The translations under genes and the position numbers were made by a program. The notes under the pieces were generated by a model, which was not told where the DNA came from, ran no database searches, and saw only the letters and a program-made list of their open reading frames with translations. From assembly GCA_030538185.1 (NCBI GenBank), contig JAUNUK010000002.1:248001-312000 (forward strand): 64,000 nucleotides of DNA, in the 5' to 3' direction. This stretch comes from Actinomycetaceae bacterium. Lineage in GTDB: Bacteria; Actinomycetota; Actinomycetes; Actinomycetales; Actinomycetaceae. This document shows positions 1-64,000 of the stretch, piece by piece (within the stretch, counting starts at the first letter, position 1; each line of letters opens with the position of its first letter).

Positions 1-2321
1 ACGTGTCCCGGCGCCGTCCAGGGATCGAGGGATACGTAGTTGTTTGCTCCCCAGTGATAGTCGGCTGAGGTGATTTCATCGTGAACCCTAAACAGGGGGC
101 GTCCCCCTTCAACCGGACCCCTAAAGGGCACGCCGAGGGCAGCCACATCTAGGTGGACCCAGGTTTCAACACGGTTGTCGGGATCCAGGTTCAAGACCAC
201 CAAGACCGTGTCGGCCTCACCTGTGGGGGAGTGTTCAGCCGCGACATATTTTGAAAAGCAAATGACCGAGTCGCTTTCGGTTTCATGGAAAGTGATATTA
301 CGCAGGCGCTGCAAAGCGGGATGGGCCCTCCTGGCGGCATTCAAGCGCCTGATGATGGTCTCAAGGCCGACGTCATCAGCATGGTTCCAGTCACGTATTT
401 TGAACTCGTATTTTTCATTGTCGATTTGTTCTTCTGCCCCTGGTCGGGGCACGTTTTCGCAAAACTCATAGCCGGTTTGGATGCCCCAGGTGGGTGCGCC
501 AGTTGCCGCCAAGGTTGCACGCAAGGCGTACCCTCGCGGCCCGTGATTTTGCATGAACGGAGTGAGGATGTCGTGGGTCGCCGGCCAAAAAGCTGGGCGC
601 AAGACGTGGGCGGTGTCCCCAGCTAGTTCCTCGAGGTATTCGGTGATTTCTTCTTTGTTGTTGCGCCAGGTGTAGTACGTGTAGGACTGGTGGAAACCGA
701 TCATGCCCAGGGTGCGCATCATGGCTGGCCTTGTGAAGGCCTCGGATAAGAAGATGACATCGGGATACAAGACATTGAACTCGGCCAGGAGGCGTTGCCA
801 AAAATCTAGGGGTTTTGTGTGCGGGTTGTCGACCCTAAACAAGGTCACCCCGTGCCTGACCCAGAACTCCAACATCTCGAATATTGCTCGGTAGATGCCC
901 TCGGGGTCGTTGTCGAAGTTCAAGGGGTAGATGTCTTGGTACTTTTTGGGCGGGTTTTCGGCATACGCAATGGTGTTGTCGGCCCGTGTGGTAAACCACT
1001 GCGGGTGGTCTTTGACCCAGGGGTGGTCTGGTGAACACTGCAAGGCAATATCCATGGCCACTTCCAGGCCACATTCCTTGGCGCGTTTCATGAAGCGTTC
1101 AAAGGCTGCCATATCGCCAAGTTCGGGATGTATGGCATCGTGTCCGCCGTCTTTTGAGCCAATCGCATAGGGAGAGCCAGGATCCCCAGGCTCGGCTTCT
1201 AGCGAGTTGTTCCTGCCTTTTCTGAAGGTGGTGCCAATCGGATGGATGGGGGTCAGGTAGACGACGTCATATTCGCAACCAGCTATCCATTCCAGCATTT
1301 CGGCCGCGGTATCCAGGGTCCCAGATTCCACCGAACCGTCTGGCTTGATAAAGGCGCCAATAGAGCGGGGGAAGATCTCATACCAAGCCCCCACAAGGGC
1401 ACGCTCGCGATCCACGCGCAGGGGATAGGTGCGTGTGCTGCTCAGCAGGTCTCTCAGCGGATGCCTGCGCATAATCGAACGGATGCGCGAGTGGACCCCC
1501 GCGCTCAGGCGCACTTGCACCTGTGAGGTCTTATCGCGCAACAGTTGTGCTGCTTGCATCAAATGTGCGGCATCCGCTTTGTCAGGAGGGGTCTGACTGG
1601 GGTTCAAGAAGCCCTCACCCTTGACCGCTCGGTCCAAAATGCGAGCGCCTTCCTCCAGCATCAACTCCACATCCACACCATTGCGGATCTTGATGGTCGC
1701 ATCGTGGACCCAGGTCGCATACGGGTTAGACCAGGTATCTATCCTGAAAGCGTGCCTTCCTCGCTCTTTGGGGCACAGCCAGGCCTCATAACGGTCCAGG
1801 CCCCTGGCAATATCGACCATGCGCACACGTTCGACTTCTTCCCACTCAGGTTCTGGCCCCTGGTCGTAAATGTCCCAACCAGGTGTGCGCAGGCGCGGGT
1901 CAGCAGGACGCAATAAAACGGCTTCTGCCGCATAGGTGTCATGTCCCTCCCTGAAAACCGTTGCGCGCACGGGGAAGGCCTCACCTTCCACAACCTTGGC
2001 AGGCCAACGTCCTTCCTCCAGCACGGGAAACACCTCGGTTGCCGGGATTCTGGGGATCTTCACACTTGCGGGCACCTGCAGCTTGGGCAGTTTCGCCTCG
2101 CGGGGTTTCGCCTCGACATCCTGCACGGATGCCCCCGTCTTGGTGTCCTTCTGGGGGAGTTCTTTAGCATCGGGCTTCTTGCGCGTTTCGCCCTCGGAAA
2201 TAGTTTTTTTCGTCGAGGACGAGGCGATGGACTTCGCAAGAGCGGAGGACTGTGGAGGCTGAAGGCCAGGATCGGGGAAGAATGATGAACCGGGGGCTTT
2301 GTCGCCTGAGTGCTTGGCCAT
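1..2321 (-). CDS. glgE: GlgE alpha-1,4-glucan:maltose-1-phosphate maltosyltransferase (partial, 3' end off window)
   Basis: Transfers maltose from maltose-1-phosphate to the non-reducing end of alpha-1,4-glucans in the cytoplasmic GlgE pathway. The reverse-strand frame stays open from ATG at 2321, preceded by GGAGG, to the window edge, giving about 773 codons with only the extreme C terminus missing. GH13 signatures are visible: LTPIHPIG, the Asp of FRVDNPHTKP (nucleophile) and the Glu of FLSEAFTRP (acid/base). The first 90 or so residues form a Lys/Pro/Ser-rich, probably disordered extension that I do not recognise from typical GlgE proteins. Inside it, ISEGE is encoded by one copy of the dispersed CCGAGGGC motif (2190-2197). 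Divergent from glgP. Family call is secure; the role of the extension is unknown. Confidence 0.93.
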   Translation of the reverse strand, partial: MAKHSGDKAPGSSFFPDPGLQPPQSSALAKSIASSSTKKTISEGETRKKPDAKELPQKDTKTGASVQDVEAKPREAKLPKLQVPASVKIPRIPATEVFPVLEEGRWPAKVVEGEAFPVRATVFREGHDTYAAEAVLLRPADPRLRTPGWDIYDQGPEPEWEEVERVRMVDIARGLDRYEAWLCPKERGRHAFRIDTWSNPYATWVHDATIKIRNGVDVELMLEEGARILDRAVKGEGFLNPSQTPPDKADAAHLMQAAQLLRDKTSQVQVRLSAGVHSRIRSIMRRHPLRDLLSSTRTYPLRVDRERALVGAWYEIFPRSIGAFIKPDGSVESGTLDTAAEMLEWIAGCEYDVVYLTPIHPIGTTFRKGRNNSLEAEPGDPGSPYAIGSKDGGHDAIHPELGDMAAFERFMKRAKECGLEVAMDIALQCSPDHPWVKDHPQWFTTRADNTIAYAENPPKKYQDIYPLNFDNDPEGIYRAIFEMLEFWVRHGVTLFRVDNPHTKPLDFWQRLLAEFNVLYPDVIFLSEAFTRPAMMRTLGMIGFHQSYTYYTWRNNKEEITEYLEELAGDTAHVLRPAFWPATHDILTPFMQNHGPRGYALRATLAATGAPTWGIQTGYEFCENVPRPGAEEQIDNEKYEFKIRDWNHADDVGLETIIRRLNAARRAHPALQRLRNITFHETESDSVICFSKYVAAEHSPTGEADTVLVVLNLDPDNRVETWVHLDVAALGVPFRGPVEGGRPLFRVHDEITSADYHWGANNYVSLDPWTAPGH

Positions 2322-2498
2322 TGTGTCCTCCTAAGTCGAAACGCCAAGCGCAAAAGCTGTGACCTTATGGAAACTTTGCGCTCATGTTGCCGTGACTCCA
2401 GATGTGTCACTGTCACTAACCTTAGTCAAAGGCAAGCTAAAATGGCGGTTTACACCACACTTTTCCTTACGGGTGGCATTTGTCTCGAGTATCCCTCA

Positions 2499-2504
2499 TA
2501 CAAT
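2499..2504 (+). promoter_or_regulatory. Candidate -10 box of glgP
   Basis: TACAAT lies 6 bases before the GTG that best matches the GlgP N terminus, and no Shine-Dalgarno sequence is visible. A leaderless or nearly leaderless glgP transcript is therefore plausible. No good -35 hexamer at 16-18 bp spacing was seen. Confidence 0.35.
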
Positions 2505-2510
2505 GGCCTT

Positions 2511-5129
2511 GTGAGAGCTATTCGACGTTTTACAGTCCGTTCAGTCCTGCCCGATTCCTTGCTTTGCCTAGATCGCTTGGCTATGAATCTTCGCTGGTGT
2601 TGGCATCAGCCAACCCAACAGTTCTTTGAATCCTTAGACCCTGAGATTTGGAAAGAGACCCACGGGGATCCGATCACCCTCATAGGTTCCTTATCTCCTA
2701 AGCGCCTCGAAGAATTAGGTAATGACGAAGGCGTGGTGCGCCGTGCTCGAGAGTTAGACGAGCAACTCAGCGCGTACCTGAGCGAACCGCGTTGGTACCA
2801 CAACGATTTTGATAACCCGAACAAACCAGCCACCATTGCCTATTTCTCCGCAGAGTTTGGCATTACCGCTGTTTTGCCACAGTACTCGGGCGGACTCGGT
2901 ATTTTGGCCGGTGATCACCTGAAGTCTGCCTCGGACCTGGGTGTGCCCATTGTTGGTGTGGGCCTGCTTTACCAGGCGGGATATTTTAAACAATCCCTCA
3001 CCAGGGACGGCTGGCAGCGTGAGTCATATCCGCTGATTGACCCCGACAATTTGCCTCTGTCCTTGCTGCGTATGGCAGACGGCAAACCTGCGCGTATCTC
3101 CTTGCCCTTACCCAAGGGACGCACGCTGCACGCGCAAGTGTGGGTGGCGACCGTGGGGCGTGTGCCGCTGCTGCTGTTGGACTCGGAGGTCCCAGAAAAT
3201 GACGAGGTGTCCATGCGGGTCACCGACCGTTTATATGGCGGATCCTCGGACCACCGTTTGGAGCAAGAACTCCTCTTAGGTGTGGGCGGGGTGAAGGCCC
3301 TGCGCTTGTACTCGCAGATTACAGGGGCCTCGACTCCTGAGGTCTACCACTGCAACGAGGGGCACGCCGGCTTCCTTTCCATAGAGCGCATTCGCGAGCT
3401 CATGGAAGGCGAAGGCTTGGACTTCGCCTCGGCCATTGAGGCAGTCCGTTCGGCGACCTTGTTCACCACACATACCCCTGTTCCTGCAGGTATTGACCGT
3501 TTCAATAAGGACCTGGTGTCCCACTACTTGTCGGCCATGCCTCTACCTGGGGTCAGCACCGAGCAACTACTTGCCTTGGGTGCAGAGTCCTACCCAGGCG
3601 GTGACGCCTCGGTGTTCAACATGGCAGTTTTGGGTCTGCGCATGGGGCGGCGAGCCAATGGGGTAGCTAAGCTGCACGGCAAGGTTTCGCGCGGCATGTT
3701 CAACCAGCTGTGGCCTGGCCTGGATCGCTCTGAGGTTCCGATCACCTCGATCACCAACGGCGTTCACGGGTGGACCTGGGTGGATGGCAAGTTCCAAGAC
3801 TTGATTTCTCGCCATATGAACGGCGCGGAATACCTGTCGGGTCACGGCTGGAAAAAGCCAGTACACGAAGGTGGCGTCAGTGACGAAGAGTTGTGGGCCG
3901 TTCGGCGCGAGCTGCGTGCGCAACTGGTGGAAGCCGCCCGTAACCGAGTGCGCAACTCCTGGTTGGACCGAGGTGCAACACCCGCCGAATTGGGGTGGGT
4001 TGACGATTTCTTGGATCCGGATGTCTTGACGATTGGTTTCGCCCGCCGCGTGCCAACCTACAAGCGCTTGACCTTGATGATGAACAACCCGGAGCGCTTG
4101 CGCAAACTGCTGACCGATCCGAAGCGTCCCATCCAAATCTTGGTTGCTGGCAAGTCTCACCCTGATGATGAACAGGGCGTGTCCTTGATTCAACGTCTGG
4201 TGCAGTTTGCTGACGAACACGGGGTGCGTAACCGCATTGCCTTCCTGCCCAACTACGACATGGCCATGGCGCATGCACTGATGCCAGGTTGTGACGTGTG
4301 GTTGAATAACCCGCTGCGTCCTCTTGAGGCTTCAGGAACCTCGGGCATGAAGTGTGCTCTGAACGGGGCTTTGAACCTCTCCATCCTGGATGGCTGGTGG
4401 GACGAAATGTATGACGGCAACAATGGTTGGGCCATCCCGACTGCCGACGGTATTGACGATCCTGAGCGCCGCGACACTTTGGAAGCCGAGGCGCTCTACG
4501 ACCTGATCGAAAATACGGTTGCTCCCAGGTTCTACGACCGCGACGAGGCCGGGGTGCCCAGGCGCTGGGTAGAGATGATGCGTCATACCCTGGCTGCGAC
4601 AGGACCAAAGGTGCAGGCAACTCGCATGGTGCGCGACTATGTGGAGCAGCTTTACACCCCAATTTGTGAGGCTGCCAGGGTTCTGGATTCTTCTGGGCAC
4701 GTGCAGGCACGTGAGCTTGCCACTTGGAAGAAACAGGTGCATGACCAGTGGTCTCGAGTCGCGGTGCGCAACGTTACTTCACAGGTCGGTGACCAGGTTA
4801 AGGTCGGGGATACCATTCGCGTCACTGCGGACGTTTCCCTGGGTAACCTGCGTCCCGAGGACGTCCAGGTGCAACTCCTGTTCGGCAATGTCGATCAGGA
4901 AGACATGATCAACGATTATGCAATCATCTCGATGGACTGTGAAGAACAAAAGGGTGACCACTGGAGATACTCCCACGAAGGTGCTTTGAAATCCTCTGGT
5001 TCTAAGGGGTACACCGTGCGCGTGGTGCCGGTGAATCCCCTGTTGGATTCCTACAAGGAAATGGGTTTGGTGGCCTCGGCGGAACGTTCTGCCAGGGCTT
5101 CGCAAGCACATACTCAGTTCGGTTCGTAG
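2511..5129 (+). CDS. glgP: Alpha-glucan phosphorylase
   Basis: PLP-dependent phosphorylase that releases glucose-1-phosphate from glycogen-like glucans. The open frame extends upstream to 2310, but homology to actinobacterial GlgP begins at RAIRRFTVRSVLP, so the GTG at 2511 is chosen, giving 872 residues, usual for the family. Markers are the N-terminal NLRWCW, the substrate-site stretch VYHCNEGHAGF, and the C-terminal EASGTSGMK, whose Lys binds PLP. It is divergent from glgE and 2.4 kb from glgX, so synthesis, phosphorolysis and debranching of the same polymer are encoded close together. A strong hairpin follows. No frame disruption seen. Confidence 0.95.
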   Translation: MRAIRRFTVRSVLPDSLLCLDRLAMNLRWCWHQPTQQFFESLDPEIWKETHGDPITLIGSLSPKRLEELGNDEGVVRRARELDEQLSAYLSEPRWYHNDFDNPNKPATIAYFSAEFGITAVLPQYSGGLGILAGDHLKSASDLGVPIVGVGLLYQAGYFKQSLTRDGWQRESYPLIDPDNLPLSLLRMADGKPARISLPLPKGRTLHAQVWVATVGRVPLLLLDSEVPENDEVSMRVTDRLYGGSSDHRLEQELLLGVGGVKALRLYSQITGASTPEVYHCNEGHAGFLSIERIRELMEGEGLDFASAIEAVRSATLFTTHTPVPAGIDRFNKDLVSHYLSAMPLPGVSTEQLLALGAESYPGGDASVFNMAVLGLRMGRRANGVAKLHGKVSRGMFNQLWPGLDRSEVPITSITNGVHGWTWVDGKFQDLISRHMNGAEYLSGHGWKKPVHEGGVSDEELWAVRRELRAQLVEAARNRVRNSWLDRGATPAELGWVDDFLDPDVLTIGFARRVPTYKRLTLMMNNPERLRKLLTDPKRPIQILVAGKSHPDDEQGVSLIQRLVQFADEHGVRNRIAFLPNYDMAMAHALMPGCDVWLNNPLRPLEASGTSGMKCALNGALNLSILDGWWDEMYDGNNGWAIPTADGIDDPERRDTLEAEALYDLIENTVAPRFYDRDEAGVPRRWVEMMRHTLAATGPKVQATRMVRDYVEQLYTPICEAARVLDSSGHVQARELATWKKQVHDQWSRVAVRNVTSQVGDQVKVGDTIRVTADVSLGNLRPEDVQVQLLFGNVDQEDMINDYAIISMDCEEQKGDHWRYSHEGALKSSGSKGYTVRVVPVNPLLDSYKEMGLVASAERSARASQAHTQFGS

Positions 5130-5147
5130 TTACGAAGAACTAATCGA

Positions 5148-5190
5148 TTGAGGGGCTGAGTGCGTGTAGCACTTGGCCCCTCAATGGTTT
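5148..5190. terminator. Bidirectional terminator between glgP and the TetR gene
   Basis: A 9-bp stem (TTGAGGGGC at 5148-5156 with GCCCCTCAA at 5176-5184) encloses a 2x2 internal loop and a second 5-bp stem (AGTGC/GCACT). A T-rich stretch follows on the plus strand. It separates two convergent genes. Confidence 0.85.
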
Positions 5191-5245
5191 TTGGGAGTGT
5201 TGTGTGGGGCAGGGGTGGGGCGACTCCACCTATTAGCTCTACCGC

Positions 5246-5791
5246 TCACTTGCTCTTGGTGGCGGCTTTGATGTGGGTTTTTAGGGTGCGGATGGTTCTG
5301 GACAGAGCATCGGTGTCGTCGAAGGCTGCACCTAAAACTAGGGCGCCTTCGATGCCGGCGATGGTGCGCTCTGACAAGGATGCGGCTTCGCCTCTGGCGA
5401 CTCCTGCGTGCAAGAGCGCCTTTGTGAGGGCTGCGCGCCAACTGGTGTAGTGATCTTGAATGAGGTTTTGGAAGTCCCCGCCCTTGGCGTCTAGGGTCAC
5501 GAGGGAAGACAGAGACTGACTCTTTCCGTCCTCGTAGAAGGTTTGTAGCCCGTTGAACATTTTTGTGATGTCATTGTCCTCAAGTGGGGCGATGACCTCG
5601 CGTTCAAACTGTTGGGAGACGGCTTGAAAGACCTCTCGGAGCATCTGAGCCTTGCCGCCTTTGAACATGTGATACAAGGAGCCTCTGCCGAGGCCAGTGG
5701 TATTTGCGATGTTAGCAAGTGTTGTACCGGAATATCCGTGCTCAATGAACAACCCGGTCAGTTGCGAAAGAACTTTTTCCTTATCAGCCAT
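5246..5791 (-). CDS. TetR/AcrR family transcriptional regulator
   Basis: 181 residues. The N terminus is a TetR-type helix-turn-helix (FIEHGYSGTTLANIANTTGLGRGSLYHMF, about residues 14-45), followed by an all-helical ligand domain resembling TetR_C regulators of the YxaF/LmrA kind. Ligand and targets cannot be read from sequence. It stands 82 bp downstream of trpS on the same strand. The upstream region (about 5800-5845) contains repeated TGTTT.GAAC-like half-sites that could be an autoregulatory operator, a weak inference. The usual divergent transporter or oxidoreductase partner is absent: the neighbours are glgP (convergent) and trpS. Confidence 0.88.
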   Translation of the reverse strand: MADKEKVLSQLTGLFIEHGYSGTTLANIANTTGLGRGSLYHMFKGGKAQMLREVFQAVSQQFEREVIAPLEDNDITKMFNGLQTFYEDGKSQSLSSLVTLDAKGGDFQNLIQDHYTSWRAALTKALLHAGVARGEAASLSERTIAGIEGALVLGAAFDDTDALSRTIRTLKTHIKAATKSK

Positions 5792-5873
5792 ACTAAACCC
5801 CTATGTTTGAACGCTTAGTCCAGTATGTCCTGTTTCTGAACAAAACGTACAGAGGTGAAAGCGGTGTGTTGCG

Positions 5874-7010
5874 TTAGTACACCATCTGCATGGCTTCGCG
5901 GACTTCTTCTAGGGTTTCGTTGGCTACTTCATTGGCGCGTTGGTTGCCTGCTCGTAGGGCCTCTTGGAGGTAGGCCCTATCCGCAATGAGCTCTAGGCGC
6001 CGGGCTCGAATGGGGGCGAGCATATCGTTGATGGCGCTGGTGACTTCGGCCTTTAGGGCCCCACCACCTCCGTCGCCGATCCGGGCAGCGATGGCTTCGG
6101 GTGCCTCGCCGCTGGACATGGAGGCCATGAGTAAGAGGTTGGAAACTTCGGGCCGGTTCACAGGGTCATAGGTAATGTGTCTGTCTGCGTCCGTCACGGC
6201 CTTCTTCAAGACCTTCGCGGTGGTGTCAGCGTCCATGCCCAACTCGATAGTGTTTCCACGCGACTTCGACATTTTTTGCCCATCGGTCCCCAAGACACTC
6301 GCGGCCTCGGACAAAAGTGCTTCAGGATTGGGGAAGACGCGACGCTTCTTGTCACCCGCGCGCCCGTAGCGCTTATCGAATTTCGCGGCGATCTGCCTGG
6401 TCTGTTCCAGGTGAGGCAGTTGGTCTTTACCGACCGGTACAAGGTTTGCCTTGCAAAAGAGGATATCTGCGGCCTGATGCACGGGATAGGTCAATAACAG
6501 TCCCGACATGGCACGGCCTTCGGTAGCGTCCAACTCTGCCTTGACCGTAGGGTTCCTATGCAATTCACCCTCGGTAACCAGTGAAAGGAAAGGCAACATG
6601 AGTTGATTGAGCGCTGGGACAGAAGAGTGGGTGAATATTGTGCACTTGGCGGGGTCGATGCCGCATGCAAGGTAGTCAGCCAGCAGAGAATAGACACGTT
6701 CGCGCAGGTCGCCTACGCCGTCGCGGTCGGTGATGACCTGGTAGTCGGCAATGACAATGAAGGAGTCCAGGCCGCGGTTTTGCAGGGTGACGCGGTTTTT
6801 CAGTGTGCCGAAGTAGTGCCCCAAGTGCAGATTTCCGGTGGGCCGATCCCCAGTCAGCATCCTGAAACGGGAGGGATCTTCGAGGATAGCTGCCTCGATC
6901 TCTTGTGAGCGAGCACGGGTCCGTTGTAAGGATGCCTCGTCGGTGGAAGATTCTAAACGCAGGGCCCCGTCGCTTGGCGCAGGGACATTTTCTTCATTTC
7001 GCATTTCCAC
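5874..7010 (-). CDS. trpS: Tryptophanyl-tRNA synthetase
   Basis: Charges tRNA-Trp with tryptophan using ATP. Class I signatures are present: TGDRPTGNLHLGHYFG (HIGH-type) and DGQKMSKSRGN (KMSKS). GTG at 7010 is chosen because GAGGG sits 5 bases upstream; GTG at 7016 and ATG at 7004 are in frame and possible. The protein is about 378 residues, slightly longer than typical because of a 40-residue N-terminal lead before the catalytic core. No T-box leader is visible upstream. Transcribed toward the TetR gene. Confidence 0.95.
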   Translation of the reverse strand: MEMRNEENVPAPSDGALRLESSTDEASLQRTRARSQEIEAAILEDPSRFRMLTGDRPTGNLHLGHYFGTLKNRVTLQNRGLDSFIVIADYQVITDRDGVGDLRERVYSLLADYLACGIDPAKCTIFTHSSVPALNQLMLPFLSLVTEGELHRNPTVKAELDATEGRAMSGLLLTYPVHQAADILFCKANLVPVGKDQLPHLEQTRQIAAKFDKRYGRAGDKKRRVFPNPEALLSEAASVLGTDGQKMSKSRGNTIELGMDADTTAKVLKKAVTDADRHITYDPVNRPEVSNLLLMASMSSGEAPEAIAARIGDGGGGALKAEVTSAINDMLAPIRARRLELIADRAYLQEALRAGNQRANEVANETLEEVREAMQMVY

Positions 7011-7185
7011 AGTCACCCTCGTATCTTAGCCCGTCACACTGCGAAGGAAAGACACGCAAGGCATGGTTGTGGGCAATCTCGCCCTGTCTGCTCTTTCTTT
7101 ACTTCGCCATTTTCGTTACTGTTGAGTTTGAACGTGGCCAAAAAGCAATATTGCTCATCAAGGCATCGTGTAAGAAAGGTATTTC

Positions 7186-7404
7186 ATGCCCTATTTGGGT
7201 TCCACAGAACAACACGCCTATGACGTGGCTTCTCGCATGGTCGCGCGCGCGTGCTGGCTGATGTCTTTAGAAGATGCCCACGTATCTGACCAGACCAGGG
7301 CCGCAATGGTGGCGGACACGGTCGATATGCTCCTGGATTGGGCGGGAGAGATCGGCCTGGATTCCTTCAGGGCAGGGGACTTCTCGGCCCGCACGGTTGC
7401 CTAA
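7186..7404 (+). CDS. Small hypothetical protein (72 aa)
   Basis: ATG at 7186 is preceded by AGAAAGG at 6-base spacing, a good ribosome binding site. The product is a small, predicted helical, soluble protein (AYDVASRMVARACWLMSLEDAHVSD..., ending FSARTVA) without signal peptide or membrane segment. I do not recognise the family. It is monocistronic, divergent from trpS and followed at once by the long inverted repeat at 7414-7474. The coding evidence is the RBS and a single uninterrupted frame. Confidence 0.6.
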   Translation: MPYLGSTEQHAYDVASRMVARACWLMSLEDAHVSDQTRAAMVADTVDMLLDWAGEIGLDSFRAGDFSARTVA

Positions 7405-7413
7405 GCTAAACGC

Positions 7414-7474
7414 TCAGCTATGTATATGCGTCTAGCTTCGCTATACGGCAAGGGCGACGCATATACATAGCTGA
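7414..7474. repeat. 19-bp perfect inverted repeat with 23-nt spacer
   Basis: TCAGCTATGTATATGCGTC (7414-7432) is perfectly repeated as its reverse complement at 7456-7474. It lies between the 72-aa gene and the 3' end of glgX. Only A-rich sequence (ACAAAAACAA) follows on the plus strand, so it is not a textbook terminator in that direction. It may terminate both convergent transcripts as a cruciform-type hairpin or be a protein-binding dyad. Confidence 0.75.
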
Positions 7475-7519
7475 ACAAAAACAATTCATGCTGTCCCTGT
7501 CTGTGAAGCTGTAAGAAAG

Positions 7520-9967
7520 CTATTCAGACTTTGCCAGGTAAATCCTCATAGATAGCGCCTCCATCTGAGTGGGCAAACCAGGGATATCCACGGCCAAACC
7601 AGTTAACTGTGCCGCCAAGTCGGTTGGCGAGCTGCTCTTGGCGCCGACCTCTGCGGCAAAGGCGGGGCCTGGTAAATCCTCTACCTCAAATGAGTCATCG
7701 TCCCAGGTGGTTGGTTGAGACACCATGAAGAATGAGGCGAAATCGAAGGGGGTTTCTTCATCGTCGTCAATGCGGTGCATGGGATCTGGCCAGGTCGAGT
7801 CCCAGACTAATCGGTACACTCTTCCGCGCCCGGCTGGTGGGGTGACTGTGACTTGATCCAACATGCCATTGATGATGACGAGGGCATCTTCGTCTTTATG
7901 GGGAAGCCCAGAACGCAGCATCTGCAGGACCCTGTTGCCAGGATTGTGCCAACCCGCTGGTGTGAGGGTCTTTCCGTGGGCGTCATACCAGGACAGGTCC
8001 GGGATGACATCGCCTTTCATGACTGTGCCGGTGGCGAAGGTCGAAGGACGCAAGACTGGATGAGCCCTGCGCAGTTCCAACAGGTAGCGCACGGTATTGC
8101 GTAGAGCTTCCTGCCATTCTTTGGTGTCCCAATCCAGCCAGGAAATCTCGTTATCTTGGCAGTAGGCGTTGTTATTGCCGCATTGGGTTCGGCCAAACTC
8201 GTCGCCTGCCAGGATCATTGGGGTCCCGGCAGACACCAAGAGGGTGCCAAAAAGGTTGCGCATGTTGCGCAGACGCAGAGGCAGGACAGCGCTGGCATTT
8301 GCTGCCATATCTGGGTCGATACTGCCTCCTGTGTGATCGAAGCCGATCCAGTCCCACACAGGTCCTTCAATACCGTGGTTCCAGGAGTAGTTGGCATTGG
8401 TGCCGTCCCGGTTATCCTCCAGGTTGTCCTCATTTTGTTTGTGGTCGTAGGTGACCATGTCGTGCATGGTGAAACCGTCGTGAGCGGCCACATAGTTAAT
8501 GGTGCCTCTAGGGCCACGCCCACCTGGCAGTTGCCCGTGGCTGAACATATCTGCAGAACCGGACAGGCGAGTCGCCAATTCGTGCGGCCCATGTGTGCGT
8601 CGCCCGCGAGAAAGTTCCGAGGTGTCGGCTAACCAAAAGGTGCGGATGGCGTCCCTGTACTTATCGTTCCAATCGCTAAAGGGAATGGGGAAATTGCCTG
8701 TTTGCCAGCCGCCGTAACCCACATCCCAGGGCTCGGCAATCATTTTCAGGCCCGAGAGGACCGGGTCCGAAGCCAGGGCAACAAAGAAGGGGTGAGAGGG
8801 CGAAAAGTGGTTGGCGTTCCTGCCCAGGGTGGTAGCCAGGTCGAAGCGGAAGCCATCAATGCCGACCTGGGTGGCCCAGTAGCGTAAGGAATCCAAGGCC
8901 AAGCGCACAACATTGGCATTGCGGAAGTCCAGGGAGTTGCCGCAACCGGTCACATCGAGCATGCTTCCCTGATCGTGCAGGTAGTAGGCAGTGTTGTCGA
9001 TGCCCCGTAGGGACAGGGATGGCCCAGGATTCCCGCCTTCACAGGTGTGGTTATAGACGACGTCGAGTAGGACTTCGATACCGGCCTGGTGTAGCAGGGA
9101 AACCATGCCTCGGACCTCGTCCAAAACCGCTTGCGGACCGGCCATTTGCGCCGCCTTGGTGGCGTAGCTGGGCTCGGGGGCAAAAAAAGCCAGGGTCGAG
9201 TAGCCCCAGTAGTTAGTGAGGCCTCGTTCTGTGAGGAAAGGTTCGGCCATGCTGGCGTGAATCGGTAAAAGCTCAACGGCGGTAACACCCAAGTTTTTCA
9301 AGTAATCGATGGTGACGGGGTTGGCTAGGCCAGCGTAGGTGCCGCGGAGCTCAGCGGGAATGCCCGGCATGTCGATGGTTAACCCGCGCACATGTGCCTC
9401 GTAGATAACCGTGTTTTCCCAAGGGGTGCGCGGGCCAGGCGCGACAGGGAAATTCGTGGAGGTGACCACACTCAATGGCACGTAGGGAGAAGAATCGCTG
9501 TAGTCAGGTGCCAGGTCGTTGGTGATCGGGTAGAGGTCGCTATCGACTTGGTGGCCATAGATTTGGGGGACGAGTTCGACGGTGCCTTGGATGCCTCTTG
9601 TGTAGGGGTCGAGCATGAGTTTGGCGGGGTTGTGGCGCATTCCTGCGCTGGGTTTCCAAGGGCCATGTACGCGGTAGCCATAGTGTTGACCAGGCCTTAA
9701 ACCAGGGACGGAGCCGTGCCAGATTCCATCAGTTGGACCGTAGAGGCGCAGGCGCCGTTCCGTGAGGGTGCCATCAGGGCCGCGATCGAAGAGGCAGAGT
9801 TCAACGGCTGTAGCGTGGGAGGCGAAGAGGCCAAACTGCACACCGGTGTCGTTGATGATCGCGCCCAACTGGTTGGGGTAGTGCGAGGGTGCGGGTGCCC
9901 AAGAATCGGTAGGTTCCCAGACCATAAGCGATGGTTGGGGGTGACCCGAGCCTGTGACTTCCAACAT
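7520..9967 (-). CDS. glgX: Glycogen debranching enzyme GlgX/TreX
   Basis: Isoamylase-type GH13 enzyme that hydrolyses alpha-1,6 branches of glycogen after phosphorylase action. N-terminal CBM48-like domain (GVQFGLFASHATAVELCLFD), then the catalytic barrel with VVYNHTCEG, the nucleophile Asp in GFRFDLA, acid/base Glu in MIAEPWD and third Asp in YVAAHDGFTMHD. ATG at 9967 is preferred because GGAAGGGG lies 6 bases upstream; GTG at 9973 is in frame but too close to it. At 815 residues it is about 100 longer than many GlgX, owing to an acidic C-terminal tail. Divergent from etfB. Confidence 0.94.
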   Translation of the reverse strand: MLEVTGSGHPQPSLMVWEPTDSWAPAPSHYPNQLGAIINDTGVQFGLFASHATAVELCLFDRGPDGTLTERRLRLYGPTDGIWHGSVPGLRPGQHYGYRVHGPWKPSAGMRHNPAKLMLDPYTRGIQGTVELVPQIYGHQVDSDLYPITNDLAPDYSDSSPYVPLSVVTSTNFPVAPGPRTPWENTVIYEAHVRGLTIDMPGIPAELRGTYAGLANPVTIDYLKNLGVTAVELLPIHASMAEPFLTERGLTNYWGYSTLAFFAPEPSYATKAAQMAGPQAVLDEVRGMVSLLHQAGIEVLLDVVYNHTCEGGNPGPSLSLRGIDNTAYYLHDQGSMLDVTGCGNSLDFRNANVVRLALDSLRYWATQVGIDGFRFDLATTLGRNANHFSPSHPFFVALASDPVLSGLKMIAEPWDVGYGGWQTGNFPIPFSDWNDKYRDAIRTFWLADTSELSRGRRTHGPHELATRLSGSADMFSHGQLPGGRGPRGTINYVAAHDGFTMHDMVTYDHKQNEDNLEDNRDGTNANYSWNHGIEGPVWDWIGFDHTGGSIDPDMAANASAVLPLRLRNMRNLFGTLLVSAGTPMILAGDEFGRTQCGNNNAYCQDNEISWLDWDTKEWQEALRNTVRYLLELRRAHPVLRPSTFATGTVMKGDVIPDLSWYDAHGKTLTPAGWHNPGNRVLQMLRSGLPHKDEDALVIINGMLDQVTVTPPAGRGRVYRLVWDSTWPDPMHRIDDDEETPFDFASFFMVSQPTTWDDDSFEVEDLPGPAFAAEVGAKSSSPTDLAAQLTGLAVDIPGLPTQMEALSMRIYLAKSE

Positions 9968-10242
9968 TTCCACCCCTTCCTATGTCAGGGTCACATTATC
10001 TCAAGCAATAAGGTCAGGCTTCCTTCTTGGTGTGACGATTGGTTATTTGCTTACTTGGCACGGGTTTTGTCTGCGGCAACTGTATGCATCAATTTCTAGG
10101 CACGAAGGATTTTCGCTACAGTAGCCGTTCGTATTGTTCTTTTTAGTTTTCGGTGTACTGGTGCCCAAATGTGGTGCTTGTCATCCTGCCAGGTGTGAGG
10201 CTGAGGCGACAGGCAGTTGTGATTTGTGGGAGGCTTTAAAGT

Positions 10243-11079
10243 ATGAGGATTGTTGTCTGTATAAAACATGTTCCCGACGTGCAAGCAGACCGCCGTTTTG
10301 AGGGCGGTTACTTGGTGCGTGGCGAGGACGACTCCCTCAATGAGCTGGATGAAAACGCCATTGAGGCAGCAGTCAGGGTCGTTGAGGAACTGGGCGGCGA
10401 AGTCATTGCGCTCACCATGGGGCCTGAGGACGCTGAGTCCAGTGTTCTGCGCGCCCTGCAGCTGGGCGCAGACCGCGGGGTCATGGTGACGGATGATGCC
10501 TTACAGGGGTCTGACGTGGTCGCCACTGCATCCGTCTTGGCCTCGGTAGTCATGGCGCTAGAGGCGGAGCAACCAGTGGATTTGGTTATCACAGGGATGG
10601 CTTCCTTGGATTCGATGACCTCCATGTTGCCCGGTGCGCTGGCTGAGGCCCTGGCTTGGCCATCATTGACGCTGGCCTCTGAAGTCATGGTCGTCCCTGG
10701 GCGTGTACGCATCAAGCGTTCGGCAGATGGACGTGATGACCTGCTATCTTGTCCTTTGCCTGCTCTGGTATCCGTGACGGATCAAGCCAATGAGCCCAGG
10801 TACCCGAACTTTGCTGCAATGGCGGCAGCACGAAAGAAGCCCATTGACGTGTGGTCTGTAGATGACCTGCGCGAAAACTTGCGTGAGGCACTGACCGGGG
10901 TAGAGGTTGAAAAGGCCGCGCCCTTACTTGCCGGTTTGGAACGACTGGGGTCGGCCGGTTCTGGTTTTGATGTCATACAAGCCGAGGAAGCCGAGGCGCG
11001 GCAGGCTGGAACGATCATTCAAGACACGGGGCAGGCCGGAAAGATGATCGCTGACTTTATAAAGAACGCCTTGGTGTGA
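10243..11079 (+). CDS. etfB: Electron transfer flavoprotein beta subunit
   Basis: Beta (FixA-type) subunit of the ETF heterodimer, which binds AMP and passes electrons from acyl-CoA or related dehydrogenases. It begins MRIVVCIKHVPDVQADRRFEGG, typical of the family, and is 278 residues long. GGGAGG is located about 9 bases before ATG. First gene of an etfB-etfA-mnmA unit. No dehydrogenase is encoded nearby, so the electron donor is unknown. Confidence 0.92.
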   Translation: MRIVVCIKHVPDVQADRRFEGGYLVRGEDDSLNELDENAIEAAVRVVEELGGEVIALTMGPEDAESSVLRALQLGADRGVMVTDDALQGSDVVATASVLASVVMALEAEQPVDLVITGMASLDSMTSMLPGALAEALAWPSLTLASEVMVVPGRVRIKRSADGRDDLLSCPLPALVSVTDQANEPRYPNFAAMAAARKKPIDVWSVDDLRENLREALTGVEVEKAAPLLAGLERLGSAGSGFDVIQAEEAEARQAGTIIQDTGQAGKMIADFIKNALV

Positions 11080-11131
11080 GTCGCACACTTCAGGGTGTGA
11101 TAGCAGTAGTAGAAGTAGACGAGGAAAATTA

Positions 11132-12235
11132 ATGGTTGAAAAGCAGGTGTTGGACTGCCCAATCTTGGTTGTCGTGGATCATGAAGGCACGCCAATGGAT
11201 GGGTACTCTTTGACAAAGGCTTCCACCGAGGTCTTAACCCTGGCAAGGGGTTTGACCAGTAAAGACGTGGTGGCCTTGCCATTGAATATCGCCCCGGACA
11301 TTGACCAGATCCGTCGCTTCGGTGCAAATATGATGCTGATGCCCCAGTTTGGAGAGTTCACCCCCAGGGTCGCGGCGGTGGTAGCGGATTGTGTAGAGGC
11401 GGCAGTGGAATCTTTGGTCCACAGGGACATGGCTCCGTGTCTGATCCTTTGTGTTTCGAATTACCGGGGTAAAGAGTTGGCTGGCCGGGTCGCGGTGCGC
11501 CTGGGCTCTGCATCTTCAGCAGATGTTTCCTCGGTGAGGATTGAAGGCGGCCAGTTGAAGGCGCAGCGCCGTGTATTGTCTGGAACCTGGGTGACGACTT
11601 TCGCCCCGCACATGCCTGTGGCGGGTCTTGCGGCCGGTGGGAACAGTGAAGGCGCGGAGGGTCTGGAGGGTCTGGAGGGCACCGCAGAAGCCGGCCTTGG
11701 CGATAGGGGCGCGTCGGCTAGGGTGGCACCCCCGATTTTGGCTATTGCTCCGGGGTCTGTTGTGGCCCAGGAGCAACCGGTTGAGTTGGTGTCGCACGCC
11801 CTGGACGTCGATTTTCGTGCGGCTTCGCGTGCGGTTGCGGTCGAACACACGCATTTACACCCGAAGCACGGCCCCGCCTTGACGGAAGCGCCTGTCGTTG
11901 TCTGTGTGGGACGCGGTGTTAACGGGGATGTGAGCGGTGCTCAGGCTTTGGCGGAGCTGACCGGGGGAGCCCTGGGTGCGACTCGAGTGGCTGCCGATGA
12001 AGGCTGGGTGGACCGCACGGTCCAGATTGGTCAAACAGGTGTGAACGTTTCACCGCGTGTGTACGTGGGCTTGGGTGTCTCTGGGGCTGTGCACCACACA
12101 ACCGGCATCCAAGGGGCAGAGAAGATCGTCGCAATCTGTGATGATGCCGAGGCGCCAATCTTTGAGATTGCAGACCTGGGCGTTGTGGGTGCAGTTGAGG
12201 ACGTTTTGCCTGCCGTGTTGGAAAACCTTTCGTGA
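11132..12235 (+). CDS. etfA: Electron transfer flavoprotein alpha subunit
   Basis: Alpha (FixB-type) subunit carrying FAD. The C-terminal FAD domain is clear: CVGRGV, then QIGQTGVNVSPRVYVGLGVSGAVHHTTGIQ and FEIADLGVVGAVEDVLP. Length 367 residues. A Gly/Glu-rich linker (GLAAGGNSEGAEGLEGLEGT, about residues 168-190) separates the two domains and may be a low-complexity insertion. Its stop codon overlaps the GTG start of mnmA (GTGA, 12232-12235), implying translational coupling. Confidence 0.92.
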   Translation: MVEKQVLDCPILVVVDHEGTPMDGYSLTKASTEVLTLARGLTSKDVVALPLNIAPDIDQIRRFGANMMLMPQFGEFTPRVAAVVADCVEAAVESLVHRDMAPCLILCVSNYRGKELAGRVAVRLGSASSADVSSVRIEGGQLKAQRRVLSGTWVTTFAPHMPVAGLAAGGNSEGAEGLEGLEGTAEAGLGDRGASARVAPPILAIAPGSVVAQEQPVELVSHALDVDFRAASRAVAVEHTHLHPKHGPALTEAPVVVCVGRGVNGDVSGAQALAELTGGALGATRVAADEGWVDRTVQIGQTGVNVSPRVYVGLGVSGAVHHTTGIQGAEKIVAICDDAEAPIFEIADLGVVGAVEDVLPAVLENLS

Positions 12236-13314
12236 AGGTCTTGGTGGCCCTTTCGGGCGGTGTGGATTCTTCGGTGGTTGCCGCGCGTATGGTCGCCGCT
12301 GGTCACGATGTGACCGCGGCACATATGTCGCTTATGAAAGACTCTGTGTCTCTCGCCCGCGCGGAGCTCAAACGCGGATGTGGATCGCCGCGCGATGCCG
12401 AGGATGCGGCTGCGCTGTGTGAGCGCCTGGGGATTCCTTTCGAGGTGTGGAACCTGGCCGAGGTGTTTGAGCAGCGCGTTGTAGAGGACTTTATTGCGCA
12501 GTACGGTGCAGGCTTGACGCCTAACCCCTGTGTGCGGTGTAACCAGTTGCTGAAGTTCCATGAGCTTGTTAATCGCGCTCTTGAGGCTGGGTTTGATGCG
12601 GTTGCCACGGGGCACTATGCCAGGTCTTCGGGTGGCGTTTTGCGGCGTGCTGCTTTTAGGGCCAAAGACCAGTCTTATGTGCTTGCCTCAACTGGACCAG
12701 GTATTGTTTCGCGCGCGTTCTTTCCTCTGGGGGATGTGGCTTCGAAGGATGCTGTGCGTGAGGAGGCCAGGGGGTTGGGCTTGTCGGTGGCCGATAAGGC
12801 GGAGTCCTTCGATGTGTGCTTTATCCCTGACGGGGACACCAAGGGGTTCTTAGCTCGTCGGCTGGGTGAGAGGCCTGGTGAGGTAGTAGATGAACGAGGT
12901 GTCGTCGTGGGGGAGCACGGCGGTGTTTTTGGTTTCACCATCGGGCAGAGGAAGGGCCTTGGAACGGTCGGTCCAGCGGCAGACGGCGAACCCAGGTACG
13001 TGCGAGAGATCGACGCAAAGTCCAACACGGTGTTTATTGCTCCCAGGCCAGCCCTGGCGGTAAGGAAGATCTTCACCAGCACCCCCGTTTGGTGGGGCGA
13101 GGGCGACACGGTTGTGCCTGAGACAGTCCTTGAGGATGTAGAGGTGCAGTTCAGGGCGCACGGCAAGCCCATTGAGGCGACTGTAACGATCAGTCCACAA
13201 GGCATGGAAGCAGTCTTGAAGGACCCCGCCCTCGGCATAGCCCCTGGGCAGTCTTTAGTCGTGTACAAAGCCGATCAAGTCCTATCCCAAGCCACAATCA
13301 CAGGCACGAATTAG
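12232..13314 (+). CDS. mnmA: tRNA-specific 2-thiouridylase MnmA
   Basis: ATP-dependent thiolation of U34 in tRNA-Lys, -Glu and -Gln. It has the PP-loop SGGVDSS at residues 9-15, the catalytic Cys in NPCVRCN and the second Cys in FDVCFIPDG. 360 residues. GTG start overlaps the etfA stop by four bases. In many actinobacteria a cysteine desulfurase gene sits between etfA and mnmA; it is missing here, so sulfur must come from a desulfurase encoded elsewhere. The core motif copy at 13228-13235 falls inside this gene. Confidence 0.94.
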   Translation: MKVLVALSGGVDSSVVAARMVAAGHDVTAAHMSLMKDSVSLARAELKRGCGSPRDAEDAAALCERLGIPFEVWNLAEVFEQRVVEDFIAQYGAGLTPNPCVRCNQLLKFHELVNRALEAGFDAVATGHYARSSGGVLRRAAFRAKDQSYVLASTGPGIVSRAFFPLGDVASKDAVREEARGLGLSVADKAESFDVCFIPDGDTKGFLARRLGERPGEVVDERGVVVGEHGGVFGFTIGQRKGLGTVGPAADGEPRYVREIDAKSNTVFIAPRPALAVRKIFTSTPVWWGEGDTVVPETVLEDVEVQFRAHGKPIEATVTISPQGMEAVLKDPALGIAPGQSLVVYKADQVLSQATITGTN

Positions 13315-13408
13315 GGGTTTTCTGGGCTTTTTCCGTGTGCAATACCAGGTGAGGCATGAATCACCATGAGTACGAATCTCGTTCTTCTTGAAGTATGGCG
13401 CTAAGCGT

Positions 13409-13567
13409 GTGAGTTTGGCAGTTCTTGTTGGGGGCCTTATCTTCCCCTGCATCCCCCTCATCGTCACTAGGGATATTCTTGGCAGCTTGGAGACCGGGTT
13501 GCTGTCATTTGCCAAGCCAACAATGCCACCTGCGCCACCTGTAACTTCAGGATTTCACGTCGTCTAA
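13409..13567 (+). CDS. Possible small membrane peptide, perhaps a decayed gene
   Basis: Short frame from GTG at 13409 to TAA at 13565-13567, 52 residues. It contains one hydrophobic stretch (SLAVLVGGLIFPCIPLIVT) followed by a Pro-rich end. An upstream ATG at 13356, with AGGTGAGG just before it, opens a different frame that stops after 11 codons (MNHHEYESRSS). A single frameshift near 13389 would join the two into a roughly 70-residue one-pass membrane protein. It may be a frameshifted remnant rather than a functional gene. Function unknown. Confidence 0.25.
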   Translation: MSLAVLVGGLIFPCIPLIVTRDILGSLETGLLSFAKPTMPPAPPVTSGFHVV

Positions 13568-13623
13568 GAAAGCATCAAAACCGATCCCGTCAGGTAGTTC
13601 GACTTTGGGAGAGGTGGGAAATG

Positions 13624-13663
13624 AGGTGGTCCCCGTAAGACTGTTGTCTTACGGGGACCACCT
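13624..13663 (-). terminator. Shared CWB2 terminator, copy 1
   Basis: Perfect 18-bp stem AGGTGGTCCCCGTAAGAC with 4-nt loop TGTT, downstream of the minus-strand CWB2 gene 1. The same hairpin follows genes 2, 3 and 4. The 60-70 bases between the stop codon and the hairpin are almost identical after genes 1 and 4. Confidence 0.9.
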
Positions 13664-13735
13664 GTTGCTTTGAAACCCTTTACGGGTTCAGGTCCTTGGC
13701 CTTGTTTAGGCTTTGGGCCTTAGCGTTTGTTAGAA

Positions 13736-16009
13736 CTAGGCGCCCTTGACCTCAAGGGTGGTGATGTAATCGGCCACGTTCGGTGCAGCAACCTTGATGG
13801 TCACCTTGTATGTGTCACCAGCAGTAGCCTGCTGTGCAGCATCAGCGGCAGGAATAGTGATAGCTGAGCCTGCGTTGGTTAGTGTTGCAGGAATTGCTCC
13901 AGGCATCCAAGTTCCGGTAGCAGATACCTTGTCAACGGCTGTGACAATGTACTGTGCGCCAGTAAGGGCGCCAGTGAAGTTCACGTTCACAGTCATTGAA
14001 CCATTAAGCGTGACGGCAAGTGTCGAACCGTTGTTGGTGATACCGGTTGCTGCGGCCTTGCCTGGTGCGGGCTTGGAGTCGTTTCCGGCCTTGACCTCGG
14101 CAGCGGCTGCGACACCGGTTGAATCCGGTACTGCGACCTTGCCACCGATGAGCTGGACGAAGGACATCTGGCCACGCTGAGTGGTGTGTGTTGCACCGAT
14201 GTTGCGCAGTTCTTCCTTGGTCTTATCGCTCAGGTTGCCCTTTTCGTCAGCCAGCAAGATTGGGCCATTGGTCAGGACGCCACCAACGAGTGCGTCAACC
14301 ATGGACACACCGTTAGCAACATAAACCTTGTTCAGATCCGACTTCACGTCGTTCTTGCCCAAGCCACCGTAGCCCTTGTCAGCGCGACGGTACTTGGAGA
14401 TCTCAACAGCGGTCTCGTAACGATCGGCGCCAGCCAAACGAACGTACTTCTGGTTACCAGTCAGCTTGGCAGCAGCAGCTTCCATAGCAGTCTTGGTAGA
14501 AGCAGCATTCGCATCAGCAATCTTGACCAGCTCATCAATCGTGTACTTCACCAACATAACGCGAGGTACGGTACCAGTGCCATCCAGTGCCACGTCGGCA
14601 GGATTAACAACAGTTGCGGTCGCAACATCATCAAGGTGACCTGAAGTCAAAGCAGGAGCAAGCACCAGCTCGTTGGACTTGCCAGCAGCACCAGTTGCGC
14701 CTGTCAGGGTTGCGTCTGCCTTGGTGATCTTGAAGTCAGCAATAGCCTTCTTCGCAACTTCCAGGTCAGCATTGTAGGTGCCCTTCTTAGCGAATTCATC
14801 CCACAGAATACCGGTGACATTACCATTGGCATCGCGCTGGAACTGGTTTTGATCAAGCATGCCAGCAGCAGACAAGTCAACACCATAGAGAGCCTTGACA
14901 ACCTTGATCAGTTCGGGAATGTTCGCGGTTGTGGAGTAGGTGGTCCATGAGACCTTGCCGCCATTGGCCTGCTGCAGGTTGAACAGCTCAGTAGCTCCCC
15001 TAGCCTTCAGCATGGTGATGGCGTTGTCCACGGCATCCTTTTGACGCTTCGTCAGGATGTCGGCCTGGGTCTTGTAACCCATCCAACGATCTGCAGCGTT
15101 TGCGGAGCTGTAGGCCACGGTGACCTTATCAGCATCGGTAGAGATACCAGGAACGTTGGTGGTTGAGGTCACAACAGAGGTGTCATTGAGGTACTCGTTG
15201 TGGCCCAGGTACTTCGCGCGGTTAGCCTTGAAGTCAGCAATCGCCTTGGCGTAGGAGTCATATCCTGCACCAGGGTTGACAGCAATACCAGGAAGCTGTG
15301 CCTCAGACAGGGCAGCGTTAGGAACAACGGTTTCTCCACCCAGACCAATGACCTTGGTGGGCTTCTTGGCTTCCAAGTACTCCTTGGCGGAGGCAGGAAC
15401 CTTGCCGTTTTCCAGCAAGAGCACAGGACCCTCGTCCAGTGCGCCAGCGGTCAGGGCGTCAATAGCAACGTCGCCACGAGAAATGTAGACAACCTTGCCC
15501 TTTTCAGGGTTCACTGAGACAACACGGTCAGCAATCGCGCGAGCTGTCGCGTAACGATCGGCCCCGCCCAGACGGCCTGTGGCCTTCTTGTCAGCAATAG
15601 CCTTCAGCGTGTCATCGGAAACGACAGTCGTGCCACCAAGAGCGTAAACAGTCTTAGCAGAGGTGTAGAGTGCGATTTCCTTCTTGACCTGCTCCACCAC
15701 GCGTGAATCAGAGTTCACCAAGAGGATCGGGCCATCGGTCAGCTGACCGGCAGCAGCAGCGTCAATCATTGCGTTGGAGTTAGCAATGTAAACAACCTGT
15801 GCCTTAGCCTTGGTTTCGTAGGCGGTCTTCGCAACCTCAATAGCCGTATCAATACGGTCATTCACCGTATTCGGCGAGGCAATACGATCCCAGCCACCTG
15901 TCAAAGGCTTAGGAGCCTCATCAGCAGCCATTGCAGGAGCGGTAACGCCAGCAACAAGAGCGAGGGAAGCAATCCCAACGCCAAACTTACGAACAGTAGA
16001 AGTGCTCAT
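13736..16009 (-). CDS. Secreted CWB2 surface protein 1
   Basis: 757 residues. Signal peptide at 1-28 (ends APAMA). Two N-terminal cell-wall-binding repeat 2 units follow; the second starts with GRLGGADRYATARAIA near residue 146. Then comes a variable central region containing YLGHNEYL and RWMGYKTQ, a third CWB2 unit near residue 535 (VRLAGADRYETAVEIS) and a C-terminal Ig-like beta region of about 100 residues. By analogy with clostridial CWB2 proteins it should attach non-covalently to an anionic wall polymer; the ligand in actinobacteria is not known to me. Positions 15243-15661 are identical, in inverted orientation, to 25548-25966 of gene 4. Probably an S-layer-like or adhesive surface protein (inference). 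Confidence 0.85.
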   Translation of the reverse strand: MSTSTVRKFGVGIASLALVAGVTAPAMAADEAPKPLTGGWDRIASPNTVNDRIDTAIEVAKTAYETKAKAQVVYIANSNAMIDAAAAGQLTDGPILLVNSDSRVVEQVKKEIALYTSAKTVYALGGTTVVSDDTLKAIADKKATGRLGGADRYATARAIADRVVSVNPEKGKVVYISRGDVAIDALTAGALDEGPVLLLENGKVPASAKEYLEAKKPTKVIGLGGETVVPNAALSEAQLPGIAVNPGAGYDSYAKAIADFKANRAKYLGHNEYLNDTSVVTSTTNVPGISTDADKVTVAYSSANAADRWMGYKTQADILTKRQKDAVDNAITMLKARGATELFNLQQANGGKVSWTTYSTTANIPELIKVVKALYGVDLSAAGMLDQNQFQRDANGNVTGILWDEFAKKGTYNADLEVAKKAIADFKITKADATLTGATGAAGKSNELVLAPALTSGHLDDVATATVVNPADVALDGTGTVPRVMLVKYTIDELVKIADANAASTKTAMEAAAAKLTGNQKYVRLAGADRYETAVEISKYRRADKGYGGLGKNDVKSDLNKVYVANGVSMVDALVGGVLTNGPILLADEKGNLSDKTKEELRNIGATHTTQRGQMSFVQLIGGKVAVPDSTGVAAAAEVKAGNDSKPAPGKAAATGITNNGSTLAVTLNGSMTVNVNFTGALTGAQYIVTAVDKVSATGTWMPGAIPATLTNAGSAITIPAADAAQQATAGDTYKVTIKVAAPNVADYITTLEVKGA

Positions 16010-16036
16010 GTGTATTTTAGACCCTTCGTCTGGGTA
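15950..16036 (-). repeat. 87-bp identical 5' block of CWB2 gene 1
   Basis: Begins TACCCAGACGAAGGGTC, continues with TAAAATACAC and the ATG, and runs through the first 20 codons. The same 87 bases occur at genes 2, 3 and 4, and similarity stops abruptly 5' of TACCCAG. AAGGG lies 12 bases before ATG (possible Shine-Dalgarno), and TAAAAT is a possible -10. Confidence 0.85.
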
Positions 16037-16141
16037 CCAGAGGGTCTAAAGAAAATGAATGGTCATACGCTTTTCATTAATACACAAAATGTATCCCTCG
16101 CCCTTGCCGCATTTGCCGCACCAATCAACAATTACCGCCGT

Positions 16142-17542
16142 CTACAGCCCTCCATTTGCCTCGCTACCAGCATCAACACCATCGCCACCTACAACAATCC
16201 CACCCGTCCCACGTAGCACTTCGCCTGATTCTTTCCACGCGCTCCACCCGTATTCCATTCGCCCCCGCAATATATCTAAATCATCATCGAACAAATCGGA
16301 ATAAACATCTAATGTCATTGCCGCTGATTTATGCCCTAACATTCTTTGAACCGCTTTTACAACCGCTCCAGAAGATACTGCTAATGATGCCGCGGTATGT
16401 CGTAAATCATGTATATGCAAACTTGGTATTCCAATAACACAGGCAGCAATATCGAAATCTTTTCGTATATTAGAAGCACGTAAAGGCGTCCCATTGCGCG
16501 AAGAAAACAAATACTTTTTTCTATTTCCGAGGGCGGCACTCCTTTCACCGTGATCACCCATACTCCCGGCCACGCCACCCACGCCCTCACCAACACCCAC
16601 ACCAACACCAACCAACCCACCCAACCCAGCCAAACGCACCAGTTCTTCCATCAGAAACGAAGGCACCGGCACCGACCGCGACTGGTGGTTCTTTGGCGTC
16701 CCCAAAATCTGGCGCCCACCCACTTCCGTAACAGACGACCGAACTGCCAGTCGCATCCTCGAAACATCCAAACAAGAAGCATCCAACGCAGCCGCTTCCC
16801 CGTAGCGCAGCCCGCAGTACCCCAACAATCGCACCAGCGTGCTCAGCTTCCGCACCCGTGCATCCATCCGTTGACGCACCGCCGGCCGCCTGTACCCACC
16901 CTGCCAACCGGCACCGTAACCGGCACCAGCACCAACACCCCCAACACCAACCTCCCAGCGCCCCACCACATACCCCGACGCCCCCTTAGTCCGACACACC
17001 ACCGGCCGCCCGTCAGTCCCGCACACGAACCGCCCCCGCCACTCCGGCAGCGCCGCAAACCCCTCAGGCACCAACCGAAACCGTCCAATACACCCGGCCA
17101 GCGCCTCAATCTGCGAATACCCCAAATAGTGGTGCGCCCGCTCAGCCCCTCGGGGCAGCCCCACTCCAGCCGCTGCATTGCGTCGCACCAGCTCGTCGCG
17201 GACCGCAAATTCCAACACTCCGTGCGCCACGTTATATATCTGCCTCAAGTGACTTGCTGAATACCCTGCGTCTGACAACTCTTTCATCCATGTTGCGACC
17301 TCGATGTGCCGTATCGATGTCACCGGCTGCGTCTCAAATCGCGCTAACACTATTTTCAGCGCGGAACGATAACCGGCCATAGTTGATGGCTTGATGTCGA
17401 TTTTCGTGTTGATCCACACCTCTGCGAGCTGTCCGAACAGCGGGGCTTCTTTCGATACGGCCACGTTTCCTGAATACATTTCGCTTGATCCCTTCGCTTC
17501 AACGTGAGTGTGGCCTTCTTTCAAGACCGAGGGCACTTTCAC
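16142..17542 (-). CDS. Tyrosine recombinase (integrase family), intact catalytic residues
   Basis: 466 residues from GTG at 17542. The core-binding domain (about 33-130) is SAM-like. All six catalytic positions are seen: Arg246 (GLRYGE), Lys284 (GTPKNHQ), His378 and Arg381 (HDLRHTAAS), His404 (LGHKSAAM) and Tyr414 (DVYSDLF). Two Gly/Val-rich low-complexity insertions interrupt the catalytic domain (about 195-217 and 306-330), with a further Gly-rich tail after the Tyr. The second insertion is next to a 14/15 copy of the dispersed motif (AALGN). It lies between divergent CWB2 genes 1 and 2, with no phage or conjugation genes nearby. It could be an invertase for the surface locus or a leftover integrase. 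Confidence 0.85.
   Translation of the reverse strand: MKVPSVLKEGHTHVEAKGSSEMYSGNVAVSKEAPLFGQLAEVWINTKIDIKPSTMAGYRSALKIVLARFETQPVTSIRHIEVATWMKELSDAGYSASHLRQIYNVAHGVLEFAVRDELVRRNAAAGVGLPRGAERAHHYLGYSQIEALAGCIGRFRLVPEGFAALPEWRGRFVCGTDGRPVVCRTKGASGYVVGRWEVGVGGVGAGAGYGAGWQGGYRRPAVRQRMDARVRKLSTLVRLLGYCGLRYGEAAALDASCLDVSRMRLAVRSSVTEVGGRQILGTPKNHQSRSVPVPSFLMEELVRLAGLGGLVGVGVGVGEGVGGVAGSMGDHGERSAALGNRKKYLFSSRNGTPLRASNIRKDFDIAACVIGIPSLHIHDLRHTAASLAVSSGAVVKAVQRMLGHKSAAMTLDVYSDLFDDDLDILRGRMEYGWSAWKESGEVLRGTGGIVVGGDGVDAGSEANGGL
16522..16536 (+). repeat. Dispersed uptake-like motif, 14/15 match
   Basis: TATTTCCGAGGGCGG, inside the recombinase gene, where the complementary strand encodes AALGN. Confidence 0.7.
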
Positions 17543-18081
17543 GCCTGCTTAAGATCCGTCATCCGCTATCGTGTTGCCACTTTTTGCCAATTTTGAAAAT
17601 TAAGTTTTTTCGGCACTTTTCATCTCCCAACAAGCGCAAGCATTTTTCTACTCGGCAGGTTTTTCTTACGCCCGCCTAACTTTCCGTCTATGGATTCCCT
17701 GTGAAAAGTTCCATCTTTTAGGTGCCCCTTCCAGGCTTTTGCTAACATTTCCGAGGGCGGTTCGATGAACTCAAAACAGCGATAACCTGCGACGTTTTGA
17801 TTCAAACCGTCGAAGTGATGCGAGTCACACTAAACTTCTTACATATCGTGCAAGAAAGTAGTGGACGAACACAGATACAGGTTGCAAGCGGGGCGAAACC
17901 CCCTTGGGATAGTCGAAACCGCTTGGTCCTCTTTGATGTCTTGTTGGATGTCTTAGAGGAGTGAAACTGGCAACATGTCCGTTTCATACATTGACAGAAC
18001 CAAGGGGATCTGTAGCCTTGTCTATGGATGCTTAGCCAATCTAGGCATCTGAGGTTGATGGGTTACAGACTCACCCTCTAC
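17543..18081. other. Intergenic region between recombinase and CWB2 gene 2
   Basis: About 540 bases without a convincing gene. It holds an exact copy of the 15-base motif (17746-17760) and a possible 7-bp stem (CAAGCGG 17885-17891 with CCGCTTG 17919-17925). A 61-codon reverse frame (17620-17805, TTG start) lacks a ribosome binding site and is not called. The upstream promoter for gene 2 presumably lies at the right edge. Confidence 0.5.
17746..17760 (+). repeat. Dispersed uptake-like motif, exact 15/15
   Basis: CATTTCCGAGGGCGG in the noncoding stretch upstream of the recombinase gene. Confidence 0.8.
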
Positions 18082-18168
18082 TACCCAGACGAAGGGTCTA
18101 AAATACACATGAGCACTTCTACTGTTCGTAAGTTTGGCGTTGGGATTGCTTCCCTCGCTCTTGTTGCT
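18082..18168 (+). repeat. 87-bp identical 5' block of CWB2 gene 2
   Basis: Same block as at gene 1, in opposite orientation about 2.1 kb away, so the recombinase gene is bracketed by inverted copies. After the block, genes 2 and 3 share one signal-peptide ending (SAAVPAFA) and genes 1 and 4 another (GVTAPA.A). Confidence 0.85.
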
Positions 18169-20352
18169 TCGGCTGCTGTTCCGGCGTTTGCTGCGAATGA
18201 GGCTCCTCGCCCCCTGACTGGTGGCTGGGACCGTATTGCTTCTGATAAGGCCGTCAACGACCGTATCGATACGGCTATCGCGGTTGCTAGGACTGCCTAC
18301 TCGGATAAGGCAGCGCAGGTTGTTTACGTTGCTAACTCGAACGCCACGATTGATGCGGCTGCTGCTGGTCAGCTGACCGATGGCCCGATCCTGCTGGTGA
18401 ACTCTGATTCACGTGTGATCGAACAGGTCAAGGCAGAGATCGCTACCTACACCTCTGCTAAGACTGTTTACGCTCTTGGTGGCACGACTGTTGTCTCCGA
18501 TGACACGCTGAAGGCTGTTGCCGATAAGAAGGCCACAGGCCGTCTGGGCGGAGCCGATCGTTACGCGACAGCTCGCGCGATTGCTGACCGTGTTGTCTCA
18601 GTGAACCCTGAAAAGGGCAAGGTTGTCTACATTTCTCGTGGCGACGTTGCTATTGACGCCCTGACCGCTGGCGCACTGGACGAGGGTCCTGTGCTCTTGC
18701 TGGAAAACGGCAAGGTTCCTGCCTCCGCCAAGGAGTACTTGGAAGCCAAGAAGCCCACCAAGGTCATTGGTCTGGGTGGAGAAACCGTTGTTCCTAACGC
18801 TGCCCTGTCAGAAGCACAACTACCCGGTATCAAGGTCAATCCCGGAACGGGCTATGACGCATATGCTAAAGCGCTTGCTGAATTCAATCAGGCTCGCATC
18901 CAGTACCTGGGCTTCAATTCCTATGCTGGCGACACTTTGAACCTTGTTGAGGGTGCCAAAGCCGGCAAGTCTGGAGAGCCTAAGGATACTAACCTGGCCG
19001 AATCAAATGGTCGAGCTTTGACTGACGCTGAGGCTCTTCGTTGGATGGGCTACAAGGCACAATCTGAGGTTTTGACACAGCGTAAAACCAACGTGGTCGA
19101 CAACGTTGTAACCCAGCTGAAGGCCTCAGCTACAACTGAACTGTTCAACAAAACCCAAGCAGGCCAAAACGGTTGGGCAACCTACTCGGCTACAGCCAAA
19201 GACGCTTCATCGCTCGTCTACAAGGCTGTTCTGGCCTTGTACGGTGTGAAGCTAGTTGATGCTAATTTGTCTGAAAAGCAGTTCGTGATGGACAAGGATA
19301 AGAACGTCACGGGTATTGCCTGGGACGAGTTTGCCAAGCTAGCTCCTTATGCCGCTAACGTGGACCGCGCCAAGGAAGAGATCAAGGTCTACCGCGATAA
19401 GAAGGTCCAGGCTACCTTGGAGGCAGCTACTGGCTACAACGCTACTCCTAACGCCTTTGTTGCTGCCTCGAACGTCTTGGCATTGAAGGCTGATTTAGTG
19501 TCCACGGACCTAGATAGCCTCGATGGCTCTGGTGCTGCTGTCATGTTGGTGAAGTACACGCTAGATGAGCTCGTCAAGATTGCTGATTCGAATGCTTCTA
19601 CCACGAAAACTGCTATGGAATCTGCTGCCGCCAAGTTGCGTACGGGACAAAACTACTACCGCTTGGCTGGTGCTGACCGTTACGAGACAGCTGTTGAAAT
19701 CTCGAAGTACCGTCGCGCTGGTGGCAACTTTGGTCTAGGAAAGAACGACATTTCCAAGAGTGGTAACCTCAACAATGTTTACATCGCTAACGGTGTGACC
19801 ATGGTTGACGCACTCGTCGGTGGCGTCCTCACAAACGGCCCCATCCTGCTGGCTGATGAAAAGGGCAACCTGAGCGATAAGACCAAGGAAGAACTACGCA
19901 ACATCGGTGCAACACACACCACCGTGCGCGATAACGTTCCCTTTGTTCTACTCATCGGTGGCAAGGTCGCAGTACCGGACTCAACCGGAACCGCAGCCGC
20001 CGCTGAAATCAAAGCCGGCAACGCCGCCAAACCAGCCGCCTCAACACCGTCAGTGACTCTCAACCCACTGTCCTACACAGGCAGCAAGGTTGACATCACA
20101 TCGGATCAAGCTACCACCGCCAATCCGGTTGTTGGTTCGACAACTGATGGTGCAACCTATAGCATCGTTGACCTGGTTGTGACTGACATCTCAGGCACAA
20201 CCGTCACGGTTGATAATGCTGGTGTCGTAACCGTAACCGATGGAGCCTACGCTGGAGCGAATGCAAAGACTGGTACCTTCAAGGTTCGTACATTGAAGGA
20301 CGGCAAGTACGTCGATTCCGCAACCATTACCATCAACAGCAAGCGCGCCTAA
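18109..20352 (+). CDS. Secreted CWB2 surface protein 2
   Basis: 747 residues from ATG at 18109; the longer upstream frame is rejected because the conserved start is shared by four paralogs. Signal peptide ends VPAFA. Same plan as gene 1: two CWB2 units, variable centre (YLGFNSYAG, RWMGYKAQ), third CWB2 unit (YRLAGADRYETAVEIS) and a distinct C-terminal beta-sandwich-like domain (VTVDNAGVVTVTDG). Bases 18553-18809 are identical to 25647-25903 of gene 4, a 257-bp block spanning the second CWB2 unit. Divergent from gene 1, convergent with gene 3. Role as a surface-layer or adhesion protein is inferred. Confidence 0.85.
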   Translation: MSTSTVRKFGVGIASLALVASAAVPAFAANEAPRPLTGGWDRIASDKAVNDRIDTAIAVARTAYSDKAAQVVYVANSNATIDAAAAGQLTDGPILLVNSDSRVIEQVKAEIATYTSAKTVYALGGTTVVSDDTLKAVADKKATGRLGGADRYATARAIADRVVSVNPEKGKVVYISRGDVAIDALTAGALDEGPVLLLENGKVPASAKEYLEAKKPTKVIGLGGETVVPNAALSEAQLPGIKVNPGTGYDAYAKALAEFNQARIQYLGFNSYAGDTLNLVEGAKAGKSGEPKDTNLAESNGRALTDAEALRWMGYKAQSEVLTQRKTNVVDNVVTQLKASATTELFNKTQAGQNGWATYSATAKDASSLVYKAVLALYGVKLVDANLSEKQFVMDKDKNVTGIAWDEFAKLAPYAANVDRAKEEIKVYRDKKVQATLEAATGYNATPNAFVAASNVLALKADLVSTDLDSLDGSGAAVMLVKYTLDELVKIADSNASTTKTAMESAAAKLRTGQNYYRLAGADRYETAVEISKYRRAGGNFGLGKNDISKSGNLNNVYIANGVTMVDALVGGVLTNGPILLADEKGNLSDKTKEELRNIGATHTTVRDNVPFVLLIGGKVAVPDSTGTAAAAEIKAGNAAKPAASTPSVTLNPLSYTGSKVDITSDQATTANPVVGSTTDGATYSIVDLVVTDISGTTVTVDNAGVVTVTDGAYAGANAKTGTFKVRTLKDGKYVDSATITINSKRA

Positions 20353-20415
20353 CAAAACGCTAAGGCCCCATCCAACTCGGTGAGGACCTGAACCCCTAAA
20401 GGGTTTCAAAGCAAT

Positions 20416-20455
20416 AGGTGGTCCCCGTAAGACAACAGTCTTACGGGGACCACCT
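20416..20455 (+). terminator. Shared CWB2 terminator, copy 2
   Basis: AGGTGGTCCCCGTAAGAC, loop AACA, then the 18-base complement. With copy 1 it forms an inverted pair around the gene 1 - recombinase - gene 2 unit; identity extends through CATTTCCC beyond the hairpin. Confidence 0.9.
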
Positions 20456-20645
20456 CATTTCCCGCCGAAGATTTCATAGCACAGGGGGCACAATCCACAG
20501 AAAATGGGCACAACGACCTCAGAATCATCAAGTAAGTAGCAGGCCGTTTGCTTTTCAATCATGTAGTGATGCCTTACATATGGCCCGAGCGGTGTGTAGG
20601 ATTATGTGTAGCATCGTGTTGGTTTCGTGGAAGGATGCGAATAAA

Positions 20646-20846
20646 ATGGCAACAAATCTGGCTTTAGATCCGGACCTTTTGGAACGTGCCATGCAGGTCG
20701 GGGGCCTAAAAACGAAAAAAACTACGGTCACGGTAGCACTTGAAGAATTCATTGCTCGCAGACAGCAAAGCCAACTGACGGGCCTGTTTGGGACAATTGA
20801 TTGGGATGAGTCCTACGACTACAAGGCCCAACGGCAACGTTCATGA
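20646..20846 (+). CDS. vapB: VapB-type antitoxin
   Basis: 66 residues. It starts at ATG 20646 with GGAAGGA upstream. N terminus is a short DNA-binding segment (LALDPDLLERAMQVGGLKTKKTTVTVALEEFI) of the small VapB antitoxin family common in mycobacteria. The acidic, aromatic C terminus (TIDWDESYDY) is the usual toxin-binding arm. The stop overlaps the vapC start (ATGA, 20843-20846). Expected to neutralise the adjacent PIN toxin and repress its own promoter. It lies between the terminators of convergent CWB2 genes 2 and 3. Confidence 0.85.
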   Translation: MATNLALDPDLLERAMQVGGLKTKKTTVTVALEEFIARRQQSQLTGLFGTIDWDESYDYKAQRQRS

Positions 20847-21256
20847 TTATCCTGGTCGACACGTGTGTATGGTCTCTGGCTTTCAGGCGTGACACGCCAT
20901 CAGACCATGTCGCTGTAAGGGTCTTGGAGCGTGTCTTGACAGGAAGTGACATTGTTGTCACCACGGGCATCATTGTTCAAGAACTATTGCAAGGGGCTTT
21001 GCCATCAAAGGCTCGCGGGCTTATTGAGCAGCGCCTACTGACCTTGCCGTTACTTCACCCCACCGTTGAGGATCATGTCAAGGCCGCAGGCCTGAGAAAT
21101 ACATGCAGGAAACACGGCATTCAACTCGGCACCATTGACGCACTCATCATGCAACTAAGCCTTACGAATAAAGCCCACATATTGACAGTTGACAAGGATT
21201 TCACCCACGCCAGCAAAACACTTGACTTGTCACTTATCCCGATCCCTTCACCCTAG
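20843..21256 (+). CDS. vapC: VapC-type PIN-domain ribonuclease toxin
   Basis: 137 residues. The PIN acidic residues are present: Asp6 in VDTCVW, Glu in VQELLQG, Asp in GTIDALI and Asp in LTVDKDF. Predicted Mg-dependent RNase; VapC toxins usually cut tRNA or rRNA, but the target is unknown here. Starts within the vapB stop, so production of the two proteins is coupled. In this setting the pair may stabilise the CWB2 island against deletion (inference). Confidence 0.85.
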   Translation: MIILVDTCVWSLAFRRDTPSDHVAVRVLERVLTGSDIVVTTGIIVQELLQGALPSKARGLIEQRLLTLPLLHPTVEDHVKAAGLRNTCRKHGIQLGTIDALIMQLSLTNKAHILTVDKDFTHASKTLDLSLIPIPSP

Positions 21257-21610
21257 CCTCAGCTCCCAAACACCTACCCGAAACACGAACCATGCTTTGC
21301 CCTGCCTGTTATCGAAACGGGGTTATCCCAGCAGGGTTAGGCAACACACCTAACTGATGAACAGTTTTCGATCCTGAGACAAGCCCTCAAAGCAGGCTTG
21401 ATCTCATCGATCCCCTGCTTCGTGCGTAACGTCGTCATCTCCTCGACTTCTGCCCACAGCCTCAGCGAGATAATCGCCAAGCTAGACACATACATGACAG
21501 CGAAAAGCTCTAAACTCTGACCAAAAATATTTTCCGAGGGCGGTGCGATGGGGATCTAGAACTACCTCTACATGCTTACATCTGGTGATGCGCTGGTGTG
21601 TACAGAAATG
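21257..21610. other. Intergenic region with gene remnants between vapC and CWB2 gene 3
   Basis: No intact gene. An open stretch on the plus strand (about 21340-21519, DEQFSILRQALKAG and following) has no start or recognisable family and may be debris. The right end is the 119-bp inverted repeat that starts at 21531. Confidence 0.4.
21529..21543 (+). repeat. Dispersed uptake-like motif, 13/15 match
   Basis: ATTTTCCGAGGGCGG at the outer end of the left 119-bp inverted repeat. Confidence 0.65.
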
Positions 21611-21649
21611 AGGTGGTCCCCGTAAGACTGTTGTCTTACGGGGACCACC
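21531..21649 (+). repeat. 119-bp inverted repeat, left copy
   Basis: Matches the reverse complement of 27548-27666 at 115 of 119 bases. It contains, from outside in, the dispersed motif, about 70 unique bases (including GATCTAGAACTACCTCT) and the CWB2 terminator hairpin (21611-21649). Together the copies bracket CWB2 gene 3, the HTH/PIN pair and CWB2 gene 4. Confidence 0.9.
21611..21649 (-). terminator. Shared CWB2 terminator, copy 3
   Basis: AGGTGGTCCCCGTAAGAC, TGTT loop, then a 17-base complement. Downstream of minus-strand CWB2 gene 3. Confidence 0.88.
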
Positions 21650-21703
21650 CTTGTTTGTTCAGACGCTCATTGTCTCGAGCAGTCTGCCACCATTATCAAT
21701 CGA

Positions 21704-23905
21704 TTAGGAGGCAATAGTGACAGTCTTGGAGCCTGTCTCAGAGCCCTTTGCGTTGAAGACAGTGATGGTAATGGTCACGTCGCCAGCAGCAACGGTTTGC
21801 CCGCTCTTTTGCTTGATGGTAAATGTCTTACCAGAGAACGTGACATCGACATTCGCAGCCTGTGCACCGGAAACCGTGAACTTGACGTTATCCCCTGATG
21901 TGTTCAGGGAGGTAATGTCAAAGGTCGCGCCTGCAGCAGCCTGAACCGCTGCAACGTTAACCGTGGCAGGAGTTGTATCACCTGTGGTTACGGCCTTGGG
22001 GGCGTAGGTGTAGATGGTCTTAGAGGTGACGCGATCGTTACCCTTCTTGACCTCTGCGGCTGCCTTGACCAGGGTAGCGTCGGTTACGGCAATCTTGCCA
22101 CCCAGGGCGATAACGGCAGGAGCCTTGTCCTTGGCACGTTCACCGATTTCGGTATCAGACACGTAGACGAACTGGCCTTGGTTTTGCAGCTCGGTCTTGG
22201 TGGCATCGGTGAGGTTTCCGCCCTTGTCTACCAAGAGGATCGGGCCAGCGGTGAACACGCCTGCAACGAGGGCATCAACCATGGAATCGCCGTTTGCCAG
22301 GTAGACACGATCGGTTGTACGCAGTGTGCGCAGGTACTGCGAGATGTATGCAGCAGTCTCGAAGCGGTCTGCTCCACCCAAACGGATGTAACCCTGGGAG
22401 ATCTGTACCTTGGCCCATGCTTCATCCATTGCTGCCTTGGTTGTGGCGGCATTGGAGTTAGCCTGATCCAAGAACATCTGGGCATCGGCTTGCAGCAAAG
22501 CAAACTGACGCGAGCCATCCGTAACACCCAGCATTGCTGTAATCGTCTCTGGTGTGTAGAGCTTGTGGGACTCTGCGCCTGCAAGGGTACCCTGCAGTTC
22601 GTTGTCCTTGCCGGTACCGTTGTTCAAGTCCGTGGCGTCTTTAGTCTTGAAGTAGACCTTGATGCGCTTGGCATCAGCATCGAACTGCTTCTTGACTTCA
22701 GCGACGGCCTGTGCCTTGGAGTAGTTAACCCCATTGACAATCCCCTTGGCATCAACCATGAGCACATCAGAAGCGTTGGTAACGATCGCGGCAGCACCAG
22801 CAGTACCATACAGAGCCTTCAAAGCAGCCTCTGCCTTACCACCGGCACCCAAACCTAGGGTCGTGTTTGCCGCAAACGTGGAAGCATTTTCCTGTGCGTC
22901 CTTGATGGCATCTGTGATGGTGTTCTTGTGCGTGCGAACAACAGCGTCGATGTCGACCTTACGGTCAGCGACCTTTTCAGCCAGGGCCTTGTAGCCCATG
23001 AAACGACCGTCTTTAGGCTGGGCAGGATCAAGTGCGTCAGGAGACACGGATGTGCCAGCCTCACCAATCACGGTGAATTCAGGCTTGTAGGTGTTTACAC
23101 CCAGGTAGAGTGCGCGGGCAGAGTTGAAAGCCTTGGTGGCTGCAGCGCGTTCCAGATCGACCTTGCCAGGGTTTACCTTCAAGGCAGGTTCCATAGCATC
23201 AGTCAATGCCTTGTCCGGCACAACATCCTTGCCGCCAACACCAACGACCTTTGTGGGCTTCTTTTCTTTCACCCATGTGGCAACTGCTTCGGGAAGTGCA
23301 CCAGCAGCGTTTGTGTAGAACAAGGGACCCAGGTCCAATGTTCCAGCAGTCAACGCGTCCACAGGGACATCTGCACGAGAAACAATAATGGACTTCGACT
23401 TAGCAGGCTCAACAGCGATCACGCGCTTAGCGATCTCCATCGCGGTTGCGTGACGATCAGCACCACCCAAACGAGCAGTAGCCTTATCGCCAGCAACAGC
23501 CTTCAGCGTTGCATCAGAGACAACAGTCGTGCCACCGATAGCATAAACAGTCTTGGCCGATGTGTAGCCTTCGATTTCTTTCTTGACTACGTCAAGAGTG
23601 CGCGAGTTGTCATCAACAAGGAAAATCGGGCCATCAGTCAACTGGCCAGCAGCGGCCGCGTCGATCAAAGCAGTTGAGTTAGCAACATAAACTGCCTGTG
23701 CTTCCTGCTTCTTGGGGAAAGCCTTGTCATTGATCGCAATAGCCGTATCAATGCGGTCGTTATTCGCACGATCTGAGGCGTAACGATCCCAGCCACCATC
23801 AAGAGGACGCGGCTCTTCCTTAGCAAACGCCGGAACAGCAGCCGAAGCAACAAGAGCGAGGGAAGCAATCCCAACGCCAAACTTACGAACAGTAGAAGTG
23901 CTCAT
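21704..23905 (-). CDS. Secreted CWB2 surface protein 3 (most divergent of the four)
   Basis: 733 residues from ATG at 23905. Signal peptide ends VPAFA. Two N-terminal CWB2 units (second: ARLGGADRHATAMEIAKR), a long central helical region (RFMGYKAL motif retained), third CWB2 unit (IRLGGADRFETAAYIS) and a C-terminal domain ending TVFNAKGSETGSKTVTIAS with Ig-like strand spacing. After the shared 5' block the sequence is much less similar to genes 1, 2 and 4, and its 3' untranslated stretch differs, although the terminator is shared. It may be an older paralog or a distinct antigen cassette. Confidence 0.85.
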   Translation of the reverse strand: MSTSTVRKFGVGIASLALVASAAVPAFAKEEPRPLDGGWDRYASDRANNDRIDTAIAINDKAFPKKQEAQAVYVANSTALIDAAAAGQLTDGPIFLVDDNSRTLDVVKKEIEGYTSAKTVYAIGGTTVVSDATLKAVAGDKATARLGGADRHATAMEIAKRVIAVEPAKSKSIIVSRADVPVDALTAGTLDLGPLFYTNAAGALPEAVATWVKEKKPTKVVGVGGKDVVPDKALTDAMEPALKVNPGKVDLERAAATKAFNSARALYLGVNTYKPEFTVIGEAGTSVSPDALDPAQPKDGRFMGYKALAEKVADRKVDIDAVVRTHKNTITDAIKDAQENASTFAANTTLGLGAGGKAEAALKALYGTAGAAAIVTNASDVLMVDAKGIVNGVNYSKAQAVAEVKKQFDADAKRIKVYFKTKDATDLNNGTGKDNELQGTLAGAESHKLYTPETITAMLGVTDGSRQFALLQADAQMFLDQANSNAATTKAAMDEAWAKVQISQGYIRLGGADRFETAAYISQYLRTLRTTDRVYLANGDSMVDALVAGVFTAGPILLVDKGGNLTDATKTELQNQGQFVYVSDTEIGERAKDKAPAVIALGGKIAVTDATLVKAAAEVKKGNDRVTSKTIYTYAPKAVTTGDTTPATVNVAAVQAAAGATFDITSLNTSGDNVKFTVSGAQAANVDVTFSGKTFTIKQKSGQTVAAGDVTITITVFNAKGSETGSKTVTIAS

Positions 23906-23932
23906 GTGTATTTTAGACCCTTCGTCTGGGTA
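23846..23932 (-). repeat. 87-bp identical 5' block of CWB2 gene 3
   Basis: Same block as at genes 1, 2 and 4. Forms an inverted pair with the gene 4 block at 25173-25259, bracketing the HTH/PIN module. Confidence 0.85.
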
Positions 23933-24102
23933 GCAACAGGACACACAAACAGCCAAGGTAAACATCATTAAGAGTTACAGTAGGTCCAGAAAACTACTAG
24001 GTTATCGTGTCCAGTGCGCTCGAAGAATGTTGAGGTCTAGCCAACCTGCGGGACAGATGTTACACTTATTTCACATTTTTCAGTTGACTGAAGGAGGTTC
24101 CT

Positions 24103-24486
24103 GTGGTTGTTGCCTTGAAGCGTGATGTAGAAACGATTAGTCGTGCTTTGCGTAGTGAAGATTCAGAGATTAGTGTCTCGTTGTCCAGAGAAACCTTGGA
24201 ACTTGTGCTGCGCGTGGCTCGTGCTCAAGAAAATGAAACATGGATCCCTCGACGGATGACCAAGCCAGAGCTTTCACCCAATGAGGCTGCTGACTTCCTT
24301 GGGATGTCACGTCCGCAAGTGCGTAAATTGATGAATGAGGGTTTGTTAGATTTCAGAATGGTTGGCAAGCACCACAGGATTTCATTGGAATCTCTCAAAC
24401 GTTTTGAAGAAAACGAGACTGCCCGTCAAGCCGAAGGAATGAAAGAGTTGGCCTCCCTTCAAAACGAACTGGGATTAACGGATTGA
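24103..24486 (+). CDS. Xis/MerR-type helix-turn-helix protein, probable antitoxin
   Basis: 127 residues from GTG at 24103, preceded by AAGGAGG. It contains an excisionase-family winged helix (LSPNEAADFLGMSRPQVRKLMNEGLLDFRMVGKHHRISLESL, about residues 64-106). Such proteins are frequently the antitoxin of a following PIN toxin. Its stop overlaps the next start (TTGA, 24483-24486). An alternative role as recombination directionality factor for the tyrosine recombinase 7 kb away is possible, but the tight coupling to the PIN gene favours an antitoxin. Confidence 0.8.
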   Translation: MVVALKRDVETISRALRSEDSEISVSLSRETLELVLRVARAQENETWIPRRMTKPELSPNEAADFLGMSRPQVRKLMNEGLLDFRMVGKHHRISLESLKRFEENETARQAEGMKELASLQNELGLTD

Positions 24487-25103
24487 TTCCCAAAGAAGAG
24501 CCTCTAAGAGTCAAACCCCGCGTTTTTCTAGACGCAAACGTTTTGTATTCGAGAGTGTTGCGTGACTACCTCTTGTATTCGGCAACGCTCAGATTGATAT
24601 CGGTCCAATGGAGTTGTGAAATACTGGATGAAGTCATCACTCATCTGATGAAAAACCGCCCAACATTCACCCCAACATCAGCTCAGCATCTTCTTGAAGT
24701 ACTCGAAAAACATTTCCCTTATTCCATGGTGAAAACCAATGCTCAAGCCATTACCCAGGCCCAAAATGTCCACCTCCCCGATGAAAATGATCACCACGTC
24801 TTCGTTAGCGCAATCAGCGGACAAGCAACGATTCTCTGTACAAACAACATTCGTGATTTCCCCAAAGAAATGCTCCTCCCTTTTGAAATAACACCAAAAA
24901 CGCCAGATCAGCTGCTAACCGAACTAATCACAGCAAGCAGCGAGACAATGCTGGCTGTTCACAAAATGACAGTAATTAATATGCCAAATAGCAGCGACCA
25001 ACTCACGCTTAATGCTCTTCAACGAGCCGGCGCCACAAATACCGCAGAAATAATTGCAGACCTACTACAGTCACGCGAAACGCTTCATAGAACACAACAA
25101 TAG
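24483..25103 (+). CDS. PIN-domain protein, probable toxin
   Basis: 206 residues. It starts at TTG 24483 within the preceding stop. PIN features: FLDANVLYSRVLRDYLL near the N terminus with the first catalytic Asp, ISVQWSCEILDEVITHL with the Glu, and DENDHHVFVSAI plus TNNIRDFP with further acidic residues. Family resembles the longer PIN_3-type toxins rather than classic VapC. The C-terminal 60 residues are helical. Second toxin-antitoxin-like pair in the CWB2 island, here between divergent genes 3 and 4. Confidence 0.78.
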   Translation: MIPKEEPLRVKPRVFLDANVLYSRVLRDYLLYSATLRLISVQWSCEILDEVITHLMKNRPTFTPTSAQHLLEVLEKHFPYSMVKTNAQAITQAQNVHLPDENDHHVFVSAISGQATILCTNNIRDFPKEMLLPFEITPKTPDQLLTELITASSETMLAVHKMTVINMPNSSDQLTLNALQRAGATNTAEIIADLLQSRETLHRTQQ

Positions 25104-25172
25104 TCAGCACATGTCTGCCAGATACATCTGACCTAAGTGACTCTGACCTTGTGTATTACAGACACTCTTCGC

Positions 25173-25259
25173 TACCCAGACGAAGGGTCTAAAATACACA
25201 TGAGCACTTCTACTGTTCGTAAGTTTGGCGTTGGGATTGCTTCCCTCGCTCTTGTTGCT
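25173..25259 (+). repeat. 87-bp identical 5' block of CWB2 gene 4
   Basis: Same block as at genes 1 to 3, ending in the shared signal-peptide codons. Upstream sequence is unrelated to the other three. Confidence 0.85.
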
Positions 25260-27476
25260 GGCGTTACCGCTCCGGCTTTTGCTGCTGATGAGGCTCCTAA
25301 GCCTTTGACAGGTGGCTGGGATCGTATTGCCTCTGACAAGGCCGTCAATGACCGTATTGACACAGCTATTGCAGTGGCTTCCGCGGCCTACAACAATAAG
25401 GCTAAGGCACAGGTTGTTTACGTTGCTAACTCCAATGCCACGATTGATGCGGCTGCTGCTGGTCAGCTGACCGATGGTCCGATCCTTTTGGTGAACTCTG
25501 ATTCACGTGTGATCGAGCAGGTCAAGGCAGAGATTGCTAAGTACACTTCTGCTAAGACTGTTTACGCTCTTGGTGGCACGACTGTCGTTTCCGATGACAC
25601 GCTGAAGGCTATTGCTGACAAGAAGGCCACAGGCCGTCTGGGCGGGGCCGATCGTTACGCGACAGCTCGCGCGATTGCTGACCGTGTTGTCTCAGTGAAC
25701 CCTGAAAAGGGCAAGGTTGTCTACATTTCTCGTGGCGACGTTGCTATTGACGCCCTGACCGCTGGCGCACTGGACGAGGGTCCTGTGCTCTTGCTGGAAA
25801 ACGGCAAGGTTCCTGCCTCCGCCAAGGAGTACTTGGAAGCCAAGAAGCCCACCAAGGTCATTGGTCTGGGTGGAGAAACCGTTGTTCCTAACGCTGCCCT
25901 GTCTGAGGCACAGCTTCCTGGTATTGCTGTCAACCCTGGTGCAGGATATGACTCCTACGCCAAGGCTCTGGCTGACTTTAGGGATGCTCGCACCAAGTAC
26001 CTGGGTTACAACGAGTACACGTCTTCCACTTCGGTAACATTGGTTTCCGGGATTCCGGCTGGTACTTCTGGTGTTCCTGAGCACACCACAGGTGCGATCA
26101 CTGCCACGAATCAGGCTGCACGCTGGATGGGCTACAAGGCCGAAGCTGAGATGTTCAATAAGCGCAAGGTTGACATTGTTGACCACCACATCAACAACCT
26201 GAAGGCTACTGCCGCTCAGCAACTGTTCAACTTGCAGCAGACAAATGGTGGCAAGGTCACCTGGACTCAGTTCACTGCAGCTGTAGGAGCAGGGGGCGCC
26301 ATTAACGACGCAGTTCGTGCGATTTATGGGGTTGACCTAGATGCTGCCATTTTGGACACTCCCGCCAAGTGGGCTGCTTACGCTGATCACTTCGTTCGTA
26401 CCCAGCCTGACGGAACTACTCTTCTGGCTGATTCTTTGGTCACCGGTATTGTGTGGGACAAGTTTGCTGAGGATGCAACCTACAAGGGTGATGTGAAGGT
26501 TGCTTCGGATGCTATTGCTACATACAAGAAGGACAAAGAGCAGGTCAAGCTGATCACTGCTGCAAACCTGGCTTCTAATGAGAAGGTTCGTAACTCCAAC
26601 GTTCTTGCACTCAAGACTGCTTTGAGCACAACTGACTTCCCTGCAGCTATCGGTACTACCGACACTGATGCTGCTACTTCGGCTCGTTTGGGCCTGGTGA
26701 AGTACACGCTCGATGAACTGGTCAAGATTGCTGATGCGAATGCCGCAACTACCAAGAATTCTATGGAAGCTGCTGCTGCCAAGCTGACCGGCAACCAAAA
26801 GTACGTGCGTTTGGCTGGTGCGGATCGTTACGAGACCGCTGTTGAGATCTCCAAGTACCGCCGTGCAGACGTGTCTTACGGTGGCCTGGGCAAGAACAAC
26901 ATTACCGAGGGTGGAAACCTCAACAATGTTTACGTCGCTAATGGCGTATCCATGGTTGACGCGCTCGTCGGTGGCGTCCTGACCAACGGCCCAATCTTGC
27001 TGGCTGATGATAAGGGCAACCTGTCAGACAAGACCAAGGAAGAACTGCGCAACATCGGTGGAACACACACCACCGTTCGCGGGACCATGTCCTTCGTACG
27101 TCTCATTGGTGGCAAGGTCGCAGTACCGGATTCAACCGGTGTTGCAGCCGCCGCTGAGGTCAAGGCCGGAAACGATTCCAAGCCCGCCGCAGCAGTAGCT
27201 TCTGCCATTCCGAGCGTATCTGTGACAGCTAACTCTGGTACCACTGTTTCACCAGCCCTAGCTGGAACAGCGACAGCTGTTGTGTCCGCTGCCCCGACAG
27301 GTTACACAGACACCTATGCCTGGTCACATTCGGGCACAGTGACAGTAGTCGCTGGTACAGCTCTCACACAGGCATACTCTGCTGGTACGACTGGTGCGAC
27401 ACTGACCATTACCGTGACTCGTACAAACACCACAACGGGTACAGCCATTACCCAGACTGCTACAGTCACCCTCTGA
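25200..27476 (+). CDS. Secreted CWB2 surface protein 4
   Basis: 758 residues from ATG at 25200. Signal peptide ends APAFA. Two N-terminal CWB2 units, variable centre (YLGYNEYTSS, RWMGYKAE), third CWB2 unit (VRLAGADRYETAVEIS) and a Thr/Ala-rich C-terminal Ig-like domain (TYAWSHSGTVTVVAG). Bases 25548-25966 are identical to the complement of 15243-15661 in gene 1, and 25647-25903 are identical to gene 2. The third-CWB2 region is also close to gene 1, whereas centre and C terminus differ, giving a mosaic pattern. A TAA follows one base after the TGA stop. Confidence 0.85.
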   Translation: MSTSTVRKFGVGIASLALVAGVTAPAFAADEAPKPLTGGWDRIASDKAVNDRIDTAIAVASAAYNNKAKAQVVYVANSNATIDAAAAGQLTDGPILLVNSDSRVIEQVKAEIAKYTSAKTVYALGGTTVVSDDTLKAIADKKATGRLGGADRYATARAIADRVVSVNPEKGKVVYISRGDVAIDALTAGALDEGPVLLLENGKVPASAKEYLEAKKPTKVIGLGGETVVPNAALSEAQLPGIAVNPGAGYDSYAKALADFRDARTKYLGYNEYTSSTSVTLVSGIPAGTSGVPEHTTGAITATNQAARWMGYKAEAEMFNKRKVDIVDHHINNLKATAAQQLFNLQQTNGGKVTWTQFTAAVGAGGAINDAVRAIYGVDLDAAILDTPAKWAAYADHFVRTQPDGTTLLADSLVTGIVWDKFAEDATYKGDVKVASDAIATYKKDKEQVKLITAANLASNEKVRNSNVLALKTALSTTDFPAAIGTTDTDAATSARLGLVKYTLDELVKIADANAATTKNSMEAAAAKLTGNQKYVRLAGADRYETAVEISKYRRADVSYGGLGKNNITEGGNLNNVYVANGVSMVDALVGGVLTNGPILLADDKGNLSDKTKEELRNIGGTHTTVRGTMSFVRLIGGKVAVPDSTGVAAAAEVKAGNDSKPAAAVASAIPSVSVTANSGTTVSPALAGTATAVVSAAPTGYTDTYAWSHSGTVTVVAGTALTQAYSAGTTGATLTITVTRTNTTTGTAITQTATVTL

Positions 27477-27546
27477 TAACACAACGCTAAGGCCCAAAGC
27501 CTAAACAAGGCCAAGGACCTGAACCCCTAAAGGGTTTCAAAGCAAC

Positions 27547-27586
27547 AGGTGGTCCCCGTAAGACAACAGTCTTACGGGGACCACCT
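27547..27586 (+). terminator. Shared CWB2 terminator, copy 4
   Basis: AGGTGGTCCCCGTAAGAC, loop AACA, then the 18-base complement. The transcribed stretch from the stop codon to this hairpin is nearly the same as after gene 1. Confidence 0.9.
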
Positions 27587-27666
27587 CATTTCTGTACGCA
27601 CCAGCGCATCACCTGATGTAGGCATGCAGAGGTAGTTCTAGATCCCCATCGCACCGCCCTCGGAAA
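27548..27666 (-). repeat. 119-bp inverted repeat, right copy
   Basis: Counterpart of 21531-21649 (four mismatches). It ends at the exact motif copy 27654-27668, immediately beyond which lies a truncated dehydrogenase gene. Confidence 0.9.
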
Positions 27667-27668
27667 TG
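27654..27668 (-). repeat. Dispersed uptake-like motif, exact 15/15
   Basis: CCGCCCTCGGAAATG on the plus strand, at the outer boundary of the right inverted repeat. Confidence 0.8.
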
Positions 27669-27708
27669 AACTGGAGAAAGCCGGATAAAATCCCCTGAAC
27701 ACGATAGC

Positions 27709-28110
27709 TTGGATAAAGTGGAGGCACCGTGGCCTTCGCGCATATCAAGAGAGACCACAATAAATGCAGCACAAGACGTCGAAGTCGGGCAACGCGTCCT
27801 GGTCCTAGACTTCGTCGCCAATGGGCCCACACCAGAACTGGCGGTCGCCTGCGGAGGCATGCAATCCGCAGTCGTCTTCATTGGGGCCGGGGCCGGACAC
27901 GCAAAAGTTGGCTTCGGTATCACACCTTGGGAGATGGAACTGTCCAACTCTTTGTGGGGAACCAGGCTGGAACTCATGGAACTGGTCGAAATGGCCAGGC
28001 GCAAACCCTTGGAAATCCGCACCACGCCCTTCCCACTGGAACTGGCACCCATGGCATACCAGCTGCTACACGAACGCAAAATCGACGGACGTGCGGTGTG
28101 TGTGCCGTGA
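27709..28110 (+). pseudogene. Remnant of a zinc-type NAD(P)-dependent alcohol dehydrogenase
   Basis: About 133 codons resembling the C-terminal part of MDR dehydrogenases: VGQRVLVLDFVANGPTPELAVACGG followed by SLWGTRLELMELVEMARRKPLEI and LHERKIDGRAVCVP. The zinc-binding N-terminal half and much of the Rossmann fold are absent, and the fragment starts 41 bases beyond the inverted repeat. No credible ribosome binding site. Best read as a gene truncated when the CWB2 unit was inserted or rearranged. Confidence 0.7.
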
Positions 28111-28143
28111 CGTGAGTACTTACGCTTTTCATTGAACAAAAAC

Positions 28144-28183
28144 AGTGGGGCCTCCTGCCATGTAGATGACAGGAGGCCCCACT
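28144..28183 (-). terminator. Terminator of CWB2 gene 5
   Basis: 14-bp perfect stem AGTGGGGCCTCCTG (28144-28157) with CAGGAGGCCCCACT (28170-28183), followed on the minus strand by GTTTTTGTT. Confidence 0.88.
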
Positions 28184-28212
28184 CAATCCAAGAGCTGCGG
28201 TCTGAAAAGACG

Positions 28213-28227
28213 CCGCCCTCGGAAATG
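28213..28227 (-). repeat. Dispersed uptake-like motif, exact 15/15
   Basis: Three bases beyond the stop codon of CWB2 gene 5, between it and the terminator. Confidence 0.8.
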
Positions 28228-28230
28228 GTC

Positions 28231-29913
28231 TTAGAGACCTGCGGCGGTGTTCACCGCGTTCAAAACAGCGTCAGACACGGCGGCGGGGCCACCCAGTCCG
28301 ACAACCTTAGAGCTGGCGTTCGCCACGCGCTTGACCTCATTAGTCACTGCAGCGGGCAGGGCGCCCGTCTGAGGAACCAGCATGAGGGTAGCAACCGTGG
28401 TGTCAACCGGACGCAGAGCGCCGGCTACAACCGCATCAGCGAAGGTGTTATTGGCACCATCACCGCGTGCTGTGTAGATAGCGACAGCCTTATTGGCACC
28501 AGCCACTGTGTACTGAGAAATCGCGGCAGCAGTTGCGTAGCGATCCCCGCCACCCAGGCGGCTTGTCGTCGAAGCGGAACCCGACTGCTTCGCCAAGGTC
28601 ACAGCCCTGTCGGCCTCAGCCTTTGCGTCTGTGGCCTTCTTCAGCTCAGCAGCAGCGTTGGCCTCAGCGGTCCTCAGGATGGCAATCTGAGCATCGGCAG
28701 CAGCGAGAACCTTGGCCTTGTCAGCTGCGGACAGGGCCAACTCAGGGTTGGCGCCCTTGTCAGCAATGGTGCCGAAGATCTCTGTAGGAGCACTCTTCAA
28801 AGCAGCCGTTGTAGACGGGTATGCCCCAGGGTAAGGCTTCGCAACCAAGTCATAGGCAGCGTTTACGACTGTCTGAATCTTGGCATCCGGAATCGCGGTG
28901 TCATTGCCGGGGATATTGGCAGCGTCAGCCAAGATTGCCTTGGCAACAATCGCTCTCTCATAGGTGGCCTGTGCCTTAGCCTTCAGGTAGGTCCAGCCAG
29001 CGAAGTTCGCTGAACGAGTATTCGACACGGCAGGGGTTACAGCAAAACCGGCGCGCTCTGCGTCATTCGCAGCAGCTACGTAAGGCTTCGTCGTGACAGT
29101 CGTCGTAGCATCTGTCTTCCAGCCGTTCAGGTACAGGGCAGCGTCATCAGCCTTCTTTTCAGCGGCCTTCACTGCGTCGGTCCCCACAGCAGCGGTTCCG
29201 TATGCGGCCTCATTCAAAGCCTTGTCAGACACGGCAGCCGGTCCACCCAGAGCAATGAAGTTCCTTGCAGACATGGCTTTAATCTGAGCTGCAGTGGCAG
29301 CGGGTAGTGTGTCACCTGAAACCAGCAGAATCGGCTTCGGATCCGCAGCAGGGCTGGGAATCATCGAAGCGGCAAGAGCATCAGCGTAGACGTCAGCACG
29401 GGCCAAAAGCACCGTGTTAGGTGTGCCGGTGCCGATGACGCGCTTGGCGATGTTCGCGGCTGTTGTGAAGCGGTCAGCACCGTCAATGCGGCTGGTCTTC
29501 TTACCATTAGCCACGGCAGTCAATAGTGCCTCGGGGACGGCAGTGGTGCCACCCAGGGCGATAACCTCGTCCACCTTCAAGCGGGCAACCTCAGCCTTGA
29601 CGGCCTGTTCTTTACCTGCGGCAAGGAACAAGACGGGGCCATCTGTCAGACGTGAAGCCGTCAGGGCATCAATAAAGTCATCAGCCCTGGTCACGTAGGC
29701 AACTGAAGCAGTACGCTTACCGGCAATCGTGTCACCCTTGGGCGCGTAGGCGGCCTTCGAAATCTCGATCGCAGTAGAAAAGCGGTCGTCGCCCTGGATA
29801 CGAGTTGCAGGGCCAGCGTTTGCGCTGGTTGCCAGCACGGCGGGGATGCCGAGGCCGGCAATCAAGGCAGCGGTAGCCAACAAGGCACCAGACTTACGAG
29901 CAGTGTTATCCAT
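28231..29913 (-). CDS. Secreted CWB2 protein 5
   Basis: 560 residues from ATG at 29913 (GGAAGGAAC upstream at about 7 bases). Signal peptide at roughly 1-33 (ends TSANA). Two CWB2 units follow (TRIQGDDRFSTAIEIS, then SRIDGADRFTTAANIAKR), a helical central segment with an Ala/Lys/Glu coiled-coil-like stretch, and a third unit (SRLGGGDRYATAAAIS) at the C terminus. It lacks the shared 5' block, the shared terminator and the C-terminal beta domain of genes 1 to 4, so it is a separate CWB2 lineage and not part of the repeat family. Likely a wall-associated structural protein. Confidence 0.85.
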   Translation of the reverse strand: MDNTARKSGALLATAALIAGLGIPAVLATSANAGPATRIQGDDRFSTAIEISKAAYAPKGDTIAGKRTASVAYVTRADDFIDALTASRLTDGPVLFLAAGKEQAVKAEVARLKVDEVIALGGTTAVPEALLTAVANGKKTSRIDGADRFTTAANIAKRVIGTGTPNTVLLARADVYADALAASMIPSPAADPKPILLVSGDTLPAATAAQIKAMSARNFIALGGPAAVSDKALNEAAYGTAAVGTDAVKAAEKKADDAALYLNGWKTDATTTVTTKPYVAAANDAERAGFAVTPAVSNTRSANFAGWTYLKAKAQATYERAIVAKAILADAANIPGNDTAIPDAKIQTVVNAAYDLVAKPYPGAYPSTTAALKSAPTEIFGTIADKGANPELALSAADKAKVLAAADAQIAILRTAEANAAAELKKATDAKAEADRAVTLAKQSGSASTTSRLGGGDRYATAAAISQYTVAGANKAVAIYTARGDGANNTFADAVVAGALRPVDTTVATLMLVPQTGALPAAVTNEVKRVANASSKVVGLGGPAAVSDAVLNAVNTAAGL

Positions 29914-30159
29914 TAATAGTTCCTTCCGTAAGGGACATGCCGACACCCATCCTATGTGTCCTCATGTAAAAAGTTTGTTTGAAACCACCATGAAGATGTC
30001 TCGCAAAAACCCTATGAGTAAATAATGCTGCGTCAAGGGTCAAGAAACCAGCTGAAACAGTCACAAAACAGTAAGAAGTGTGATGAAAAATCGCAGCTCG
30101 TTCCCTTCTTTACTTCCGATTGCTTCCGAGGGCGGCTAACAGCTAAACTGTGTGATTGC

Positions 30160-30241
30160 GCGCGAGTGGCGGAATTGGCAGACGCGCCAGATTTAGGTTC
30201 TGGTGCCTTCGGGCGTGGGGGTTCAAGTCCCCCCTTGCGCA
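30160..30241 (+). tRNA. tRNA-Leu (UAG anticodon)
   Basis: Acceptor stem GCGCGAG/CTTGCGC with one G-U pair. Anticodon stem CCAGA/TCTGG with loop TTTAGGT (anticodon TAG), a variable-arm hairpin GCCTTCGGGC, and T arm GGGGGTTCAAGTCCCCC. 82 nucleotides including discriminator A; CCA is not encoded. An off-consensus motif copy lies 25 bases upstream (30121-30135). Confidence 0.97.
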
Positions 30242-30250
30242 CAGTGCAGT

Positions 30251-30355
30251 ATTTGATTGCGCCGCGCTAATCCGCGGCGCGCGAGTTTGATTGCGCGGGC
30301 ATAATCGCCCGCGCGTCACTCGCGCTTTTGCGAAAAGTGCGATTTCCGCAAAAGC
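30251..30355. repeat. Tandem hairpin units after tRNA-Leu
   Basis: Two consecutive units start with TTTGATTGCGC. Unit 1 forms an 8-bp stem GCGCCGCG/CGCGGCGC (30259-30280), unit 2 an 8-bp stem GCGCGGGC/GCCCGCGC (30293-30314). The inner stem bases differ between units but stay complementary. A third 9-bp stem GCTTTTGCG/CGCAAAAGC spans 30324-30355. The sequence just before the tRNA (TGATTGCGCGCGAG) resembles the unit starts. Possibly transcription termination or tRNA 3'-processing structures. Confidence 0.65.
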
Positions 30356-30474
30356 TATTTCCCATCAATCTAGGCGGAGCCTGCGCGTTTAGAGTGCGCC
30401 TGGAGGTCCGCGGTGTGTTTCGCCTGTGGTGGTCTGCTGGCTCGGGACGCTGCTAGGCATGCGGCTCGCTCAAG

Positions 30475-30509
30475 TTGTCCACAAGGGACAGGATTTTGTT
30501 TTATCCACA
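30475..30509 (+). promoter_or_regulatory. Paired DnaA-box-like sites upstream of the DUF559 gene
   Basis: TTGTCCACA (30475-30483) and TTATCCACA (30501-30509), 26 bases start to start, same strand. TTGACA follows at 30511-30516. The stretch resembles the one upstream of comEA. Confidence 0.6.
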
Positions 30510-30560
30510 GTTGACAGATTGTTCCAAGTGCAGGGCACTGCATTTTGCAACTGTTGAGGC

Positions 30561-31487
30561 ATGAATGTTCTTCGCATACTAGAGTCCCACGGCCAGGCCA
30601 TGAGCATTGGCGCATTTCGCCAAGCGACCGGCAAGGCTCGTATAGAAAACCTGATAAAAGATCATGGATTGGTACGTACAGGCGACACGATTCACGCCCC
30701 AACCCTGGATCCCCACATACTTTGCGCAGTCCAGTTCCGCGCAACAGTCACATGCGTGAGCGCCCTGCGCCTACATGGGTTAAGAGTCGATAGGAGAGAC
30801 CTTGACATCACACATCTTCGAGTCCCCAAAACCCGTCATTGTAAAAGAAGCAAAAACATGCGCCTGGAAAAGGTGCACATTCACCGCAGGGGAGCAGAGG
30901 TTGATCGACGTGTTGACACAGCCTTAGATGCCCTGATGGTAGCCATCAAATGCTACCTGCGACAGGAACGTTGGTTAGATGCCGTGGCAATCTGTGACGC
31001 AGCGATTCAAAGCGGGAAAGTCAGTTACGAAGAGTTAGAGGCATGCGTCTATCAAGAAAACGAACGCAGGGTCATCAAGATTTTTCAGCTCGTCAATGGC
31101 AAGGCTCGCTCTTGGCTAGAGACCAAGGTAAGAATGGACCTCTTGCGTGCAGGCTTCGAGCCAGAGGTAGGGGTTCAGATTGAAGGAGTCGGCGAAGTTG
31201 ACCTTCTGATTCAGCCAAATATCATCATCGAATTGGACGGTCGAGAATTTCACGACACTGATGATGCCTTCACAAAAGACCGATGGCGTTCACGAGAAGC
31301 TTTCTATCGAGGTTTCATTACCCTGCGTTTTACTTTCGCCGATGCCCAACGCCCAGGACCACCCTGGCATCCGATAGAATCGGCACACGAACAGAACAGC
31401 CCTCAGGAGGACAAATGGCTCCCTTTAATCTCAGTGAACTTCGCGCACAACGCATTATCGCCGGATGCATGCGCATTGAAGAACTAA
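30561..31487 (+). CDS. AbiEi-like/DUF559 endonuclease-domain protein
   Basis: 308 residues. N-terminal 60 residues look like a winged-helix AbiEi-type antitoxin head (ILESHGQAMSIGAFRQATG). The C-terminal 100 contain a VSR-like nuclease core: VGVQIEGVGEVDLLIQPNIIIELDGREFH, then DRWRSREAFYRGFITLRFTF. Such proteins are frequent in actinobacteria; function unresolved (DNA repair, defence or competence have been suggested for relatives). The last 73 bases overlap the aldo/keto reductase start in another frame, so the tail after TFADAQ may be non-conserved. The DnaA-box-like pair upstream suggests shared control with comEA. Confidence 0.75.
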   Translation: MNVLRILESHGQAMSIGAFRQATGKARIENLIKDHGLVRTGDTIHAPTLDPHILCAVQFRATVTCVSALRLHGLRVDRRDLDITHLRVPKTRHCKRSKNMRLEKVHIHRRGAEVDRRVDTALDALMVAIKCYLRQERWLDAVAICDAAIQSGKVSYEELEACVYQENERRVIKIFQLVNGKARSWLETKVRMDLLRAGFEPEVGVQIEGVGEVDLLIQPNIIIELDGREFHDTDDAFTKDRWRSREAFYRGFITLRFTFADAQRPGPPWHPIESAHEQNSPQEDKWLPLISVNFAHNALSPDACALKN

Positions 31488-32344
31488 CCGACAAGGAACT
31501 CCAGTCCTTCTACGACACAGCCCGTACCCAGGGGATCGATTACTTTGACCACGCGGACGCCTATGGAACCAGCCCGCACGCCTGCGAGGCCCGCTTTGCC
31601 CAAGGCCTAAAACTCAGCCCCGTACAGCGCGAAGAAATCATCTTGCAAACCAAATGCGGCATTATCAAAGACCCGCTGTTCCGCTTCGACTTCTCATACG
31701 AACACATTGTTGAGACTGTCAACGACTCACTCAAGGCACTAAACACCGACTACATCGACGTCCTGCTCTTGCACCGCCCTGACCCCCTCGTGGAACCCGA
31801 AGAAGTCGCCCGCGCCTTCGACGAGCTTAGCGCCCAAGGCAAGGTCCAACACTTCGGCGTCTCCAACCACACGCCCGGCCAAGTCGAGTGGCTAAAAACC
31901 TGCGTCACACAGCCCCTGGTCGCAAACCAGATGCAGCTGTCCATCACCGAGGCACAAATGATCGCCACCGGCATGACCGCCAATATGGGACACACCGACC
32001 AGGCCATCCAACGCCACGATGACATCCTCACCTACTCACAACTCAACGACATCCAGCTACAGGCATGGTCACCCATGCAAAAAGGCTTTTTCGAGGGCGT
32101 CTTCATCGACGACCCGGAACTACCAGCCCTCAATGCCGAACTGCAAAACCTGGCAGACAAATACGGTGTCACAAAAGAAGGCATTGCGACCGCATGGATT
32201 TTGCGTCACCCGGCCCATATGCAGGTCGTTAGCGGCACCACAACGCCGAAGCGCCTAGAGATGATGGCCGCAGGTACACGCATGCGCTTGGAGCGCCTGG
32301 AATGGTGGCAGCTATTCCACTCTGCAGGACACCTCGTCCCATAG
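31415..32344 (+). CDS. Aldo/keto reductase family oxidoreductase
   Basis: 309 residues from ATG at 31415, which has CAGGAGG just upstream. A much longer in-frame opening from 31283 is rejected for lack of a ribosome binding site. NADPH-dependent (beta/alpha)8 enzyme with the tetrad Asp/Tyr (DHADAYG), Lys (LQTKCGI) and His (VLLLHRPDP), plus GVSNHTPGQ and the cofactor-site stretch VVSGTTTPKRL. Resembles YdhF-type reductases; natural substrate unknown. The start overlaps the end of the DUF559 gene by 73 bp. Confidence 0.9.
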   Translation: MAPFNLSELRAQRIIAGCMRIEELTDKELQSFYDTARTQGIDYFDHADAYGTSPHACEARFAQGLKLSPVQREEIILQTKCGIIKDPLFRFDFSYEHIVETVNDSLKALNTDYIDVLLLHRPDPLVEPEEVARAFDELSAQGKVQHFGVSNHTPGQVEWLKTCVTQPLVANQMQLSITEAQMIATGMTANMGHTDQAIQRHDDILTYSQLNDIQLQAWSPMQKGFFEGVFIDDPELPALNAELQNLADKYGVTKEGIATAWILRHPAHMQVVSGTTTPKRLEMMAAGTRMRLERLEWWQLFHSAGHLVP

Positions 32345-32391
32345 GCCCGGCACCAATCCGGCCCCTACACCGCAACAGCCTGGACGTCTTT

Positions 32392-32985
32392 CTACAGTAA
32401 AGATGTTGTCTCAATCTCAGAAGAATGGGGCAGCCAGGTTGTTCCGGCGTCTCCTGCGACATCGCCTTCTGCTCTTTGGCGACGCGTCGTTTCTTTCCGT
32501 GCGGCTGCAATCAGCTTGTCGAGGGGATTGGCAGAGGTGATCCACTGGGCGGGGGTCAGGTTATCCAAATCGCTACGCGTAGAAACTAGCCACGATGCGG
32601 CTTCGATCTCTGACATGGTCTTGCGCAGGCGACCCAACACGGGGGCGATACGGGTCGCGCTGAGCTGGCCGCTAGAAAACTGCCAGGTCGGATAGAACCA
32701 TTTTTTATCAGCAGATTTGACGCCCACAATGCGGTATTCGCTCAAGGCCTTGTGTAAAGCCTGACGTGAAACACCTAACCAAGCGGTTACATCACCAGTT
32801 GCACAGACCGGGCCGACTTGCTCTACCAGATCGGGGGGTGCGCCCAGCATAGCCTTAGCTAAACGACCAAGTTCTGAAGCGGTTGAATCGGCTAAAGGGG
32901 TGCCTGCTTTGCGTCGCGAAAGGGCATCAACAAGTACATCAACAAGACGTTGTTCGGCCTTCGTGAGAGCACGACGCGGGGACAT
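32392..32985 (-). CDS. Orphan Xre/MbcA/ParS-like antitoxin-type protein
   Basis: 197 residues, ATG at 32985 with AAGGAG upstream. A central helix-turn-helix (VTAWLGVSRQALHKALSEYRIVGVK) is followed by WFYPTWQF and a C-terminal DNLTPAQWITSANPLDKLIAAARKE, which resembles the toxin-binding domain of MbcA/ParS/Xre antitoxins that partner RES toxins. No RES-domain gene is next to it; neighbours are an aldo/keto reductase and a HIT protein. It may be an orphan regulator or have lost its partner. Family assignment moderate. Confidence 0.6.
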   Translation of the reverse strand: MSPRRALTKAEQRLVDVLVDALSRRKAGTPLADSTASELGRLAKAMLGAPPDLVEQVGPVCATGDVTAWLGVSRQALHKALSEYRIVGVKSADKKWFYPTWQFSSGQLSATRIAPVLGRLRKTMSEIEAASWLVSTRSDLDNLTPAQWITSANPLDKLIAAARKETTRRQRAEGDVAGDAGTTWLPHSSEIETTSLL

Positions 32986-33200
32986 TCCACTCCTTTAGAA
33001 CAAGTACTCGTGGACCGCAGCCACAGTGCCACAGGCCTTCCAATATTCTTCTGTGTACCTTGGTACTCAAAGAGTCTTATTGACTTTGCTTAAATACGCA
33101 AGTCCATTTTCTTTGATTTTTACGACAGTAAACAGACACCTGTCTCAAAGATTTTTTCCGCAGCAGGTCATACAGTAGACCTGGACAAAGGAGAGAGATC

Positions 33201-33644
33201 ATGAGCAGTATTTTCACCAAAATAATTGCTGGCGAGATCCCCGGTAACTTCGTTTGGGCAGACGAACAGTGCGTTGCCATCACAACAATTGAGCCCTGTT
33301 CTCCAGGGCATGTCATGGTAATTCCCAGGCTCGAGGTCGATAACTTCGTGGACGCCGATCCTGCACTAATCCAGCATCTTTTCACGGTCGCACAAACCAT
33401 CGGGAAGGCGGCGGTTAGCGCTTTCGGGGTCGCCCGGGCAGGTATTGTCGTCGCCGGTTTCGATGTGCCACACCTACACATCCATGTGATTCCCGCCGAC
33501 ACGATGGGGGATATGAACATGATCGGGGTAAAGATGGGCGAGGGCGAGGCAATTCGGGCTGCTGCACTGAGGCTTCGTGCTGCCCTGGTGGATGGAGGAC
33601 ACGGCGCGTTTGTGCCAGCAGATGTGAGTGCAGCTGCGCTGTAG
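33201..33644 (+). CDS. HIT-family nucleotide hydrolase
   Basis: 147 residues. AAAGGAGAGAGATC precedes ATG. The histidine triad HLHIHVIP (HxHxH) is at about residue 93. The N terminus (SSIFTKIIAGEIPGNFVWADEQ) and CSPGHVMVIPR are typical of bacterial HIT/HINT proteins acting on AMP-linked substrates. It is convergent with the peptide transporter operon. Physiological substrate unknown. Confidence 0.92.
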   Translation: MSSIFTKIIAGEIPGNFVWADEQCVAITTIEPCSPGHVMVIPRLEVDNFVDADPALIQHLFTVAQTIGKAAVSAFGVARAGIVVAGFDVPHLHIHVIPADTMGDMNMIGVKMGEGEAIRAAALRLRAALVDGGHGAFVPADVSAAAL

Positions 33645-33696
33645 ATGCCGGGTAGACACCACCACTACAGGGCTGTGTGCGTGGCTTGTGGTGCCA

Positions 33697-35754
33697 CTAA
33701 AGAGGGAAGTGGCAAGCTACCCTATGTTCGCTGTCGAGGCCCGCAAGGCCGTCTGTGCTGTCGTCTTGTGGGCTTTGTACGACCGTCCAGTCGGGAGTGG
33801 TTTGACACAGCTCGGTGGCCAGGGGACAACGGCTGGCGAAACGGCATCCGGGTGGCGGGTTAATCGCCGACGGCAGCTCCCCTTGGATGGTGCTGCTCTG
33901 CTTTGCCAGCCTTCCTGGTATCGCGACAGGCACAGCATCTATTAATGCCCGTGTGTAAGGGTGCGCAGGATGTGCGATTACCCGCCTTGCCGGTCCTTCC
34001 TCAACCAAAGTTCCCAAGTACATAACCCCTATTCGCTGGGACATGTATTGCACAACCGACAGATCGTGGGAGATAAACAGGTAGGTAAGCCCCAGTTCTT
34101 TTTGTAGATCCTTCATCAGGTTTAACACCTGGGCTTGAATCGACACATCCAAAGCAGACACTGGCTCATCTGCCACTATCAGTTGTGGCTTTAAGGCCAA
34201 GGCGCGAGCAAAGCCAATGCGCTGCAATTGCCCACCTGAAAACTCGTGTGGATAGCGAGATAAGACATCGTGGGGCAATCCCACATGTGTCAAGAGCTCT
34301 TCGATGCGCAGTGCTTGGTCACTGCGGGTGCCGATTTGTTGTATTAGGAGGGGTTCAGCCAAGATTTCATCAATCCTCATACGCGGATCCATGGCCGCAT
34401 AAGAATCTTGGAACATCATTTGGACGTGGCGGTGCAGATTCTTTTTTTCTTGGCCTCGCAGCTGCGCAATATTTTGTCCAGAAAGGCTGATAGCACCTTC
34501 AGAGGGTTTATCCAATCCAGCAACGATCCTGCCGATAGTGGATTTCCCACAGCCAGATTCTCCAACCAGCCCGTAGGTTTGCCCAGGTAACAAACTAAAA
34601 CTGACGTCTTTAAGTGCGCTGACAGTTCCCACCTTGTGTCGGATTACCGTACCGGAAGTTGCCGAGAAATTTCGTGAAATTTCTCGGACATCCAACAGGG
34701 CCGCAACTGTTTCATCCTCGGGGGTGTCCGCCGTCGAAGTATTGGAACTCGTAGGTGCAGCCGAGATAGATAAGCCAGCACTCTGTTGGTCCACCGGAAA
34801 GAAACAGGCGAATTCGTGGCCATCTGTGCCCTCCATAAGGGGCCTGTGCGTGCGGCATTGATCGCTTGCAAACCTGCAACGTTGTGCGAAACGGCAACCA
34901 GACGGAGGGTTGGTCAAGTCTGGGGGTGTACCGGGAATCGAATACAGGCGTTGCCCGGTGTGTAAGGCACGCTCTGGTAAGGCATCCAATAATGCTGCCG
35001 TGTACTGATGTCGAGGATTCGTGAACAGTTCATCGGTTGGGGCGGCCTCTACCACTTGTCCGCCATACATGACCACCACTCGGTCAGTTCGCCCTGCCAC
35101 CACTCCCAAGTCGTGAGTGATAAGCATGACCCCCATCCGATACTCCTGCCGCAAGTCGTCAATGAGCTCCAGGATCTGTTTCTGGGTCGTGACATCCAAG
35201 GCAGTTGTAGGCTCGTCAGCTATCAGGAGTTTCGGCCGACATACAAGCGCCATGGCGATCATGGCACGTTGGCGCATCCCGCCTGACAGCTGGTGTGGAT
35301 AATCATCAACTACTCGATCGGCGCGGGGCATGCCGACGCGCTCCATAACTTCTATTGCACGGGTCCTAGCTTCTTTACGGCTGGCGCCGCGGTGTATCCG
35401 TAGAGGCTCTCCCACCTGATCTCCAATACGCATGGTGGGGTTTAGTGAGGTCAGCGGGTCTTGGAAAATCATTCCAATTTCGGTTCCACGAATTTTTCGG
35501 GCCTGGGCGGCGGTGGCACCCACAAGATCATGTCCATCAAAGTGGATCTTTCCACTCGTCACCTTGCCGCTGCTTGGCAGCAAATTCATGATTGCTAAGG
35601 CGCTCATGGTTTTCCCGCAACCGGACTCGCCAACAATGCCTACGGTAGTGCCTGCTTCTAGCTGCAGTGAAACCCCGCCTAGTGGGTGGACTGTAGATTT
35701 ACGTAGCGGGATTTCTATTCTCAGGTCTTCGATATGTAACAGTGGTGCACTCAT
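33697..35754 (-). CDS. Peptide ABC transporter, fused double ATPase (DppD-DppF type)
   Basis: 685 residues comprising two complete ATPase modules. The first has Walker A GESGCGKT at about 43-50, signature LSGGMRQ at 156-162 and Walker B LLIADEP. The second has Walker A GESGCGKST at 398-406 and signature FSGGQLQR. Each is followed by the oligopeptide-type C-terminal segment with conserved cysteines (GCRFAQRCRFASDQC and GCRFASRCPLATELC). Energises import through the adjacent permeases. Last gene of a four-gene unit; it starts two bases after the dppC-like stop. Substrate could be oligopeptides, nickel or other ligands. Confidence 0.93.
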   Translation of the reverse strand: MSAPLLHIEDLRIEIPLRKSTVHPLGGVSLQLEAGTTVGIVGESGCGKTMSALAIMNLLPSSGKVTSGKIHFDGHDLVGATAAQARKIRGTEIGMIFQDPLTSLNPTMRIGDQVGEPLRIHRGASRKEARTRAIEVMERVGMPRADRVVDDYPHQLSGGMRQRAMIAMALVCRPKLLIADEPTTALDVTTQKQILELIDDLRQEYRMGVMLITHDLGVVAGRTDRVVVMYGGQVVEAAPTDELFTNPRHQYTAALLDALPERALHTGQRLYSIPGTPPDLTNPPSGCRFAQRCRFASDQCRTHRPLMEGTDGHEFACFFPVDQQSAGLSISAAPTSSNTSTADTPEDETVAALLDVREISRNFSATSGTVIRHKVGTVSALKDVSFSLLPGQTYGLVGESGCGKSTIGRIVAGLDKPSEGAISLSGQNIAQLRGQEKKNLHRHVQMMFQDSYAAMDPRMRIDEILAEPLLIQQIGTRSDQALRIEELLTHVGLPHDVLSRYPHEFSGGQLQRIGFARALALKPQLIVADEPVSALDVSIQAQVLNLMKDLQKELGLTYLFISHDLSVVQYMSQRIGVMYLGTLVEEGPARRVIAHPAHPYTRALIDAVPVAIPGRLAKQSSTIQGELPSAINPPPGCRFASRCPLATELCQTTPDWTVVQSPQDDSTDGLAGLDSEHRVACHFPL

Positions 35755-35756
35755 TT

Positions 35757-36647
35757 TTACCTCTTACGTAGGCGCACTTCGAAAGCATCGCGCAGACCGT
35801 CGCCAATAAAGTTGAAAGCCAAAACAATCAAGATAATTGCAATACCGGGAGGGAAAATCAGCCACCAGTTACCGGAATATGTATCGGTCAGCCCAGTGGA
35901 GAGCATGCCACCCCAGTTAGCTGCCGGAGGGGGCACCCCGAGTCCCAAGAACGATAGGTAGGCGACGTAGAGGATGGCGTCTGCCACTTGGAAGGTAGCA
36001 TTTACCACGACAGTGCCTATTACGTTTCGCACAATATGGGTGCGTACCGCTCGAGTCGGGCTGCCACCCATGCCTCTCATGGCCATAATGTACTCACGCG
36101 AACGCAGGGACAGGGTTTCTCCTCGCACTAATCGTGCTGGTCCCAACCAAGCGAAAGCACCGATGATCACGATCAGTAACGGTACGGTCGGGGTGATAAT
36201 CGTGGCCATCAGCATAAACAGAAACAGTGAAGGGATGGACATAATGGCATCCACCATCCTCATCATTAGCGCGTCTATCCAACCCCCTGCAAAGCCGGCA
36301 ATAGCGCCCCACAAAGTCCCTAAAAAGGTTGCGAATATGCCTGCCAAGAGCCCCACTGTGATAGAGGTTTGACCGCCCAGCATTAAGCGACCCAACTGGT
36401 CATATCCCACACCATCAGTTCCCAGGGGGTGTTGAGGGGAAGGGGCTAAGGAAGCCAGACTCAGATCGGTGTGAACCTGGTCGCTGTGGTAGAACACAGG
36501 CCCCAGGAAAGAAAAAACAGCCAAAAAGACGAATACAGCGACTCCAAGAAGAGCCAGTCGGTTCTCAGCGAATACCTCTATCCCTTGACGCCAAACCCCC
36601 TTTGGGGCGTTGTGGTTGGGATCTGCAGGCTTAATGCGGTCTGCCAT
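35757..36647 (-). CDS. Peptide ABC transporter permease (DppC type)
   Basis: 296 residues, six predicted membrane segments. OppC-type N-terminal segment and the EAA loop LVRGETLSLRSREYIMAMRGMGGS are present. Its start overlaps the stop of the dppB-like gene (TGATG at 36645-36649), so translation is coupled. Pairs with the 36647-37603 product to form the membrane channel. Confidence 0.92.
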   Translation of the reverse strand: MADRIKPADPNHNAPKGVWRQGIEVFAENRLALLGVAVFVFLAVFSFLGPVFYHSDQVHTDLSLASLAPSPQHPLGTDGVGYDQLGRLMLGGQTSITVGLLAGIFATFLGTLWGAIAGFAGGWIDALMMRMVDAIMSIPSLFLFMLMATIITPTVPLLIVIIGAFAWLGPARLVRGETLSLRSREYIMAMRGMGGSPTRAVRTHIVRNVIGTVVVNATFQVADAILYVAYLSFLGLGVPPPAANWGGMLSTGLTDTYSGNWWLIFPPGIAIILIVLAFNFIGDGLRDAFEVRLRKR

Positions 36648-37603
36648 CAGTCATCACCTGCCAGACGGACGCGGGGGTCTGCCACCGAATACAGCAGATC
36701 GGCAAGAAGGGCTCCGACCACAGTAGCTATGGCGAGGATGAGGGTAACACCTAGAAGTACTGGGTAATCGCGGGATTGAGTGGATTGCCAAAACAGCAAC
36801 CCCATACCGTTGAAATTGAACAGGGTTTCTACCACTAGTGCCCCTGAGAACAGGGCAGGAATATACAAGCCCAACAGCGTTATTACCGGGAATAGCGCAT
36901 TGCGAAGGGTGTGGACGTAGATGATACGGAATTCTGAGACTCCTTTTGCTCTGGCGGTTCGCACGTATTGTTCGTTTAGGTTGTCCACCATTGAAGAACG
37001 CACATAGCGTGAGTACGAAGCTATGGTCACTATGGCTAAAGTGACTACGGGTAAAATAAGTGCCTTGGGCTGAGAAAACATTTCTGCCACCGCATATCCT
37101 TGGGGAGCCTCCGGTGGCAAAATGGGCCAGAACTGGGAAAACATAATTATCATTAGAAGCCCCATGAAAAAAATGGGTGTCGAATAGGCCAAGAGTGCAG
37201 CCCCTGTAATGACGTAGTCAGGGCCTTTATTGCGCTTCACGGATTGCAAAACACCTAAAGGAATTGCGACTGTTATAGCCAGAGTGGTTGAAAGCAAAGA
37301 TAAAATAATGGTTTTTGGTAAACGTTGCTCGATCGCATCAGCAACGTTTTGATTGAGCTTGTACGAGTAGCCAAAATCTCCTGTCGCAAGTTTGCCCATA
37401 TACATCACATATTGTTGAGGAAGTGGCAGGTCATACCCGTTAGTATGTTCAAATTCGGCAATTTGTTCTGCCGTCGCATCTTTGCCGAGGATAGCGCGGG
37501 CGGGACCACCGGGCAGGGCATGTAACACTGCAAAGGCAATGATCGTCACCAAGAAAACTACGATAAGGGCTTGTCCTAGTCGAAGTAACATAAACCTCAA
37601 CAT
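36647..37603 (-). CDS. Peptide ABC transporter permease (DppB type)
   Basis: 318 residues, six membrane segments. Typical start MLRFMLLRLGQALIVVFLVTIIAFAVLHALPGGPA and EAA loop SSMVDNLNEQYVRTARAKGVSE. Second gene of the operon behind the binding protein, 59 bp apart. Confidence 0.92.
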   Translation of the reverse strand: MLRFMLLRLGQALIVVFLVTIIAFAVLHALPGGPARAILGKDATAEQIAEFEHTNGYDLPLPQQYVMYMGKLATGDFGYSYKLNQNVADAIEQRLPKTIILSLLSTTLAITVAIPLGVLQSVKRNKGPDYVITGAALLAYSTPIFFMGLLMIIMFSQFWPILPPEAPQGYAVAEMFSQPKALILPVVTLAIVTIASYSRYVRSSMVDNLNEQYVRTARAKGVSEFRIIYVHTLRNALFPVITLLGLYIPALFSGALVVETLFNFNGMGLLFWQSTQSRDYPVLLGVTLILAIATVVGALLADLLYSVADPRVRLAGDD

Positions 37604-37662
37604 TGAGGAACCTTCCTAATGGTGTGGTGGGGGCAGCATAGTAGCCGCCCCCACCAAGAGAG

Positions 37663-39459
37663 TTACTTTTTGGACCAATCTTCAGGATACATAAGGTTCA
37701 TTGGATCCTGGGGTTCGATATTTTCTAAAGTATCTCGATAGGCAGAAATCTGGTACACGGGGTTAGGCATCCACAGTACGGGAAGGTCTTTGGCTAAGAA
37801 CTCGTTGTACTTGGCTATTGCAGACCCATCAGAAGAAAACTGCGTATCCTTGATGAGCTGGTCGGCCTCCGCATTGGAATACAGCCCTAGATTCACGGCT
37901 GCCTCGGTTGCGAAAAGTCGTTCCCCAGAGGCGTACACCGGGTAGTACCAAGAACCCTGTGAACCAAAGAAGGAGAGATCCCAGCTGCACTGAGCGCCGT
38001 CCTCACACTTTTGGGATACCGCAACAGAATCCGGGACTTCCTGAATCTCGACATTGATGCCCAGCTTTGACATTTGAGATTTAATCTCTGCCATCATTTT
38101 GGTCGTAGCGGTAAATCCGGACTGGGAAATCATGGTGAATTGTAGTTTGGCCCCTGCCGCAATACCTTCACCACATTGCCCACTTGAACTGCCTGGATTT
38201 GCACATTCACTGGTACCGTCTGGAACAATCTTCCAACCGTTGTCCTCCAGGAGTTTCTTTGCGCCCTCGGGATCGAATTTATAGACGCAGCCTTCCATGG
38301 TTCCCATCTTGGACTGTTCCATAGGAACAGGACCACAGGTGGGAGCAGCCATACCGCCCCAGATTTTTTCCGAGATCGTGGGCTGGTCAATCAACATCTG
38401 CATGGCCTGACGCACATAGAGTTGTTTGAAAATTGGCCCGGATACTGGGTTTGCAAAGTTGAAAGGCATGTAGGTGATGGACCAGCCATACCAGGGAGCA
38501 ACCTTGTAACCTTGCCCTTTCATGTAGTCAATTTGGGACACGTTGGCTGCAGGGATGTAGCCGTAATCAATTTCCCCGGCACGCAAGACGTTGAACTCGG
38601 CATCATCGCCTGTGAAGGGGCGCAACACCAACTTAGAGATCTTTGCTTTCTGATCACCCTTATAGTCAGGGTTCGGGACCAGTTCAACCTGACCGTTTGG
38701 CACGTAGGATGCGATTGACCACGGCCCAGAGGTGGTCTTCCACAGTGGATTGGTGGCGTAGGTGGAAATATCCTTAGCCTGTTCAGTCAGGAAATCAAAT
38801 ACCTTCACTGCCCCTTCAGGGCTGCGATCCAGGTCCGAGACAGCAGCGTCTGCGGAGTCCTTATCCCAGGCGTGCTGGGGAATTAAGGACACCTTGTTCA
38901 ACTGATTACCCACAAACCAACCGGGGCTAAAAGCCTGTTGGGAGGTTAATGAGAAAGATTTTTCATCAATAACCTTGAATTCGGAAACGTTATCCGGGAA
39001 CCCTCCCTTGCGGTATGAAGCCCATTTTTCTTTATTGTTGGCAATCAGGTTCCACCAAAACTCCACGTCACGAGTAGTAATTTCTGTACCGTCAGACCAT
39101 TGTGCGGGTTTTAGCTTCACGGTCACAGTCTTGCCATCGTTGGAGAATGTTGGTACTTCTCCTAAGGATTTCGCTTTGTGGATATTGTAGTCTTCTCGAG
39201 AATTGAGGTCGTAGTTATATAGCGGTGTGTATAACGCATTGATGAAAATGGCATTCTCGCCCTGGGTGAAGCCAGGAGCGGAAATGGGCAGAATCCAGTT
39301 TGGGGTGCGGAACGCCATCGTCACCGTGCCCCCGTCTGTCTTGTTAGTTTCTTCGGCTTTAGAATCGGTGTTTGTTCCGCTACAGCTGCTCAGCGCTAAG
39401 GCAGCACATACTGCAACAGAGATAGCACCGGCGACTAAGCGGATTTTTCTGCTTGTCAT
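37663..39459 (-). CDS. Peptide ABC transporter substrate-binding lipoprotein (family 5)
   Basis: 598 residues from ATG at 39459 (AAGGAG upstream); the longer upstream frame is rejected. Lipoprotein signal peptide with lipobox LSSC (Cys at about residue 26), then a Ser/Thr/Lys linker. SBP_bac_5 features: AQWSDGTEITTRDVEFWWN, LSLIPQHAWDK and FVGNQLNKVS-type segments. It captures substrate at the outer face and delivers it to the adjoining permeases. The roughly 270 bases upstream are strikingly AT-rich compared with the rest of the window and probably carry the operon promoter. Confidence 0.93.
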   Translation of the reverse strand: MTSRKIRLVAGAISVAVCAALALSSCSGTNTDSKAEETNKTDGGTVTMAFRTPNWILPISAPGFTQGENAIFINALYTPLYNYDLNSREDYNIHKAKSLGEVPTFSNDGKTVTVKLKPAQWSDGTEITTRDVEFWWNLIANNKEKWASYRKGGFPDNVSEFKVIDEKSFSLTSQQAFSPGWFVGNQLNKVSLIPQHAWDKDSADAAVSDLDRSPEGAVKVFDFLTEQAKDISTYATNPLWKTTSGPWSIASYVPNGQVELVPNPDYKGDQKAKISKLVLRPFTGDDAEFNVLRAGEIDYGYIPAANVSQIDYMKGQGYKVAPWYGWSITYMPFNFANPVSGPIFKQLYVRQAMQMLIDQPTISEKIWGGMAAPTCGPVPMEQSKMGTMEGCVYKFDPEGAKKLLEDNGWKIVPDGTSECANPGSSSGQCGEGIAAGAKLQFTMISQSGFTATTKMMAEIKSQMSKLGINVEIQEVPDSVAVSQKCEDGAQCSWDLSFFGSQGSWYYPVYASGERLFATEAAVNLGLYSNAEADQLIKDTQFSSDGSAIAKYNEFLAKDLPVLWMPNPVYQISAYRDTLENIEPQDPMNLMYPEDWSKK

Positions 39460-39779
39460 GGGTGTCTCCTTGGGTAGCCAAATGGTCATTAAAGTGATAC
39501 AGGTAACATACATGAAGAAAGTATTGTTGTTGTGAAAATAGAGACTTTGTTTTGTCGATGTGCGACAAATCAGAACGCGTTAGCAAATATGCAGTTCACA
39601 GCTATATCTCTGACAGTATTTTCGACAATTTGTCTTGGAGATAGATATGTTGTTTCAAATTTTTAGAGAAAATATAAATAAAGATCAAAACTTGAAACAT
39701 GAATGAAGAAAGATCTCCCATGAAATAGCCATGCTGGTAGCAGAAACGTTATTTCTCGAAGCCGAAGAAGTCGCGGAGA

Positions 39780-40601
39780 CTATATGCGCGTTGTGACCCA
39801 CACGGCGTCAAGCAGGACTGGGGTCATTTCGCGGACAATGGGGGAGTCCCCATTGTCTTTTGTCGAGGCAGTTTTTTCTAAACCGCCCTCGGAAATGGAA
39901 GCCTTGGGTGGGGTGATAGTAAGCGTGTAGGTGCCGGCTATTCCTAAACCTTGTGCTACCTCGACTGTCGCATCCAATACCAGGCCGCGATCCTCCAAAT
40001 GGCGCAATAAGGCGGGTTGGGAGTCTGCGATACGAACGACACGTGCCGGGGTGTTTATGGCAAGTTCAGAGAGTTTGACGGCTGCGGGGATGAGCACCGT
40101 GCCGTCCTCGGCGGGGATGGGATCGCCGTGAGGATCGCGTGTGGGGTGCCCCAGAGTTTCGGCAATGCGTTCAATAAACGTCGAGGAAACGGCGTGTTCC
40201 AGGGATTCTGCTTCGGCGTGGACCTCATCCCATTCGTAATCCAAGCGGGTCAATAAATAGGTTTCAATCAACCTGTGGCGCCGGACCATGCGCAGGGCGA
40301 TATCGCGCCCCTGCTCGGTCAAGGTGATGCCGCCATAGCGTTCGTGCGTGATGAAACCGGCGTCGACCAAACGCTTCACTGTTTCAGACGCAGTCGAGGC
40401 GGCGACCTGAAGGTGCTGAGCCAAGGCAGTGACCGTGGTGGGACTGTCCTCCCATTCGGCATTGGTGTAGATGATCTTCAAATAGTCCTGGATGACGTGC
40501 GAAAAGGGCATGCCCGTGTCGTCCACGTCGATAATCGCGGTCTTTGCGCTGGTCGCTTTGGGTGCGCTGGGCGCTTTGGGCGCTTTGGGTGCCGTGGTCA
40601 T
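39780..40601 (-). CDS. DtxR/IdeR-family metal-dependent regulator
   Basis: 273 residues from ATG at 40601, which overlaps the VKOR stop (ATGA). N-terminal tract of Ala-Pro-Lys repeats, then winged helix (YLKIIYTNAEWEDSPTTVTALAQHLQVAASTASETVKRL) and the metal-binding dimerisation domain (RRHRLIETYLLTRLDYEWDEVHAEAESLEH). An SH3-like FeoA-type domain follows (PARVVRIADSQPALLRHLEDRGL). Expected to repress metal uptake genes in response to Fe or Mn. ISEGG in the C-terminal tail is encoded by an exact copy of the 15-base motif (39883-39897). Confidence 0.9.
   Translation of the reverse strand: MTTAPKAPKAPSAPKATSAKTAIIDVDDTGMPFSHVIQDYLKIIYTNAEWEDSPTTVTALAQHLQVAASTASETVKRLVDAGFITHERYGGITLTEQGRDIALRMVRRHRLIETYLLTRLDYEWDEVHAEAESLEHAVSSTFIERIAETLGHPTRDPHGDPIPAEDGTVLIPAAVKLSELAINTPARVVRIADSQPALLRHLEDRGLVLDATVEVAQGLGIAGTYTLTITPPKASISEGGLEKTASTKDNGDSPIVREMTPVLLDAVWVTTRI
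39883..39897 (-). repeat. Dispersed uptake-like motif, exact 15/15
   Basis: Inside the DtxR-type gene, encoding ISEGG in a poorly conserved C-terminal tail. Confidence 0.8.
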
Positions 40602-41230
40602 GACAACACCCGTGAGATTTGCTCTGTCATGGTCAACAGGATTGTCAACGCAATAAGAAGGAAGACGGATGCGGTGATAAGCCAACGCTGTTGCCAGACA
40701 AAACGGGCCCAGGCAGGCGGGTTGTGTGTGGTCTCAGGGGTTCGGGGCAGGTTTATGGCCCTGGCCCCAATGTGTACCCACAACACAATAATCGCCGCCC
40801 AAACCACCATGCAGTAGGGACACAGCGCCTTGAAAACGGTGACTGATTGGTACAAGAACCACACAATCCCTGCGGCTCCAAGGCTGAGTCCAGCCCCCCA
40901 GGCGTACCAGACCCATGCGGGAAGGCGGGTTTTGGATAGCAACAGGATGCTGAGGGTCGCGCAGATAGTGAAAACCACCAGGCCGAGGGCGGAATTCGGG
41001 ATGCCTGCCAACAGGTGTGCCTGCCAGGTCAATAGGGATGAGCCACAGCCGATCAGGGGATTAATATTGCAGGACAATGCCTGGTCAGGGTTTTTTAGAT
41101 GGTCTAGCTCGGTCATAAGCAATGCCAGGGAAGCCAGGGCGCCAGTCAGCGATGTAAGAAGGTATAAGACGCTTGAGGTAAGAGGAAGCAAGGGATGCTT
41201 GATGTCGTTGAGCTCAGCTGATGGTGCCAC
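40598..41230 (-). CDS. Vitamin K epoxide reductase-family protein (VKOR)
   Basis: About 210 residues, four to five membrane segments. Loop cysteines in LSCNINPLIGCGS and the active-site CPYC (KALCPYCMVVW) are present. In actinobacteria VKOR re-oxidises the periplasmic-side thiol oxidase (MdbA) and passes electrons to quinone, supporting disulfide formation in secreted proteins; the Cys-rich domain of the 1444-aa protein would be a plausible client. GTG at 41230 is chosen (AGAGGA upstream); an in-frame TTG at 41245 is possible. Coupled to the DtxR-type gene. A TTGTCCACA box lies at 41273-41281. Confidence 0.88.
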   Translation of the reverse strand: MAPSAELNDIKHPLLPLTSSVLYLLTSLTGALASLALLMTELDHLKNPDQALSCNINPLIGCGSSLLTWQAHLLAGIPNSALGLVVFTICATLSILLLSKTRLPAWVWYAWGAGLSLGAAGIVWFLYQSVTVFKALCPYCMVVWAAIIVLWVHIGARAINLPRTPETTHNPPAWARFVWQQRWLITASVFLLIALTILLTMTEQISRVLS

Positions 41231-41272
41231 CAGGCTTCCTCTCAATAGGGTTCAATAGGGTTCGAATGGGCT

Positions 41273-41281
41273 TGTCCACAT
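41273..41281 (+). promoter_or_regulatory. DnaA-box-like site upstream of VKOR
   Basis: TTGTCCACA, identical to one member of the pairs at comEA and the DUF559 gene, but single here. Confidence 0.4.
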
Positions 41282-41355
41282 ACAACACTAGAGGACTAGG
41301 CTGTTAGATGCTTGCCACACGTGACGAATCCCTCAGCTGCGGGGCGTGTAAGGAC

Positions 41356-41385
41356 TTGAGGGACACAGGGTGGCAACGGTATAGT
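41356..41385 (+). promoter_or_regulatory. Promoter of tRNA-Lys
   Basis: TTGAGG (41356-41361) and TATAGT (41380-41385) with 18-bp spacing, ending about 48 bases before the tRNA. Confidence 0.55.
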
Positions 41386-41433
41386 ATTTTCTCGCGTGCA
41401 AATCGCAGTTCTTGCTGCGAAAGGCAGGCACAA

Positions 41434-41506
41434 GCACCGTTAGCTCAGTTGGTAGAGCAACTGACTCTTAATCAGTGGGTCCAGGGTTCGAGTCCCTGAC
41501 GGTGTA
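41434..41506 (+). tRNA. tRNA-Lys (CUU anticodon)
   Basis: Acceptor GCACCGT/ACGGTGT, D arm GCTCAGTTGGTAGAGC, anticodon stem ACTGA/TCAGT with loop CTCTTAA (anticodon CTT), and T arm CAGGGTTCGAGTCCCTG. 73 nucleotides with discriminator A; CCA is not encoded. Confidence 0.97.
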
Positions 41507-41610
41507 CTGGACGTAAGTCGAATCCAAGCCGTCACCTGCAAGGGTGGGGGCTTTTTCTTATTCATAAATTCTTGTGCGTGGGTGGATGGGCTTAGAATGG
41601 CCAGGTGTCT

Positions 41611-44574
41611 ATGAGTACAAAGGAAAACATGTCTAGTAACGCCCCTGATGATGCGACTCCTGCCCACCGCTATACCGCGGATCTTGCTCAAAAGATTGAG
41701 GCCCAGTGGCAAGGCCTTTGGGAGGAACGCGGCACCTTCTTTGCAGACAATCCCGCAGGCGATCTAGCAGGTCCCCTGGCCGAACAGCGGCCCTTCTACC
41801 TCCTGGACATGTTCCCCTACCCTTCAGGCAAAGGCCTGCACGTCGGGCACCCGCTGGGGTATATCGCAACCGACGTGGTTGGACGCTACCAGCGCATGCA
41901 GGGCGCAAACGTCCTATACACCTTGGGTTATGACGCCTTTGGCCTGCCCGCCGAGCAGTACGCCATTGCCACAGGCCAACACCCGCGCGTCACCACCATG
42001 GAAAACATCGCCACCATGGCTGCCCAACTGCGGCGCCTGGGCCTGTCACACGACTCTAGGCGAGTGTTTGCCACCACTGACGACGATTACGTGAAGTGGA
42101 CACAGTGGATTTTCTTACAGATCTTCAACTCCTGGTTTGACCCGCAAGCCCCGCGCAGGGACGGGCACGGTGTAGGTGCGGCCAGACCCATCAGCGAGCT
42201 TATTTCTTCTTTCGAGGACGGCACGCGTGAACTGCCCGAAGATGTTTTAGGGTCACAGGCCAGCAGCCTGACCTGGGCGCAGCTGTCCACTACGCAACGC
42301 GCCGAGGTCATTGACTCCTACCGCTTGGCTTTCGCTTCTTACGCGCCAGTGAACTGGTGCCCTGGCCTGGGTACTGTCTTGGCCAATGAGGAAGTGACAG
42401 CTGAGGGGCGTTCAGAGCGCGGCAACTTCCCGGTTTTCAAGTCTCGTCTGCGCCAGTGGATGATGCGCATCACCGCATACGCTGACCGTCTAAACGAAGA
42501 CCTGGACACGATCGATTGGCCAGAAAAAGTTAGATCCATGCAAAGGCACTGGATCGGTAAATCACATGGTGCAACCGTGCGTTTCGTCGTTCCTGAAGGT
42601 AACGGGCGTGAAGAACGAGCACTTGAAGTGTTTACCACCAGGCCAGATACCCTATTCGGTGCGACTTTCATGGTCGTTGCGCCCGAACATGACTTGGTCG
42701 GCGGGGAAGACGCACCGGAGAATGAACTGACCGTTCCTAACTCCTGGCCTGAAGGCACCCGCGATGCCTGGACAGGCGGATACGCCACCCCGCGTGAAGC
42801 CGTTGCTGCCTACCGCAAGGCCGCAGCAGCCAAGAGTGATGACGAGCGCAGCGGGGATGACGCCACAGAAAAGACGGGCGTCTTTACAGGTATCTATGGG
42901 CGCAACCCGGTCAACGGCACAATGGTGCCGATCTTTATCGCCGACTACGTGCTGATGGGTTACGGCACGGGCGCCATTATGGCTGTTCCGGCCCACGATG
43001 AACGCGATTACGCCTTCGCCAAGAAGTTCGACCTTGACATTGTTGCCACCATCACCCCCGAGGGCGACCACGACCTAGAAGAATCCGCCTGGGTGGGGGA
43101 TGGGGTCATCTGCAACTCTGCCAACGATCACATTTCAATCAACGGCATGAATAAGGAACAGGCCATAGCCACCATGATCGAGTGGCTGGGCAAGGCTGGC
43201 CTGGGTGAAGAAACCTACACCTACCGCCTACGCGACTGGCTGTTTTCTAGACAGCGCTACTGGGGTGAACCCTTCCCGGTCGTCTACGACAAGGACGGAG
43301 TTGTGCATGCCCTTCCTGAGTCAATGCTGCCTGTGACCTTACCGGACCTGGATAATTTTAATCCCCGCACCTTTGACCCAGATGACGCTGACACGTCGCC
43401 AGAACCTCCCTTAGGGCGGGCTACCGAGTGGACCACGGTTGACCTGGACCTGGGTGATGGGCGTGGGGTGCAAACCTACACACGAGACACCAACACCATG
43501 CCCAACTGGGCAGGGTCGTGTTGGTATGAGATCCGTTACGCCGACCCACACAATGAAAACGCCTTGGTCGGGGCCGAAAACGAAAAATACTGGATGGGGC
43601 CACGCACGCCAGGTGCCTCAGGCGGTGTCGACCTGTATGTGGGCGGCGTAGAACACGCGGTCTTGCACCTGTTGTATGCACGCTTTTGGCACAAGGTGCT
43701 CTTTGACCTGGGCCATGTCAGTTCCTCGGAGCCCTTTCATAAGCTCTTCAACCAGGGTTACGTGCAGGCCTATGCTTACACGGACGAACGCGGCCAATAC
43801 GTGCCTGCCGATGAGGTCGAAGGCGATGAAGACCAGGGCTTTACCTGGCAGGGACAGCCAGTCAACCGCGAATACGGCAAGATGGGCAAGTCGCTGAAAA
43901 ACATTGTCACCCCTGATGACATGTGCGACGCTTACGGTGCTGACACCTTCAGACTCTATGAAATGTCCATGGGGCCCTTGGACGTTTCACGCCCCTGGGA
44001 GACCCGCGCAGTTGTCGGCTCGCAACGTTTCTTGCAACGCTTGTGGAGGAACATCGTCGATGAAAACACCGGCGAACTGTCCATAATCGAGGACGCCCCA
44101 GACCTGCAAACTGCGAAACTCTTGGCACACACCATCAATGATGTGACCGAAGAATACGACAATATGCGCGTCAATACGGCCATCGCCAAGATGATCGCCT
44201 TCAATAACCACCTCACGTCCCTGGACAAGGTTCCACGTCAGGCCGCCGAAGAACTGGTACTAATGCTGGCACCAATCGCCCCACACATTTGTGAAGAACT
44301 GTGGAAACGAATGGGGCATCAAGAATCACTGGCGCGCGCCTCTTTCCCGACAGTTACCGATCCGAAGCTGCTGGAAGCAGACGCTGTGACTTGTATCGTT
44401 CAGGTTAAAGGCAAGGTCAAGGCCAAACTTGAGGTGTCGCCCTCGGTAAGCGCTGAAGAACTGGAAGAGCTGGCCTTACAGGCACCCGTGATTGTGAAAA
44501 TTCTGGACGGTAAGCCACCCAGACGAGTTATCGTGAAACCACCTAGCCTCGTGAATGTGGTCCCCGCGGAGTAA
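41611..44574 (+). CDS. leuS: Leucyl-tRNA synthetase
   Basis: About 987 residues. Charges tRNA-Leu. HIGH-type motif in [18 protein letters not shown]1 editing domain with [41 protein letters not shown], and KMSKS variant [12 protein letters not shown]. Three nearby starts compete: GTG 41605, ATG 41611, and ATG 41629, the last with AAAGGA 4 bases upstream. TAGAAT at 41593-41598 could be a -10 for a very short leader. The motif core copies at 43058 and 44439 lie in the coding sequence. The GNAT gene follows 3 bases after the stop. Confidence 0.95.
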
Positions 44575-44577
44575 GTA

Positions 44578-45231
44578 ATGCCAGACAGCCAGGAAACCCA
44601 GGAAACCGACCTCACAAGGCTTCAGGTGCTGCGCCTTTCGCGCTGCAACGAGACGCAACAAGAGCAGGTCACTGAGCTGTTCGTGGACGCTTACTACAAA
44701 GAGATGTCCAACTTTTCACGCGACCGCCAAGCCTTGATACGTGCCTTTAGCAGTGCCCTAGATCCCTCTCGGCTGTTTGTGCTGCTTGAAGACTCTGAGC
44801 CTGTGGCCATGCTGGGGTATGCCACCGCAAAACATCGGGTTTTGCACCCCTCGGAAGATGCCTTTATTCGCGAATTCGGGGTGATACGCGGGGGCATCGG
44901 GTACAAGATTTTCTCCTATGAATACTGTCGAACACTGCCCATTGAGGCCGCTGCCATCTACCTGGAATGTCTAGCCACCGCGCCCCAGGCTCGAGGTAAG
45001 GGATATGCCAAGAGGCTGATGAACTGGGTGATGGACACGATTCCTGCCGAGACGATATACCTGGATGTGAATTCCTCAAACCAAGCCGCAATACATGTTC
45101 ACAAATCCCTGGGGTTTCAAGAGATTAAACGGCGCTTTGACCCTATCGGCATGATGTTCATGGGCTACACGCATTTGCTGATAATGCGGCGAAGGGGAAC
45201 AAAGGCGACCACAGGCACCGCCCAGCGCTAA
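44578..45231 (+). CDS. GNAT-family acetyltransferase
   Basis: 217 residues. Acetyl-CoA site in YLECLATAPQARGKGYAKRLM (Q/RxxGxA motif) and C-terminal SSNQAAIHVHKSLGFQEIKR. The start lies 3 bases after leuS, so it is probably co-translated. Substrate cannot be inferred; the fold fits small-molecule or protein N-acetylation. It ends 4 bases before the convergent beta-propeller gene, with no room for a terminator between them. Confidence 0.85.
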   Translation: MPDSQETQETDLTRLQVLRLSRCNETQQEQVTELFVDAYYKEMSNFSRDRQALIRAFSSALDPSRLFVLLEDSEPVAMLGYATAKHRVLHPSEDAFIREFGVIRGGIGYKIFSYEYCRTLPIEAAAIYLECLATAPQARGKGYAKRLMNWVMDTIPAETIYLDVNSSNQAAIHVHKSLGFQEIKRRFDPIGMMFMGYTHLLIMRRRGTKATTGTAQR

Positions 45232-45235
45232 TAAT

Positions 45236-46696
45236 TTAGGGCATGCGGTAGGCGGTCAAAACCGCACGGCCGTCCTTCTTGGCCTCGCCCATCAGTGAGG
45301 CCACCCACAGTTCCGAGCCGATCGCCTGAGGGTCCCGTCTGCTGCCAGCACCCTCCAAGGGCGGCACAATCCCGTCCCACAAGGCCTCACCTTGGGCTGC
45401 GCCGTATGCGTACAAGCCGCCCTCGGCAAGGAAAACGATGGAACCTGACTTTTCAATAATGGGGCGTGCGGGTGCCTGAAGGGTGATGCTGGCCCCGGTT
45501 GGGCCAAGCCATGTGGTTGACACGCACTCATTGAAGGACCGGCAAGACGCCATATCGGTAGTCGTCAACACCAAACCGTCGTTCACGATGAAGGGGATAT
45601 GTTTGGCATCCAGATAACCTTGTGCCGTGGCCGCATCTAGGTATCGACCAGCGCGCAGCTGCTCGTGGAGCAGGTGAAGGACATTTACGGGGGCCTGCCC
45701 CTCGGCAGTGACCCGGCCAAAATCGTCATAGATGCGCCAGGGTAGCTCTGCAGGTGTTGCGTCTTCCCCGTCGTCAGCGTGTTCTTCGAAAGGGTCGGCA
45801 GAGGCGATGAAACCCGACTCCAGCAAGGAGGCCTGCGGCATGGCACCTAAGGTGCTTGTGTCCAACAGACCTGTGCGCTGATTGAAAGAAATCGAGTACC
45901 CCCAGGTGTAGGTGTGTGTCTCCCCGGTCGAGGTGTGGACACCGGCCAAGAGCTGCGCCCCGTGTGCCTGCGCGGTCAAAGGCTGGGTGGCCTGGGCGCC
46001 CGGCACAAACAGGGGATAGCCAGAGCGCGTTGAAAAATCAGGGTTCATGAAGATGACCTCCATGCCCTGCGAGCCTTCGCGGGCGGCAGCGATGGGGATC
46101 AGCAGAAACTGGTCAAAGATGCCGGTGATGACCTGGTCACCCAAGGCGTGATCCCACTGCTCGATCACATGGGTTTGAACCTGTGCCTCCCCACCCAGTA
46201 AAACCAGGGAGCGGCTAGCTGTGTCTGTACACACCCCGTAGCCCTGCCACAACTGGGGTAGACAGTTCGCGGGTTTCAACCCGTCCAAGGGGCGCGACCA
46301 GTCAACGTGCCCCGTTGAGGGGTCTATCTGCATGAGTACAGCGGTCTCCTTGGAACCATCAGTGCCCTCAAGTAAGAGCAGTTCACGCCCGATTTGCGCA
46401 ATGTGCCAGGATTGAAGTTTCCTGGGATCCACCAAGGGAGCAGGCACATCACTTGTCCACGCGGTCTCCAAAGGACTGACCGAGGTCACCTCGGGGATGC
46501 GCGCGGCACTCGCCTTGTCCTGGGCTGTCGAGACAATATCCCACACCAGGTAGGGCACAATCACCAAAGAGGCACACACCAGCAGAACACCGAAGGCGCG
46601 CGCGGGCAGGGATGGGCGAGGCGTGGGTGCTGTCTTGTTCTTCGTGCGTTTTGCGGCCTGCGGGGTCGGGGCTTGTGCGCTCTGGTTTTCTGTCAC
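45236..46696 (-). CDS. Membrane-anchored PQQ-like beta-propeller protein
   Basis: 486 residues. Basic, Pro-rich cytoplasmic N terminus (about 1-32), one membrane segment (AFGVLLVCASLVIVPYLVWDIV), and an extracytoplasmic region with repeated four-strand segments (VLMQIDPSTGHVDWSRPLDGL, GLYAYGAAQGEALWDG) typical of PQQ/WD-like propellers. Enzyme activity is unlikely; such proteins may act as scaffolds or wall-biogenesis factors. LAEGG is encoded by a near-consensus motif copy (45417-45431). Divergent from comEA. Confidence 0.65.
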   Translation of the reverse strand: MTENQSAQAPTPQAAKRTKNKTAPTPRPSLPARAFGVLLVCASLVIVPYLVWDIVSTAQDKASAARIPEVTSVSPLETAWTSDVPAPLVDPRKLQSWHIAQIGRELLLLEGTDGSKETAVLMQIDPSTGHVDWSRPLDGLKPANCLPQLWQGYGVCTDTASRSLVLLGGEAQVQTHVIEQWDHALGDQVITGIFDQFLLIPIAAAREGSQGMEVIFMNPDFSTRSGYPLFVPGAQATQPLTAQAHGAQLLAGVHTSTGETHTYTWGYSISFNQRTGLLDTSTLGAMPQASLLESGFIASADPFEEHADDGEDATPAELPWRIYDDFGRVTAEGQAPVNVLHLLHEQLRAGRYLDAATAQGYLDAKHIPFIVNDGLVLTTTDMASCRSFNECVSTTWLGPTGASITLQAPARPIIEKSGSIVFLAEGGLYAYGAAQGEALWDGIVPPLEGAGSRRDPQAIGSELWVASLMGEAKKDGRAVLTAYRMP

Positions 46697-46729
46697 CCTG
46701 CTAGTGTAGCGAGACCCTTTTGACGTGGG

Positions 46730-46764
46730 TTATCCACAGGAGCCCAGATTTGCTTTTGTCCACA
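46730..46764 (+). promoter_or_regulatory. Paired DnaA-box-like sites upstream of comEA
   Basis: TTATCCACA (46730-46738) and TTGTCCACA (46756-46764), 26 bases start to start. The layout and intervening AGATTTGCTTTTG resemble the element upstream of the DUF559 gene (AGGATTTTGTTTT), with the two box variants swapped. Confidence 0.6.
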
Positions 46765-46816
46765 GCTGGGCGCATCTGGGCAGTTTTGGGCGCGGTGATG
46801 GGCATAGCGTCGAGGA

Positions 46817-47722
46817 ATGAAAATCTTTGGTCGCGACCCGATAGAGAAGTTGAGTCTTGCCACCTTTGAAACGGGTGCTGCTCTGCGCGAAGGACTAGAC
46901 AAGCGAGGCCAGGAATACACCCAGGTCGAGCCCTTTGCTGAGGGGGATCGCGTGTTGCGTTGGCTACCGACTCGCTCGGTTGCCGTGGCGATTTGTGTGG
47001 GGATACTCGTGGCTACGGCACTTTCTATTGCCTACGGGGTTATTAATAAGGCCTGGGTTGCGGCCAGCGAAAAACAGTTAGCTTCTGGGATGGCCTCCAC
47101 GAGAGAAGGCAAGGAAGCCGAGGCAGACGTGTTCATCGCACCCCCAGGGACATCATTGGCGAGGGCGGGCAGCGGCGAATCTGGTCCCGAGGTGGGTGCT
47201 GACAGAAGTGATACAGGGGCGCAAGGGATGGGTGGGGATGAAGAACTCAAGGTTCACGTTGTGGGCGCGGTAGGGCATCCAGGGGTTGTGTTGCTCAGTG
47301 GTGGGGCGCGCATTGACGATGCGATTGAGGCCGCCGGGGGTGCTTTGCCTCAGGCTCAACTGGGGGCCATTAACCTGGCGCAAGTGCTGCAAGATGGTGA
47401 CCAGATTGTGGTTCCCACCTTGGACCAGATGCCACAAATTGGGTGCCAAGCGGGGCAGTGCGTGGCTGGTGCAGGCGGCGTTGCTCAAGGCGTCAACGCT
47501 TCTGAGGGGAGAGGCGAAGGTGCGGTTACATCTGCTGTCAGTTTGAATAATGCCAGTTTGGTGCAACTTCAAGAGCTGCCTGGTATAGGGCCGGCCTTGG
47601 CGCAAAGAATCATTGACTACCGTCAGGCCAATGGCGGGTTCAAGACGATTGAGCAATTGGATGAGGTATCAGGGATAGGCCCTGCGCTCATGGGACGTTT
47701 AAAGGACAAGGTCCGCCTGTGA
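46817..47722 (+). CDS. comEA: ComEA-type competence DNA-binding protein
   Basis: 301 residues. One membrane segment at about 55-80, a low-complexity linker, an SLBB domain (KVHVVGAVGHPGVVLLSGGARIDDAIEAAGG) and a C-terminal double helix-hairpin-helix (LQELPGIGPALAQRIIDYRQANGGF, then DEVSGIGPALMGRLKDK). It binds incoming double-stranded DNA at the cell surface and hands it to ComEC. The stop overlaps comEC (GTGA). A degenerate motif copy (CATTGGCGAGGGCGG, 47154-47168, two mismatches) lies within it. Confidence 0.92.
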   Translation: MKIFGRDPIEKLSLATFETGAALREGLDKRGQEYTQVEPFAEGDRVLRWLPTRSVAVAICVGILVATALSIAYGVINKAWVAASEKQLASGMASTREGKEAEADVFIAPPGTSLARAGSGESGPEVGADRSDTGAQGMGGDEELKVHVVGAVGHPGVVLLSGGARIDDAIEAAGGALPQAQLGAINLAQVLQDGDQIVVPTLDQMPQIGCQAGQCVAGAGGVAQGVNASEGRGEGAVTSAVSLNNASLVQLQELPGIGPALAQRIIDYRQANGGFKTIEQLDEVSGIGPALMGRLKDKVRL

Positions 47723-49317
47723 GTGCGCAAGGACTGGCACGCACCCGGCAACGTGAGGCCCCAGAATTTGTGGACTTGAGACTTGTCCCTTTGGCAGTAC
47801 TGGCCTGGGCGCAGACGTGGGTCTTGAGCGGAAACGGGGCACTGCTGGCCTTCATCACAGCATCGGGTGGGGCTGTGATAAGCCTGGTATTGACTGTGCT
47901 GGTCGTCTTGGCTGTGCGCGGGAGGAAAGGTCTAGGGCTTGCCAAACACGCCCTGTACCCTTACGGGTCTGTCCTTGCTGCCGCGGTGGTGTTGAGCCTG
48001 GGTGTTACTTTGATTGCTGTGAGCGCCGGCGTTCACCTTTATGTGCGTTCTCAAGACCCTGTGACCCGCCTGGTTACATCCGCAGGTGAAGGGCCCACGA
48101 GGCACGTGACATTGACAGGTGTGCTCGCAAAAGAACCCAAGGACGTCAAGGATAGTTGGGGAAGCGCCCAGCCCAGATCAAGGGTGTCCTTGAAAGTGCG
48201 TGAGGTTACCTGGCGTGGTGAAACCTGGGCCTCAAAAGCCGTGGTTACTGTTATTGGATCAGGGTGGAAGGATGCCGCCCTCGGACAAAATGTGAGGCTG
48301 CGGGCAAAACTTTTGCCCGCAGATGCTGGTGAGAAAGACGCTGCACTAGCTATTGCCTTGGGTAAGCCTGAACTCTTAGACCAGGCCGGGGGAGTATTGG
48401 CCACTGTGAACAAGGCGCGAAAAGGTTTGCTCGATTTATGCCAGGGCCTGACGTCAGATGCGCGAGGCCTGGTGCCAGGGATCACGGTCGGGGATGAAAG
48501 CCAGATCACCCCAGAACTAGATGCGGCCATGAAGACCAGTTCGCTCACACACTTGACGGCCGTATCAGGAGCACATGTGGCGATTGTGGTGGGGACTGCT
48601 GCCGCATTATTGGCTTTCGCCCCGGTTGCTGTGCAAGTCGCAGTAACTGGCCTGGTCTTGGCAGGTTTCGTCGCTTTGGTTCGCCCAGAAGACTCGGTTG
48701 TGCGTGCCGCCTTGACCGGCACGGTTGCCTTGGCGGGGGTGGTTGCCGGCAGGGAGTCTAGACCGCTGTCAGCCTTGAGTGTCGTCGTGATCGGGGTACT
48801 CATGATCAATCCGTGGCAGTCCAGGTCATACGGTCTAGCGCTCAGCGTTGTGGCAACCGCAGGGATTGTCACCTTGGGGAGGTCATGGATTGAGGCGTGG
48901 TCGCGCAGGGTTCCTCGCGGCGTGGCTGCCTTGGTGGCGATACCCGCCTCGGCGCAAGTGGCCTGCGCCCCAATCTTGTTGGGCTTGAACCCTGCTTTGC
49001 CGATCTATGGGGTGGTGGCCAACGTACTTGCGGCCCCTGCCGTCCCGGTGGCTACCCTGGGCGGCCTTGGGGCGGTTTTGTTACAAGATGTGTGGTCAGG
49101 GGCTGCACATCTATGTGCCCAGGTAGCAGGTGGCTGTGCCCAGTGGATTGCCTGGGTCGCACGTGGCACCAGCACCATGCCTGGTGCTTCCTTGCCGTGG
49201 CCCGAAGGCGCTGTGGGCGTGGGGTTACTTGTCATGATCGAGGCGGCCATTATCGTAGCGGTCGCACGGTACAACAGGAGGCAACGTCACATTGTTCGAC
49301 CGGCGGCTATCTCGTGA
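47719..49317 (+). CDS. comEC: ComEC/Rec2 DNA-translocation channel (no C-terminal beta-lactamase domain)
   Basis: 532 residues, multiple membrane segments. N-terminal OB-like extracellular domain, then the competence domain with HLTAVSGAHVAIV (core motif of the family). It ends soon after the last membrane helices, so the metallo-beta-lactamase-like domain seen in longer ComEC proteins is absent, as in several actinobacteria. Start GTG 47719 overlaps the comEA stop. Its last 31 bases overlap the convergent holA end. A motif core copy (48277-48284) encodes AALGQ. Confidence 0.9.
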   Translation: MSAQGLARTRQREAPEFVDLRLVPLAVLAWAQTWVLSGNGALLAFITASGGAVISLVLTVLVVLAVRGRKGLGLAKHALYPYGSVLAAAVVLSLGVTLIAVSAGVHLYVRSQDPVTRLVTSAGEGPTRHVTLTGVLAKEPKDVKDSWGSAQPRSRVSLKVREVTWRGETWASKAVVTVIGSGWKDAALGQNVRLRAKLLPADAGEKDAALAIALGKPELLDQAGGVLATVNKARKGLLDLCQGLTSDARGLVPGITVGDESQITPELDAAMKTSSLTHLTAVSGAHVAIVVGTAAALLAFAPVAVQVAVTGLVLAGFVALVRPEDSVVRAALTGTVALAGVVAGRESRPLSALSVVVIGVLMINPWQSRSYGLALSVVATAGIVTLGRSWIEAWSRRVPRGVAALVAIPASAQVACAPILLGLNPALPIYGVVANVLAAPAVPVATLGGLGAVLLQDVWSGAAHLCAQVAGGCAQWIAWVARGTSTMPGASLPWPEGAVGVGLLVMIEAAIIVAVARYNRRQRHIVRPAAIS

Positions 49318-50288
49318 ATCATCTTCTCAAGGGCGTATCCAGGATCCCTGGAACCACCTTTGACCATGTGGTCTGCCTCGGCGGTCCAGATGATTGCGTG
49401 GGCTAGGCCATCATCTGACCATTGCCGAGCCTCACCACTGAGTTTGCGGACAAGCCACGGGGGCATCCCCAGCTGTTGTGGGTTAGCTTGGCCGCCGTGC
49501 AGTTTTGCCAACTGGCGCAGTTTGGAGGCAACCGCCATGACGATGGCAACAGGGGTGCATCCAGTAGAAACGGCAATACGACAATCTTTCAAGGCACGCG
49601 CATGATTGCCTGAGAGGATAATATCGGCCACGTCCCAAGCCTTGAACTCGACCCTGGAACCCACATATTCACGCACAATATCCTCTGTCAAAGGAGCATT
49701 GGCAGCAGAGGTCGTGTCCAGGAGTTGTTGGGTTACCGCGGTTAATTCGCCCAGGTCAGACCCCAGGGCCTGTGCCAAAGCCGTTAGTGCTGCAGATTCA
49801 GCACGACGACCTTGCCCAGATACCAAAGCCTGAAGATAGCTGACTTGATCACCCAATTTTTCAATGCGTTCGCAAGAGAAAGTGGGAACCTTCGCCTTTC
49901 GCAATGCGTCCACCATCCTCTTGCCAGCGACACCTCCACGGTGCCTCAGCACTAACCAAGCCTCAGAGGAAGGGGCCAGCAGATAAGACAAGAGGTCGTC
50001 CTGGAAGGCTTGCGGAGCACTTTCTATCCTGTCCACCAAGATCAGTGGAAACCCACCGAAAAGAGAAGGGCTGGCCATCTGCGCCAAGCCTCCAGATTCG
50101 TAGCTGGCGACGTCCACCTGATGAATATCTACATCAGGGCACGACGCGCGGGCCTGCTCAGTCAAACGGGTGAAAGCGTTTCTAGCAAAGGTATCTTCGG
50201 GGCCCCTAAAAAAGACGACCGGGGCCAAAGTCGCCTGTTGCCAAGAGGCGCCAGAGGACTTAGAAGAAGAACGCGTCGCAACTGCCAT
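49287..50288 (-). CDS. holA: DNA polymerase III delta subunit
   Basis: 333 residues from ATG at 50288; an upstream extension (to 50417) is rejected as unconserved. Clamp-loader subunit that opens the sliding clamp. Family features: APVVFFRGPEDTFARNAF, VDRIESAPQAFQDDLLSYL and LGSDLGELTAVTQQLL. In many actinobacteria holA follows comEC on the same strand; here it is inverted and converges on comEC with a 31-bp overlap. A 13/15 motif copy sits 48 bases upstream of the start (50336-50350). Confidence 0.9.
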   Translation of the reverse strand: MAVATRSSSKSSGASWQQATLAPVVFFRGPEDTFARNAFTRLTEQARASCPDVDIHQVDVASYESGGLAQMASPSLFGGFPLILVDRIESAPQAFQDDLLSYLLAPSSEAWLVLRHRGGVAGKRMVDALRKAKVPTFSCERIEKLGDQVSYLQALVSGQGRRAESAALTALAQALGSDLGELTAVTQQLLDTTSAANAPLTEDIVREYVGSRVEFKAWDVADIILSGNHARALKDCRIAVSTGCTPVAIVMAVASKLRQLAKLHGGQANPQQLGMPPWLVRKLSGEARQWSDDGLAHAIIWTAEADHMVKGGSRDPGYALEKMIHEIAAGRTM

Positions 50289-50543
50289 GCACCCAACTTT
50301 GCCACACTCTGCGTACACGAAACATCCTGGGCGTATCGCCCTCGGTAATGGAGAGGCTAAACTGTGGGGGACGTGTGGGCTTTCTAACAACTTTGCCAAG
50401 AGAATTGCCGCAAGCATCGGTTAGAAGGTAATGTTGACCCTTGGACTTATGGGCTGCGCGCCCGTATCCGCAAGGCAGCCTAAACAACCAAGGCAACTGG
50501 CTGTCCACAAGGCTGACGACTAGAAAATCAGGAAAGCATAAAC

Positions 50544-50810
50544 GTGGCAAATATTAAGTCTCAAATAAAGCGCAACCGCACTAATGAAAAGCGCCGTCTT
50601 CGCAACCAGGCTGTCAAGTCTGAGCTGAAGACTCTGGTTCGCCGCACCCGTGAGGCTGTCGAGGACGGAAACAAGGAAACCGCCGAGGAAGCCCTGCGTG
50701 TTGCGTGCCGCAAGCTGGATAAAGCCGTTTCAAAGGGCGTTATCCACAAGAACCAGGCCGCTAACCGCAAGTCGAAGCTGGCCAAGCGCGTCGGCACGCT
50801 GAGCGCCTGA
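50544..50810 (+). CDS. rpsT: 30S ribosomal protein S20
   Basis: 88 residues, Lys/Arg-rich helical protein that binds 16S rRNA. It begins [20 protein letters not shown], the family signature. GTG start with AGGAAAG upstream. Divergent from holA, as commonly seen. TTATCCACA occurs inside the gene (50740-50748) but encodes the conserved VIHKN, so it is probably incidental. Confidence 0.96.
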
Positions 50811-50934
50811 GCTCCTGGGCTCGGCCTGAGTTCAATCCTCTGAGGGCATCCCGTCTGCGCATCTAGACAAGGGGTGCCTATCAGTATTTCTGGGTAGGTA
50901 TGCGCAGGTTTCTTTAGCGAGGACGAAAACACAC

Positions 50935-52803
50935 GTGTCACCGATTAGCACTGCAGATGAACGAAAGTCTATAGAGCCGGCCTCAACCGACCCGGCGCAC
51001 ATTCGCAATTTCTGCATCATTGCCCACATTGACCACGGAAAATCTACCCTGGCCGACCGGATGTTGCAGTCAACCGGCGTGGTCGAGGCCAGGGATATGC
51101 GTGCACAGTACCTGGACCGCATGGATATTGAACGCGAACGCGGGATCACGATTAAATCCCAGGCAGTGCGCATGCCCTGGACTGTTGAAGGTAAAGCCTA
51201 CGCCCTCAACATGATTGACACCCCAGGTCACGTCGATTTCAACTATGAAGTTTCACGTTCTTTGGCGGCTTGCGAGGGGGCGTTGTTGCTGGTGGATGCC
51301 GCACAGGGCATTGAGGCCCAAACGCTGGCGAACCTGTACCTGGCGATGGAACATGACCTGACCATCATCCCTGTGCTCAATAAGATTGACCTGCCTGCCG
51401 CCCTGCCAGATAAGCAGGCCGAGGAACTGGCGGGGCTCATTGGCTGTAAGCCAGAAGATTGCCACCGGGTCTCGGGCAAAACGGGTGAAGGCGTTGAACA
51501 CCTGCTGGACACGATTGTCTCTCAGGTGCCTGCCCCCGTGGGGGATGAAAAAGGCCAGGCCCGCGCCATGATCTTTGACTCCGTCTATGACACCTATCGA
51601 GGTGTTGTCACCTATGTGCGTGTGGTTGACGGAGAACTTCGCCCTCGGCAAAAGATATTGATGATGTCGACCGGTTCCACCCATGAACTGTTGGAAATAG
51701 GCGTTATCTCGCCTGAACCCACGCCATCGGAAGGCTTGGGGGTCGGCGAAGTCGGCTACCTGATAACCGGGGCGAAGGACGTGCGCCAATCGCGTGTCGG
51801 GGACACCGTGACCTCCGCACAAAAGCCCTCCACACAAGCCCTGGCAGGCTACCGCGACCCGGTGCCCATGGTGTTTTCGGGCCTGTATCCGATCGATGGC
51901 TCGGACTTCCCAGCCTTGCGTGATGCCTTGGACAAGTTGAAGCTGAACGACGCAGCCCTTTCTTTTGAGCCAGAGACCTCGGCTGCCCTGGGCTTTGGGT
52001 TCCGTTGCGGTTTCTTAGGCTTGCTGCACCTGGAAATCGTGCGCGAACGCCTAGAGCGAGAATTCGACCTGGACCTGATTTCCACAGCACCCAACGTCAT
52101 CTACCAGGTCACCATGGAAGACGGAACCGAGGTCACGGTCACCAACCCCTCTGAATACCCGGGTGGCAAGCTTCGTGACGTGCGCGAACCGATTGTTAAC
52201 GCAACGATTTTGTCGCCCGCAGACTACATTGGCTCGATTATGGAGCTGTGCCAGGGTAGACGCGGAACCCTGAAAGGCATGGACTACCTGTCCGAAGACA
52301 GGGTCGAAATGCACTACATTTTGCCCCTGGCAGAGATCGTTTTCGACTTCTTTGACCAGTTGAAATCGCGGACCAAGGGCTATGCCTCGCTGGACTACGA
52401 CATGGTTGGCGACCAGAGCGCAGACCTGGTGAAGGTCGATATTCTGTTGAACGGTGAGCAGGTCGACGCCTTTAGTTCCATCGTCCACAAGGATGCGGCG
52501 TACTCTTACGGCGTGCTGATGACCGGCAAACTCAAAGACCTGATCCCCAGGCAACAGTTTGAAGTCCCTATCCAGGCGGCGGTCGGATCCAGGATTATTG
52601 CGCGCGAAACCATTCGTGCCCTGCGTAAAGATATGTTGGCCAAGTGTTATGGTGGCGACATTTCGCGTAAACGTAAACTGCTAGAAAAGCAGAAAGCTGG
52701 CAAGAAACGCATGAAGTCCATCGGGCGCGTCGAGGTCCCGCAAGAAGCCTTTATCGCGGCATTGACCTCAGACGCCCCCACAGGCAAGGAGAAAAAGAAA
52801 TGA
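50935..52803 (+). CDS. lepA: Elongation factor 4 (LepA)
   Basis: 622 residues. Translational GTPase with [13 protein letters not shown] (G1), DTPGHVDF (G3) and NKIDLP (G4), then EF4-specific C-terminal domain ending [19 protein letters not shown]. It acts on stalled or initiating ribosomes. GTG start. The stop overlaps the next small gene (ATGA), beginning a compact lepA - small Cys protein - trmB - hemW cluster. Confidence 0.96.
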
Positions 52804-53021
52804 CCACTGATTCGGTTTCAACAAACATTTCCGAGGGCGGCTCGCTGGGGGCTGCCTTGGCAGACGCGAAGCCGGTTGAAGACATTGTTGGCATCGATGC
52901 CGAAGCTCGTACCGGTTTTGCACTGGTCACAAAAGGCAAGCCCGGTAAGGCCGCCATGGGCGGTTGCGGTTGTGGCGGATGCGGCTGCGGCGGCAAAGAT
53001 GCAGCTAAGGAAGGGAACTGA
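52800..53021 (+). CDS. Small protein with C-terminal CxCxxCxC motif (73 aa)
   Basis: The start overlaps the lepA stop. 73 residues: N-terminal Ser/Thr-rich segment, an acidic middle ([21 protein letters not shown]) and a Gly/Cys tail [14 protein letters not shown], with four Cys in CxCxxCxC spacing at about residues 56-63. The tail could bind metal or an Fe-S cluster; I do not recognise the family. ISEGG at residues 10-14 comes from an exact 15-base motif copy (52826-52840), which means the N terminus tolerates this sequence. Position before trmB and hemW suggests co-expression. Confidence 0.7.
52826..52840 (+). repeat. Dispersed uptake-like motif, exact 15/15
   Basis: Within the small Cys-rich protein gene, immediately after lepA. 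Confidence 0.8.
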
Positions 53022-53060
53022 GACGCTGTCTTGGTTGCTTATTGATGACACTCGTAGGGT

Positions 53061-53984
53061 TTGGACGCTGACGTGGTAGACGAGGAAACAGAGCGCTCGG
53101 ACCCGGCAAAGACGGACACTGCAGAGGGTTCTCCTGCGGGCCAGGATTTGCGCGAGTTTTTCTCTCGCACCAGGTCCTTCATTCGGCGCGGGGAACGCAT
53201 GGGACCGTCCTTGCAGCGCACCTGGGATAACCACCGTGACGAGTACTTGGTGAAGGTCGCGCGCGGCTCTGGTCACACCACGGTTGACCTGGACGCACGT
53301 GTGGAACCTGCCGAGATATTCGCGCAGCCCGCCCCGCTGGTGGTTGAGGTCGGTTGTGGCACGGGCACACAGATTGTCCACGCTGCCAGCACCCACCCGC
53401 AGACGAATTTCTTGGGCTTCGAGGTGTGGATTCCGGGCCTTGCCAAAACCGTGAGTGGTGCAGTCCAGGCAGGCGGTCTGCCGAACCTGCGTTTGCTGGA
53501 TTTCGACGCCCAACAGGCCGCGCCCGTGTTACTGCCCGCCGGGTGCGTTGATGAGGTCTGGACTTTCTTCCCCGACCCCTGGCCCAAGGCGCGCCACAAG
53601 AAACGCCGCCTGGTCTCACCTGGGTTTGCTACCAAGGTGGTCCGCCTGTTGAAACCCGGTGGTCTGTGGCGTTTGGCAACCGACTGGGACGACTACGCCT
53701 ACCAGATCCGTGACGTGATTGAATCCACGCCGGGTTTGGCGAACCTGCATGTCGAGCAGCGCCCCGAAGAGGATGACCCCGCAGGTGGAACGCACGGGGG
53801 CTTTGCCCCGCGCTGGGAGGGACGCACCCTCACAGTGTTTGAACGCAGAGCTTTGAGAGATGGTCGGATCGTCCACGATGTCACAGCCCAAAAAATTCCC
53901 GAGGGCGAACCGCTAGATAATGCGGTGCTTGGACAGGGCGTTGCGGAGATGCACGAGAGCGCGGACCTGGACGGCTTGAGCTAG
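53061..53984 (+). CDS. trmB: tRNA (guanine-N7-)-methyltransferase
   Basis: 307 residues. SAM-binding VVEVGCGTGTQIVHAAS, and the TrmB hallmark FFPDPWPKARHKKRRL. Forms m7G46 in tRNA. The TTG at 53061 gives the longest product; GTG 53073 is possible. N-terminal 90 residues are an acidic extension plus a segment before the core. The stop overlaps the hemW start by one base (TAGTG). A motif core copy near the C terminus (53899-53906) encodes PEGE. Confidence 0.93.
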   Translation: MDADVVDEETERSDPAKTDTAEGSPAGQDLREFFSRTRSFIRRGERMGPSLQRTWDNHRDEYLVKVARGSGHTTVDLDARVEPAEIFAQPAPLVVEVGCGTGTQIVHAASTHPQTNFLGFEVWIPGLAKTVSGAVQAGGLPNLRLLDFDAQQAAPVLLPAGCVDEVWTFFPDPWPKARHKKRRLVSPGFATKVVRLLKPGGLWRLATDWDDYAYQIRDVIESTPGLANLHVEQRPEEDDPAGGTHGGFAPRWEGRTLTVFERRALRDGRIVHDVTAQKIPEGEPLDNAVLGQGVAEMHESADLDGLS

Positions 53985-55150
53985 TGCTGAGCCTTTATGT
54001 CCACATTCCTTTCTGTGCAGTGCGCTGCGGGTACTGCGACTTCAACACCTATGTTGCCCATAGCTTCGGGCCAGGTGCGGGACATGAGGATTTCGCTGAG
54101 TCTATCGCCGCAGAGGCGAAGCTGGCTGCTGCCGCATTATCTAAGGATTCGCCCTCGGCAATAAAACCGAAGGTGGCAACGGTCTTCTTTGGGGGAGGCA
54201 CCCCAACCTTGCTTGGCCCAAGGCAACTGGGGCGGATGCTGGAATCTTTGCGCGAAAACTTTGACCTGGTGCCCGGATGTGAAATAACGACCGAGGCGAA
54301 CCCAGATTCGGTGAAGGCGGGGGACGTTGCGGCGTACGCGGCGGCGGGGTTTACCCGCATGTCTATTGGGATGCAGTCAGCTGTTCCTCACGTATTGCAG
54401 ACCCTGGAACGCACGCATAACCCTGCAAATGTCGAAGCGCTGGTTGCGCAGGCCAAGGCGGCAGGGATGCAGGTATCTTTGGATTTGATTTACGGGACGC
54501 CGGGGGAGTCCCTCTCCGATTGGCGTGCTTCTTTGGAGGCCGCGATCGTGCTTGAGCCTGACCACGTTTCCGCCTACGCCTTGGTGATTGAACCGGGGAC
54601 CAAAATGGGTGCCTATCTGGCGCGTGGGCTGATTGCCCCGGTTGACCCTGATGATGAGGCCGCCAAGTATGAACTGGCCGATGCCATGTTGGGTGAGGCA
54701 GGGTATCACTGGTATGAGATCTCCAACTGGGCTAGGCCGCTTGCGGGAACTGATGGGACTGATGGTGAGCTGGCGCGCTGTCGACACAATATGGCCTATT
54801 GGAAGTCTTACGAATGGTGGGGCTTGGGACCAGGCGCGCACTCTTTTGTGGGGGGCAAGCGTTGGTGGAATGTGAAGCATCCCTTGACCTACGCGCAGCG
54901 TGTTTTGGCTGGCGTGAGCCCTATAGCGGACTCGGAAGATATTGATGAAGACACGGCGGCTTTTGAGCGCTTGATGTTAGAGATCCGTTTGCGTGAGGGT
55001 GTTCTCATTGCGGACCAGGCAAGGTTGAAAGACCTGGTTGACCGCGGTTTAGCGCAGCCCGATATGGCGGTTGAGGGCAGGCTTCAACTGAGTTTACGAG
55101 GACGCCTCCTCGCCGACATGGTCACCCAAGAGCTTTTGGGAAACGCCTGA
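53984..55150 (+). CDS. hemW: HemW, radical-SAM heme chaperone
   Basis: 388 residues. Radical SAM 4Fe-4S motif CAVRCGYC near residue 11, followed by FFGGGTPTLL and the HemW C-terminal region. Formerly annotated as oxygen-independent coproporphyrinogen III oxidase; HemW proteins with the CxxxCxxC signature alone act in heme trafficking. Last gene of the lepA cluster. A motif core copy at 54151 encodes DSPSA. Confidence 0.9.
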   Translation: MLSLYVHIPFCAVRCGYCDFNTYVAHSFGPGAGHEDFAESIAAEAKLAAAALSKDSPSAIKPKVATVFFGGGTPTLLGPRQLGRMLESLRENFDLVPGCEITTEANPDSVKAGDVAAYAAAGFTRMSIGMQSAVPHVLQTLERTHNPANVEALVAQAKAAGMQVSLDLIYGTPGESLSDWRASLEAAIVLEPDHVSAYALVIEPGTKMGAYLARGLIAPVDPDDEAAKYELADAMLGEAGYHWYEISNWARPLAGTDGTDGELARCRHNMAYWKSYEWWGLGPGAHSFVGGKRWWNVKHPLTYAQRVLAGVSPIADSEDIDEDTAAFERLMLEIRLREGVLIADQARLKDLVDRGLAQPDMAVEGRLQLSLRGRLLADMVTQELLGNA

Positions 55151-55237
55151 AGACTAGGTGTCGCGATTGGTGCAGTGTGGGCAGGACGCACCGCCCCTAA
55201 TGACCGTAAATGGCACCTGTTTGTTGGCAAAAACCCT

Positions 55238-55269
55238 GGAGCCGGGGATCTTCCCGAATCCCCGGCTCC
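55238..55269 (+). terminator. Terminator after hemW
   Basis: 12-bp perfect stem GGAGCCGGGGAT/ATCCCCGGCTCC with an 8-nt loop. Probably bidirectional. Confidence 0.8.
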
Positions 55270-55277
55270 ACATTATT

Positions 55278-55297
55278 CAGCCCTCCCGCGAGGGCTG
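55278..55297 (-). terminator. Hairpin after the large CWB2 gene
   Basis: CAGCCCTC/GAGGGCTG, 4-nt loop, directly 3' of the minus-strand 1444-aa gene. Confidence 0.6.
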
Positions 55298-55311
55298 ACG
55301 TTGGGTTTCTA

Positions 55312-58300
55312 TTATGAAGTTGAGGGCCTGGGCGTGGGAGTCGTAGGAATCCCGGTTGCCGCCGTGCCAATGGTGGTTCCTGGGACACCACTATTGAGCG
55401 GTGTGTTGAGAACCTTGGTCACCCAGTCCAGGAAGGCTGCGGGGTCCTTTTTGGCCAGTTCCGCCAAGGCGTCCTTAGCCTCGCCTTGAACCTGTTTCGC
55501 GGCCTCGGCTTCCAGCCTTGCCAGTTCTGCCTTGCTTGCGAGGGTTCCGTCAACCAGGGTGATGTTGTCAAGCTTTGCCCCGTTGACCAGTTCGGCAACC
55601 TTGCGGCTGACGGCCTTTTCGCCACCGACGACGATGGTGCGGTCAGCCCCATGCCTGCGCAGTGCCTGTTCGGAATAGCTTGGCAGGGTATTGGTCTGGG
55701 TCAAGACGATGGTTCCGTTGATATTCGCAGCCAAGGCCCCGCCCGAGAGGGCATCGGGGAAGTTCTCTCCTGAAACGAGCACCGCCGAAGTGGTGCCTGG
55801 AACAGTGGCTGCCAGTTTGGCTGCGGTTTCGTAACGGTCTACGCCCACAACCTGATTGCGCACAACGGACATATTATTGGGCAGCGGCACGGTATTCATG
55901 GCCGTAGCTGCAGGTCCACCCACCGCAGTCAGGTTCATGGGGTGCGTGGAGCCCAACTCTGTCAGGTAACTCTGGATTGACCAGGGCACTTGGTTTCCGC
56001 TGGTCAACAGGGTTATACCTCGTTGACGCCCGGCTGCTGCCCCGGATGCCAAAGCATCTGGGAAGCCAATGCCGTCAGCCAAGTAGACATTGACGTTTTG
56101 TCCAGCCTGGCCTCCAGGGACCAATTCCATGGTGCGGCGAGCCACCTTCACAGAGGTCTCAAAGCGGTCTGCCCCAGCGATCTGGCTAATGTTGTATCCG
56201 GCCTCGGTCAGTTCAAACCTGTCATAGGGGCTGAGCTGTACTTTTCCGCCGACCAGGATGACGTGTTTCTTCTTGGCCACCTTGAGCTGTTCGACGATGG
56301 CCGGTTCTAAACCAGTGGACCAGGTGGTCAAGAGTATGGGTGCACGCAGGGCTGCTGCCAAAGGAGTGGCAGACAGGCCGTCGGCTGCGACATTGCCGTC
56401 GACAATAATGACGGAATCCCCAGAGAAGCCTCCGGCTTTCCAAGCGGCAATCGAGGTCAGAACGCGGTTATCACCTTCCACGCGCTGCGTATTGGCAGAC
56501 AGGGCTTTGGCTAGACGCTTAGCGTCGGCCTCTTGGGCCTTCTTGACTTCTTCAGCCTTCTTCTTGGCGTCAGCTTCAGCCTTCTTCTTGTCTGCTTCGG
56601 CCTTCTTTGCGGCCTCTTCCGCAGCCTTCTTTTCAGCCTCCGCCTTCTTCTTGGCTTCCTCTTCGGCCTTCTTCTGCTCGTCGGGGGTCAAGGGTTTGCT
56701 TCCACCCTTGGTGACATTCTCTACCTGCTTGAAGAGCTCTTGAATCTTGTCTTCATTGGCGCGAGCAGTCGTAATAGACGTCATGGCATCCGAGAGAGCC
56801 TGTCCGGCCTTATCTGCCAGGAGGACTGCATCATCAGTCGTCTTGACGACAGCAATTTCCGTCAGATAGCCATTGAGCTTATCCAGGGCCTGGTTAATCG
56901 AGGTGTAGGCGTCCTTGTTTTGGCGTGCGTAAGAGGCGGCCTCGCCCTTAATGTTTTGCACCAAGTACTTCAGCGACTGAGGCACCGCATCCACCTGCTT
57001 GCCCAACATAACCGTATTGAACTGGTCAGCAGCGTTGATCTGCAGGATCTCGTCCTTCAGTTTCTTGACCTGTTCCATGGCGTCTTTGACGCGCTTGGTC
57101 TGCTTGTCAATATCGGGCTGGTACTTGTATCCACGGTCCTTCAAAAGGTCAGAGATGGCAACCAGGGTATTGGCTTCATGTTGGGCCTCTAAGAACAGGG
57201 GAATCATGGGCTGCATGAGCTTGTGATAGTAGGCAGCATCATGCTCAGGCTTGAAATTGACCTTGTAGTTTTCCTCTTTGGCAGGATCGTTACTCTCTTT
57301 GGTTTCTTCCTTCAGATCAGCAATTTGCTTATCGAGGGCGGTCATTTGTTGCTCTAGCCGCAGCTTTTCAGCTGTGGCAGCAGCAATCTGTGCGTCGGTG
57401 GGTGCAGGATTGGTCTGCGCTAAAATCGCAGTTTGTGCATCAATGGATGCCTGGAGATTTGGTTTCGTCACCTTGACTAGATTATCTAGCTGCTTTTCTT
57501 TGGCAGTGAAAGCGCTCTTAGCCTGCAGGTACTTATTCAAGGTTGTCTTGTACTCAGAATCCCACTTGTCCTGGGCGTCCTTGAGGTTCTTTTCGGCCTC
57601 GGCAATGGTTGTATTGAGTGAGCCATTGGCTGAGTTCAGGTAATCCTTGAGGCGGTCGCGTTTCTCAACGTCGGACTTGGCCTTGTCCAGATTGGCCTGG
57701 GCCTTCTTCAGGGCTTCCTCCCCATCTTCCCTTTCAAACTGCGCATTACGTGCAGCGTTCTTCAGTTTGGTTTCATCGGCTTCGTTCTGAGTTGCCGTTT
57801 TATTTGGGTCCCTGGTCCAGGCTTTGAGTTCAGCTTTAGCCTCGAGTTCTGCCTTTCTGAGCTTATCGAGGGTATTGGTGGCGGCCTCGACTAGGTTAGT
57901 TTGCTCGACCAGCTTCTGATCTAAGAGTTTTGAAGAAGCATCGAAATCTTTGAGGGCCTTGTCTGCCAGGTTGCGGATCATCCCCAAAGAAACAGGTTTA
58001 TCCATGGCATCGTACTTATCGCCCTTGTAATCGGAGAGGTCACTGCCCGACGCACAGGTCGTGGGGATCTTATAGGCCGTTGTTTTTTCCAGCTCTACCT
58101 CTTGTTTTGTGGTCCCCGGGATCGGCTCTCTGCCAGTGTCGGCATCAACTTTGCCGCCAATGTCGTAGGTGGAACCTTCCGGTGTTGTCGCGCATACGAT
58201 GGCCTGTAGCCACTCAAGTTCATTGAGTGCTGCACTCTTCGTTATCTTGCCGTCTTTGTCCTTGGTGTCAGTCATCTGTGAGATAACAGCAGCCTCGCCA

Positions 58301-59646
58301 GTGGGGCCATCTCCAAAGAGGAAGCTATTGAGTTTCGGTTCGGCGGCATCCAGGTAGATGCCCTTATTGATGTAGATACCTGCCAGGGTTCCATTCTTCA
58401 CCAAGGGAGCGCCCCGATCATCAGGAGAGAAGCCCTTGTCATCAACGGTGAAGCCCTTTTGGACGTCTTTATTGTCGATGGAACCAATTTCTTTGGTGAA
58501 GTCCTGTGGCGTCTTAGTGAAGTCATCCCATCCGCCAGGTGTGGCCATGACATCAGTGCCAGAGGCGTTAACCAGGTGGTTCATCTTCACATCGGCATCG
58601 CGTGAACCCAAGGTCGGGGTCCCCGCGGTTTCTTTCCATCCCCACTGGGTGATCTTGTCAGCAATGGTGACCATTCCGGTGGGTTTTTTCAAAGGGGTAA
58701 TGCCAGTGACAGGTCGGTCCAAGCGCAGCAGCACCAGTTGGGCTTCGTACTTGGGCTTAATGCTTACGCCCCAGTAGACCTTGGCCGAACCAGGCATAGA
58801 AGAAGTCCCGAAAGTCACGCGAGGTGTTCCCTCAGAGATTAACCCCGTCACGACCTTCGTATTGCCCTTGCGGTCATCAGTACGAATAACGCCTTGGTAT
58901 GGATCCTTAGAGCCTGTGACACAAGCGCGAGAGGTCACAATCGTGCGGTTGTCAATGAGTGTTCCCGAGCACACATCCACAACAGTCTGATTAACTTGAG
59001 CCTCACCTGAACAAATGGTGCCTTCCTTAACAACCGTGCCCGCTGCAACGGTGGTGTTTGTAGGACACTTCCAAGTGCCGGCTACGGCATTATCGTTTTG
59101 AATAGGCTTTGCAGTGGTCTCGGGTGTGGCCCGACATTTGCTGGTAGCAGTGATCGTGCTATCTGTAGTTGAGGTGCCTGGTGGACACACAAAGGGGCCA
59201 TCGATAGCAGGCGTTTCAACCGTTTCGTCGTCCTCTTTATAACACTTTAGATTCGAAGCATTAAGGGTGGTCTTAGGTTTATAGCCGGGGGGACACACAT
59301 ACCGCGGTTCTTGTTTGGGAGAGACGTCTTCTCCAGAAGCCTCACACACCGTGGCAGAAACAATTGTCGTAACACCTGTAGGTTTCTTATATCCGGGCGG
59401 ACAAGACCAGGTAGCTGGCGTGCCACCTTCTTGGACAGCCAGGGCGGTGATCTCGCCTTGATAGGACTGGAACTTAGGTATCTCAACGCGGGCAACGAAG
59501 TTGCCGGCGGAGCCTGTGGCATCCGTAATATCGCTAAGGGCGTGTGCCGGGATGCTACCGGCGAAGACTAGTGCAGCGGCAGATATAAAGACTGCCAGCC
59601 TTGCAAGGCCCTTCCTTGCCTTTGATTCGTGGCTGCGGGTTTCCAC
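55312..59646 (-). CDS. Giant secreted CWB2 protein with inactive trypsin-like domain and coiled coil
   Basis: 1444 residues from GTG at 59646 (AGGAGGT upstream). Order: signal peptide (1-36); first trypsin-fold strand; four Cys-pair repeats (C82/C101, C118/C135, C154/C171, C194/C212), mostly beginning CPPG; rest of a chymotrypsin fold (CSGTLIDNRTIVTSRACV at 226-243); long coiled coil (about 560-1000); Lys/Ala/Glu tract; three CWB2 repeats (from about 1110); short tail. The catalytic triad is lost: Ala at the His position (241), Gln for Asp (303), Arg for Ser (411, DDRGAPL). Likely a wall-anchored, rod-like adhesion or binding protein using the protease fold as a scaffold. Confidence 0.8.
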   Translation of the reverse strand: METRSHESKARKGLARLAVFISAAALVFAGSIPAHALSDITDATGSAGNFVARVEIPKFQSYQGEITALAVQEGGTPATWSCPPGYKKPTGVTTIVSATVCEASGEDVSPKQEPRYVCPPGYKPKTTLNASNLKCYKEDDETVETPAIDGPFVCPPGTSTTDSTITATSKCRATPETTAKPIQNDNAVAGTWKCPTNTTVAAGTVVKEGTICSGEAQVNQTVVDVCSGTLIDNRTIVTSRACVTGSKDPYQGVIRTDDRKGNTKVVTGLISEGTPRVTFGTSSMPGSAKVYWGVSIKPKYEAQLVLLRLDRPVTGITPLKKPTGMVTIADKITQWGWKETAGTPTLGSRDADVKMNHLVNASGTDVMATPGGWDDFTKTPQDFTKEIGSIDNKDVQKGFTVDDKGFSPDDRGAPLVKNGTLAGIYINKGIYLDAAEPKLNSFLFGDGPTGEAAVISQMTDTKDKDGKITKSAALNELEWLQAIVCATTPEGSTYDIGGKVDADTGREPIPGTTKQEVELEKTTAYKIPTTCASGSDLSDYKGDKYDAMDKPVSLGMIRNLADKALKDFDASSKLLDQKLVEQTNLVEAATNTLDKLRKAELEAKAELKAWTRDPNKTATQNEADETKLKNAARNAQFEREDGEEALKKAQANLDKAKSDVEKRDRLKDYLNSANGSLNTTIAEAEKNLKDAQDKWDSEYKTTLNKYLQAKSAFTAKEKQLDNLVKVTKPNLQASIDAQTAILAQTNPAPTDAQIAAATAEKLRLEQQMTALDKQIADLKEETKESNDPAKEENYKVNFKPEHDAAYYHKLMQPMIPLFLEAQHEANTLVAISDLLKDRGYKYQPDIDKQTKRVKDAMEQVKKLKDEILQINAADQFNTVMLGKQVDAVPQSLKYLVQNIKGEAASYARQNKDAYTSINQALDKLNGYLTEIAVVKTTDDAVLLADKAGQALSDAMTSITTARANEDKIQELFKQVENVTKGGSKPLTPDEQKKAEEEAKKKAEAEKKAAEEAAKKAEADKKKAEADAKKKAEEVKKAQEADAKRLAKALSANTQRVEGDNRVLTSIAAWKAGGFSGDSVIIVDGNVAADGLSATPLAAALRAPILLTTWSTGLEPAIVEQLKVAKKKHVILVGGKVQLSPYDRFELTEAGYNISQIAGADRFETSVKVARRTMELVPGGQAGQNVNVYLADGIGFPDALASGAAAGRQRGITLLTSGNQVPWSIQSYLTELGSTHPMNLTAVGGPAATAMNTVPLPNNMSVVRNQVVGVDRYETAAKLAATVPGTTSAVLVSGENFPDALSGGALAANINGTIVLTQTNTLPSYSEQALRRHGADRTIVVGGEKAVSRKVAELVNGAKLDNITLVDGTLASKAELARLEAEAAKQVQGEAKDALAELAKKDPAAFLDWVTKVLNTPLNSGVPGTTIGTAATGIPTTPTPRPSTS

Positions 59647-59804
59647 GATTGACCTCCTGTCATTCCATCCATGGAATCTTTTCTAGGCACATGCGGGAAG
59701 TACAGTGCCCTCAGCAGTCTCCGACTGCCTATATGTTCTATCGGCAGACCCCCTGAAATTGTTACGAATTTGGTCCACCCACTCACACGCCGTGGGGCAG
59801 GCTC

Positions 59805-60680
59805 TTAGACAGTTAAGAAGTCTATGAGTTCTTCTACTCGGCCCATGAGGGTCGGTTCAATGTCGCGGTAGGTGTTCACACCAGACAGTATGCGTTTCCA
59901 GGCTAGGCCCAGGTCCTCTTTCGTCTCACATGGCCAGCCCAAAGCGCGACAGGTGCCCACCTTAATATCGACGTCACGAGGCACATCAGGCCAGGCAGTC
60001 ATACCGGGCACCACAACCCCCGGTTTCACAGCCTGCCAAATATCCACAAAAGGATGCCCGACGATCAGCAAAGAATCCAGACCATATCGCCCACGCATCG
60101 CATCAGCCAGCCGCGACTCCTTGGACCCAGGAACCAGATGGTCCAACAAAACGCCTGCCCGTCGTTCAGGTCGTGGCTCAAACTCCGCCAGTACGGCCTC
60201 CAGATGGTCTGCGCCGTCCAGCAACTCGACCGCTATGCCCTCAAGGCCCAGGTCATCGCCCCAGATCTTTTGGACCAAATCCGCGTCGTGTACGCCCTCG
60301 ACCCACAAGCGCGCAGCCTTCGCCACGCGCGCAGCCCCATCCGCGCCGCCCTCGGCAATGAAAGAACCGGAGGCCGAAACCCGTCGGCCCCCGTGGCCCA
60401 ACAAATAACTGTCTGAAACCAAGGAAACGTCGCGACGAAAACCGACCTCTGGCGGCGTCAAAATGACTGGTTTGCCCTCTATCCAAAAGCCTGGCCCCAG
60501 CGGAAAGGAACGCACAGCCCCGTGGCGGTCCTCCAGCTCGACAATGAACATGCCTCCGGATTTTTCGCAGCGTTTTATTGCGCCGACCCAGCCGGTCTCG
60601 ACGTCTTCTACGACCAAACCGGGGTTTGCGGGTGTCTCAACAGGTTCTGGCTCTTGGTTACGATGCGGAGGTAAAAACAC
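59805..60680 (-). CDS. DUF3097 family protein
   Basis: 291 residues from GTG at 60680 (AGGTGA upstream). Conserved actinobacterial protein: TGWVGAIKRCEKSGGMFIVELEDRHG, RLWVEGVHDADLVQKIWGDDL and GHPFVDIWQAVKP. The VEG..D..LV segment recalls TOPRIM-like nucleic-acid proteins, but function is not established. FIAEGG is encoded by a 14/15 motif copy (60346-60360). It lies 11 bases behind the TRAP-like permease gene, so likely in one transcript. Confidence 0.85.
   Translation of the reverse strand: MFLPPHRNQEPEPVETPANPGLVVEDVETGWVGAIKRCEKSGGMFIVELEDRHGAVRSFPLGPGFWIEGKPVILTPPEVGFRRDVSLVSDSYLLGHGGRRVSASGSFIAEGGADGAARVAKAARLWVEGVHDADLVQKIWGDDLGLEGIAVELLDGADHLEAVLAEFEPRPERRAGVLLDHLVPGSKESRLADAMRGRYGLDSLLIVGHPFVDIWQAVKPGVVVPGMTAWPDVPRDVDIKVGTCRALGWPCETKEDLGLAWKRILSGVNTYRDIEPTLMGRVEELIDFLTV
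60346..60360 (-). repeat. Dispersed uptake-like motif, 14/15 match
   Basis: CCGCCCTCGGCAATG inside the DUF3097 gene. Confidence 0.7.
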
Positions 60681-60691
60681 TACTCACCTGG

Positions 60692-61876
60692 TCATTTCTT
60701 GAGCATAACTGGCAGCGTGCCCAATACGGGGGCTGGCGACAGCGGTGTAGGCCAAGAGCGAGGCGGCAGCACCCTGGCAAGCAGACCACCCACAACCACC
60801 CCCATGATCACGAGGATCGTCACGGCGTTGCCCGCAGCAGTGACCACCTCTATCTCTTGAGTCATGCTGGTGAGTAGCGGCGTAAGGGCACTCATGACCA
60901 GTAGGGCTGCGGCCTCAGCGGAGATGAAGGCCCCCACAATGGCGGTGGAAGTAAAGGCCAGGAACACAATGTGTAGAACCGTCAGCTGTGTTGAGGCCAA
61001 GAAGTCATGCAGGACTGCGAAAACACCGGCTGCCGAAAGGTAAGAAGCCAAGAGCGCAACACCGCCAACACAAGCGGCCACAAAACCAAGTTCCTTGAGC
61101 ATGCGCTCAATGCAGGTAGGCCACCAGGTGACAGGCGAACCCAAGGCCCCCAAAGAAAACAGCCCCAGGATGAAGGCGTTTACGCCCCCCAGATCAGTCA
61201 TGGATGCCTGGGTGCCCAACAGCAAAGAAACGTTCACGAAGGCCACGATCCCCAGCGGCATCAAAGCGATCCAGGCGTCAGACTTCTGCAAGGGCTTCGT
61301 TTCGCTGTCGTCTGAGGCCTTGACGGCGAAACTTTGTGAGGCCCCGCGTTTAGAGCTGTCTTTCGACAACGAAGACACCTGCATGCGCATGGTCTTAGGC
61401 TTTTGGACTTTCCAGTACACCACGGCGACCACGAGGCCCAGAGAAACAATCGGCAGCGCCCACAATGCCGTTGCGTGCGTCGAGGAAGCCCCCGGCAGTG
61501 TCGCAACAATCAGCAAAGCAATCAAGGTGCCTGGCAAGCCGTGCCTGAGTGCCAGCCAGTAATCCAGTTGCGCCTCGGTGGCGGGCCTGCCCAGAAGGAA
61601 AAATACGGCACGAAAAACCCGCCTGGCCAGCCCAGATTCTATGAACATGGCGCCCGCTAAGAACCACAGAGCCAGGCCCACGAAGGAATACGCGGACATG
61701 GCTCCCATGAATTCCAGGGCGGCGCTCAAAAGACCCCTGGGCCCCGCGATGAACACAAGCCCCAAAGCCCCTGGAAGCCCCAAGGAAAGAGGCGCTGGGA
61801 TGCGAGAGGCAAGCAGCACAAGTGCAAGCAGCACAAAGATGACGGGCGCAAGCCACGGGGGCAGGAAATCAAGCAT
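60692..61876 (-). CDS. TRAP transporter large permease-like protein (DctM type)
   Basis: 394 residues with about 10-12 hydrophobic segments. It resembles DctM (LGLPGALGLVFIAGP, MGAMSAYSFVGLALWFLAGAMFIESGLARRVFRAVFFLLG), with a hydrophilic cytoplasmic loop in the middle. Overlaps the end of the DctQ-like gene by 8 bp. No DctP binding protein is nearby, and the product is shorter than typical DctM, so it may be a divergent or partnerless secondary transporter. Substrate unknown. Confidence 0.65.
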   Translation of the reverse strand: MLDFLPPWLAPVIFVLLALVLLASRIPAPLSLGLPGALGLVFIAGPRGLLSAALEFMGAMSAYSFVGLALWFLAGAMFIESGLARRVFRAVFFLLGRPATEAQLDYWLALRHGLPGTLIALLIVATLPGASSTHATALWALPIVSLGLVVAVVYWKVQKPKTMRMQVSSLSKDSSKRGASQSFAVKASDDSETKPLQKSDAWIALMPLGIVAFVNVSLLLGTQASMTDLGGVNAFILGLFSLGALGSPVTWWPTCIERMLKELGFVAACVGGVALLASYLSAAGVFAVLHDFLASTQLTVLHIVFLAFTSTAIVGAFISAEAAALLVMSALTPLLTSMTQEIEVVTAAGNAVTILVIMGVVVGGLLARVLPPRSWPTPLSPAPVLGTLPVMLKK

Positions 61877-62393
61877 TCTTACCCTCCTTGTGCGCGAGCA
61901 GAAGGGAACGCAGCTGGGTTATCGCAATCCAGGCCCACCAGATGCCAAAGACGGGGATCGGTAAAGCTGCCAAGCTCAGTGGTACCTCGATAACGGCCAT
62001 AGGCACGTCCCAGGAGGATATGGTCGTCCACGCGCCCCCAATGACCATCACGAGCAGGCTGAACAACAAGAGCACTGAACTTGTGAAAATCCGGTAAGAG
62101 GGGGGCGGTTCCTTAGAAGGATCATTGCCGAGGGCGGGAAGTTGTTTGTCTGTAAGCAGGGTGGTCATGGCCCCCAAAACCACCCAGATAACCAGCAGAG
62201 AGGCCACTTGTTCAATACGTAGAGCCATTAGGGCAGCAGTTGAATTTGCGAAACCAGCCCAGGCGTCCGCCCTCGGAAAAGATAAACCCCCGAAACCCAG
62301 GTGCGCGGTTTCGGCAACAAGGTGGAAGACGGATGCGACAACCAGGACGACACCGATAACCGAAGCAATGGTGCCTATAGCTTTGTTAGGCAT
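61869..62393 (-). CDS. TRAP transporter small permease-like protein (DctQ type)
   Basis: 174 residues, four membrane segments, ATG at 62393 with GGAAGG upstream (a GTG at 62423 is in frame). Position and topology fit DctQ, the small subunit partnering DctM. Sequence similarity is weak, so the assignment rests mainly on the neighbour. Two motif copies lie inside in opposite orientations (62123-62137 and 62267-62281). Confidence 0.55.
   Translation of the reverse strand: MPNKAIGTIASVIGVVLVVASVFHLVAETAHLGFGGLSFPRADAWAGFANSTAALMALRIEQVASLLVIWVVLGAMTTLLTDKQLPALGNDPSKEPPPSYRIFTSSVLLLFSLLVMVIGGAWTTISSWDVPMAVIEVPLSLAALPIPVFGIWWAWIAITQLRSLLLAHKEGKNA
62123..62137 (+). repeat. Dispersed uptake-like motif, 14/15 match
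   Basis: CATTGCCGAGGGCGG in the DctQ-like gene. Confidence 0.7.
62267..62281 (-). repeat. Dispersed uptake-like motif, 14/15 match
   Basis: CCGCCCTCGGAAAAG in the same gene, opposite orientation, 129 bases beyond the previous copy. Confidence 0.7.
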
Positions 62394-62536
62394 ACCCTGC
62401 ACCTTCCTAACCTTCCGTTCCACGTAGGCCTGGCGATCGGTCCCAGGTACAGCAAATTTAGCAAATTATCGCAGGATTCCAGCGGTGCAGGGCGGATGTG
62501 GTCAGGAAATGCTCCCAGGCCACTAAGAGAGTAGAG

Positions 62537-62563
62537 TTAGCACTCTAAGGTCTAGAGTGCTGA
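62537..62563 (+). promoter_or_regulatory. CIRCE operator (HrcA binding site)
   Basis: TTAGCACTC, 9 bases, GAGTGCTGA: one mismatch from the CIRCE consensus. It sits 19 bases before the hrcA start, so HrcA should repress its own operon until heat stress. Confidence 0.92.
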
Positions 62564-62581
62564 TTTAGGTTAGGAGTGTGC

Positions 62582-63628
62582 GTGAGCGACAGTAGAAGAC
62601 TGAGCGTATTGCGCGCTATTGTCTCCGATTATGTTCAGACCAAAGAACCTGTGGGATCGCGCATCTTGGTGGAACGACACAGGCTGGGTGTTTCGCCTGC
62701 AACCGTGCGCAACGATATGGCCGTTTTGGAAAACGAAGGTTTCATACAACAGCCGCACACTTCTGCTGGGCGCATCCCCACCGATAAAGGATATCGACTA
62801 TTCGTTGACCGACTGGATGAGGTAAAACCTCTTACGGTTGCCGAGAGGCGCGCCATTACACAGCTATTGGATGATGCCGTTGACATAGATGATGTTGTGG
62901 AACGCACAGTTAGGCTGCTGGCGCAGTTGACCCACCAGGCGGCGATCGTTCAGTACCCGGTTTTCCGAACCGCCACAGTGCGCCACCTTGAATTTATCCA
63001 GGTCTCTGCCTACCGGCTGATGGTTATTGTCATTATGGATACGGGGCGCGTCGACCAACACTTGCTTGAGATCGACGAAGAAATCGCCGCCCATGATCTT
63101 GAGGACATAGCCCATTTGGTCAATAAGATCTGTGTTGGCAACGATGTGACTACTATTCGCAGGGCTATTGAGGATTTGCGAGATACTCATCACATCCAAT
63201 GGGGCTCGGACACAGAAAAGGCTCCGACGCTTTCTTTGCTCGAGGCCGTGATCAGTGCTTTAGAAAGCGGAGACACCGAACAGCGCATTGTCATGGCAGG
63301 CGTGGCGAATCTAACCCGTTTGGATACGGACTTCACCAAGAGCATCATCCCTGTTGTAGAAGCTTTGGAAGAACAAGTCGTTTTGCTGAAATTGTTTAGC
63401 GAAATGTCCAATGACGCCCCTGTTGCGGTGTCCATTGGCTCCGAGCACGGTTACGATTCGCTGTCCGAAGCGGCGATCGTCACCTCAACCTACGAGACAA
63501 CAGATGGTGGCCAGGCACATCTAGGGGTAGTAGGGCCAACCAGGATGGACTATCCTGCTTCGATAGCTGCCGTCCGGGCTGTTGCCCGGTACCTTTCAAA
63601 GATCCTGGGTACCCAACAAGAGATCTAA
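62582..63628 (+). CDS. hrcA: Heat-inducible transcription repressor HrcA
   Basis: 348 residues from GTG at 62582, with AGGAG 5 bases upstream (the GTG at 62576 is part of that site). Winged helix ([42 protein letters not shown]), the [14 protein letters not shown] motif, and the GAF-like C-terminal domain ([29 protein letters not shown]). Binds CIRCE together with GroEL-dependent activity. First gene of hrcA-dnaJ. Confidence 0.95.
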
Positions 63629-63659
63629 TAGCAAAGATGGAAGAAGAAGGAACGTTTCT

Positions 63660-64000
63660 TTGAGCGATCACTACGAAACTCTAGGCGTAAGCCGCGATGC
63701 AAGCGCCGATGACATCAAGAAGGCCTACCGGAAATTGGCCAGAAAAATGCACCCTGATGTCGCTGGTGCCGAGGCAGCCGATGCCTTTAAAGAGGTGACG
63801 GCAGCCTACGAAGTACTTTCCAACCCTGATAAACGTGCTCAATACGATATGGGCGGTTCGGGGTTCTCCTCTATGGGTGGTGGAAGTTTCGGATTCTCTG
63901 ACATCTTTGAGACCTTCTTCTCTGCCGCCTCTGGTCCAGCCGGGCCGACCCCGAGGGGCAGGCGCGGCCAAGATATCTTGACAACCCTAGACATAAGCCT
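63660..64000 (+). CDS. dnaJ: Chaperone DnaJ (partial, 3' end off window)
   Basis: TTG at 63660 with AAGGA about 8 bases upstream. J domain complete: [30 protein letters not shown], with the HPD motif, and the QYDMGG end. A Gly/Phe-rich linker follows ([15 protein letters not shown]), then the beginning of the substrate-binding region ([11 protein letters not shown]). Co-chaperone that stimulates DnaK ATPase. 31 bases downstream of hrcA and presumably co-regulated through CIRCE. Confidence 0.95.

What the first reader, a model, noticed from the sequence alone, without database searches (positions are those of the whole stretch)
57900..59646. Trypsin fold with all three catalytic residues replaced, split by four cysteine repeats
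In the 1444-aa protein the His, Asp and Ser positions are Ala241, Gln303 and Arg411, while the surrounding fold motifs remain. Between the first strand and CSGTLI are four repeats of about 40 residues, each with one Cys pair and mostly a CPPG start. With a long coiled coil and three wall-binding repeats, this reads as a stalk presenting a pseudo-protease head. I know of no described protein with this order.
Basis: partly seen in the sequence, partly recalled or inferred. Interest (0 to 1): 0.65.

Follow-up and report, generated by a model that had tools for sequence, protein, structure and literature searches.

The report
Wall-anchored stalk with dead protease head
A bacterium related to Mobiluncus makes a long surface protein whose outer end is a trypsin-type protease that has lost all three catalytic residues, and the same kind of protein sits at the same chromosomal place in four Mobiluncus species, so it is probably a binding device made from a retired enzyme.

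Summary
The 1444-aa protein (55312-59646, minus strand) carries Ala241, Gln303 and Arg411 where trypsins have His, Asp and Ser. Four Cys-pair repeats lie between the first barrel strand and CSGTLI. The other trypsin-domain proteins recovered from this genome and four Mobiluncus genomes keep GDSG/GNSG, and the CWB2-linked ones also keep HC, so the loss is not an alignment error. Four full-length relatives occupy the same locus (hemW to hrcA) in Mobiluncus, with the same order: pseudo-trypsin, helical stalk, three CWB2 repeats. Their triads are replaced too, by different residues. None has the Cys repeats, which are private to the window species. The pseudo heads form one clade and, in the close Mobiluncus pair, are under purifying selection. 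No other genus among 213 family genomes has this head. AlphaFold failed (pLDDT 34 and 37), so the fold rests on sequence profiles (hhalign 98.1%). The best PDB match is the inactive trypsin domain of umbrella-toxin UmbA, which binds a peptide instead of cutting it. Most likely this is a wall-held stalk presenting a non-catalytic binding head; the ligand is unknown. It is a new variant of known kinds, not a new category.

The parts
59652..59658 (-). Shine-Dalgarno sequence AGGAGGT, 5 nt before the GTG start
   Evidence: read directly
55312..59646 (-). whole gene, 1444 aa
   Evidence: open frame; syntenic relatives in four Mobiluncus genomes
59539..59646 (-). signal peptide, residues 1-36 (basic start, hydrophobic core, AHA|LS)
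   Evidence: sequence pattern only; no predictor run
59476..59496 (-). VARVEIP, first barrel strand of the trypsin domain, residues 51-57
   Evidence: identical to VARVEIP of the M. mulieris relative, 0 of 2000 shuffles as good
58987..59409 (-). insert with four Cys-pair repeats (start residues 80, 116, 152, 192; Cys 82/101, 118/135, 154/171, 194/212)
   Evidence: absent from all four Mobiluncus relatives and without convincing match in 213 family genomes
58297..58986 (-). degenerate trypsin-like body, residues 221-450
   Evidence: Pfam Trypsin E 6.7e-4 alone, just below cut-off; hhalign 98.1% to active paralogs; PDB profile hits almost all S1
58924..58926 (-). Ala241 at the catalytic His position
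58738..58740 (-). Gln303 at the catalytic Asp position
58414..58416 (-). Arg411 at the catalytic Ser position (DDRGAP for GDSGGP)
56512..57981 (-). helical, heptad-rich stalk, residues 556-1045
   Evidence: heptad power 33.5 against shuffle mean 11.1, 0 of 500 shuffles
55582..56487 (-). three CWB2 wall-binding repeats, residues 1054-1355
   Evidence: Pfam PF04122, E 1.2e-38, three stretches

Best explanation
An exported surface protein. It is held to the wall polymer by three CWB2 repeats. A long helical stalk carries at its outer end a trypsin-type domain that is homologous to the CWB2-linked trypsins common in these bacteria and lost its catalytic triad, most simply once, before Mobiluncus and the window genus parted. 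The head no longer cuts. It most likely binds a partner, plausibly an extended peptide or loop lying in the former substrate cleft, as UmbA does with UmbB. In the window species an extra block of four Cys-pair repeats sits in the loop between strands 1 and 2 of the head, probably widening or changing the binding surface. Shown here: gene, domain order, triad loss, common descent of the five heads, purifying selection in the close Mobiluncus pair, Cys insert private to one species. Inferred: export, wall attachment, stalk shape, disulphide pairing, binding, and the cleft as binding site.
For: All three catalytic residues replaced in five of five relatives, by different residues (A/D/R; Q/G; R/L/I), while the disulphide Cys, G196, P198 and strand motifs stay. 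Other trypsin-domain proteins of the same five genomes keep HC with GDSG, or GNSG in HtrA types. Pseudo heads are one clade, 99/99. Head dN/dS 0.17 for M. curtisii against G099 and 0.12 for M. curtisii against M. porci, so the dead head is kept. Same locus in all five. Best PDB profile hit is UmbA, 8w20, E 1.3e-6; UmbA's trypsin domain is inactive and binds UmbB's N terminus in its major cleft (PMC11062931). Three CWB2 repeats are what anchoring needs in C. difficile (PMC4973711).
Against: No structure: both AlphaFold runs failed, pLDDT 34.0 and 36.9. No ligand or partner gene identified. The second half of the head, after about residue 340, is very divergent and matches trypsins mainly around DxGAP. 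The UmbA match covers only the N-terminal half (profile 30-146). Synonymous sites are near saturation in the curtisii-porci pair, so that ratio is rough. The PILL-type motif is textbook in only one of the three CWB2 repeats (PILLT at 1103; the others read ITLLT and TIVLT).
Confidence: 0.6

Rival explanations
1. Structural envelope protein: the protein is part of an S-layer-like coat or spacer, and the head is only a folded cap or self-assembly interface without an outside ligand.
For: CWB2 proteins form the C. difficile S-layer family; NCBIfam SlpA (NF033435) matches the anchor weakly, E 1.3e-8 to 2.3e-12, far under its cut-off. One copy per genome at a fixed locus.
Against: Heads diverge far more than the anchor (window against M. 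mulieris 31% head, 57% anchor; M. curtisii against M. mulieris 19% and 77%), more typical of a variable outer surface. The SlpA match is only to the shared CWB2 part.
Confidence: 0.25
2. Functional relative of umbrella-toxin UmbA: the head docks an UmbB-like adaptor and the protein is part of an antibacterial particle.
For: UmbA is the best PDB match of the head profile; both are secreted actinobacterial inactive trypsins.
Against: No lectin domain. No ALF-repeat UmbC found in the five genomes, although the tool's control did not ring, so absence is not proven. Wall anchor and stalk in one chain are not UmbA features. The head aligns with the resident CWB2-linked trypsins over the full length.
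Confidence: 0.05
3. Still an enzyme with non-canonical chemistry.
For: Head is conserved under purifying selection.
Against: All three catalytic positions and the oxyanion glycine are gone, and the replacements differ between species (A/D/R, Q/G, R/L/I), so no alternative conserved active site is visible there.
Confidence: 0.03
4. Decaying pseudogene or assembly error.
For: Loss of catalytic residues taken alone.
Against: Open frames of 1271-1444 codons in five species, perfect ribosome-binding site, same locus, head dN/dS about 0.15, anchor strongly conserved.
Confidence: 0.01

Closest known systems
CWB2-linked secreted trypsins of Actinomycetaceae (for example loci L001, L002, L004 of the same genome)
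   Same: signal peptide, trypsin-type domain, three CWB2 repeats; homologous head (hhalign 98.1%)
   Different: intact His and Ser motifs, 554-604 aa proteins, no stalk, no Cys repeats
UmbA proteins of Streptomyces umbrella toxin particles (PDB 8w20; PMC11062931)
   Same: secreted actinobacterial trypsin domain lacking a complete triad; in UmbA shown inactive and to bind a partner peptide in the cleft
   Different: C-terminal lectins, soluble particle with UmbB and UmbC; no wall anchor or stalk in the same chain
Clostridioides difficile Cwp family (SlpA, Cwp2, Cwp66, CwpV; PMC4973711)
   Same: three CWB2 repeats anchoring variable outer domains
   Different: none of those discussed in the passages read here carries a trypsin-type head; different phylum
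MamO (PMC4794232)
   Same: bacterial trypsin-family pseudoprotease repurposed for binding
   Different: magnetosome protein, metal binding; unrelated architecture

Membership tests
Peptidase family S1 (active trypsin) | His-Asp-Ser triad | tested here: not met
   A241, Q303, R411
Peptidase family S1 (fold and descent, inactive members included) | sequence homology to the S1 domain | tested here: met
   hhalign 98.1% over 182 columns to active paralogs; PDB profile hits almost all S1; 4 of 5 members match Pfam Trypsin at E up to 1, best 1.9e-5; the window member scores 20.0 against a cut-off of 20.6
Peptidase family S1 (fold and descent, inactive members included) | two-barrel chymotrypsin fold | tested here: inconclusive
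   AlphaFold pLDDT 34.0 and 36.9 with four rows
CWB2 wall-anchored proteins | three CWB2 repeats | tested here: met
   PF04122 in three stretches, E 1.2e-38
CWB2 wall-anchored proteins | P[ILV][ILV][LV] motif in each repeat | tested here: inconclusive
   PILLT at 1103 and TIVLT at 1312, ITLLT in repeat 2 by eye; Pro missing in two
CWB2 wall-anchored proteins | binding to the wall anionic polymer | not testable with these tools
   needs experiment
UmbA (umbrella toxin) | incomplete catalytic triad in a secreted trypsin domain | tested here: met
UmbA (umbrella toxin) | C-terminal lectin domain | tested here: not met
   only CWB2 found after the head
UmbA (umbrella toxin) | ALF-repeat UmbC in the genome | tested here: inconclusive
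   none found in five genomes, but no control genome rang
UmbA (umbrella toxin) | UmbB partner | not tested
   no UmbB query was run

The most novel reading that the evidence does not exclude
A lineage-specific family of wall-anchored pseudo-trypsin receptors in Mobiluncus and its sister genus. Exchangeable, fast-diverging heads ride on a conserved anchor and capture a host or bacterial partner in the former substrate cleft without cutting it. One lineage added a Cys-repeat insert to the head.
Probability: 0.3. Interest if true: 0.6.

Novelty: new variant of a known kind. Interest (0 to 1): 0.45.

Why it matters
If the head binds instead of cutting, this is another actinobacterial use of a dead trypsin as a binding module besides umbrella toxins, here displayed on the cell wall by bacteria that include the vaginosis-associated Mobiluncus. 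It gives a single-copy, syntenic surface protein whose head can be purified and tested for partners, and a clear comparison (active CWB2 trypsins against inactive heads in the same genomes) for how a protease becomes a receptor.

Tried and rejected
Structure prediction of the head from the window (444 aa) and from M. mulieris (324 aa) failed with only four rows; no fold search was run on these models because matches would be meaningless. A first scan of genome contigs with the single protein found nothing; a second with the five-row alignment found three named Mobiluncus records. Alignment error as cause of the missing triad: rejected. Pseudogene: rejected. Alternative alignment in which repeat 4 supplies strand 1 (TTVAAGTVV): weaker (shuffle fraction 0.055 against 0). 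Relatives of the Cys repeats elsewhere: no plasmid match, none in PDB, only weak partial matches in other family genomes (E 0.001 or worse, in short open frames or next to stops), Pfam hits far below cut-off. Papers on a Mobiluncus CWB2 protein: none in the library.

Full report
What is there. The window holds a 1444-codon gene on the minus strand, 55312-59646, with a consensus ribosome-binding site just before its GTG start. In order the protein has a signal-peptide-like start, a short strand VARVEIP, four repeats of 36-40 residues each with one Cys pair, a body resembling trypsin, a long heptad-rich stretch, and three CWB2 repeats. Residues Ala241, Gln303 and Arg411 occupy the His, Asp and Ser positions.

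Is the trypsin relation real? On its own the window domain scores just below the Pfam cut-off (20.0 against 20.6 bits, E 6.7e-4). A profile of five relatives matches PDB chains that are almost all S1 proteases or S1 pseudo-proteases, among them HGF-like protein and heparin-binding protein. Aligned profile to profile with four active CWB2-linked trypsins it gives 98.1% probability over 182 columns, from CSG to beyond GDSGGP. The same genomes carry other trypsin-domain proteins. The other loci I extracted keep GDSG or GNSG, and the CWB2-linked ones keep HC as well. So the loss is specific to this protein and is not an alignment artefact.

Relatives. The genome is the only one of its genus in the held set. 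Full-length relatives occur in all four held genomes of one genus of the same family, which named records show to be Mobiluncus: M. curtisii, M. porci, M. mulieris and a fourth unnamed species (G099). All lie between hemW and hrcA/dnaJ, as in the window (gene names by my reading of the sequences). In the window species the gene runs opposite to hrcA; in Mobiluncus it runs with it. All four have the same order, and all four lack the triad, with other replacements: D or R for His, G or Q for Asp, L or I for Ser. None has the Cys repeats. A profile search of 213 family genomes finds the head only in these five, in 2 of 36 genera; at a strict cut-off, 396 genomes drawn across the order add none. 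'Sister genus' in this report is an inference from this shared locus, not from a species tree.

Evolution. The five pseudo heads form one clade (99/99), so the triad was most simply lost once. Between M. curtisii and G099 the head shows dN/dS 0.17, so it is kept, not decaying. Heads diverge more than the anchor: M. curtisii against M. mulieris 19% head and 77% anchor; window against M. mulieris 31% and 57%. The anchor tree keeps Mobiluncus together (97/93). The head tree puts M. mulieris with the window species, and holding Mobiluncus together is only marginally rejected (p 0.044, long branches). This hints at head exchange but does not prove it. Separately, between M. curtisii and G099 synonymous divergence jumps from about 0.2-0.4 in head and stalk to above 1 from about residue 800 of the M. 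curtisii protein through the anchor, then falls to 0.63 in hrcA. That is the mark of a recombination junction at the end of the stalk.

How it probably works. Export, wall holding by CWB2 repeats (three are needed in C. difficile, PMC4973711) and display of the head on a helical stalk follow from the parts; they are inferred, not shown. The head cannot use trypsin chemistry. The closest solved protein by profile is UmbA of Streptomyces umbrella toxins (8w20, E 1.3e-6; that this entry, named 'Secreted esterase', is UmbA is my reading of the umbrella-particle structure paper and memory, not stated by the tool). Its trypsin domain lacks a complete triad, is inactive, and binds the extended N terminus of UmbB in the major cleft (PMC11062931). 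By analogy I propose peptide or protein capture without cleavage. This protein is not an UmbA: it has no lectin and has an anchor instead, and no ALF protein was found (control silent).

Limits. No partner is known. Disulphide pairing and stalk geometry are unproven. The placing of the Cys insert in the strand 1 to strand 2 loop rests on one 12-residue match, strong but short.

Verdict. A real and unusual protein: a conserved, probably wall-anchored pseudo-trypsin of Mobiluncus and a related genus, with a private Cys-repeat insert in the window species. It is a new variant built from known parts.

Noticed in passing
L011:8105-11962 (M. curtisii) against L041:8066-12133 (G099): Synonymous divergence jumps from about 0.2-0.4 to above 1 from M. 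curtisii residue 800 through the CWB2 anchor, then falls to 0.63 in hrcA: a recombination junction between stalk and anchor.
   Followed up: partly
heads of the five relatives (L010, L011, L041, L042, window 58297-58986): Two head types: window plus M. mulieris, and the other three Mobiluncus; the head tree conflicts with the anchor tree.
   Followed up: partly
G000, whole genome: Rich in CWB2 proteins (23 matches to the query, most outside this locus), several linked to intact trypsins; one sits in a 4266-aa open frame at C1:233171-233998.
   Followed up: no
window 55312-59646: The gene keeps its place between hemW and hrcA but is inverted relative to hrcA compared with the four Mobiluncus genomes; two neighbouring membrane-protein-like genes are shared and are inverted in M. 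curtisii only.
   Followed up: no
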